Source of the DNA: an uncultured Acidimicrobiia bacterium | Lineage (GTDB): Bacteria > Actinomycetota > Acidimicrobiia > Acidimicrobiales > CAIXPF01 | Assembly (NCBI GenBank): GCA_903921205.1 | Contig: CAIXPF010000151.1 | Span: 1 to 34,211, forward strand | Reading direction: 5' to 3' | DNA length: 34,211 nucleotides | Part shown: one piece after another, positions 1 to 34,211 of the stretch | Numbering within the stretch: position 1 is the first letter of the stretch | Layout of the letters: every line of letters starts with the position of its first letter | Notes under the pieces: model-generated | The model's input: only the letters and a program-made list of their open reading frames with translations | Told to the model about the DNA's origin: nothing | The model's database searches: none | Program-made: the position numbers and the translations under genes

Positions 1-1064
1 GCGAATATCTGGCGGAGCGGTTCCCCGACGCCGGGCTCTGGCCCGCCGATCCGGGCGTCCGCGCCGTGGCCCGGGCGGTGCTCGTGGCGATGATGCTCGT
101 CGCGACCCGGGCGATGGTCGTGCCGGTGGTCGTGCTCGGTCGGATCGTGATGATGACGATGGCGATGGCGGTCGCCCACCAGGGCGACGATGCCCACCGC
201 CATCAGCACCATCGCCGCCACCGAGACCGCCGTGAGCCGCTCACCCAGGACCACGATCGACACCACGACCCCGGCGAGCGGCGCAACGGCGAACACCGCA
301 GCCTCGCGGGCCGCTCCGAGCAGCCGCAGGCTGTACGCCGCAGCCACCACCGATGCACCGTACGCTCCGGCACCGAGCACCACCAGCGCGACGCCCCGAC
401 CGACCGGCACCCGGTCGACGTGGCGGAGCACCGACATGGACAGGTTCACCGTCGCCGCCACCGCCGTCTTCCAGCCCACGACGGCGAAGGGGTCGCGGGC
501 CGTGAGCAGTTGCGTCAGGTTGTTGTCCAGAGCCCATCCGGCGCAGGCCCCCACCACCAACAGGCCGCCGGCCACCCCCGCGGTGCCTACGACCGGACCG
601 CCGACGGCCAAGGTGGCCGCACCGCCGAAGATCAACCCGGCGGACAGTGCGGCGCGACGCCCGAGGTGCTCGCCGAAGGCCACGATGCCCACCACCACCG
701 TCAACGGTCCCTCGAGGTTCAACAGCAGCACCGCGCTGAGGCCGCTGGTGCGCTGCAGGCCCGCCATGAGCAGCAGCGGCGCGAGGACCCCGCCGAGCAG
801 CACCACCCCGGCCAGCGGGCGGACATCGGCCCGGCCGAGCGCCGATTCGCCGGCGCGGCCCCGACGGAACACCGCCACCGGAGCGATCACCAGGAACGCC
901 CCGAAGGACAACAGACCGGCGAGCAACTGCGGATCGAGGGACCCGCCGAGCTGCTTCGCCAGCGGCGCGCTCACGCCGAACAGCACTGCGGCGACCCCAC
1001 CTGCCAGATACCCGGCCCGGACCCCGACCGGCCGGGGCGTTCGCTCGGGCCGGGGCCGGCTCAC
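1..1064 (-). CDS. EamA/DMT-family transporter, C-terminus off the left edge
   Basis: Drug/metabolite-type membrane exporter of the EamA family; substrate unknown. The minus frame starts with GTG at 1064, which overlaps the TGA of the upstream gene (GTGA), and is open to the window edge (at least 354 codons). Two EamA halves are visible, with many hydrophobic helices. The first half ends in the typical LLLNLEGPLTVVVG and the second contains GWALDNNLTQLLTARDPF. EamA proteins are usually about 300 residues. Here a hydrophilic tail follows from about residue 297, with 14 histidines in roughly 43 residues (encoded at about 62-178), resembling metal-binding tails. The last part of the tail is antisense to a GST remnant, so the true C-terminus is uncertain. 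It is the third gene of a coupled operon after mscS and a small membrane protein. Confidence 0.8.
   Translation of the reverse strand, partial: MSRPRPERTPRPVGVRAGYLAGGVAAVLFGVSAPLAKQLGGSLDPQLLAGLLSFGAFLVIAPVAVFRRGRAGESALGRADVRPLAGVVLLGGVLAPLLLMAGLQRTSGLSAVLLLNLEGPLTVVVGIVAFGEHLGRRAALSAGLIFGGAATLAVGGPVVGTAGVAGGLLVVGACAGWALDNNLTQLLTARDPFAVVGWKTAVAATVNLSMSVLRHVDRVPVGRGVALVVLGAGAYGASVVAAAYSLRLLGAAREAAVFAVAPLAGVVVSIVVLGERLTAVSVAAMVLMAVGIVALVGDRHRHRHHHDPTEHDHRHDHRPGRDEHHRHEHRPGHGADARIGGPEPGVGEPLRQIF
3..88 (+). pseudogene. Glutathione S-transferase N-domain remnant
   Basis: The plus strand reads EYLAERFPDAGLWPAD and then PGVRAVARAV from the left edge. This is the conserved end of the thioredoxin-like domain and the linker of bacterial glutathione S-transferases. 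The similarity stops at about position 88. The frame stays open, but the continuation is low-complexity sequence antisense to a His-rich tail, so the helical C-terminal GST domain is absent. The upstream part lies outside the window. It may be a gene truncated by rearrangement, or a chimeric join in an assembly. Recognition rests on about 26 residues. Confidence 0.45.
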
Positions 1065-1360
1065 GGCGTGGTGGTGTTGGTGGTGCCGGTACCGCCCGCC
1101 GGCGCCTGGCCGACGCTCGCACCGGCCGGCGCACCGCCTGCCGGCGCACCGGCTGCCGGCAGCACCTCGGGCTCGGTGGGGGCCGGGCCGACCCACAGGT
1201 AGACCGCGACGGACAGAACCAGAACGGTCACCCACAGCACCGTGGACCGGCGGACCCGTTCCCCCTCGGGCGGGTCAGCGCCCGCCGGACCGGCACCCGC
1301 CGAGCTGCCACGCCCCCGGACCTCGCCCACCGGATCGTCGCTCCCGGTGTCGTCGGTCAT
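1061..1360 (-). CDS. Small single-pass membrane protein
   Basis: A 99-residue protein of unknown function. It has a hydrophilic, Asp/Gly-rich N-terminus of about 45 residues, then one transmembrane segment (STVLWVTVLVLSVAVYLWVG). A Pro/Ala/Gly/Thr-rich tail ending in TNTTTP probably lies outside the membrane. The ATG at 1360 overlaps the mscS stop (ATGA), and its own TGA overlaps the GTG of the EamA gene. It is therefore locked between them by translational coupling on both sides. No family is recognised. A membrane-tethered accessory role to the neighbouring channel or exporter is only a guess from position. Confidence 0.65.
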   Translation of the reverse strand: MTDDTGSDDPVGEVRGRGSSAGAGPAGADPPEGERVRRSTVLWVTVLVLSVAVYLWVGPAPTEPEVLPAAGAPAGGAPAGASVGQAPAGGTGTTNTTTP

Positions 1361-2271
1361 GAGGTCGCCGCCGGCACCAGCATCGGGGCTGCCGTGGCAA
1401 TGCCGGCCTCGGCGAGGCCTTCGGCGATGCGCAACCGCATCTCGCGTCCGGCGTCGTCCTGATCGGCGGCACGGACCCGGGCCACCACCCGCACCCGCAC
1501 CGCGCCGAACTCGATGGCCTGCACGCCGAGCACCCGGGGAACGTCGAGCAGGACCTCCTGCCAGAACTCGTCGGCGGACATCGCCGCCACCACCGTGTCG
1601 AGCCGGGCGATGGCCGCATTCACGTCCTCGACGGCACGGAGGGGCACGTCGACCACCAGCTGCGCCCACTCCATGCTGAGGTTGATCAGCTGGCGGATCT
1701 CGCCGTTGGGGACGAAGACCACCTCGCCCTTGGTCGTGCGCAGACGGGTCACCCGCAGGGTCACCTCCTCGACCACACCCTTCACCCCGGTGACCGAGCC
1801 GGGGCTGGCCACGCGAACGGTGTCGCCCACGCTCAGCTGCCGTTCGGAGAGCAGGAAGAACCCCGACAGCACGTCCTGCACCACCCGCTGAGCACCGAAG
1901 CCGACGGCGACACCGGCAACGGTCGCGGGCGGCACCACCGTGGCCAACGGGACACCGAGCCTGGTGGCCACCATGGTCGCAGCCACGACGCTGATGAGTG
2001 CGGAGATCACCCAGCTCGACGCCTGGATCAGCGCCTCCATCCGCCGGGTGTCCGCCACCGCCCGGGCTCGACGGGACCCTTCGACCTGCTCGGCCCGTGA
2101 CCCGATCCGACGCACGTAGCGGCGCAGGATCTCGTTGGCGGCCCGGTTCAGCACCACGGCGCCGGAGACGATGATCACGATCTCGAGGCCCTGGTCACGG
2201 GCCCAGGAACCGACGTCGGGAAACCGGTTCAGCAGGACCGTCGCGGACACGGCACCGACGGCAACAGACAC
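1357..2271 (-). CDS. Small-conductance mechanosensitive channel (MscS family)
   Basis: Membrane channel expected to release osmolytes on hypo-osmotic shock. At 304 residues it is a small MscS-type protein with about three helices. The pore-lining TM3 and following beta domain carry the family pattern VAGVAVGFGAQRVVQDVLSG followed by FFLLSERQLSVGDTVRV. The beta domain continues with VTGVKGVVEEVTLRVTRLR and VFVPNGEI, as in MscS. The frame is open further upstream to 2535, but that part overlaps the divergent gene. GTG at 2271 is chosen because a TAGGGT hexamer lies exactly 7 nt before it. It is the first gene of a coupled operon with a one-helix protein and an EamA exporter. Confidence 0.85.
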   Translation of the reverse strand: MSVAVGAVSATVLLNRFPDVGSWARDQGLEIVIIVSGAVVLNRAANEILRRYVRRIGSRAEQVEGSRRARAVADTRRMEALIQASSWVISALISVVAATMVATRLGVPLATVVPPATVAGVAVGFGAQRVVQDVLSGFFLLSERQLSVGDTVRVASPGSVTGVKGVVEEVTLRVTRLRTTKGEVVFVPNGEIRQLINLSMEWAQLVVDVPLRAVEDVNAAIARLDTVVAAMSADEFWQEVLLDVPRVLGVQAIEFGAVRVRVVARVRAADQDDAGREMRLRIAEGLAEAGIATAAPMLVPAATS

Positions 2272-2278
2272 GGTCGCG

Positions 2279-2284
2279 ACCCTA
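2279..2284 (-). promoter_or_regulatory. -10 element of mscS (leaderless)
   Basis: TAGGGT on the minus strand, 7 nt before the GTG start. This matches the recurrent TANNNT-N(6-9)-start arrangement seen across the window. No convincing -35 is seen. Confidence 0.55.
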
Positions 2285-2377
2285 CCGAGCGGAACCCACC
2301 CGGCGCTGGCATGCCCGCATCGGGCCTGCGCCCCGACGGGAGGAGGCGACCGGGGACCGGAATCGGCAACCCCGCCG

Positions 2378-2383
2378 TACCCT
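2378..2383 (+). promoter_or_regulatory. -10 element of the membrane protein gene at 2390 (leaderless)
   Basis: TACCCT, 6 nt before GTG 2390. It is divergent from the mscS promoter about 100 bp away. Confidence 0.5.
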
Positions 2384-2389
2384 GGAACC

Positions 2390-3151
2390 GTGAAGACGAC
2401 CGCCTCGTACTCGCTCAGGGCCGAGACCGTGGCAGCGAGGCTGGGGGCTGTCGCCGCGGCGTTGCTGTTCATGCACGTGCTCACCGTGCAGATCCTGTTC
2501 AACGGATCGCTCGGCCTGGTCGACCGGCTGAACATCGACTACTGGCAGCTGTCGGTGTTCGACCTCGACCAGGAGGCCGGGTTCGGGACCTGGTTCAGCG
2601 CCGGCATGCTGCTGTTCGCCGGTCTGCTGCTGCTGCACCAGGCCAAGGCGCTGCGGCTGCAGGGCTCGCGGGAGGACCTGTGGTGGCACATCCTCGGGGT
2701 CGGCTTCTGCGTGCTGTCGATGGACGAGGTCGTCGGCATCCATGAATGGGTCAACACCCTGCTGGAGAAGACCGCATGGACGGTGTTCGGCTTCTGGATC
2801 TTCGTGCTGGTGGGGCTGGCCTACCTACCGTTCCTGTGGCGGCACCGGGGGCGCCTGACCCTGCTGTTCCTGCTCGCCGGCGCGGTGTACGGCGGCGGGG
2901 CCGTGGGGGTCGAACATGCCACCGACGGCCAGGTCGACACGCTGCACTACAACATGTGGACCACCCTCGAGGAGGGCTTGGAGATGAGCGGGGTCATCAT
3001 CTTCATCTACGCCGTGCTCGACCACCTGCGCGGCGATGCCGACCAGGCGCTCCGCATCGAGGTCGGCCTCGGGGACCGACCCGGGCAGGATCCCGGGAAC
3101 CGACCCGACGACCGACCCGACGACCGACCCGACGACCGACCCGACGCCTGA
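2390..3151 (+). CDS. Polytopic membrane protein with acidic membrane motifs, unknown function
   Basis: A 253-residue protein with about six hydrophobic segments. Conserved-looking acidic/His motifs lie at segment borders: LSMDEVVGIHE at about residues 106-116, then VEHATDGQVDTLHYN followed by MWTTLEEGLEMSG. Such DE..HE and EE..EM clusters in a membrane protein suggest a functional site, possibly metal or lipid related, but I cannot name the family. GTG at 2390 is chosen because the TACCCT hexamer ends 6 nt upstream; the frame is open further back but overlaps the mscS region. The C-terminal tail is hydrophilic and built from a 12-bp tandem repeat encoding DRPD units. Confidence 0.65.
   Translation: MKTTASYSLRAETVAARLGAVAAALLFMHVLTVQILFNGSLGLVDRLNIDYWQLSVFDLDQEAGFGTWFSAGMLLFAGLLLLHQAKALRLQGSREDLWWHILGVGFCVLSMDEVVGIHEWVNTLLEKTAWTVFGFWIFVLVGLAYLPFLWRHRGRLTLLFLLAGAVYGGGAVGVEHATDGQVDTLHYNMWTTLEEGLEMSGVIIFIYAVLDHLRGDADQALRIEVGLGDRPGQDPGNRPDDRPDDRPDDRPDA
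3099..3146 (+). repeat. 12-bp tandem repeat, 4 copies, in the 3' end of a gene
   Basis: The unit accgacccgacg occurs four times in perfect tandem. It is in frame and encodes RPDD repeats in the C-terminal tail of the membrane protein ending at 3151. It is probably a slippage-expanded, functionally tolerant tail. Confidence 0.9.
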
Positions 3152-3197
3152 CCCGGCCGACCGGTCAGGCACGCCGAGCTCCAGTCGGATCGCAGCC

Positions 3198-3962
3198 TCA
3201 GGTCGCCTTCCAGCCGCCGTCGGCGGTGATGACGGCACCGTTGATGTGACGGGCCTCGTCCGACGCCAGGAACAACGCCAAGTTGGCGATGTCGGCAGCG
3301 TCGAGGACCGCGGGGATGAGCGTGGCGAACTCGGCGGCCCGGGCGGAGCCGGTCGGGTCGAGCCGTTCGGCAGGCATGCTCTCCGCGATGTTGGTGATCG
3401 TGGCACCCGGGCAAATGGCGTTGCAGCGGATCGCCTGGCGGGCGTACATCCAGGCGGTGCTGCGGGTGAGGCCGATCAGCGCATGCTTCGAGGTGGTGTA
3501 CGCCGTGCCCGCCGCGCCGCCGCTGAGCGCCGCAGTGGACGCGATGTTGACGATCGACCCGCCACCGTGGTCCCGCATGACCTGCACCGCCCGCCGGGAG
3601 GTGTACATCGGGCCGTCGAGGTTGACCGCCAGCACCCGCCGCCACACCTCGTCGGTGAGCTCCGCCGTGCCGGCCATGTAGTCCATGATCCCGGCGTTGT
3701 TGACCAGCACGTCGAGCCGGCCGTAGCTCGCCACTGCCAGATCGACCAGGCCCTCGGCGGTGACCCGCTCGGCGATGTCACCGGCTGCGGCAACGATCCG
3801 CCCGCCCGCCCCGGCGATCTCGGTCACGGCGTCGTCGAGACGTTCCCGGTGCCGGTCGGCCGCCACCACCGCCGCACCCTCGGCGGCGAAGCGCCGTGCC
3901 ATGGCCAGACCCATGCCCGATGCTGCTCCGGTGATGACCGCGACCTTGCCGTCCAGGCGCAT
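3198..3962 (-). CDS. SDR-family NAD(P)-dependent oxidoreductase
   Basis: Classical short-chain dehydrogenase/reductase of 254 residues, the usual length. The cofactor motif TGAASGMG is at residues 11-18. NNAG is at about 88-91 and the catalytic residues are Ser142, Tyr155 and Lys159 (YTTSK). PGA follows the active site and the C-terminus has the typical DGG. The ATG at 3962 is preferred over an upstream in-frame start because a GAGGGAGG ribosome binding site lies 7 nt before it. Substrate is unknown: the fold oxidises or reduces a secondary alcohol/ketone. It lies downstream of two crotonase-type genes on the same strand (165 bp gap). A role as hydroxyacyl-CoA or steroid-type dehydrogenase in the same pathway is plausible but unproven. 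Confidence 0.88.
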   Translation of the reverse strand: MRLDGKVAVITGAASGMGLAMARRFAAEGAAVVAADRHRERLDDAVTEIAGAGGRIVAAAGDIAERVTAEGLVDLAVASYGRLDVLVNNAGIMDYMAGTAELTDEVWRRVLAVNLDGPMYTSRRAVQVMRDHGGGSIVNIASTAALSGGAAGTAYTTSKHALIGLTRSTAWMYARQAIRCNAICPGATITNIAESMPAERLDPTGSARAAEFATLIPAVLDAADIANLALFLASDEARHINGAVITADGGWKAT

Positions 3963-4087
3963 GGCCGGACCTCCCTCGTGACGATGCTCGCGGCGACGGT
4001 ACCGGCGGCCACCGGCCTCCCCCAGGGCCGTTGGCCCCTGCACCGGCACGACCTCCGGCCCGTTCGGCCGGACCGGCGCGCCAACCT

Positions 4088-4123
4088 GGCCGGATCGGCC
4101 GGATCGGCCGGATCGGCCGGATC
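4088..4123. repeat. 9-bp tandem repeat, 4 copies, intergenic
   Basis: ggccggatc is repeated four times without interruption, just past the stop of the crotonase gene (minus strand, stop at 4128) and before the SDR gene. It has no obvious function. Confidence 0.9.
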
Positions 4124-4127
4124 GCCG

Positions 4128-4904
4128 TCAGCGACCCTCGAATGTCGGTTCGCGCTTGGACAGGAAGGCCCGGACGGCTTCCTTGACGTCGTTGGTGCCG
4201 ATGGCGATGAGCTGGCTCGCCCCTTCGGCGTCGAGGGCCTCGGCCATCGACCGTTGCACCGACTCGTTCAACAGGCGCTTGGTCTGGGCCAGCGCCACCG
4301 GCGCGCCCTTGGCCAGCCGTCCTGCCCACCCGGCCACGAAGTCATCGAGCTCGGCGTCGGGCACCACCCGGTTGACCAGCCCGAGGCGCTCGGCCTCGGC
4401 GGCATCGATCACGTCGCCGAAGAACGCCAGCTCCTTGGCCTTGTGCAGCCCGATCAGCCGGGGCAACAGCCAGCTGCCGCCGAAGTCGAGGGTCAGGCCG
4501 CGCCGGGCGAAGATCTCGCTGAACCGGGCGCCGTCGCCGGCCACGATCAGGTCGCAGCCCAGGGCAAGGTTCAACCCGGCACCGGCGGCGACACCGCGCA
4601 CCTTGGCGATGGTCGGCTTCGGCAGCCGGTGCAGCGCCAGCGGCACCTGGTTGATCCAGCTCATGGTGAACGAGGCGTGGTTGGGGCCCTCGAAGGGACC
4701 GCCGCCGGACAGATCGGCACCGGAGCAGAAGTCGCCACCCGCTCCGGTGATGACCACGGCCCGGTCCTGCGGGTTGCCGGCGATCTCGCCGAGCAGCCCG
4801 AGCAGTTCCTCCCACAGGACCCGGTTCATGGCGTTCTTGACCGTGGGCCGGTTCAGGGTGATGGTCACCACTCCGTCGGCCCGTTCCACCTGCAGCGTCT
4901 CCAC
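4128..4904 (-). CDS. Enoyl-CoA hydratase/isomerase family protein (PaaG-like active site)
   Basis: Crotonase-fold acyl-CoA enzyme of 258 residues. The oxyanion-hole segments FCSGADL (about 59-65) and AAGAGLNLALGCDL (about 106-119) are present. The first catalytic Glu of true enoyl-CoA hydratases (in GGGxE) is replaced by a residue of the GLN stretch. Instead there is GLTLDFGGSWLLPRL with Asp140, the placement used by PaaG-type and dienoyl-CoA isomerases. An isomerase or ring-opening-type reaction is therefore more likely than simple hydration. Start GTG 4904 lies 6 nt after TACGTT. The second crotonase is 50 bp upstream, and an SDR gene follows. Confidence 0.85.
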   Translation of the reverse strand: METLQVERADGVVTITLNRPTVKNAMNRVLWEELLGLLGEIAGNPQDRAVVITGAGGDFCSGADLSGGGPFEGPNHASFTMSWINQVPLALHRLPKPTIAKVRGVAAGAGLNLALGCDLIVAGDGARFSEIFARRGLTLDFGGSWLLPRLIGLHKAKELAFFGDVIDAAEAERLGLVNRVVPDAELDDFVAGWAGRLAKGAPVALAQTKRLLNESVQRSMAEALDAEGASQLIAIGTNDVKEAVRAFLSKREPTFEGR

Positions 4905-4910
4905 CGGGCG

Positions 4911-4916
4911 AACGTA
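4911..4916 (-). promoter_or_regulatory. -10 element of the crotonase gene at 4904 (leaderless)
   Basis: TACGTT on the minus strand, 6 nt before GTG 4904. It suggests an internal promoter between the two crotonase genes. Confidence 0.5.
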
Positions 4917-4954
4917 GCAGAGGGCCCCGGACCCGCCCGGCCCACGGGATCGGC

Positions 4955-5818
4955 TCAGACGGCGTCCGCCGGACCGGTCACGTCGGTCGGACCGGTGGCT
5001 GCGTCCGGCCAGTTCGGGAGCCGTCGCTCGAGGTACGCCCGCACCCCTTCGGCGAAGGCCGGCTCGCGCATCATCTCGCGGATCAGCTCGTCGGACTCGT
5101 CGACCGAACTGCCGACGTCACGGTGCAGGTCGGTGTAGACCTGCCGCTTGGTCTCGCGCAGCGAGCGGGGCGACACCGTCGCCACCAGGTTCCGTACGTA
5201 CCCGTACGTATGGTCGAGCAGATCCTCGGGTGGTGTCACCGCGTTGACCAGGCCGATCCGCTCGGCCTCCTCGGCGAGGATCACCCGGCTGCTGTAGAGC
5301 AGCTCGTTGGCCCGGCCCAGCCCGACGATACGGGGCAGTATCCACGACATGCCCGCCTCGGCCGGCAGGTTGAGCTTGCCGTGCGAGGTGGTGAGCTTCA
5401 CCCCGGCGGCGGCGAAACGCAGGTCGCAGAAGCAGGCCAGCACCATGCCGATCCCCGCGGCCGACCCGTTGATCGCCGCGATGGTCGGCTTGGTCATGCC
5501 GAAGTGGAACGCGAAGGGATGGTCGAACTCGGGCCTGACCCCGTATCCCGGACGGGCCAGGCGCTCGCGGATGCCCGGGTCGTACCCGCCCTTGGCGACA
5601 TGGCCCTCCAACGCCGCCGAGTCGGCGCCGGCGCAGAACCCCTTGCCCGCACCGGTCACCACGATCGCCCGTACCGCAGGGTCTGCCTCGGCCTCGGCGA
5701 GGCACCAGCGGTACTCGGTGTGCATACGACCGGTCCAGGCGTTGAGACGGGCGGGCCGGTTCAGGGTGATGGTGGCGACGCGCTCGGCGACCGCGTAGGT
5801 GGTTGCCCGGAGTTCCAT
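4955..5818 (-). CDS. Enoyl-CoA hydratase-related (crotonase) protein
   Basis: Crotonase-fold protein of 287 residues. It has TITLNRPARLNAWTG near the N-terminus, the CoA-binding/oxyanion segment GKGFCAGAD (about 58-66), KPTIAAINGSAAGIGM (second oxyanion segment), and LPAEAGMSWILPR with Glu154 at the position occupied by Asp in the neighbouring PaaG-like enzyme. The canonical first Glu is missing (GIGMVLAC). It is somewhat longer than the average family member because of an insertion at about residues 67-105 (HVAKGGYDPGIRERLARPGY and onward) and a short disordered C-terminus. The reaction (hydratase, isomerase or hydrolase) cannot be fixed from sequence. Start ATG 5818 is supported by TAGGCT 6 nt upstream. 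It is the first gene of the minus-strand group with the PaaG-like gene and SDR. Confidence 0.85.
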   Translation of the reverse strand: MELRATTYAVAERVATITLNRPARLNAWTGRMHTEYRWCLAEAEADPAVRAIVVTGAGKGFCAGADSAALEGHVAKGGYDPGIRERLARPGYGVRPEFDHPFAFHFGMTKPTIAAINGSAAGIGMVLACFCDLRFAAAGVKLTTSHGKLNLPAEAGMSWILPRIVGLGRANELLYSSRVILAEEAERIGLVNAVTPPEDLLDHTYGYVRNLVATVSPRSLRETKRQVYTDLHRDVGSSVDESDELIREMMREPAFAEGVRAYLERRLPNWPDAATGPTDVTGPADAV

Positions 5819-6132
5819 CGCCGGAGCCTACGACGCACCCACCGCGGCCGCGCTCGCGCAAACGCGTCAACCGGACCGGCGGAGTGCGGCTAGGGTGCGG
5901 ACGCTCTTCGCCGTCGTCGTACGGCGGCAGGGGGGAAAGTCAGAGAGGGGACCGAGGCAGCGGCCATGGCCGCGGCAGCAGCGGATCCGCCCCGGGGGAC
6001 GGGGCACCGCACCCGTTGCCGTCGCCACCGCTACTTCGACGCGCTTGCAACCGGACGGGGACGGTCCCCGCTCCCGGGTGCGGGTTCGGACGCTCCCCGC
6101 CCTGGCGCAGACGACGAAGGGACACCACACAC
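5819..6132 (+). other. Divergent intergenic region and long leader of the binding-protein gene
   Basis: This 314-base non-coding stretch holds the crotonase -10. For the rightward gene there is a possible promoter, GTCAAC (5866-5871) and CTAGGG (5890-5895), 18 bp apart. Two palindromes follow in the presumed leader: gcggccatggccgc at 5960-5973, and cggggac-g-gtccccg at 6056-6070. If the promoter is right, the leader is over 200 nt. It matches no riboswitch I recognise. A weak SD-like gaaggga (6114-6120) precedes the start. Confidence 0.35.
5825..5830 (-). promoter_or_regulatory. -10 element of the crotonase gene at 5818 (leaderless)
   Basis: TAGGCT on the minus strand, 6 nt before ATG 5818. 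Confidence 0.55.
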
Positions 6133-7728
6133 GTGAAACGCAAGGGATTACCGGTCCTGGCGACCTTGGCCGCCTTCGGCATGCTGGCCGCCGGCTGCGG
6201 CAGCAGCGGGAGCGACGAGGCCGCCACCGAGACCACCAAGGCCGCCGCGGCCAGCACCACGGCGGGGCCGGCCACCACGGCTGCGCCGGCCACCACCGCA
6301 CCGGTCAAGCCACCGGCCTCCATGGAGGAGTGGGAGAAGCTGTGGGAGACCCAGCGGGCCGCGATCGTCCAGAAGATCAAGGACAACAAGTGGGGGGTCT
6401 CCGCCGACGGCAAGACGTTGACGGGGCCGAGCGGCTTCACCATCGACCTGTCCAAGTGCGCCGGAGGCAACTGGAACAACACCGAGGGCCTGACCGACAC
6501 CGAGATCAAGTTCGGCCATACCATCTCGCTGTCGGGCACCACGGCCGACTACGGCAACGCCACCAAGACGGCCAAGTTGATGTTCGACTACTACGCCGAC
6601 AAGGGCCTGTTCAAGGACTCCAACGGCAAGACCCGCAAGGTCAACTACATCGTCAAGGACGACGGCTACGACGCAGCGCGGACCATCCCGCTGGTCGACG
6701 AGCTGATCGACAACGACAAGGTGTTCGCCATGTGGTCGCTGGGCACGCCACCCAACCTGCGCACCTACGACAAGCTCAACGCCCGCTGCATCCCCAGCGT
6801 GTTCATGCAGAGCGGGCACCCCGCCTTCGGTGACCCCGTCAACCACCCGTGGACGGTCGGCGCCCCGCAGATCTCCTACTCCACCGAGGCCGTCCTGTGG
6901 TCGGCGTTCGTGAAGGACCGCATCAAGGAGTACCCCGGCCCGAAGGTCAAGGTGGCCGCCCTGGTGATGAACAACGACTTCGGCAAGATCTACGACGCGT
7001 CGTTCAAGGCCGCCATCGCCGCCGATCCCGACCTCAAGGACAAGGTCACCTACGTCACCCAGACCGTCGAGCCCCAGGCCCCGTCGATCAACGATCCCAT
7101 GACCACCCTGGCGGCGGAGAAGCCCGACTTCTTCATCGCCATGGTCGCCGCCCAGATGTGCACCCAGGCGGTCGTCGTCGCCGCCGAGAACGGGATGAAG
7201 GAGGCGGTCAAGTACAAGATGCAGCCCGCCACCTGTACCGGCTCGGCGTACGTGAACAAGGAGAAGGTCGGCGGCGACGGCATGTCGGCGGACAGCTGGT
7301 GGTTGGTGAACCCGGGCTTCAAGGACCTCAACGACCCTGCCCAGTTCAGCGATCCGTGGGTGGCCTGGGCCCGTGACCTGATGCAGAAGAACGGCATCGA
7401 CCCCAAGATGTCGAGCTCGTTCAGCACCGGCATCTACTACGCCTGGCCGCTCATGCAGACCTGGGCAATCGCCGGCCAGCTGCCGGGCGGGCTCACCCGG
7501 GCCAACGAGATCCTCGCCACCCGGGCGCTGGAGATGACCCATCCCGCCTACCTGCCCGGCGTCAAGCTGCACCTCGACGGCAACAAGGATGCCTACGTGG
7601 CCGAGGGTGGCGTGTTCCAGCAGTGGGACGGCAAGGGCCAGATCTGGGTGGTCAAGCCGCCGGTCGTCGACCTCGACGGCAAGTCCAAGCCCTGCGCGTG
7701 GGACACCGGCTCGGGCACCTGCAAGTAG
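6133..7728 (+). CDS. ABC-type branched-chain amino acid/amide substrate-binding lipoprotein
   Basis: Extracytoplasmic solute-binding protein of the Peripla_BP_6 (LivJ-like) type, 531 residues. The signal peptide MKRKGLPVLATLAAFGMLAAG is followed by lipobox Cys22, so it is a lipid-anchored surface protein. A Thr/Ala-rich linker runs from about 27 to 58. The binding core includes EIKFGHTISLSGTTADYGNA and MWSLGTPPNLRTYDKLN, both typical of the family. GTG 6133 gives a complete signal peptide; the upstream open frame is not protein-like. No permease or ATPase gene is adjacent, so it is an orphan receptor in this window. The ligand cannot be predicted; flanking catabolic genes hint at an organic acid or amide. 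Confidence 0.87.
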   Translation: MKRKGLPVLATLAAFGMLAAGCGSSGSDEAATETTKAAAASTTAGPATTAAPATTAPVKPPASMEEWEKLWETQRAAIVQKIKDNKWGVSADGKTLTGPSGFTIDLSKCAGGNWNNTEGLTDTEIKFGHTISLSGTTADYGNATKTAKLMFDYYADKGLFKDSNGKTRKVNYIVKDDGYDAARTIPLVDELIDNDKVFAMWSLGTPPNLRTYDKLNARCIPSVFMQSGHPAFGDPVNHPWTVGAPQISYSTEAVLWSAFVKDRIKEYPGPKVKVAALVMNNDFGKIYDASFKAAIAADPDLKDKVTYVTQTVEPQAPSINDPMTTLAAEKPDFFIAMVAAQMCTQAVVVAAENGMKEAVKYKMQPATCTGSAYVNKEKVGGDGMSADSWWLVNPGFKDLNDPAQFSDPWVAWARDLMQKNGIDPKMSSSFSTGIYYAWPLMQTWAIAGQLPGGLTRANEILATRALEMTHPAYLPGVKLHLDGNKDAYVAEGGVFQQWDGKGQIWVVKPPVVDLDGKSKPCAWDTGSGTCK

Positions 7729-7740
7729 CCCACCGGTGAC

Positions 7741-7769
7741 GCCCGGGGGCCGTCCTGCGGCTCCCGGGC
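7741..7769 (+). terminator. Hairpin terminator of the binding-protein gene
   Basis: A 12-bp stem with one G-T wobble: gcccgggggccg (7741-7752), loop tcctg, cggctcccgggc (7758-7769). It begins 12 nt after the stop codon and has no T tract, as is common in high-GC genomes. Confidence 0.65.
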
Positions 7770-7793
7770 TCATCTGTCGGGCGGTCGACGGCG

Positions 7794-7821
7794 CCGGCCG
7801 CCTGCCCCTGCAGGCGGCCGG
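7794..7821 (-). terminator. Hairpin terminator of the dehalogenase operon
   Basis: A perfect 11-bp stem (arms 7794-7804 and 7811-7821, 6-nt loop cccctg) that begins 6 nt past the stop of the last minus-strand gene (7828). It lies back to back with the hairpin at 7741-7769. Confidence 0.65.
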
Positions 7822-7827
7822 GCCGCG

Positions 7828-8226
7828 TCAGTCGCGCGGCCGGGCCAGGATACGGAAGATGTCGGCCGTGCGGGCGAACGCCTCTGCCGACCACGGCGGG
7901 CCTACCCCGTCGAGGATCCAGCACACCAGGTCGTAGAGGTCGCGGTCGGCCTGCTCGACGTCGAGCGGCTCGAGGTCGACCACCAGCGCCGCCAGCTCCA
8001 GCCCCGACGGGAACGGTCGGCCGGAACGGCCGAGGAAGGTCAGCTCGTAGGGCCGGCCGTCGACGGCCACCACCGCCGGCGGCCGGAACGGATCGTCGTC
8101 CAGACCGAAGCGATCGGCGAAGAACCGGGCGAACTCCGGGTAGTGGCCCAGCTCCGGTTCGACCAGCAGCGGCACCGGCCGCAGGCCCGGTGGACATGCG
8201 GCGAGCACGGTCACGGTGGCGCTCAT
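7828..8226 (-). CDS. Conserved-looking hypothetical protein coupled to a dehalogenase
   Basis: A 132-residue soluble protein, family not recognised. It starts MSATVTVLAACPPGLRPVPL and has no signal peptide or membrane helix. The middle reads VVAVDGRPYELTFLGR, followed by an acidic, Leu-rich C-terminal half (ALVVDLEPLDVEQADRDLYD) and WILDGVGPPWSAEAFARTAD. ATG 8226 overlaps the dehalogenase stop (ATGA), so the two are translationally coupled. It is the third gene of the Rieske-dehalogenase operon. Position suggests an accessory or binding role for the same substrate, but nothing in the sequence proves it. Confidence 0.7.
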   Translation of the reverse strand: MSATVTVLAACPPGLRPVPLLVEPELGHYPEFARFFADRFGLDDDPFRPPAVVAVDGRPYELTFLGRSGRPFPSGLELAALVVDLEPLDVEQADRDLYDLVCWILDGVGPPWSAEAFARTADIFRILARPRD

Positions 8227-9158
8227 CGGGACCCCAGCGTGCGCTCGGCGAAGTCCACCAGCAGCTCGCCGATCTCGGCGCCCGAGTCCTCCTGCAGGAA
8301 GTGGCGGCCCGTCACCGGGTGCACGCCCTCGGCGTGGGGCCACAGGTCGTGCCAGCGTGGGGCCACGGCGTCGATGCTGAACACGTCGTCCTCCCGGCCC
8401 CAGATCACGGTGGCGGGCAGGCGCAGCCCGGCGACCCCGGCCTCGAGCCGGCGGAACCGGTCGGCGGCAAGATCGGTCGGCAGGCTCAGCGGGATCCACC
8501 GCGGCCACTGCCAGGTGAGCCGGCGCTCGTCGGCGGTGGCGGTGACCGCCTCGTAGGCGGCCCGGCCGGTGGCCTCGTACCGCTCGCGGTCCACCGTCGA
8601 GAGGTAGACGCCACGGCCCGGCATCGCGGCCTGGCGGCCCAGCAGGTAGGGCCCGACGACGGGCGCGTGCATGGTGCGCCACGGCACCACCCGATGGTGG
8701 AAGTCGGCGGACGGCTCGACCCAGGCCCAGGTCGACATGACCGCCACCGCAGCGAAGCGGCCCGGACGGCTCAGCAACGCGGCGAGCCCGGTCGGCCCAC
8801 CCCAGTCGTGACAGACCAGCACCGCTGCGTCGAGGTCCAGGGCGTCGACGAGGGCCACCAGGTTGGCGGCGTGGTTGTCGAGGCTGTGGGCGGAGGCGAT
8901 GTGCGGGCGCTCCGACAGGCCCAGGCCGATCTGGTCGGGCACGATGACCCGGTAGCCGGCCGCGAGCAGGGGCGGCACGGTGTCGCGCCACAGGTAGCCC
9001 CAGGTCGGGTTGCCGTGCAGCAGCAGCACCGGCGTGGCCTCGGGCGGGCCCTCGTCGACGTAGTGCATCCGCCAGCCGTTGACCCCGACGAACCTCGAGC
9101 GATACGGGTAACGGGCGGCGATGTCGGGACCGAGATCGGCGATGGTGCGCAGGCTCAC
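8223..9158 (-). CDS. Haloalkane dehalogenase-like alpha/beta hydrolase
   Basis: Predicted to hydrolyse carbon-halogen bonds of alkyl halides, giving alcohol and halide (cytoplasmic). It has 311 residues, the usual size. HGNPTWGYLWR carries Asn50 of the halide-binding pair. CHDWGG has the nucleophile Asp118 with halide-binding Trp119, and the C-terminal GRHFLQED has catalytic His286. The acid is probably Asp257 or Asp258 in GREDDV. Epoxide hydrolases share HDWG but normally have HGxP with an aromatic residue rather than HGNP, so dehalogenase is favoured. GTG 9158 overlaps the TGA of the Rieske gene (GTGA). The substrate is unknown, and related enzymes act on varied halides or have unknown natural substrates. 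Confidence 0.82.
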   Translation of the reverse strand: MSLRTIADLGPDIAARYPYRSRFVGVNGWRMHYVDEGPPEATPVLLLHGNPTWGYLWRDTVPPLLAAGYRVIVPDQIGLGLSERPHIASAHSLDNHAANLVALVDALDLDAAVLVCHDWGGPTGLAALLSRPGRFAAVAVMSTWAWVEPSADFHHRVVPWRTMHAPVVGPYLLGRQAAMPGRGVYLSTVDRERYEATGRAAYEAVTATADERRLTWQWPRWIPLSLPTDLAADRFRRLEAGVAGLRLPATVIWGREDDVFSIDAVAPRWHDLWPHAEGVHPVTGRHFLQEDSGAEIGELLVDFAERTLGSR

Positions 9159-10309
9159 CGCCGGGCCACCTCGGCGACCAGCCGGTCGACGGCGGCGAGA
9201 TGGTCGACCAGGCCCTGCTCGTTGCGACCGATCTGCAGCTCACGCACCGCCCCGGAGGCGATGTTGCGCTGCACCTGTTCGGCCACGGCGAAGTCCTCGT
9301 CGGGGATGGTGACCCGCACCCGCTCCCAGTTGCGTTCCCACAGCTCGTGCTCATCGGCCCGGTCGGCGGGCACCAGCATCGACAACCGGCACCTGGTCCG
9401 GCCCGGGTCGTTGGGGTCGGGCCGGAACGAGAACACCTCGTAATGCCCTGCCTGCCACTGCAGCACCGAGCCGGGCATCAACACCACGGGCAGGCTGAGG
9501 TCGGACCACAGCTCCCACTCGTCGCGGGCGCTGGCGGCGAGGTGGCGGCCCAGACGGTTCTTCGGGATGGCCACCCGGAAGTGCTCGCCGTAGCGGTCGA
9601 CCAGCCAGCTGTTCGCGGGCAGGTACGGGGCGATCGTGGTCCGGTGCAGGTACTTGAGGTGGTACAGCTCGAGGAACCCGTCGGTGAGCAGCTTCCAGTT
9701 GCACGCCACGTCGTACTCGACGGCGGCGTAGAACACCGCTTCCCCGAAGCCCAGCATGGTGAGCAACGCGTCGAGATCGGCCCCGAGCCACTCCGCCACC
9801 GACCGGGGTGCCGGATCGGGATCGGTCGTCACCCAGATGACCCCGTGGCGTTCCTCGCAGGGCACGGAACGCAGACCCCGCCCGCACGGCGCGGACGAGA
9901 ACAGGGCGGCGTCGGCCACCGAGCGCAGCGTGCCGTCGAGCTCGTAGGACCAACCGTGGAACGAGCAGGAGAACGCCCGGGCCGTCCCCTCGGCCTCCCG
10001 TTCGACGGTGGCACCGCGGTGGGCGCAGGCATTGACCAGCGCCCGGACCACGCCGTCACGGCCCCGCACGACGAGCAGGGGCAGTCCGCCCAGCTCGATG
10101 GCCCGGAAGTCTCCCGCTCCGGGTATCTCGGTGCCGTGCAGCGCCGCCACCGGACGGGCGGCGATGGCCGCCAGCTCGGCCCGGTGGCGATCGGGGCAGG
10201 TGTACACCGACGCGGGCACCGCCACCGGAGCCCCGTCGGCCGGTGAGGGACCGTCGGTGAACAGGGCCATCAGACGGTCACCGAGCGCGAGTTCCTGTTC
10301 ACGGTTCAC
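9155..10309 (-). CDS. Rieske non-heme iron oxygenase, alpha subunit
   Basis: Aromatic-ring-hydroxylating-type oxygenase/demethylase of 384 residues. The Rieske [2Fe-2S] ligands are Cys95-X-His97 (CAHRG) and Cys115-XX-His118 (CSFHGW). The catalytic domain contains NWKLLTDGFLELYHLKYLH, giving His217 and His222 and the bridging Asp210; a later acidic ligand is not pinned down. GTG 10309 is chosen because TAGAGT lies 8 nt before it; the open frame further upstream overlaps the divergent malic enzyme promoter. No ferredoxin or reductase gene is adjacent, so electrons must come from elsewhere. It is the first gene of a coupled operon with a haloalkane dehalogenase and a small protein. The substrate is unknown. 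Confidence 0.87.
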   Translation of the reverse strand: MNREQELALGDRLMALFTDGPSPADGAPVAVPASVYTCPDRHRAELAAIAARPVAALHGTEIPGAGDFRAIELGGLPLLVVRGRDGVVRALVNACAHRGATVEREAEGTARAFSCSFHGWSYELDGTLRSVADAALFSSAPCGRGLRSVPCEERHGVIWVTTDPDPAPRSVAEWLGADLDALLTMLGFGEAVFYAAVEYDVACNWKLLTDGFLELYHLKYLHRTTIAPYLPANSWLVDRYGEHFRVAIPKNRLGRHLAASARDEWELWSDLSLPVVLMPGSVLQWQAGHYEVFSFRPDPNDPGRTRCRLSMLVPADRADEHELWERNWERVRVTIPDEDFAVAEQVQRNIASGAVRELQIGRNEQGLVDHLAAVDRLVAEVARR

Positions 10310-10317
10310 GACCGGGG

Positions 10318-10323
10318 ACTCTA
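10318..10323 (-). promoter_or_regulatory. -10 element of the Rieske operon (leaderless)
   Basis: TAGAGT on the minus strand, 8 nt before GTG 10309. Confidence 0.5.
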
Positions 10324-10417
10324 CGCGGTCGTGGTCGGACCGTTGCAGGTATCCGGCGGGTCGGCGGCCCGAATGGCTTTGGCCTACCCCGGCGCGGTAC
10401 GTAAGCTCGCGGCCCTT

Positions 10418-11824
10418 ATGGCCACCACCCCGACCGCCGCGTTCTCCATCACCCTCGACTGCCGGCTGGACAACGTACCGGGAACGCTCGGCCGGCTGTG
10501 CTCGGCCATCGGCGCCGCCGGTGGCAACATCGGCGCCCTCGACGGGTTCGACGTGCGGGGACCGGAGCTGCGCCGCAACCTGGTGGTCCATTGCCGCGAC
10601 GAAGCCCACCAGCAGCGGGTGGTCGATGCCGTGCACGCCCTCGACGGCGTCACCCTGGTCGACTGGTGGGACCGCACCTTCCGGATGCACGAGGGCGGCA
10701 AGATCGAGACCACCGCGCTGTGCCCGGTGAACGACCGTGACGACCTGTCGATGGCGTACACCCCCGGTGTGGCCCGGGTGTGCATGGCCATCCACGAGCA
10801 GCCGGAACTGTCGCACCGCTACACGATCCGCAAGAACACCGTGGCCATCGTCAGCAACGGCACCGCCGTGCTAGGCCTGGGCGACATCGGCCCCGAGGCC
10901 GCCATGCCGGTCATGGAGGGCAAGGCCCTGCTGTTCAAGGAGTTCGGCGGGGTCGACGGGTTCCCGGTGTGCATCAACGCCCGCACCGCGGACGAGGTGG
11001 TCGACCTGGTCGAACGCATCGCCCCCACCTTCGGCGGGATCAACCTCGAGGACATCGCCGCCCCGGAGTGCTTCGAGATCGAGGAGCGGCTCAAGGCCAG
11101 CCTCGACATCCCCGTCTTCCATGACGACCAGCACGGCACCGCGGTGGTCACGCTGGCGGCGCTGTGGAACTCGCTGAAGATCACCGGCAAGAAGATGGAG
11201 GACCTCTCCGTCGTGATCGCCGGTATGGGTGCTGCAGGCGTGGCGATCGGCAAGATCCTCATCAACGCCGGGGTGGGCGAGATCGTCGGCTGCGACCGGA
11301 TCGGCGCCATCTTCCAGGGACGCGACGGCATGAACCCGGCCAAGCAGTGGTTCGCCGAGAACACCAACCCCTCCCGCAAGGAGGGCACCATCGCCGAGGT
11401 GATGCGAGGCACCGACGTGTTCATCGGGGTGAGCGGGCCGGACCTCATCACCGCCGCCGAGGTGCGCTCGATGGCCAAGGACCCCATCGTGTTCGCCATG
11501 GCCAACCCCAACCCCGAGATCCGGCCCGAGGCGGCCGACGGGCTGGCAGCGGTCATGGCCACCGGTCGCAGCGACTACCCGAACCAGATCAACAACGTGC
11601 TGGCGTTCCCGGGTCTGTTCCGCGGCGCCCTCGACGTGAACGCCACCGACATCACCGAGAACATGAAGCTCGCCGCTGCGGTGGCCATCGCCGAGTCGGT
11701 GTCCGACGCCGAGCTGTCGCCGGCCTTCGTGGTTCCCTCGGTGTTCGACCACACGGTCGTCGCCCGGGTCGCCCCTGCGGTGTCCCGCGCCGCCGAGGCG
11801 GACGGGGTCACCCGCCGGGTCTGA
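10418..11824 (+). CDS. NAD(P)-dependent malic enzyme with N-terminal ACT domain
   Basis: Oxidative decarboxylation of malate to pyruvate. It has 468 residues. Residues 1 to about 85 form an ACT-like regulatory domain (FSITLDCRLDNVPGTLGRLC, then AAGGNIGALDG), implying control by a small ligand, often an amino acid. The malic enzyme core follows: AYTPGVARVC, the substrate/metal segment NGTAVLGLGDIGPEAAMPVM, FHDDQHGTAVV, and the nucleotide fold GMGAAGVAIGKIL. ATG 10418 begins exactly at the ACT strand. TAAGCT (10402-10407), 10 nt upstream, may be its -10. Its last 17 bases overlap the 3' end of the convergent beta-helix gene. Confidence 0.92.
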   Translation: MATTPTAAFSITLDCRLDNVPGTLGRLCSAIGAAGGNIGALDGFDVRGPELRRNLVVHCRDEAHQQRVVDAVHALDGVTLVDWWDRTFRMHEGGKIETTALCPVNDRDDLSMAYTPGVARVCMAIHEQPELSHRYTIRKNTVAIVSNGTAVLGLGDIGPEAAMPVMEGKALLFKEFGGVDGFPVCINARTADEVVDLVERIAPTFGGINLEDIAAPECFEIEERLKASLDIPVFHDDQHGTAVVTLAALWNSLKITGKKMEDLSVVIAGMGAAGVAIGKILINAGVGEIVGCDRIGAIFQGRDGMNPAKQWFAENTNPSRKEGTIAEVMRGTDVFIGVSGPDLITAAEVRSMAKDPIVFAMANPNPEIRPEAADGLAAVMATGRSDYPNQINNVLAFPGLFRGALDVNATDITENMKLAAAVAIAESVSDAELSPAFVVPSVFDHTVVARVAPAVSRAAEADGVTRRV

Positions 11825-13376
11825 TCCGGTCCGGGTCCGAGGGGCGACCGACCACCCGCGCCGGGTTGCCGACGACGGTGACGCCCGGTTCGACGTCGTG
11901 GCGCACCACCGCCCCTGCGGCGATCACGGCGCAGGCGCCCACCGTCACCCCGTCGTCGACAACGGCCCGGGACCCGATCATGACCCCTGCGCCGAGCTGC
12001 ACGCCGGCACCGACGTAGGCGCCCGGCAGCACCGACACGAACGGGTCGAGCACGCTGCCCGCCCCGACCGTGGTGTGCACCGACAGCAGGACGTGCGCAC
12101 CAAGCCGTGCCCCGCGGGCGACCGTGGCCCGGGGTTGCAGCAGGCAGCCCTCCCCCAGCGTCGTGTCGACGTCGACGAGGGCTGCGGGATGGATCAGGGC
12201 GAGGCTCGCCACGTCGGCCGGCAGCCGCTCGACCAACGAGCGGCGCACGGCGGGCTTGCCGGCACCGAGCAGGTAGGCGTCCGCCCCCAGCCCGGCCACC
12301 AGGTCGAGCGGCCCGAGGAATGGCAGGCCCAGCCGGGCCAGGCGTTCGAGATCGGGTTCGCCGTCGTCGACCACCCCGAGGACGCGCCACCGGTGCCGGC
12401 CATCCGCCTGCTCGACCGCCCGCAGGTAGATGTGCGCCGAGGCCACGTTGCCACCGCCGCCGACGAGCACCACCGACGAGCTGGTGCGTCTGACGGACAC
12501 CGCTGCGGCCCCGACCCACCAGGCACCGCGGCCGTCGAAGCGGTCGACGGCCCCGACGAGATCGGTGAGCTCGCACTCCCGGGCCCGTCGCTGTTCGCAG
12601 GGGTCCGTGTCCGGGCCGTCGGCATTCGCGGCCACGTCGGCGAGCACGACCGCACCGGGCGGGACGGTCACGCCGTCACCGACCGACACGCCATCGCCGA
12701 CGGTCGCTCCCGCCCCGACCCGCACACCGCGTCCGAGGTACGCGCCGGCACCGATCACTGCGTGGCCCGCAACCACCGCACCGTCGGCCAGCACGGCACC
12801 GTCGCCGAGCACCGACCGTCCGACGTGGACACCGCGGCCCAACGACACACCCGAACCGAGCACCGCACCGGTATGCACGACGCTGCCGCCGGCGATCCGC
12901 GCGCCGGGCTCCACCACCGCGCCGGCCGCAACCCATGCCGGCGCGACCTGGTCACCGCCGACCGTGTCGCCCGGCCCGGGCGCCTCCACGACCCGTGCGG
13001 GTGCGCCTGCGACGGTCGTCCCCGGTGCGACATCGCCGGTGACCACCGCGCCGGGGCGTACGACCGCGCCGGCCCCGATCACGATCGACTCGATGAGCAC
13101 CGCGTTGGCCCCCACCTCCGCGCCGGCGCCGATCCGGCTGTATCCACTGATCGCCGCGCCCGCGCCGATCACCACTGCGTCCTCGAGGACCACGTCGTGA
13201 CCGAGCGAGGCCCACGGGCCGATCCGGCACGAGCGACCGGTGCGTACCAGCCCGGCCACATAGGTGAACGGCCCGAGCACCGTGCCTGCGCCGAGCCGGT
13301 CGAGCTCGCTGCGCCAGACCGTCGGATGGATGGAGGGGGCGGTTGCTGTGCTGACGGTCTCGTCGTTCGGTGTCAT
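11808..13376 (-). CDS. Fusion of left-handed beta-helix repeats with a PglD/NeuD-like acyltransferase
   Basis: A 522-residue protein with three parts. Residues about 29-130 are hexapeptide repeats closing with PGTTVAGAPARVV, a typical end of a hexapeptide acyltransferase. Residues about 145-250 form a second repeat block (IGAGA, VGDGV units). From about 302 comes a Rossmann-like domain (VVLVGGGGNVASAHIYL) followed by a third beta-helix ending TVVGNPARVVGRP. The last 220 residues alone have the length and order of PglD/NeuD sugar N- or O-acetyltransferases. Their usual GH(D/C) catalytic His appears as Ala439 (TTVGAGSVL), while GHDVVLED with His60 is present in the N-terminal block. A role in acylating a surface sugar is likely by family. 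ATG 13376 has an AGAGAGG site 5 nt upstream. No glycan gene neighbours are seen. Confidence 0.82.
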   Translation of the reverse strand: MTPNDETVSTATAPSIHPTVWRSELDRLGAGTVLGPFTYVAGLVRTGRSCRIGPWASLGHDVVLEDAVVIGAGAAISGYSRIGAGAEVGANAVLIESIVIGAGAVVRPGAVVTGDVAPGTTVAGAPARVVEAPGPGDTVGGDQVAPAWVAAGAVVEPGARIAGGSVVHTGAVLGSGVSLGRGVHVGRSVLGDGAVLADGAVVAGHAVIGAGAYLGRGVRVGAGATVGDGVSVGDGVTVPPGAVVLADVAANADGPDTDPCEQRRARECELTDLVGAVDRFDGRGAWWVGAAAVSVRRTSSSVVLVGGGGNVASAHIYLRAVEQADGRHRWRVLGVVDDGEPDLERLARLGLPFLGPLDLVAGLGADAYLLGAGKPAVRRSLVERLPADVASLALIHPAALVDVDTTLGEGCLLQPRATVARGARLGAHVLLSVHTTVGAGSVLDPFVSVLPGAYVGAGVQLGAGVMIGSRAVVDDGVTVGACAVIAAGAVVRHDVEPGVTVVGNPARVVGRPSDPDRIRPGG

Positions 13377-13444
13377 GCCGACCTCTCTGCTCACGGCACC
13401 CGCCAACCAGGTCCACCAGGCACGCGGACATCCGTCGGGGAACA

Positions 13445-13450
13445 ACGATA
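13445..13450 (-). promoter_or_regulatory. Possible -10 element of the beta-helix fusion gene
   Basis: TATCGT on the minus strand, leaving a 68-nt leader before ATG 13376. No clear -35 is seen. A rightward TACCAT at 13531-13536 may serve the LLM gene. Confidence 0.3.
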
Positions 13451-13575
13451 CGGACCATTGCGAAGCGCCGGTACGGGCCTTAGGACATACCCGGTGGGCC
13501 CCCTCGGGAGCCCCGGCGGGCCGCCCGCACTACCATCAGCCGGCCCCAGATGCCCCACCCGGAGGAGATCCGCCC

Positions 13576-14628
13576 GTGCTCATCGAGTCCCTGCTCCCCC
13601 TCGGCAAGCTCGACCCCGGCCTGCGTGAGCCGGAGACCCCCCTCGACATCCGCGACTTCGCCCGGCTCGCCGCGGTGGCCGAAGAGGTCGGTCTGGGCGC
13701 GGTGCTGGTCGAGGAGACCAAGGACGATCCCTTCCAGCTCCTGGCCCTCGGCGCCACCACGACCTCGCGGATCGGCCTCGGCACGTCGGTGGCCATGGCC
13801 TTCCCGCGCAGCCCGACCTCGACCGCCATGTCGGCCTGGTCGCTGCAGAAGCTGTCCAACGGCCGTTTCGTCCTCGGCCTCGGCACCCAGGTGCGCGCCC
13901 ACATCGAGCGTCGCTACGGGTTCCGCTGGTCGGCACCGGCCCCGTGGGCCCGGGACTACATCGGTGCCATGCGGGCGGTGTGGGACTGCTGGCAGACCGG
14001 GGAGCCGCTGCACTTCGAGAGCGAGCACTACAACCTCAACCTGATGGTGCCGCTGTTCAACCCCGGGCCCATCGAGCACCCGCGCATCCCGGTGCACCTC
14101 GCCGCCATCGGTCCGAATATGTGCGCCGTGGCCGGCGAGGTGGCGGACGGTATCCGTCTGCACCCGGTGTGCACCGCCAAGTTCATCGACGAGGAAGTCG
14201 TCCCGAACCTGGCCCGGGGTGCCACCCGGGCAGGCCGGAACCCCCGCGACGTCGAGATCTGCCTCAAGCCGCTGATCGCCACGGCACCCGATGCCGAGAA
14301 GCTCGAGCGGGTCGTGCGCACCGTCCGGGCCCGGGTGGCGTTCTACCTGTCCACCCCGTCCTACCGGGTGGCCTTCCGGACCCTTGGCTGGGAGGACATC
14401 GCGGAGCAGGCCTCGGTGCTGTCGCGTGCACAGCGCTGGGAGGAACTGCCCGGCCTGGTGCACGACGAGATGCTGCACACCGTGGCCACCGTGGGCACCT
14501 ACGACGAGATCGCCGGGAAGCTCAACGAACGTTTCGCCGACCGGGTCGACCGGCTCGAGTTCTCGGTGCCGGTGAACGGACCGGCCGACGCCGAGGCGTT
14601 CCGGGCGATCCTCGCCGAGCTGCGCTGA
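13576..14628 (+). CDS. LLM-class (luciferase-like, probably F420-dependent) oxidoreductase
   Basis: Flavin-family TIM-barrel enzyme of 350 residues, of the mycobacterial-type F420 clade. Visible motifs are LEETKDD-like VLVEETKDDPFQLLALGATT, IGLGTSVAMAFPRSP, QKLSNGRFVLGLGTQV and IPVHLAAIGPNM, all in family order. Because the host appears actinobacterial and the motifs match the MSMEG-type F420 subfamily, F420 is more likely than FMN, but this is inference. GTG 13576 follows a strong GGAGGAG site by 8 nt. It is divergent from the beta-helix fusion gene and alone on this strand. Substrate is unknown. Confidence 0.85.
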   Translation: MLIESLLPLGKLDPGLREPETPLDIRDFARLAAVAEEVGLGAVLVEETKDDPFQLLALGATTTSRIGLGTSVAMAFPRSPTSTAMSAWSLQKLSNGRFVLGLGTQVRAHIERRYGFRWSAPAPWARDYIGAMRAVWDCWQTGEPLHFESEHYNLNLMVPLFNPGPIEHPRIPVHLAAIGPNMCAVAGEVADGIRLHPVCTAKFIDEEVVPNLARGATRAGRNPRDVEICLKPLIATAPDAEKLERVVRTVRARVAFYLSTPSYRVAFRTLGWEDIAEQASVLSRAQRWEELPGLVHDEMLHTVATVGTYDEIAGKLNERFADRVDRLEFSVPVNGPADAEAFRAILAELR

Positions 14629-14660
14629 CCGAGACCGAGACCGAGACCGAAACCGAGACC
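14627..14660. repeat. 6-bp tandem repeat straddling a stop codon
   Basis: gaccga is repeated four times from 14627, then aaccga and gacc. The run begins inside the stop codon of the LLM gene. Confidence 0.9.
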
Positions 14661-14687
14661 GGCCGTCGGCACGGCCCCGCAGCTCGC

Positions 14688-17594
14688 TCAGGTACCGATC
14701 GGCGTGGCCATGTCCGTGGCGATCTGCCCGGCGGTGAGGGCCTCGCTGTAGACGCGGACCTCGTCGAGGTCGCCGTCGAACCAGGCGGCCGCGAACCGAT
14801 TCCCGCCGATCCGCAGCGGACCGCTGCCCTCGGTGATGGTGCCGGTCAGCGCTCGTTGAGCCGCAAGGGTGCCGTTCACGTAGATCTTCAGCGTGCTCTG
14901 GTCCCACGTGGCGGCCACATGGGACCAGGTGTTGGCCGGCAACGCCGGGGAGCCTGTGGCCCGAAGGGTGGTAGCGGCCTTGGCGATGACCGACGGTCGG
15001 GCCACCGTGGCCGTTCGCTGATCCAGCACCCACCCGGTGGTGGCGAAGCGCTCCTTGGCCACGATCGTGCGGGCCCCGGTGGTGATCCGCGGCCGCACCC
15101 ACGCCTCGACGGTGAAGCCCGTCTTGCCGGACAACGCCGTGTCATGGGGCACCAGCACGTAGTCGCTGTTGCCGTCGAAGCGCATGGCCGCGCCGTACTT
15201 GCCGTCGGCGATGGGCAGTGCTCCGGTGACCGTGCCGCCGTGGCCGTTGCCCGAGCCGTCGGGCACCGAGGTGCCGCTCACGGACTCGAACCCGTACGCC
15301 AACGCCGGCGCCGGCCCGGTCGACACCGCGAAGGTGGCGGTATAGGTGACCGGCGACGTGCCGACCACGACGTCGTGGACCCGGCTACCGAGGTCCGACC
15401 AGCTCGCGAAGTCGTAGGTGACGCCCGAGAGGCTCTGCGGCGTGGCGACATCGATCGTGTGCTCCGAACCGGCGATCACCGTGCTGGCGAACGGCGTCGT
15501 CCCGGTGTGGCCGTCGATGGTGGCCTGCAGCCCCGGCGGAGACGAGTCCAACGTCGCCTCGGTGGTCTGCGGGTACAGGTTCAACGACGTCGTGCCCGAC
15601 AACCCCGAGTTCGCCCGGGCGGTCAGCCGCAGCTCGAGGTACGCCGGGTACTCGTGATCGGGTGCCGCGAAGGTGCCCGAGGCCACGCCGGCGTAGGTCG
15701 ACAGCGGGTGGATGTGGCAGTCGTCGAGCGTCTTGCAGTGATGCAGGATCAGCTCCCAGGTGAGCGTCGAGGCGTTCATCGGGTTGCCGTTGTCGGTGGC
15801 CGAGCCGCTGAAGTCGAGCGTGTCACCGACCTGCCAGGTCGTGCCGGTCGCCGGGGTCGTGATCGTCGGGACCGGAGGTGTGCCGACGGTGATGACGACC
15901 GGCGTGATGGAGGACTTCCCGTGGTTGTCCGACACCCGCAGCCGCGCCGTGTACACCCCGTTGCTCGGGTAGGTGAACGACGCCGTGACCGCCGAACCGT
16001 CATCGAAGGCGTTGTCGCCGTCGAGATCCCACGCGTAGCTCAGCACGTCGCCGGGCGTACCGGGCAGCGAGCTCGCCCCGGTGAAGTTCACCGTGAGGGG
16101 CGCGGCACCACTCGTCGGCGTGGCCTGGGCCACCGCCTGTGGACCGGGCGTCCCACCGGGGTAGGAGATCCGGTAGACCTTGCCCCCGCCGCCGGTCATG
16201 CCGTACAGGCTGAGCATGAAGATGTCGCCGTTCGGGCCGGCCTCGAGATCGATGATCGGCTCACCGGAGAAGATCGTGGACAACTTGGTCGGATCGGGCA
16301 GGCCGTCGAGACCCGCCCCCATGACGAACACGCACTGGTGGGCGTAGTCGGAGAAGAACAGGGCGTTCTGGTACTCCGCGGGGTAGCGGTTTCCGCTGTA
16401 GAACGCCATACCGGACACCGACGACGACGACGACGGGCAGGTGTCGGCGGGGTAGAGCGGGGTCTGGTGCCGGTACTTGTAGAACGGCATCTGCACCGCC
16501 GAGGACGGCAGCGAGGTGCACAGGTTGAGCCCGAGCTGGAAGCGGGCCTCGTTGCCCTCGAAACACGGCCAGCCGTAGTTCCAGGGCTGGCCCACCGGCG
16601 GGGTGGCGATCCGGTTGATCTCCTCCCAGGTGTCCCAGCCGACCTCGCCGATCCAGATCTCGTTGGTGCCGGGGCGGGTGGTGAGCCGCCACGGGTTGCG
16701 GTGCCCGAAGGAGTAGATCCGCCGGGCGTTCAGATCGCTGCTCGCCGCCAACGGGTTGCCCGGAGCCCCCAACCCGGTGTCGGGGTCGATCCTGATCACC
16801 GCGCCGGCGAGCCCGGTCGGGTCCCCGGTGGTCCGCACGTCCTGGGCCCGCAGCGCGCCACCTTCGGCGGTGGGCACCTTCGGGGCCACCCCGACCGCAG
16901 TCGGCGGATCACCACAGGCGTTGGGGTGATAGCCCTTCTGGCCGAAGTCGGTTCCCGACGGTGTGGAGCCCTCACCCGAGGACGCGTACAGGTAGCCGTC
17001 CAGACCGAAGGTCAGGTCACCGGTTCCGTGGCTGGTCCACTGGTGGCACCAGTCCTCGACCAGGATCTGCTCGAGCCCCGCCTTGTTGGTCGTCGCCAGC
17101 ATCCTCGAGATGCGGCCGGAGCCGGTGCACTCGTTCGGCAGGGACGGCACCTCCGGGGTCGAAGCCGGACAGCGATCGGGGTTGGTCTTGACCGGGTTGT
17201 ACACCGGTGGGGTCGCGCCCATCGGCCCGTCCTTGGCGTAGAAGACGTACACCCACTTCTTGGTCGGGTCGGTCGCCCAGCGCGGATCGAGCGCCAGGCC
17301 GAGCAGCCCGCGGTTGTCGTAGGCGAAGGTCTGGTCGCGCAGGTCCGCGAACACCGTGGCGGTGGTGTCGCTGGCGTTGTCGAACACCTTGATGATGCCG
17401 GACATCTCGGTGACGAAGATCCGACCGTCCGGCGCGATCTCCAGGTTGGTCGGTGTGTTGATGTTCTTCATCAACATCGTGATGGTGAACCCGGCCGGTG
17501 CCGCGCTCGCAGGACTCGCCGGACCCGCCATGATCGCCGCAGAGGCCACCATCGCGCACGCGACGACGAGCACCGCCCAGAACCTGATCCGCAT
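14688..17594 (-). CDS. Secreted soluble-glucose-dehydrogenase-like propeller with PKD and LamG domains
   Basis: A 968-residue exported protein. The N-terminal signal (MRIRFWAVLVVACAMVASAA) has an Ala-rich cleavage zone at about 30-33. Residues about 38-480 form a PQQ-type sugar dehydrogenase (GSDH) beta-propeller: NTPTNLEIAPDGRIFVTEMSG, SHGTGDLTFGLDGYLYASSGEG and NPWRLTTRPGTNEIWIGEVG in two stretches. A PKD domain follows at about 488-575 (APLTVNFTGASS, YAWDLDGD). Further Ig-like or bacterial-repeat modules run to about 780. A C-terminal LamG/concanavalin-like domain reads MRFDGNSDYVLVPH and VEAWVRPR. It may bind or oxidise surface polysaccharide; PQQ dependence is not certain from sequence. 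There is no wall-sorting signal. An SD-like GGAGG lies before the ATG. Confidence 0.87.
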   Translation of the reverse strand: MRIRFWAVLVVACAMVASAAIMAGPASPASAAPAGFTITMLMKNINTPTNLEIAPDGRIFVTEMSGIIKVFDNASDTTATVFADLRDQTFAYDNRGLLGLALDPRWATDPTKKWVYVFYAKDGPMGATPPVYNPVKTNPDRCPASTPEVPSLPNECTGSGRISRMLATTNKAGLEQILVEDWCHQWTSHGTGDLTFGLDGYLYASSGEGSTPSGTDFGQKGYHPNACGDPPTAVGVAPKVPTAEGGALRAQDVRTTGDPTGLAGAVIRIDPDTGLGAPGNPLAASSDLNARRIYSFGHRNPWRLTTRPGTNEIWIGEVGWDTWEEINRIATPPVGQPWNYGWPCFEGNEARFQLGLNLCTSLPSSAVQMPFYKYRHQTPLYPADTCPSSSSSVSGMAFYSGNRYPAEYQNALFFSDYAHQCVFVMGAGLDGLPDPTKLSTIFSGEPIIDLEAGPNGDIFMLSLYGMTGGGGKVYRISYPGGTPGPQAVAQATPTSGAAPLTVNFTGASSLPGTPGDVLSYAWDLDGDNAFDDGSAVTASFTYPSNGVYTARLRVSDNHGKSSITPVVITVGTPPVPTITTPATGTTWQVGDTLDFSGSATDNGNPMNASTLTWELILHHCKTLDDCHIHPLSTYAGVASGTFAAPDHEYPAYLELRLTARANSGLSGTTSLNLYPQTTEATLDSSPPGLQATIDGHTGTTPFASTVIAGSEHTIDVATPQSLSGVTYDFASWSDLGSRVHDVVVGTSPVTYTATFAVSTGPAPALAYGFESVSGTSVPDGSGNGHGGTVTGALPIADGKYGAAMRFDGNSDYVLVPHDTALSGKTGFTVEAWVRPRITTGARTIVAKERFATTGWVLDQRTATVARPSVIAKAATTLRATGSPALPANTWSHVAATWDQSTLKIYVNGTLAAQRALTGTITEGSGPLRIGGNRFAAAWFDGDLDEVRVYSEALTAGQIATDMATPIGT

Positions 17595-17818
17595 GTCTGC
17601 CTCCGCCTGGCACGAACCTGCTCAGTGTCTAGCAGCGGCCACCCCGTTGACCGGTGCACCGACATCGAACTGCAGCACAGCAACGACGAAAGTCCCTGCC
17701 CCCGGACCCGCCGACAGCCCCTCGACCATGGCGATCGTCACACGGATCACGAGACGTGCCCCGACGCGGACCGTCCGTGGCAGCCGCCGGGTGTCGGACC
17801 GCGCCGGGCACGGGACGG
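17595..17818. other. Intergenic region between the secreted propeller gene and an SDR gene
   Basis: 224 bases. Its left end should hold the promoter and leader of the propeller gene (TAGACA-like hexamer on the minus strand, near 17625). I see no convincing gene, strong hairpin or repeat in the rest. Confidence 0.4.
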
Positions 17819-18550
17819 TCAGCCGTGCACGCCACCGTCCACGGTGAACGCCTGGCCGGTGCAGTAGCTCGACCGCTCGCTCGCCAGGAACAACGCCATC
17901 TCGGCGATGTCCTCGGGGCGGCCGAGACGCTTGATCGGCTGACGCGACGCGATCTTGTCCTCCTTGCCGCTCACCATCGACTCGATCATGTCGGTGACGA
18001 TGGCGCCGGGATGGATCGAGTTCACCCGGATGCCGTGCTTGCCGAACTCCTTGGCCACCGTCTTGGTCATCCCGGTCACCGCCCACTTGGTGGCCACGTA
18101 GGCCGCGGCCCCGAAGCCGCCCTCGAGCCCGGCGATGGACGAGGTGTTGATGATGGACCCGCCGTTGCCTGCGGCGATCATCGCCTTGCCGGCGATACGC
18201 ATCCCCAGGAACACCCCGGTCTGGTTGATGGCCACCGTCTGGTTCCACTGCTCGGTGGAGGTGTTGAGCAGCTGGGCGGGCCGGAAGATCCCGGCGTTGT
18301 TCATCAGCACGTCGAGCCGGCCGTGACGGGCGATCACCGCAGCCACCACCGACTCCCACTCCTGTTCGGAGGACACGTCGAGGTGCAGATACTCGCAGCC
18401 CAGCTCACCCGCCGTACGCTCACCCGCCTCGTCGAGCACGTCGGTGATCACGACCCTCGCCCCCTCGCGGACGAAGAACGCGGCCTCGGCCGCCCCTTGG
18501 CCGCGCGCCCCGCCCGTCACCAACGCCACCTTGCCGTCGAGCTCTCCCAT
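17819..18550 (-). CDS. SDR-family oxidoreductase (3alpha/20beta-hydroxysteroid dehydrogenase type)
   Basis: Classical SDR of 243 residues. TGGARGQGAAEA (residues 12-23) is the form typical of actinobacterial 3-alpha/20-beta-hydroxysteroid dehydrogenases. NNAG is at about 84-87, the catalytic residues are Ser138, Tyr151 and Lys155 (YVATK), and HPGAIVTDM follows. NAD(H) preference is suggested by ITDVLDE after the second strand (acidic residue at the ribose position). ATG 18550 has AAGGGGGAGA just upstream, and the open frame further out overlaps the epimerase. The substrate could be a steroid or other secondary alcohol. It lies downstream of an NAD-epimerase gene but is separated by a strong inverted repeat. 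Confidence 0.88.
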   Translation of the reverse strand: MGELDGKVALVTGGARGQGAAEAAFFVREGARVVITDVLDEAGERTAGELGCEYLHLDVSSEQEWESVVAAVIARHGRLDVLMNNAGIFRPAQLLNTSTEQWNQTVAINQTGVFLGMRIAGKAMIAAGNGGSIINTSSIAGLEGGFGAAAYVATKWAVTGMTKTVAKEFGKHGIRVNSIHPGAIVTDMIESMVSGKEDKIASRQPIKRLGRPEDIAEMALFLASERSSYCTGQAFTVDGGVHG

Positions 18551-18610
18551 GGTCTCCCCCTTCACGCTGCCGGCCTCGCCGGCGCCGAGGGCACTCTGGC
18601 ACGAACGGGA

Positions 18611-18655
18611 CGGGCCCGGTGCCACCAGGCGACGTCGACGGCCGGACCGGGCCCG
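18611..18655 (-). terminator. Perfect 10-bp inverted repeat after the epimerase gene
   Basis: CGGGCCCGGT (18611-18620) and ACCGGGCCCG (18646-18655) with a 25-nt loop. It starts 2 nt after the epimerase stop and precedes the SDR gene. It has no T tract; terminator or operator. Confidence 0.4.
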
Positions 18656-18657
18656 GC

Positions 18658-19767
18658 TCAGCCGCGCATGCTGCGCCGTTCCCCCGCCGGGTTGGTGGCC
18701 GGGCCGTAGTAGCCGGAGGTGAAGCCGGGCTCGCTGCTGAACGGCACGGCCGCAGCATCGGTCACGAACTGCCGGTACAACGCCACCATGCGATCCTCGG
18801 CGGCGTAGTCGTAGGGGTCCTCGATCACCCGGTCGACCGCTGCGGAGTCGGCGGCGAGGTGCTCCATCTGCCAGCGAATGGTACGACGCAGTCCCTCGAG
18901 CGGATCGACGAGGTCGCGGTAGCCCAGCTCGGAGCGGATCAGGCCGGCGTCGACCACCCGGTGATGGGCGGTGTTGTTCTGGATCGTGCCACGGGTGGAC
19001 CGGGCGACCTCGTAGGGCAACGACACCAGCTCCATCCGGTGACCGGTCTCGTCCATGACCACCTCGGCCACCTGGGCCAGCGTGAACTGGTAGTCGTCGG
19101 TGACGTTGTAGACCCGGCCGGCGGAACGGTCGATCTGGTCCACCGCCAGCAGCACCGCGTGGGCGGCGTTCTCGACGAACGCATGGCTGAACAGGGTCAG
19201 ACCGCCCTCCGCCACGATCAGGTACGGCCGGCGGTCCAGCGCCCGGCGCACGATCGGCCACTCGCGCGGGATCACCTGATTCGGCCCGTAGATGTACGGG
19301 TAGCGGAAGTGGGTGGCGTCGGGGTGACGCTCGAAGGTCTGCTGCTCGCTCTCGTAGATACGGCGGATCTTCTGGGTCACCTCCGGACCGGCGGCGGCGT
19401 TCGCCTCGTAGCAGGGAATCTGCATCCCGGCCGGGAAGCAGTCGCCGGCGTTGCCGAAACCGGGATAGACCGGGATGCCGCCGATGGAGAACACCCGGGG
19501 GGTGCGCCCGACGAGCACCTCGGTGATCATCCGCAGCCGACCGTACATGGCGAACACGACGTCCCAGTTGCGGGTGCCCAACCCCTCACGGAACGATGCC
19601 TCGTCGAAGGGATCGGCGTGGATGTGGGGGACGACGGACTGCGGCGGGAGCGTGTCGACCTCGTGCCGGCCGGTGTGCAGGATGGTGACGTCGTGACCGC
19701 GCGCCACCAGCCCGTTCACGATGAGCGGCCCGCTCGGCCCTGTTCCCCCGATGACCAGAATCTCCAT
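18658..19767 (-). CDS. NAD-dependent epimerase/dehydratase (extended SDR) family protein
   Basis: A 369-residue protein with an N-terminal Rossmann fold (MEILVIGGTGPSGPLIVNGL) and FRYPYIYGPNQVIPREWPIV, typical of extended SDRs acting on nucleotide sugars or related isoprenoid/steroid substrates. The C-terminal part includes RVYNVTDDYQFTLAQVAEVV. The normal YxxxK dyad is not evident: the candidate Tyr138 is followed by Gln142 (YESEQ). The enzyme may therefore use a modified mechanism or have another role. ATG 19767 lies 7 nt after a TAGGGT hexamer. It sits between an LLM oxidoreductase (33 bp upstream) and a steroid-type SDR. Substrate is unknown. Confidence 0.82.
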   Translation of the reverse strand: MEILVIGGTGPSGPLIVNGLVARGHDVTILHTGRHEVDTLPPQSVVPHIHADPFDEASFREGLGTRNWDVVFAMYGRLRMITEVLVGRTPRVFSIGGIPVYPGFGNAGDCFPAGMQIPCYEANAAAGPEVTQKIRRIYESEQQTFERHPDATHFRYPYIYGPNQVIPREWPIVRRALDRRPYLIVAEGGLTLFSHAFVENAAHAVLLAVDQIDRSAGRVYNVTDDYQFTLAQVAEVVMDETGHRMELVSLPYEVARSTRGTIQNNTAHHRVVDAGLIRSELGYRDLVDPLEGLRRTIRWQMEHLAADSAAVDRVIEDPYDYAAEDRMVALYRQFVTDAAAVPFSSEPGFTSGYYGPATNPAGERRSMRG

Positions 19768-19774
19768 CGCGGGG

Positions 19775-19780
19775 ACCCTA
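19775..19780 (-). promoter_or_regulatory. -10 element of the epimerase gene (leaderless)
   Basis: TAGGGT on the minus strand, 7 nt before ATG 19767, in the short gap after the LLM gene. Confidence 0.55.
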
Positions 19781-19799
19781 GTCGGCACCGCGGAGCGGC

Positions 19800-20675
19800 T
19801 CAGACCGCCCGGATGGCGTCGGCAACCGGCTGCAGCCGTTCGAGGGCCCGACGGGCATGATCGGCCGAGGACGGCCGGGCCATGATCGTGAGCTGGTCGA
19901 CGCCGGCCTCGCGATAGGCCTCGATCATCGAGGGGTCGAACCGGTCGGGATGGACCTGCACCGTCACCTCGATGTCGGCCATCGAACGGCCCGCCGCCTC
20001 GGCCCGCTCGGTCAGCTCGGCGACCAGCCGGGCGGTGTCGTCGGGCGACAGGTACCAGCCGAACCACCCGTCGCCGATCCGCACGGTACGGCGCAACGAC
20101 GCCGCGGCGTGCCCGCCGATGACCAGACGCGGATAGGGCTGCTGCACCGGCTTTGGATGCAGCCGGCAGGGCTCGAAGGACACGAACTCGCCGTCGAAGC
20201 TCGACGGGTCGGTGCTCCACAGCTGCACCAGGGCGTCGAGATACTCATCGGTACGGGCGCCGCGTCGTTCCCACGGGACCCCGGCGGCGTCGAACTCCTC
20301 GCGCTGCCAGCCGACCCCGACCCCGAAGTCGACCCGACCGCCGCTGAACCAGTCGAGGGTTGCAACTTCCTTGGCGGTGTACGGCAACGACCGCTGGGGC
20401 AGCAGGCAGATCCCGGTGGCCAACCGGATGCGGGTGGTGACCGCGGCGGCCCAGCCGAGCACGATCAAGGGGTCGGGCATGCCCTCGTCGGGCTGGATGG
20501 GGATCCGCCCGTCCTCCGATCCGGGATAGGCCGGGGTGTAGGCATCGAAGAACGCCAGGTGCTCGCCCACCCACAGCGAGTCGTAGCCGCGTTCCTCGGC
20601 GTCGCGGGCCGTGGCGGTGACCACGTCCGGGGTGCAGCGGGGGGTGACGAAGACGCCGAACAGACCGACTTTCAT
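19800..20675 (-). CDS. LLM-class F420-dependent oxidoreductase
   Basis: Luciferase-like TIM barrel of 291 residues, matching the short actinobacterial F420 family. It begins MKVGLFGVFVTPRCTPDVV and contains YDSLWVGEHLAFFDAYTPAYP, IRLATGICLLPQRSLPYTAKE, TLDWFSGGRVDFGVGVGW and PRLVIGGHA in the expected order. F420 is the probable cofactor by family. ATG 20675 is 8 nt downstream of TACCGT. Neighbours on the same strand are a D-2-hydroxyacid dehydrogenase upstream and an NAD-epimerase downstream. Each has its own start hexamer, so they look like single-gene units rather than one tight operon. Substrate is unknown. Confidence 0.88.
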   Translation of the reverse strand: MKVGLFGVFVTPRCTPDVVTATARDAEERGYDSLWVGEHLAFFDAYTPAYPGSEDGRIPIQPDEGMPDPLIVLGWAAAVTTRIRLATGICLLPQRSLPYTAKEVATLDWFSGGRVDFGVGVGWQREEFDAAGVPWERRGARTDEYLDALVQLWSTDPSSFDGEFVSFEPCRLHPKPVQQPYPRLVIGGHAAASLRRTVRIGDGWFGWYLSPDDTARLVAELTERAEAAGRSMADIEVTVQVHPDRFDPSMIEAYREAGVDQLTIMARPSSADHARRALERLQPVADAIRAV

Positions 20676-20683
20676 GGCCGCCG

Positions 20684-20689
20684 ACGGTA
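20684..20689 (-). promoter_or_regulatory. -10 element of the LLM gene at 20675 (leaderless)
   Basis: TACCGT on the minus strand, 8 nt before ATG 20675. Confidence 0.5.
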
Positions 20690-20724
20690 GCCCCGGACCC
20701 GCACGGTGGGCAGCATCGGGCCAC

Positions 20725-21801
20725 TCAGTAGCCGCGGTCCCAGTCGATCACGTTGTCGAGCGGACGGCCCTCGACCAGCGCCTCGAGGTTGCGTACGAAC
20801 AACTCCACCGGACGGCCCGGCCGCACGTCGGCGCCGCCGGAGACGTGCGGGGTGATCAGCACGTTCGGGTGGGACCACAGTGCCTGCGGCGGGGCATGGT
20901 CGAACTCGCCGACGTAGACGTCGAGCGCCACGCCGCGCAGCCGGTCCAGGGCGCCCACCAACGCCGCCTCGTCGATGATCTCACCGCGAGCCACGTTGAC
21001 CAGCACCGTACCGTCGGGCATGGCGGCGAGGGCCTCGGTGCCGATCAGGCCGTGGGTCTGCGGGGTCCACTGGCAGCACACGGCGACGAAGGTGGACCGG
21101 GCCAGCAGGGCGGGCAACTCCTCGGGGCCACCGACGTGGTCGAAGCCGTCCGGCACCGAGGCACCGGCGCTCGACCGGGTGCCCACCACGTGCATGCCGA
21201 GCGCCGCGCAGAGCCGTCCAACCTCCTGGCCGATCCCGCCGGCGCCGACCACGCACACCGTCTTGGCCGCCAGCTGGACCGGGCGGTACGCGAAGCGGTC
21301 GAAGGCACCGGCCGAGCGCTCGGCCGGCGCCCGGTGCAGCTCACGGGCGAAGCTCAGGAACGTCGCCACGACGTACTCGGCGATGGCCAGGGTGTTGCCC
21401 AGACCGCGGGACGTGCTCACCGTGATGTCGCTGCCCCACAGGTCGCAGCGGTGCAGGTTGCTGGCACCCGCCGGGGTCTGGTGCACCCAACGCAGACGCG
21501 GGGCCCGTGCCCGCAGGTCGACCGGGACCGGGAACCCGGCCAGGATCACATCGGCCTCCGCCAACAGGGCATCGCGTTCGTCGCGGGTGCCGTGACCGGC
21601 CGCTCCGGCCGGCAGGTAGGAGTCGGCGACGTAGTCGCCCCAGGTCGCCCGGATCTCGCCGTCGAACCAGCCCGGGGCAAGGGTCAGCACCACCCGGTCG
21701 TCGACCGCCTCGATGGCACGGCGGGCCTCGGTGGCCAACGGGACGAGCGACAGGACTCGCACCGGTTGGGCCGCTGGTTCGGAGGACGGGGGGTCGGACA
21801 C
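20725..21801 (-). CDS. D-2-hydroxyacid dehydrogenase family protein
   Basis: NAD(P)-dependent 2-hydroxyacid/2-ketoacid oxidoreductase of 358 residues. The cofactor fold has CVVGAGGIGQEVGRL. The catalytic residues follow the family order: Arg in NVARGEIIDE, then Glu, then His in ITPHVSGGADVRPGRP. The C-terminus (VRNLEALVEGRPLDNVIDWDRGY) matches the glyoxylate/hydroxypyruvate reductase type. An ATG lies seven codons further upstream (21822). GTG 21801 is preferred because TACACT sits 6 nt before it, the arrangement found at a dozen other starts here, and because the upstream ATG would place that hexamer inside the gene. Substrate is unknown. Confidence 0.87.
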   Translation of the reverse strand: MSDPPSSEPAAQPVRVLSLVPLATEARRAIEAVDDRVVLTLAPGWFDGEIRATWGDYVADSYLPAGAAGHGTRDERDALLAEADVILAGFPVPVDLRARAPRLRWVHQTPAGASNLHRCDLWGSDITVSTSRGLGNTLAIAEYVVATFLSFARELHRAPAERSAGAFDRFAYRPVQLAAKTVCVVGAGGIGQEVGRLCAALGMHVVGTRSSAGASVPDGFDHVGGPEELPALLARSTFVAVCCQWTPQTHGLIGTEALAAMPDGTVLVNVARGEIIDEAALVGALDRLRGVALDVYVGEFDHAPPQALWSHPNVLITPHVSGGADVRPGRPVELFVRNLEALVEGRPLDNVIDWDRGY

Positions 21802-21807
21802 GGCGAG

Positions 21808-21813
21808 AGTGTA
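21808..21813 (-). promoter_or_regulatory. -10 element deciding the start of the D-2-hydroxyacid dehydrogenase
   Basis: TACACT on the minus strand, 6 nt before GTG 21801. Confidence 0.55.
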
Positions 21814-21831
21814 GGTCCGCACCGTACGGAC

Positions 21832-21867
21832 GGGGCCGGGCGGACGGGGCGGGCGGGGCGGACGGGG
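21832..21867 (+). other. G-rich tract with G-quadruplex potential between divergent promoters
   Basis: Six runs of three or more G within 36 bases on the plus strand, separated by loops of 1-5 nt. The tract lies between the -10 of the D-2-hydroxyacid dehydrogenase and TACGGT (21881-21886), a possible -10 of the P450 gene. Confidence 0.5.
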
Positions 21868-21962
21868 CGCGCGATCCCGCTACGGTGCTGCCACACGGCC
21901 CGGCGCGGGTCGTCGCACAGCCCTCCACCACCGGCCCAGCGGCCCCGGCACAGCGAGACCAC

Positions 21963-23336
21963 GTGAGCACCCCCGCCAGCCTCCCGCCCTCCGTCGCAGC
22001 CCGCCTGGATGCGGTCGACATCACCACGATGCCCCGCTACATCCAGCAGGGCTATCCCTGGGCCGACTGGGACCTGCTGCGCGAGGTCGCGCCGGTCTAC
22101 CGCTACGAGGGCCGGGCTCGCTTCGACCCGTTCTGGGCGGTCACCCGCTACGACGACGTCCGCTACGTGTCGAGCCATCCCGAGACCTTCTCCAACACCG
22201 GCGTGGTGCGCCTCGACACCGTCCGCGGCCTCGCCGCGCTTGAGAACTACCGCCGCCGCCGGGCCGAACGCCACGGCTGGGACCCCGACGAACCGCTCGA
22301 CCTGGTGTACACCGACCGCCCCCTGCACCTCGACCTGCGCTCGATGGCGGTGCGCCGGTTCACCCCGCGGGCCATGAACCGTCTGGCGGCGCACCTCGAC
22401 GAGCTGGCCGTCGGCTTCGTCGCCGAGTTCGTCGAGCACGCCCGACGGGTCGCACCGGAGCCGCTCGACCTGGTCGAGCACCTGTCGGTGGGCCTGCCAC
22501 TGGCCACCATCTGCGGCCTGCTCGGCGTGCCCACCGACGACTGGCCGACCATCCACCGCTGGTCCGACCAGACCCTGCTGCCACCGGACATGAGCCACCC
22601 CGATGTACGCCCGGGCGAGACCCCGGCCGACGTCCGTCGCCGGGCCGGTCAGGAGTACCACGAGTACCGCCAGGGTCTCATCGACCGGGCCCGGATGCGC
22701 GCCGCAAGAGCGGCGAGCGATGACGAGACCGGCGCAGCGCGGACCACGGACGACTTCGACCTGCTCACCGTGCTGGCGTCGGCCACGATCGACGGCGAGC
22801 CGCTCGACGACCAGCGCTTCCACGGGTACGTCGAGCTGCTCGTCGGCGGCGGTAACGAGACCACCCGCAACACCATCACCGGCGGGGTGCGGGCACTGCT
22901 CGAACACCCCGATCAGGCCGGTCGCCTCGCCGCCGACCCGGCCGGCCTGGCCGAGACCGCCGCCGAGGAGATCCTGCGCTGGGTCTCGCCCGTCATCCAG
23001 TTCGCCCGCACCGCGACGGTCGACACCGAGCTCGGCGGTCAGGCGATCGCTGCCGGCGACACCGTGGTGCTGTGGTACCCGTCGGCCAACCGCGACGAGC
23101 GGCAGTTCGCCGACCCGTACCGCTTCGACATCGGCCGCCACCCGAACTCCCACGTGGCGTTCGGTCACGGCGACCATTTCTGCCTCGGCGCCAACCTGGC
23201 CCGGTGGGAACTACGAGCGGTCTTCCGCGCGCTGGCACCGCACCTGGGTCACCTGGAGTTGGCCGGCGAACCCGAACGGATGCCGGGCCTGCACGTCGGA
23301 GCGGTACGGCGACAGCTGGTGCGTTGGATCGGCTGA
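21963..23336 (+). CDS. Cytochrome P450 (CYP125/CYP142-like)
   Basis: Soluble bacterial P450 monooxygenase of 457 residues. The I-helix oxygen-activation motif is LLVGGGNETTRN. The ExxR motif is in EEILRW, and the heme-binding loop FGHGDHFCLGANLAR has Cys407 as thiolate ligand. The stretch GNETTRN with SPVIQFARTATVDTELGG and then YPSANRDE closely follows the actinobacterial steroid/fatty-acid omega-hydroxylase group (CYP124/125/142). A long-chain or steroid side-chain substrate is therefore a reasonable inference. GTG 21963 is followed by a typical N-terminus; a TACGGT 76 nt upstream would give a leadered mRNA, unlike its neighbours. No ferredoxin gene is adjacent. It is convergent with the PadR gene, with only 15 bp between stops. 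Confidence 0.9.
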   Translation: MSTPASLPPSVAARLDAVDITTMPRYIQQGYPWADWDLLREVAPVYRYEGRARFDPFWAVTRYDDVRYVSSHPETFSNTGVVRLDTVRGLAALENYRRRRAERHGWDPDEPLDLVYTDRPLHLDLRSMAVRRFTPRAMNRLAAHLDELAVGFVAEFVEHARRVAPEPLDLVEHLSVGLPLATICGLLGVPTDDWPTIHRWSDQTLLPPDMSHPDVRPGETPADVRRRAGQEYHEYRQGLIDRARMRAARAASDDETGAARTTDDFDLLTVLASATIDGEPLDDQRFHGYVELLVGGGNETTRNTITGGVRALLEHPDQAGRLAADPAGLAETAAEEILRWVSPVIQFARTATVDTELGGQAIAAGDTVVLWYPSANRDERQFADPYRFDIGRHPNSHVAFGHGDHFCLGANLARWELRAVFRALAPHLGHLELAGEPERMPGLHVGAVRRQLVRWIG

Positions 23337-23351
23337 CGGGTGCTCACCCGT

Positions 23352-23945
23352 TCAGTCCGCCTCAGCGACCCCCGAGGCCGCCGCCAGGAAGCGTTGCACC
23401 GCACGGGCCTGTTCGCGCCGCAGCAGCCCGGGCAGGTCGACCGGGTCGTGGTCGGCGTCGACCAGCCGGGCGAAGATCGGCCGCAGGGCGTCCTGCTGGA
23501 CCCGCAGGAACGCGGTGTTGTCGAGGCCGGCACGTTCCCGCAGCAGCAGCTTCAGCAGCCCTTCGGTCCGCACGTCGCGGATGTGCTCGACCGGCGTGTC
23601 CAGCCAGCACGCCACCACGCGACTGCCCTCCGGCGTCACCGCCAGGATCACCTTGCCCTGGCCCCGGCCCGGCGCCAGTCCTCGGCGTTCGAGCAGGCCC
23701 TTGGCCACCAACTGCTCGACCGCCCGGTAGGTGAGCTGGCGGCTCAGCGACCACACCGCGCCGAGCTCTGCGTCCGGCTCGAGTTCCTTGACGATGCTCC
23801 AGCCGTGGGTCGCCCCCGTCGCGGCCAGGCTGAGACAGACCGCTTCGGCGAGGGACAGGGCGACCGAGGGCCGCCCAGCTGCTGGCGGTGATGCATCCAC
23901 CGCGCCCGGCGACCGTCCGGCATCGGCGGCTGGTCGAGGCGTCAT
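23352..23945 (-). CDS. PadR-like transcriptional regulator, divergent from modABC
   Basis: A 197-residue winged-helix regulator. Residues about 30-95 form a PadR-type DNA-binding domain (SLAEAVCLSLAATGATHGWS, SLSRQLTYRAVEQLVAKGLL, a Gly-rich wing, then KVILAVTPEGSRVVACWL). The C-terminal 90 residues are helical and likely dimerise (VRTEGLLKLLLRERAGLDNT). It starts 74 bp from modA in the opposite direction. The shared region holds a perfect inverted repeat overlapping both putative -35 regions, so it probably controls itself and molybdate uptake. No molybdate-binding domain like that of ModE is seen, so the signal sensed is unknown. ATG 23945 is 6 nt after TAGCGT. Confidence 0.8.
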   Translation of the reverse strand: MTPRPAADAGRSPGAVDASPPAAGRPSVALSLAEAVCLSLAATGATHGWSIVKELEPDAELGAVWSLSRQLTYRAVEQLVAKGLLERRGLAPGRGQGKVILAVTPEGSRVVACWLDTPVEHIRDVRTEGLLKLLLRERAGLDNTAFLRVQQDALRPIFARLVDADHDPVDLPGLLRREQARAVQRFLAAASGVAEAD

Positions 23946-23951
23946 CGCCCC

Positions 23952-23957
23952 ACGCTA
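23952..23957 (-). promoter_or_regulatory. -10 element of the PadR gene (leaderless)
   Basis: TAGCGT on the minus strand, 6 nt before ATG 23945. Confidence 0.55.
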
Positions 23958-23973
23958 CCAGCCAACCTTCGAA

Positions 23974-23990
23974 TAGTCATTTATTGACTA
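23974..23990. promoter_or_regulatory. Inverted-repeat operator TAGTCA-TTTAT-TGACTA
   Basis: Perfect 6-bp arms with a 5-bp spacer, in an AT-rich island that stands out from the GC-rich surroundings. The right arm overlaps TTGACT, the -35 of modA. The left arm lies at the -35 position of the PadR promoter. This is the likely site of the PadR-like protein. Confidence 0.65.
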
Positions 23991-24013
23991 ATTGGTCTCC
24001 GGTTCCCTACCGT
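23984..24013 (+). promoter_or_regulatory. modA promoter (leaderless)
   Basis: -35 TTGACT (23984-23989), 18-bp spacer, -10 TACCGT (24008-24013). The ATG at 24020 is 6 nt after the -10, so transcription should start at or next to the start codon. It is the best complete promoter in the window. Confidence 0.65.
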
Positions 24014-24019
24014 TCGGCC

Positions 24020-24817
24020 ATGCACCGCCGTCGATCCCGCCTGCCGGCGGCGCTGCTGGTACTGGTCGCTCTGTGGGCGAGCGCAAGCTGTGCCGGCGGT
24101 TCAGGAGACGGCGTGGATTCCCGCGGTTCCGCGGGCGGCGCCGACCGCACGATCGTGGTGTTCGCCGCTGCTTCGCTGACCGGCGCCTTCACCGAGATCG
24201 GGCAGCGGTTCGAGGCCGAGCATCCCGACACGACCGTCACCTTCAACTTCGCCGGGTCGTCCGCCCTGGCGACCCAGCTCGCCGAAGGGGCGCCGGCGGA
24301 CGTGTTCGCCGCCGCCGACGAGGCGACGATGGCCAAGCTGGCCGCAACCGGTGGCGTCGCCGGATCGCCCACTGTGTTCGCCACCAACGAGCTCGCCATC
24401 ATCGTCGCCCCGGGCAACCCGAAGGCCGTACGGTCCCTCGCCGATCTCGCCCGGCCCGGTCTGCTCGTGGTGCTCGCCGCGCCGCAGGTACCGGCCGGGA
24501 CCTACACCCAACAGGCGCTGGGCCGGGCCGGGGTCACCCTCGCCCCGGTCAGCCGGGAGAACGACGTGAAAGCCGTGGCGGCCAAGGTGGTCTCGGGCGA
24601 GGCGGACGCCGGGATCGTCTACCGCACCGATGTCGAGGCCGCCGGCGGGCGCGCCGCCGGCGTGGCCATCCCGGCGACGTTCAACGTCACCGCGCGCTAC
24701 CCGATCGCCGTCACCACCCACGCCCCCGACCCTGACGACGCCGCGGCCTTCGTGGCGATCGTGGCGGGCCCGGTGGGTCAGGACATCCTGGCTCGCGCCG
24801 GGTTCGGACCGCCGTGA
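24020..24817 (+). CDS. modA: Molybdate ABC transporter substrate-binding lipoprotein
   Basis: Captures molybdate (possibly tungstate) outside the membrane for ModBC. It has 265 residues. The signal peptide MHRRRSRLPAALLVLVALWA leads to a lipobox with Cys24 (SASC). The mature part follows the ModA order: VVFAAASLTGAFTEIGQRFE, FNFAGSSALATQLAEGAPAD, VFAAADEATM, and ENDVKAVAAKVVSGEADAGI with VYRTD. The two oxyanion-binding serine segments (AASL and GSSAL) are present. ATG 24020 fits both the signal peptide and the promoter. The stop overlaps the modB start (GTGA). It is first in modABC, divergent from a PadR-type regulator. Confidence 0.93.
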   Translation: MHRRRSRLPAALLVLVALWASASCAGGSGDGVDSRGSAGGADRTIVVFAAASLTGAFTEIGQRFEAEHPDTTVTFNFAGSSALATQLAEGAPADVFAAADEATMAKLAATGGVAGSPTVFATNELAIIVAPGNPKAVRSLADLARPGLLVVLAAPQVPAGTYTQQALGRAGVTLAPVSRENDVKAVAAKVVSGEADAGIVYRTDVEAAGGRAAGVAIPATFNVTARYPIAVTTHAPDPDDAAAFVAIVAGPVGQDILARAGFGPP

Positions 24818-25680
24818 CGCCACGGCCCACGAGGCGACCGGCCGGCAGCCGGCGGCGAACCTCCGGCGAGCGGTTGCCCTGGCCGGCGCTGCTGCTCGCC
24901 GTCGTCGCCATCGCCTTCTTCGCCCTGCCGCTCGTCGGGCTGTTGTGGCGGGCCCCTTGGTCGCAGACCGGGAGGATCCTGACCGACCCGGCGCTGCGTC
25001 AGGCCCTACGCCTGTCGTTGGTCTGCTCGCTGTGGGCGACGTTGCTGTCGCTGGTGTTCGGTGTACCGCTGTCGTGGTTGCTGGCCCGCATCCATTTTCC
25101 CGGCCGGTCCTTCGTGCGGGCGCTGTGCACCCTGTCGATGGTGGTGCCGCCGGTGGTGGGAGGCGTGGCGTTGTTCGCCGCGCTCGGCCGGCGGGGGCTG
25201 GTGGGCCAGTGGTTGGACCGCTGGTTCGACCTCCGTCTGCCGTTCTCGACGGCCGGCGTCGTCGTGGCACAGACCTTCGTCGCCATGCCGTTCCTGGTGC
25301 TCACCGTCGAATCCGCCCTGCGCCAGCACGATCGCCGGCTCGAGGACGCAGCACGAACCCTCGGCGCGTCCGGCTGGTACACGTTCCGCCGTGTGACCCT
25401 TCCGGCGGTGCGTCCGGCCGTGGTGGCCGGTGCGGTCCTGGCCTGGGCCCGGGCCCTCGGCGAGTTCGGCGCCACCATCACCTTCGCCGGCAACTTCCCG
25501 GGCCGCACCCAGACACTGCCCATCGCCACCTACCTCGCCCTCGAGACCGACCCGGCCGACGCCGTCATGCTGTCGCTGGTGCTCATCGCCACCTCGTTCG
25601 CGGTGCTCGTCGGCTTGCGCGACCGTTGGCTGGGCGCCGGCGAGGCCATGGTCGCCATCGACCCCGAGGCTTCACGGTGA
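24814..25680 (+). CDS. modB: Molybdate ABC transporter permease
   Basis: Inner-membrane channel of the molybdate importer, 288 residues, with about five to six helices. The cytoplasmic EAA loop that docks on ModC reads EDAARTLGASGWYTFRRVTL, ending in P. RALGEFGATITFAGNFPGRT near the C-terminus is highly characteristic of ModB. The N-terminal 20 residues are basic and precede the first helix. GTG 24814 overlaps the modA stop by 4 bases, so translation is coupled. modC follows after 40 bp. Confidence 0.94.
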   Translation: MTPRPTRRPAGSRRRTSGERLPWPALLLAVVAIAFFALPLVGLLWRAPWSQTGRILTDPALRQALRLSLVCSLWATLLSLVFGVPLSWLLARIHFPGRSFVRALCTLSMVVPPVVGGVALFAALGRRGLVGQWLDRWFDLRLPFSTAGVVVAQTFVAMPFLVLTVESALRQHDRRLEDAARTLGASGWYTFRRVTLPAVRPAVVAGAVLAWARALGEFGATITFAGNFPGRTQTLPIATYLALETDPADAVMLSLVLIATSFAVLVGLRDRWLGAGEAMVAIDPEASR

Positions 25681-25720
25681 CGCCGGGCGGGCTGTCGGAG
25701 CAGGCACGACGGAGGTGGCG

Positions 25721-26779
25721 GTGAGCCTCGAGCTATCCGGCCGGGTCCGTCAGGGATCCTTCGAGCTCGATGTCGAGCTCAGCGTGGACAGCGGCGAGAC
25801 GGTAGCGCTGCTCGGCCCGAACGGTGCGGGCAAGACCACGCTGCTGCGGGTCCTCGCCGGCCTGCAAGCCCTCGACGACGGCGTGCTCCGTCTCGACGGG
25901 CGCACCCTCGACGACGCATCCGGCGACGTGTTCGTCCCACCCGAACGGCGTCCCATCGCCGTGGTCTTCCAGCAGTACCTGCTCTTCCCGAACCTCTCGG
26001 CCTTGGAGAACGTGGCGTTCGGGCTGCGGGCACGGGGCACGCCACGGGCGGAGGCCCGCCGTACCGCCGCCGGCTGGCTGGACCGGGTCGGGCTCGCGTC
26101 GATGGGCCGGCGACGACCGGATCAGCTGTCGGGAGGCCAGCAACAGCGGGTGGCCCTGGCGCGTGCGCTGGCCACCGAACCGGCGCTGCTGCTGCTCGAT
26201 GAGCCGCTCGCCGCGCTCGATGCCGCCACCCGCAACGACGTCCGCCGTGACCTGCGTCAGCACCTCAGCGGGTTCGCCGGCATCCGGCTGCTGATCACCC
26301 ACGACCCGCTCGATGCCCATGCCCTCGCCGATCAGGTCATCGTGCTGGAGGAGGGCCGGATCACCCAACGGGCCACGTTGGCCGAGATCACCGCCCATCC
26401 ACGCTCCCGCTACGTGGCCGAGCTGGTGGGCGTCAACCTGCTGCACGGCACGCTGCGCGGCGGGACGCTGGTCCTCGACGGCGGTGCCGAGCTGATCGGC
26501 GCGGAGGCCGGGCTCGCCGACGGACCGGTGCGCGCCGTGATCCGCCCCCAGGCGATCTCGTTGCACGCCGACCGTCCCCACGGCAGCCCGCGCAACGTGT
26601 GGAGCGCCACGGTGGCCGAACTCGACCGGCACGGGGACCGGGTCCGGGTCCGTCTCGACGGCCCGATCGCCGCCACCGCCGAGGTGACCGCCGCCGCCGT
26701 CGCGGAGCTCGGCCTGCACCCCGGCGACCCGGTGTGGGCCTCGGTCAAGGCGACCGAGCTCGACATCACCCCGGCCTGA
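25721..26779 (+). CDS. modC: Molybdate ABC transporter ATP-binding protein
   Basis: Cytoplasmic ATPase of the importer, 352 residues. It has Walker A GPNGAGKTT (32-40), Q-loop Gln84 (VVFQQYLLFPNL), signature LSGGQ (136-140), Walker B LLLLDE (156-161), and an H-loop in LLITHDPLDAHALAD. A C-terminal TOBE-type molybdate-binding domain (about 285-350, VRAVIRPQAISLHA and later PGDPVWASVKATELDI) is the usual ModC sensor domain. GTG 25721 has GGAGG at 25711-25715, 5 nt upstream. It completes modABC. Confidence 0.93.
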   Translation: MSLELSGRVRQGSFELDVELSVDSGETVALLGPNGAGKTTLLRVLAGLQALDDGVLRLDGRTLDDASGDVFVPPERRPIAVVFQQYLLFPNLSALENVAFGLRARGTPRAEARRTAAGWLDRVGLASMGRRRPDQLSGGQQQRVALARALATEPALLLLDEPLAALDAATRNDVRRDLRQHLSGFAGIRLLITHDPLDAHALADQVIVLEEGRITQRATLAEITAHPRSRYVAELVGVNLLHGTLRGGTLVLDGGAELIGAEAGLADGPVRAVIRPQAISLHADRPHGSPRNVWSATVAELDRHGDRVRVRLDGPIAATAEVTAAAVAELGLHPGDPVWASVKATELDITPA

Positions 26780-26999
26780 CCGGTTGGTCGTCCGATCGAC
26801 GGCGCGCACGTGCCCGGCGAATCGACGGCGAATCGTTGCGCGCGGCGAATCGACGGCGAATCGCCCCGAGGAAGTCCCGGGCGACGGGTCCACCCCGGGC
26901 CGACGGTGAACCTTCGGCCCGGGCCCGGCGAGTCGAAGGGCTCTCCCCCGCCATCGACGGAACTGCCAGGGTGCACGCATCACGATCGGGAGCACGCCC
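26780..26999. other. Intergenic region between modC and the amino-acid dehydrogenase gene
   Basis: 220 bases without a convincing gene. It contains a 21-bp sequence occurring twice (26815-26835 and 26843-26863), described separately, and a GGGAG ribosome site before the next gene. Confidence 0.5.
26815..26863. repeat. Two direct 21-bp copies, 28-bp period (GGCGAATCG x4)
   Basis: Copies at 26815-26835 and 26843-26863 are identical, separated by 7 nt. Each contains cggcgaatcg twice. They lie about 140-185 bp upstream of the dehydrogenase start: a possible operator pair, or tandem slippage. Confidence 0.8.
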
Positions 27000-28064
27000 A
27001 TGGACCTGTTCAGCCGGATCGCCGACAGCGAGCACGAGCAGGTGCTCTTCGGCTACGACGCCGCCTCGGGCCTGCGGGCCATCGTGGCCATCCACTCCAC
27101 GCAGCTCGGGCCGGCGCTCGGCGGTACTCGCTTCTACCCCTACGCAGACGAGGGCGATGCCCTTGCCGACGCCCTCCGGCTCAGCCGGGCGATGACCGCC
27201 AAGGCCGCTGCAGCAGGGCTCGACCTCGGCGGGGGCAAGGCCGTCATCATCGGCGACCCGCGCCGCATCAAGTCGGAGCGGCTGATCCGGGCGTTCGCAC
27301 GACAGGTCCACAGTCTCGGCGGCCGCTACATCACCGCCGAGGATGTCGGGACGTCCACCGCCGACATCGACCTGATGCGCCGCGACACCCCCCATGTCGT
27401 GGGGCTGAGCACCGCACTCGGCGGCTCCGGTGACCCGTCACCCGCCACGGCGATCGGCGTGGTGCACGCCATGCGGGCCGTGGCCGAACGTCTCTGGGAC
27501 AACGATGACCTCGGCGGCCGGCACATCGTCGTGGCCGGTGTCGGCAAGGTCGGCTCGGCCTTGGCCCGGGCTCTCGCCGAGGCCGGAGCCCGGGTGACGG
27601 TGGCCAACCGAACCCCCGGCGTCGCCGAGCGGCTCGCCGGCGAGATCGGGGCCGACGTCGTCCCCTTCGCCGGCAGCCACGCCACCACCTGCGACCTGTT
27701 CGCGCCCTGCGCCCTCGGCGGCGTCCTCGACGCCGTCTCCATCGGACAGCTGCGCTGTCGCGCCGTGGTCGGCTCGGCCAACAACCAGCTGTCCTCGCCG
27801 GCGATGGCCCGCCTCATCGAACAGCGCGGCATCGCCTACGGCCCGGATTTCGTGGTCAACGCCGGTGGTCTGATCAACGCCGCCGAGGAACGGACCGGCT
27901 ACGACGGCGCTCGTGCGGCCGCAGCCGTGGCAACGATCCGCCAGACCACCCGCAGCGTGCTCGAACGGGCCGAGCGGGAACACCTCACCTCGGCCGACGC
28001 CGCCCTGCGCCTCGCCGAGGACCGCATCGCCGCCATCACCGCCATCCGCCCGCCCCGCACCTGA
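27000..28064 (+). CDS. Leucine/valine (Glu/Leu/Phe/Val family) dehydrogenase
   Basis: NAD-dependent oxidative deamination of branched-chain or aromatic amino acids to 2-oxoacids. The 354-residue length matches leucine dehydrogenases. Substrate-binding Lys68 (MTAK) and catalytic Lys80 (LDLGGGKAV) have the same numbers as in Bacillus leucine dehydrogenase, and catalytic Asp115 is in TAEDVGTS. The NAD fold reads VVAGVGKVGSALARALAEAG. Substrate choice between Leu, Val and Phe cannot be fixed. ATG 27000 has GGGAG upstream at good spacing. It lies alone after modABC. Confidence 0.9.
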   Translation: MDLFSRIADSEHEQVLFGYDAASGLRAIVAIHSTQLGPALGGTRFYPYADEGDALADALRLSRAMTAKAAAAGLDLGGGKAVIIGDPRRIKSERLIRAFARQVHSLGGRYITAEDVGTSTADIDLMRRDTPHVVGLSTALGGSGDPSPATAIGVVHAMRAVAERLWDNDDLGGRHIVVAGVGKVGSALARALAEAGARVTVANRTPGVAERLAGEIGADVVPFAGSHATTCDLFAPCALGGVLDAVSIGQLRCRAVVGSANNQLSSPAMARLIEQRGIAYGPDFVVNAGGLINAAEERTGYDGARAAAAVATIRQTTRSVLERAEREHLTSADAALRLAEDRIAAITAIRPPRT

Positions 28065-28127
28065 CGCGCCGACCACGCCAGACGCCCGCCGGGTCGGCCC
28101 GTCCGCAGCTGCATCGAGACCTGCCAC

Positions 28128-28133
28128 TACGCT
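28128..28133 (+). promoter_or_regulatory. -10-like TACGCT before the Vps62-domain gene
   Basis: TACGCT lies 6 nt before an in-frame ATC (28140) and 69 nt before the first conventional start (TTG 28203). See the finding on a possible AUC start. Confidence 0.4.
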
Positions 28134-28202
28134 GCGGCGATCGAGCCAGCACGCCCTTCCGTCTCCCCCATCGCCGTTCCCGATTGCTCCCGTGCGGCCC
28201 GG

Positions 28203-30161
28203 TTGCTCGTCCTTGCGTTCGCGACGCTGTGCACGCTCGTGTTCGCCCGACCGGCGGGCGCCGACGACTCGACGCCGGGCCCTGCGCCCGCCCTCGAGGC
28301 CCGCTCCGAGGACGTGCGGACCCTGCTCGAGCGCTACCGCCCGGTCATCATGATCAAGACCCAGGAAAAGCCGTGCAGCAACGACGGCGAGGCCTTCCGG
28401 CCGATCTCACCGAACGACGTGCTCGACGATCGGCAGATCGCCCTGCGACAGGTCGGCGCCTCCGATCCGGTCGCGCAGTGGGGCCCGGACCCTGCAGCGC
28501 TCGCCGGGCTCAACGGCGGGTTCTACCTCGACTTCCCGGGCAACGCCCTGCAGCCCGGCTGCATCTACGAGTCCGACAGCGAACAGCTCGAGGCGGGCAA
28601 GGACCCCGTGGTCCTCGGCCGGGTGGTGAAACAGGCCGACGAGCCGGACCACCTCGTCGTCCAGTACTGGATCTACTGGTACTACAACGACTGGAACAAC
28701 AAGCACGAGAGCGACTGGGAGGGTATCCAGCTCGTCTTCGATGCCGCCTCCGTCGCCGAGGCCCTGACCCGCGCCCCGGTGGCGACCGGCTATGCCCAGC
28801 ACGACGGCGGCGAATCGGCCGAGTGGACCGACGACAAGGTCGGCAAGGTCGGCGACCGGCCGGTCGTGTACTCCTCGCGTGGATCCCATGCGAGCTACTA
28901 CGGGTCGTCGCTGTTCCTGGGTCGGGGCGCCGCCGAGGGGTTCGGCTGCGACAACACCGACGGGCCGTCCACCCGCCTCGACCCCGTCGTGGAGGTGCTG
29001 CCCACCCGGGCGGTCGACGCCGAGGGCTCGACGGCATGGCTGACCTTCCGGGGCCAGTGGGGCGAGCTCGGCGAAGGGCCGAACAACGGGCCGACCGGCC
29101 CGACCACCAAGATGCGCTGGGACCGGCCGATCGACTGGCAGCACACCCTGCGCGCCAACGCCTTCATCGTTCCGGCGGGAGACACCAGCAGCGAGCAGCT
29201 GGTGGCGACGTTCTGCCGGATCTCGGCGTGGGGCTCGAACCAACTGATCAGCTTCCAGTACTCACCGGCCAAGTTGCTGGTCGTCCTGGGCCTGCTGGGG
29301 GTCAGCATCAGGCTCCTCGTCGGTGCAACCGGCTGGAGCGCCTGTCCCCCGCTGCCGGTCCTGCGTCGTCGCCGCATCGGCCAGATGCTGCGGGGCGGGC
29401 CGGCGCTGTTCCGGCGTCATCCGCTGGAGTTCGGGCTGCTCGCCCTGGTGGCACTGCCCGTCGGTCTGCTCACCGCCCTCGCCGGGACGGTCGTCGCCCA
29501 TCTCCCCTTCGTCGGGGCGTTGGTCCTCACCGACAACGGCTCCTCGCCGGACCTCGCGACGGCCACCATCCTGTCGGCCCTGGCGACGTTGGTGTCGGTG
29601 AGCCTGATCTCGGGCGCCGTTGCCCACCTGCTGCGCGATCCGACGGGCCGGATCGGGCCACCCTCGGAGTCGCTACGGACGGTCCTCCGCCGGCTCCCGG
29701 AGCTGCTGATGACCGCGGTCCCGGCGATCGTGCTGGTCATCGCGCTGTCCTTCAGCGTGATCGGCTTGCCGCTGGCGCTGTGGCTCACCGTCCGCTGGAG
29801 TTTCCTCAGCCAGACCGTGGTCCTCGACGGCCTGCGCGGCATCCCCGCCTTGCGCGGGAGCAGCAAGCTGGTGCGCGGCCGGTGGTTCCAGACCGCGGCC
29901 GTGGTCGGCACGGTCACGCTGGTCATGCAGACCGTGGGGGTCGTCGTCAGCCTGCTGGCACTCGTTGCGTTCACCGGCATGCCGTTGTGGCTGCTGGCCG
30001 GCCTCGGCACCTTCGTGCAGCTCCTGCTGGTGCCGCTGTGCTCGATCGTGCTGTGCCTGCTGCACGGCGACGCCGTCGCCAACGAACGCGAGCACCGCAC
30101 AGCGGACGACGCGGACGGCGCCGGGACCGCGACGGCCCCGCCCGCCGCACCGGTCGCGTAA
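28203..30161 (+). CDS. Vps62-domain protein fused to a polytopic membrane domain
   Basis: 652 residues from TTG 28203. An N-terminal hydrophobic segment ends ARPAGADDS and looks like a signal peptide, but its positive end would lie upstream if translation began at ATC 28140. Residues about 40-310 resemble the Vps62/DUF946 family: VVQYWIYWYYNDWNNKHESD with WEGIQLVF, then GYAQHDGGESAEW and RPVVYSSRGSHASYY. The C-terminal half (about 350-625) has six or so transmembrane helices. WSFLSQTVVLDGLRGIPALR with GSSKLVRGRW resembles the GlpQ-type membrane domain or YciC/DUF975 proteins. It is a secreted or periplasmic-facing sensor-like head on a membrane body. Function is unknown. Confidence 0.78.
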   Translation: MLVLAFATLCTLVFARPAGADDSTPGPAPALEARSEDVRTLLERYRPVIMIKTQEKPCSNDGEAFRPISPNDVLDDRQIALRQVGASDPVAQWGPDPAALAGLNGGFYLDFPGNALQPGCIYESDSEQLEAGKDPVVLGRVVKQADEPDHLVVQYWIYWYYNDWNNKHESDWEGIQLVFDAASVAEALTRAPVATGYAQHDGGESAEWTDDKVGKVGDRPVVYSSRGSHASYYGSSLFLGRGAAEGFGCDNTDGPSTRLDPVVEVLPTRAVDAEGSTAWLTFRGQWGELGEGPNNGPTGPTTKMRWDRPIDWQHTLRANAFIVPAGDTSSEQLVATFCRISAWGSNQLISFQYSPAKLLVVLGLLGVSIRLLVGATGWSACPPLPVLRRRRIGQMLRGGPALFRRHPLEFGLLALVALPVGLLTALAGTVVAHLPFVGALVLTDNGSSPDLATATILSALATLVSVSLISGAVAHLLRDPTGRIGPPSESLRTVLRRLPELLMTAVPAIVLVIALSFSVIGLPLALWLTVRWSFLSQTVVLDGLRGIPALRGSSKLVRGRWFQTAAVVGTVTLVMQTVGVVVSLLALVAFTGMPLWLLAGLGTFVQLLLVPLCSIVLCLLHGDAVANEREHRTADDADGAGTATAPPAAPVA

Positions 30162-30215
30162 CACCGGCAGCACCGGTCTCGTCCCGCCCTTCGGGCCGGC
30201 AGCGGGCCGAACCGC

Positions 30216-30221
30216 TACGGT
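30216..30221 (+). promoter_or_regulatory. -10 element of the hydrolase gene (leaderless or nearly so)
   Basis: TACGGT, 9 nt before ATG 30231. Confidence 0.45.
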
Positions 30222-30230
30222 CGACGGCCG

Positions 30231-31157
30231 ATGGCCGACCTGCTTGCCTACGACGAGTTCGGGCTGTTCCACGAGAACGCCGCCGAGTTCGGGCTCCCCT
30301 ACGACCACCCGCCACTGGTGCGACGCCAGTCGGTCGCGCTTCCCGATGGGCGGACGCTGTCTGCGCTGGTGTGGGGGGACCGCCCACCGGAGCTGGTGCT
30401 GATCCACGGCGGGGCCCAGAACGCCCACACCTGGGACACCGTGGCCCTGGCCCTGGACCGTCCGCTGCTCGCCGTCGACCTGCCCGGCCACGGCCACTCC
30501 GGCGATGTCTCCCCGCTCGGCACCGGCCGGCTCCGTGCCGACAGCCTGGCGGACGACGTCGCCGTGGCGATCGCGGCCCTGGCCCCCGGCGCTGCGGCCG
30601 TGGTCGGCATGTCCCTCGGCGGGATGACCGCCATGTGCCTCGCCGACCGCTACCCCGACCTGGTGCGTCGGCTGGTCCTGGTCGACGTGACCCCCGGGGT
30701 GACCGCAGCCAAGGCCAAGGCCATCACCGACTTCGTCAACGGTCCCGCCACCTTCGCCGACTTCGACGCCATCCTGGCCCGTACGGTGCAGCACAATCCC
30801 ACCCGTAGCGTCTCGTCGCTGCGCCGCGGCATTCTGCACAACGCCGTCCAGCAGCCCGACGGCAGCTGGGTCTGGCGCCACCGCCGCTTCGCCGCGGCGG
30901 CACCGGCCACGGCCGCCACCGGCACGGAACGGCCCGACTACGGCCCGCTGTGGGACCGTCTGGGCTCGGTGCGCATGCCGGTACTGCTGATCCGGGGCAT
31001 GCGGCCGCAGTCGGTCGTCGACGATGCCGACGAGGACGAGTTCCGTCGCCGGCTCCCCGACGCCGAGGTTGCCCGGATCGCCGACGCCGGCCACAGCGTG
31101 CAGGGCGACACGCCGTTGGAGTTGGCCGCACGCATCGAGCAGTTCGCGCCCCGGTAG
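30231..31157 (+). CDS. Alpha/beta-fold hydrolase (esterase/lipase type)
   Basis: Cytoplasmic hydrolase of 308 residues. It has LVLIHGGAQNAHTWD (oxyanion hole HGG at about 59-61), AVDLPGHGHSG, and the nucleophile elbow VVGMSLGGMTA with Ser128. The catalytic His288 is in ADAGHSVQGDTP, and the acid probably lies in the region before it. There is no signal peptide. It resembles esterases and C-C bond hydrolases of catabolic pathways, and the substrate cannot be assigned. It is convergent with the SnoaL-like gene (49 bp between stops) and preceded by the Vps62-domain gene on the same strand. Confidence 0.85.
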   Translation: MADLLAYDEFGLFHENAAEFGLPYDHPPLVRRQSVALPDGRTLSALVWGDRPPELVLIHGGAQNAHTWDTVALALDRPLLAVDLPGHGHSGDVSPLGTGRLRADSLADDVAVAIAALAPGAAAVVGMSLGGMTAMCLADRYPDLVRRLVLVDVTPGVTAAKAKAITDFVNGPATFADFDAILARTVQHNPTRSVSSLRRGILHNAVQQPDGSWVWRHRRFAAAAPATAATGTERPDYGPLWDRLGSVRMPVLLIRGMRPQSVVDDADEDEFRRRLPDAEVARIADAGHSVQGDTPLELAARIEQFAPR

Positions 31158-31206
31158 GGCAGAGCGGCCGCCGGCCGGACAGCCGGGCCGACCGCTGCCT
31201 GCAGCC

Positions 31207-31572
31207 TCAGCGCATGCCGGGCCAGCGGGAGAACTCGGTGTAGGTGTCGTCGCGCACCACCTTGCCGTCGGCGAAGGTCAGCACCACGCAGAACGGCAGG
31301 TTCCAGTCGTCGCCCTGGTCGGGGTCGAGCAACACGCCCTCGACGGTCACCACGTCACCGGCGGCATGGGTCCGCTCGACCCGCATCGTCCGTCGGGGCG
31401 CCGCAGCCAGCACCCGCCTCTCGAAACGCAACAGTTTCTCGGGGCCCATCACCACACCGCCGAGGAGGGCGTCGGGTGCGTACACCTCGCGCACCAACGT
31501 CTCGAGGTCGTGGTTGAAGGTCTCCTCCCACCGCTGCACGGCGGCGAGGTTGATGGCGGTCTGATCGGGCAT
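31207..31572 (-). CDS. SnoaL-like / NTF2-fold protein
   Basis: Small soluble protein of 121 residues with the NTF2-like fold typical of SnoaL polyketide cyclases and ketosteroid-isomerase relatives. It reads INLAAVQRWEETFNHDLETLV, VYAPDALLGG, VEGVLLDPDQGDDWNLPFCV and a C-terminal WPGMR. The enzyme or binding function is unknown; many such proteins bind small ligands. ATG 31572 has an agaggggga-type site upstream. A TAGGGT hexamer (31600-31605) lies about 27 nt before the start, so this gene has a short leader, unlike many neighbours. Confidence 0.75.
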   Translation of the reverse strand: MPDQTAINLAAVQRWEETFNHDLETLVREVYAPDALLGGVVMGPEKLLRFERRVLAAAPRRTMRVERTHAAGDVVTVEGVLLDPDQGDDWNLPFCVVLTFADGKVVRDDTYTEFSRWPGMR

Positions 31573-31636
31573 GACGGGTCCCCCTCTGGCTCGCCGCCCA
31601 CCCTAGAGCCAAGGGCGGACGACGAGCCCGGGAGCA

Positions 31637-31655
31637 GCGAGCAGGAACCGCTCGC
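31637..31655 (-). terminator. Short hairpin after ilvD
   Basis: gcgagc, 7-nt loop, gctcgc, just past the ilvD stop (31665). It is weak (6-bp stem, no T tract). Confidence 0.35.
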
Positions 31656-31664
31656 AGATTCCGA

Positions 31665-33380
31665 TCAGAGGGTGTTGGTGATCGCCCCGGTCTCGGCGCC
31701 CTGCACCAACTTGGCGTACTTGCCGAGCACACCGGTCGGGTAGCGCGGGGGCAACGGCTGCCAGCCGGCCCGACGGTTCGCCAACTCCGACTCCTCGACC
31801 AGCAGGTCGAGCGACTTGGTCGGCACGTCGATACGGACCTGGTCGCCGTCGCGTACGAAGGCGATGGGGCCACCGTCGGCAGCCTCGGGGGCGACGTGGC
31901 CGATGCAGAAGCCCCAGGTACCGCCGGAGAAGCGGCCGTCGGTGACCAGGGCGCAGTCGGCGCCACGCCCGGCACCCTTCAACGCGCCGGTGATGGCCAG
32001 CATCTCGCGCATGCCGGGGCCGCCCTTGGGTCCTTCCCAGCGGATCACGATGACCGTGCCTGGCTGGATCTCGCCGGCCAGGATCGCGGCCATCGCCCCG
32101 TCCTCGCCGTCGAACACCCGGGCCGGACCGGTGAAGGTCAGCTGGTCGGCGGTGAGACCGGCCACCTTCACCACCGCGCCCTTGGGGGCCAGCGAACCGG
32201 TGAGGACGTTGATACCACCGGCGGTGTGGATCGGCTTCTCGAGCGGGTGCACCACCACCCCGTCGGGTCCCGGAGGCGCGAGCTCGGCCAGGTTCTCGGC
32301 CATGGTCCTGCCGGTCACGGTGAGCACGTCGCCGTGCAGCAGGCCGGCGTCGAGCAGCATCTTCAGCACCACCGGCACGCCACCGACCCGGTCGAGGTCG
32401 GACATGTGGAACTGCCCGCCGGGCTTCATGTCGGCGATGTGGGGCACCCGGTCGGCGATCCGGTTGAAGTCCTCGAGCTCGAGCGCCACACCGGCCTCGT
32501 TGGCGATGGCCAGCAGGTGCAGCACCGCGTTGGTCGAGCCGCCGAGCGCCGAGGTGACGGCGATGGCGTTCTCGAAGGCCTTCTTGGTCATGATCTTGCG
32601 GGGCGTCAGGCCGAGCCGCAGCAGTTCGACCACGGCCTCGCCGGCACGACGGGCGTCCTCCTCGCGGCGGCCGTCGATGGCCGGCGGCGAGGCGGTACCG
32701 GGCAGGCTCATGCCGAGCGCCTCGGCGATGGAGCTCATGGTGTTGGCGGTGAACATGCCACCGCAGGCGCCCTCACCGGGGCAGGCGTGCCGCTCGATCT
32801 CGGTGAGCTCGGCCTCGCTGATGGTGCCGGCCGCGCAGGCCCCGACGGCCTCGAACACGCTGGTGATGTCGAGTGCCTTGCCGTTGTACTGGCCGGGCAT
32901 GATCGAGCCGTTGTAGACGAACACGTTGGCCACATCGAGCCGGGCCGCGGCCATGAGCATGGCCGGGATCGACTTGTCACAGCCGGCGAGCCCGACGAAC
33001 CCGTCGAAGCGCTCGGCGTGGATGACCGTCTCCACGGAGTCACAGATGACCTCACGCGACACCAGCGAGGCCCGCATGCCCTCGTGGCCCATCGAGATGC
33101 CGTCGCTGACGGTGATCGTCCCGAACTCCATCGGGAAGCCGCCACCGGCGCGGACCCCGTCCTTGGCGTGCTCCGCCAGCTTGCGCAGGGTCATGTTGCA
33201 CGGGGTGACCTCGTTCCACGACGAGGCGATGGCGACCTGGGGCTTGACCCAGTCGTCGTCGGTCATGCCGACGGCGCGCAGCATCGAGCGCGCCGGGGCC
33301 TTCTGCATGCCGTCGGTGACATCACGCGAACGGGGCTTGATGTCGACGTGGGACTCCCGACCGGAGGGCGTGTTGGACAT
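31665..33380 (-). CDS. ilvD: Dihydroxy-acid dehydratase
   Basis: Converts 2,3-dihydroxy-3-methyl acids to 2-oxoacids in isoleucine and valine synthesis. It has 571 residues, as expected for IlvD. The three iron-sulfur cluster cysteines are present: Cys61 ([10 protein letters not shown]), Cys134 ([13 protein letters not shown]) and Cys206 ([17 protein letters not shown]). [16 protein letters not shown] and [12 protein letters not shown] are also typical. ATG 33380 is chosen over upstream in-frame codons because TAGGGT sits 7 nt before it. No other ilv genes are nearby. It is followed downstream by a small SnoaL-like gene. Confidence 0.97.
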
Positions 33381-33387
33381 GGCCCAA

Positions 33388-33393
33388 ACCCTA
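33388..33393 (-). promoter_or_regulatory. -10 element of ilvD (leaderless)
   Basis: TAGGGT on the minus strand, 7 nt before ATG 33380. Confidence 0.55.
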
Positions 33394-33512
33394 GTGGGGG
33401 GTCTGCGCCGACAGGAGACGGATGACACCTGCACCGGCTGCTCAGCGTGGGATGTCCCCCACGCAGCCCCGAAGGTTCGGCCAGCGAGGACCCGGAGGTC
33501 TGCCACCCGGAA

Positions 33513-33635
33513 CGACCCTTGGATCACGTCCCGGGTATCGGGCAGGAACGCCTCGCCGGCCACCAGCGGGTGTGGGTCAGCCGTAAGGTCGACGTGGCCC
33601 GGCACTGGCGCGAGCGCCACCCGTTCAGCGGCTGA
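33513..33635 (+). pseudogene. C-terminal remnant of a PuuE-allantoinase/polysaccharide-deacetylase protein
   Basis: The plus strand between ilvD and the SRPBCC gene encodes [14 protein letters not shown], then [17 protein letters not shown] and RERHPFSG before a TGA at 33633. The pattern VWV.R..D.ARHW.. HP is the conserved C-terminus of PuuE-type allantoinases (polysaccharide deacetylase fold). Upstream of about 33510 I find no catalytic domain in any frame, and ilvD lies there on the other strand. It looks like the leftover end of a deleted gene. Confidence 0.4.
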
Positions 33636-33655
33636 CCTCGGCTCGGCGACCCTGC

Positions 33656-34189
33656 TCAGCCGGTACGCGCCCGGAGGTTGAGCAACTGGCGGCGGACCAT
33701 GATCCCGTCGCCGGGGCCCAGGAGCCAGCGTTCGACGAGCCGGCCACCCGGGAGATCGACACGGCTGCGAACCCGGGTCACCAGCCGGGTTCCCTCGCCG
33801 TCGGGTCGCAGCTCGAACGCCAGCGTGAAGCCGACCCGGCGCAGCACCGGGCCCGGACCCTGCACCGCGAGCACCAACGCCCTCGGCGGCTCGAGCACCG
33901 CGGCCACGAAGTCGATCGGCCCGCCGGGTACCGCGTCACCGGGGCGCAGGCCCTGCCACTGCGGGACGATCCGCATGGCGCTGTGGCGGCCGAGGTTGTC
34001 GATCCAGTCGTAGCTGTACCATCCGGCCCGGCCGAACCCCAGTTGCACCAGCCACGGGAACACCGCCTGCGGCGGGGCGGCGAGGTCGATGGACCGGGTG
34101 GCCACCAGCCGGGCGTCGCCGACCAACGCGTCGCCCACCACCGGCCCCGCCACCTCTGCCGGTGTCGCACCCCAGTTCTGCAGCAACAT
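33656..34189 (-). CDS. SRPBCC (START-like) family protein
   Basis: A 177-residue protein with the helix-grip fold of SRPBCC ligand-binding proteins. It contains [51 protein letters not shown] and [13 protein letters not shown]. Function is unknown; relatives bind lipids or hydrophobic ligands. A GTG three codons upstream (34198) is in frame, but ATG 34189 is preferred because TAGCGT lies 7 nt before it and would otherwise overlap the gene. The true upstream context lies outside the window. Confidence 0.8.
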
Positions 34190-34196
34190 CGCGCGC

Positions 34197-34202
34197 ACGC
34201 TA
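34197..34202 (-). promoter_or_regulatory. -10 element of the SRPBCC gene (leaderless)
   Basis: TAGCGT on the minus strand, 7 nt before ATG 34189. Confidence 0.55.
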
Positions 34203-34211
34203 CGGCCGACC

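Follow-up and report, generated by a model that had tools for sequence, protein, structure and literature searches.

What holds together the three overlapping genes of the window (the whole stretch of 34,211 nucleotides analysed here, from an uncultured Acidimicrobiia bacterium), and how much of the arrangement is kept in other genomes? A preliminary description had read these genes as one operon in which a Rieske oxygenase and a haloalkane dehalogenase attack a halogenated compound in sequence, with a third protein that belongs to no recognised family and may be an accessory. The genes and their junctions are as follows.

10309-9155, minus strand: Rieske non-haem iron oxygenase alpha subunit (384 aa, GTG start), first gene of the trio
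9155..9158, minus strand: GTGA overlap of oxygenase stop and hydrolase start, read from the sequence
9158-8223, minus strand: haloalkane-dehalogenase-like alpha/beta hydrolase (311 aa, GTG start), second gene
8223..8226, minus strand: ATGA overlap of hydrolase stop and small-protein start, read from the sequence
8226-7828, minus strand: small acidic protein (132 aa, ATG start, pI 4.5), third gene

The coordinates, the strand and the GTGA and ATGA joins reported earlier are all correct, and the gene identities hold as well: a Rieske oxygenase with both of its motifs, and a hydrolase with HGNP and HDWG. The oxygenase/hydrolase junction reads CGGTGAGC (GTGA) and the hydrolase/small-protein junction CGATGAGC (ATGA); in the close relative G001 the first of these overlaps is ATGA, at the position equivalent to the window's GTGA. 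Four-base gene overlaps are common in bacteria, so an overlap by itself is unremarkable, and it is the conservation of the overlap that deserves attention. Differences between the window and G001 fall mostly at third codon positions in all three genes, with dN/dS of about 0.16 for the oxygenase, 0.16 for the hydrolase and 0.18 for the small protein. Purifying selection seems to act on each of the three in this comparison, and the small gene is therefore very probably a real gene. Scans for sigma-70 promoters and terminators found nothing.

The third protein is indeed without a recognised family: it has no match in Pfam, NCBIfam or PHROGs, and three of its homologues have no match in Pfam. Against PDB sequences, the single sequence gave a best E of 0.0059 with no stretch passing alone, and the profile gave no match at E 10. 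We propose, from these searches, that it represents a new family. Members were found at six loci: in four genomes from the order to which the window belongs (G000, which is the window's own, G001, G002 and G355), G431 from another class of the phylum, and one Bradyrhizobium plasmid. The window and G001 members are near copies of each other. Among 99 relatives, the window genome included, the small protein occurs in three, all of one genus, and G003 of the same genus is without it. A three-sequence profile run over 397 genomes of the order gave five matches (the window, G001, G002, G355 and a weak one in G306), a five-sequence profile over 396 genomes of the phylum gave two (the window and a weak one in G431), and the 39 genomes of G355's family gave two (G355 itself and G773, which was discounted). 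The single match among 72,556 plasmid records lies on Bradyrhizobium sp. CB82 pCB82_1, at 47% identity. No copy was found in the phages and viral contigs searched, and a scan of genome contigs returned only the close relative among the matches listed, with patterns that reach close relatives only. Beyond the window's phylum, sampling thus consisted of plasmids, phages, viral contigs and this one close-range genome scan, and spread there is known from plasmids only.

Three of the profile matches were weak and had to be judged individually. The G306 match (E 0.007, 17.6 bits) lies inside a 287-residue frame that starts, by eye, like a dinucleotide-binding oxidoreductase, and it scored 6.3 bits with a second profile; it was excluded from the six. 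The G773 match (E 0.005, 18.7 bits) is a 123-residue frame antisense to another frame, at a locus with no dehalogenase among its open reading frames, and was likewise excluded. The G431 match was found through the small protein alone at 21.6 bits (E 4e-4 per genome; with 396 genomes searched, about 0.2 such matches are expected by chance), and its protein compares to the profile with an hhalign probability of 94.6%. Somewhat stronger than the other two, it was retained on its position, this profile comparison and the tree described below.

In all six loci, a dehalogenase-like gene lies directly upstream, overlapping the small gene by 4 bases (NTGA) in five and by 1 base (TGATG) in G431; the gene table of pCB82_1 records the identical 4-base overlap for the Bradyrhizobium pair. 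The hydrolase was also searched for in its own right. At E <= 1e-60 (an analyst-chosen limit, with five candidates scored per genome among those listed), hydrolase matches in the 397 order genomes fall in exactly G000, G001, G002 and G355, the same four that carry the small protein, and none was found in the viral contigs searched. The pCB82_1 hydrolase is 53% identical to the window's and is its nearest relative among the plasmid records listed (25 of 95 with a match), the other 24 being at most 36% identical. The hydrolase upstream of the G431 small gene has 38% identity to the window's, and its best match outside its own genome, among 296 genomes of the phylum, is the window hydrolase at 193 bits (next 173). 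In a 49-row dehalogenase tree the five hydrolases whose frames are intact group as a single clade (support 98/88, and 97% of 200 bootstrap trees), which a 22-row tree supports at 77/77 only; the G002 hydrolase, whose frame is broken, was left out of both trees. At the G002 locus (L005 10847-12208) the small gene is intact, and either an assembly error or real decay of the hydrolase gene is possible.

Other dehalogenase loci were searched, in all frames, with a profile built from six small-protein sequences. No copy of the small gene was found in 12 plasmid dehalogenase loci (best chance match 6.1 bits) or in 28 dehalogenase loci of the phylum (one match listed, at 3.5 bits), and the Rhodococcus dehalogenase locus that groups in the tree with DhmeA, a characterised subfamily III enzyme, is without the small gene. 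Since the paired hydrolases form a single clade and the small gene was not found at the 40 other dehalogenase loci, a single origin of the pairing is the simplest reading, followed by its retention while the hydrolases diverged to 36% identity. The conserved unit, judged from gene order and overlaps, is a two-gene cassette: a subfamily III-type hydrolase followed by the overlapping small-protein gene. That such a hydrolase gene is joined to this small gene in very distant bacteria suggests a partner protein that has gone unstudied, and the suggestion of an accessory in the preliminary description is borne out to the extent that the third gene looks like a partner gene. The coupling might instead be a neutral relic of block transfer, a reading that would fit a pair so rare and patchy, with one copy on a predicted conjugative plasmid. 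It is very improbable, however: the two genes stayed side by side through the divergence of the hydrolases to 36% identity and through changes in their flanks, and a dN/dS of about 0.18 also counts against it.

The oxygenase behaves differently. Only two genomes were found to have the full trio, the window's and that of its close relative G001 (90-92% identity), so the genome-context check suggested earlier gives a divided answer: the three-gene set does recur in one other genome, but only the hydrolase/small-protein pair is conserved more widely. Upstream of the hydrolase lies a luciferase-like monooxygenase in G002, a redoxin-like protein with a DsbD_N-like domain in G355, a protein without a Pfam family (preceded by a thiolase, an acetyl-CoA C-acyltransferase) on the Bradyrhizobium plasmid, and unrelated genes in G431. 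Because the genes upstream of these four pairs differ, the oxygenase looks like an add-on, apparently a lineage-specific addition, and the operon reading has to be corrected in that the oxygenase stands outside the conserved unit. Its own relatives point the same way. Among the 128 order genomes searched, the closest ones outside the genus were in G011 (57% identity) and G032 (56%), and no hydrolase of this clade occurs within about 6 kb on either side of them; the sole match to a dehalogenase profile there is a weak alpha/beta hydrolase of G032, scoring 42 bits at a distance of about 3.5 kb.

The sequential attack on one halogenated compound proposed in the preliminary description is not supported as a conserved pathway. 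The trio was found in two genomes only, other genes precede the pair in G002, G355, pCB82_1 and G431, and the 56-57% relatives of the oxygenase are without such a dehalogenase within about 6 kb. The three genes do overlap in the window and G001, which implies that the three proteins are probably made together in that lineage, and a sequential pathway may exist in the window lineage alone. Given the changing upstream genes, the unaccompanied oxygenase relatives and a hydrolase that misses the dehalogenase cut-offs (see below), we consider it distinctly unlikely that the two enzymes act in sequence on one such compound.

The oxygenase itself is an alpha subunit by its motifs. It matches Ring_hydroxyl_A (2.3e-25) and Rieske (4.6e-15) in Pfam, with a complete Rieske cluster motif C-x-H-x17-C-x2-H at residues 95-118 and a mononuclear-iron motif of the H-x4-H type, DGFLELYHLKYLH, at residues 210-222; PDEDFA, from residue 336, is what we take to be the Asp ligand region of the mononuclear site. 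It shares these iron motifs and Pfam domains with the alpha subunits of 3-phenylpropionate, biphenyl and naphthalene dioxygenases, but falls far under the NCBIfam equivalog cut-offs (best 95.8 of 830 bits) and differs from those systems in having no Fer2 or FAD_binding_6 partner on its own contig. A domain search of the window's contig found neither a Fer2 ferredoxin nor a FAD_binding_6 reductase domain. The earlier expectation that electron-transfer partners are encoded elsewhere agrees with a whole-genome partner search covering these two domains: eight Fer2 matches (seven above the cut-off) and one FAD_binding_6 match were found, all on other contigs of the window genome. Fer2 and FAD_binding_6 occur together in a single frame (G000 contig C183, 9235-10224), which is a candidate partner of the oxygenase. 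Since the genome has 13 Rieske domains and only this one frame combining the two domains, one reductase may serve several oxygenases.

What, then, does the hydrolase of the cassette do? It matches Abhydrolase_1 in Pfam (3.1e-29), and its top three NCBIfam models are haloalkane dehalogenases (1e-44 to 2e-39); its scores are below the curated cut-offs of these dehalogenase models (153 of 241, 146.9 of 265 and 135.8 of 466 bits). Among the 60 of its 315 PDB matches inspected, nearly all are named haloalkane dehalogenase, or variants or fusions of it, and none carries the name epoxide hydrolase. On these PDB matches and the three best NCBIfam models it is closer to dehalogenases than to epoxide hydrolases, the alternative that had been named as a test of the assignment. 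The active site is of the HDWG type, with the Asp nucleophile D118 followed by the halide-binding W119; N50 (in HGNP) is the second halide-binding residue, the catalytic acid is D257 after strand 7 and the base is H286. There is no Glu after strand 6, where the alignment has MSTW in the hydrolase against ME in the LinB, DmmA and AncHLD5 rows. The pentad by alignment (N50, D118, W119, D257, H286) is of the subfamily III type. The best PDB match, 8ooh, is almost identical in sequence to 8ckp (DhmeA, subfamily III), and the pentad of the window hydrolase agrees with the subfamily III set given for DhmeA in excerpts of its report (PMC10503415). The two enzymes belong to the same family by sequence and have the pentad type N, W, D, D, H in common, at about 32% identity; in the 49-row tree the hydrolase clade adjoins DhmeA and the Rhodococcus enzyme with weak support (80/25), DhmeA being the one subfamily III reference in that tree. 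A single-sequence structure prediction of the hydrolase (mean pLDDT 42) was too poor to use.

Subfamily III is described, in the same excerpts, as the least studied group, weakly active and hard to keep soluble, with low dehalogenase activity and a multimerisation of unknown mode and purpose (PMC10503415). With scores under the cut-offs and this low activity of the subfamily, dehalogenation is a plausible, putative activity of the window hydrolase. A different chemistry is correspondingly a real possibility, at odds clearly below even: the hydrolase could act on another electrophile, for example a lactone, as does OleB, a beta-lactone decarboxylase and putative subfamily III member (PMC10503415, excerpts). 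On the Bradyrhizobium plasmid the hydrolase gene stands two places after the one for an acetyl-CoA C-acyltransferase, which would suit such a role. Against it, the halide-binding N50 and W119 are retained in the four intact close-clade hydrolases and in G431, and no neighbour set of OleA, OleC and OleD was recognised in the annotations and open reading frames inspected. A non-dehalogenase activity would be compatible with a partner role of the small protein, to which we now turn.

Alignment of the six small-protein members shows 18 invariant positions, of which eight are charged or polar (E31, R67, S68, E86, D89, D94, D96 and T120). The five longer members retain the motifs GRSGxPFP and GVGxxW; the G431 member, at 97 aa, is without most of the N-terminal half and keeps both motifs partly. 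A single-sequence structure prediction was too poor to use (mean pLDDT 41). The main rival reading makes this protein an enzyme or binding protein in its own right, which would have the hydrolase's product or substrate as its target and would not bind the hydrolase itself. It would give the same gene pattern, and the retained motifs and the charged or polar invariant residues are what an active or ligand site would have, although those residues fit either reading. The most distant member, truncated and with its motifs only partly kept, argues against it, as does the lack of a match to any known enzyme family (Pfam and NCBIfam for the window protein, Pfam for the homologues), and we regard a separate enzyme as rather unlikely.

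Our preferred reading, at a probability of about one half, makes the small acidic protein a partner dedicated to this lineage of hydrolases. Two points favour it: the small gene tracks the hydrolase rather than a particular pathway, and enzymes with this active-site type are known for problems of solubility and assembly; the poor solubility, multimerisation and low activity reported for subfamily III (PMC10503415, excerpts) make a missing partner plausible. The overlap would couple translation, so that both proteins are made together in matched amounts, and the small protein would bind the hydrolase and help its assembly or solubility or regulate its cap. Substrate attack would proceed through an aspartate nucleophile, as in the rest of the hydrolase's family, and in the window lineage the Rieske oxygenase added in front may make, or remove, the substrate. 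A bolder form of the partner reading, which we hold tentatively and at somewhat below even odds, is that the small protein is an obligate subunit or assembly factor that founds a new dehalogenase-partner family, giving the hydrolase its oligomeric state, cap closure and activity, as part of a two-gene cassette that crosses phyla.

Several findings count against a dedicated partner. First, other enzymes of the subfamily III type seem to do without it: the Rhodococcus locus is without the small gene, and the excerpts of the DhmeA report mention no coupled small partner (PMC10503415). Second, the pair is rare: six members are few, and G003 of the same genus has no pair. Third, the G431 member, short at 97 aa, owes its inclusion to its position together with a weak profile match, and the poor structure prediction of the small protein (mean pLDDT 41) shows no interface. 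Among the matches listed from the open-licence PubMed Central literature (titles and abstract starts), no paper on a coupled small partner of a dehalogenase was found. That literature, by the starts of its abstracts, gives bioremediation, biocatalysis and protein tagging as uses of haloalkane dehalogenases. If the small protein is a dedicated partner, its co-expression could rescue activity and make the multimerisation question directly testable.

Other genes also overlap the 3′ end of dehalogenase genes in these bacteria. In three order genomes (loci L041, L045 and L048, in G011, G162 and G068) the dehalogenase is followed by a gene with a similar start in all three, overlapping by 4 bases in two and beginning 10 bases past the stop, at a contig end, in the third; the L041 protein is a member of Pfam HTH_67, and L048 begins alike. 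This gene is another recurring dehalogenase neighbour. At L052 and L053 (G523 and G543) a gene of 144-145 residues comes after the dehalogenase gene; in L052 the two overlap by 4 bases, and the protein there is SCP2 sterol-transfer-like. The L041 and L052 neighbours resemble the window's small gene in their overlap, but unlike it they belong to known Pfam families, and neither matches the small-protein profile.

The Bradyrhizobium sp. CB82 pair (L010 1-20306) lies among genes annotated as alkene reductase, glutathione-binding protein, carboxymuconolactone decarboxylase and thiolase. Its plasmid is predicted to be conjugative, and the surroundings of the pair resemble a catabolic island. Genes for luciferase-like monooxygenases lie near the pairs in the window (13264-14628), G001, G002 and G355, one of them at L006 6804-7856. 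Genes of this kind abound in these bacteria; the annotated genes around the Bradyrhizobium pair include none, and neither do the 13 of 32 open reading frames scanned around the G431 pair. The luciferase-like monooxygenase was dropped as a component of the system on these grounds. Beyond it in the window, at 14688-17594, a 968-residue frame combines a glucose/sorbosone-dehydrogenase domain with PKD domains and a laminin-G-like lectin domain.
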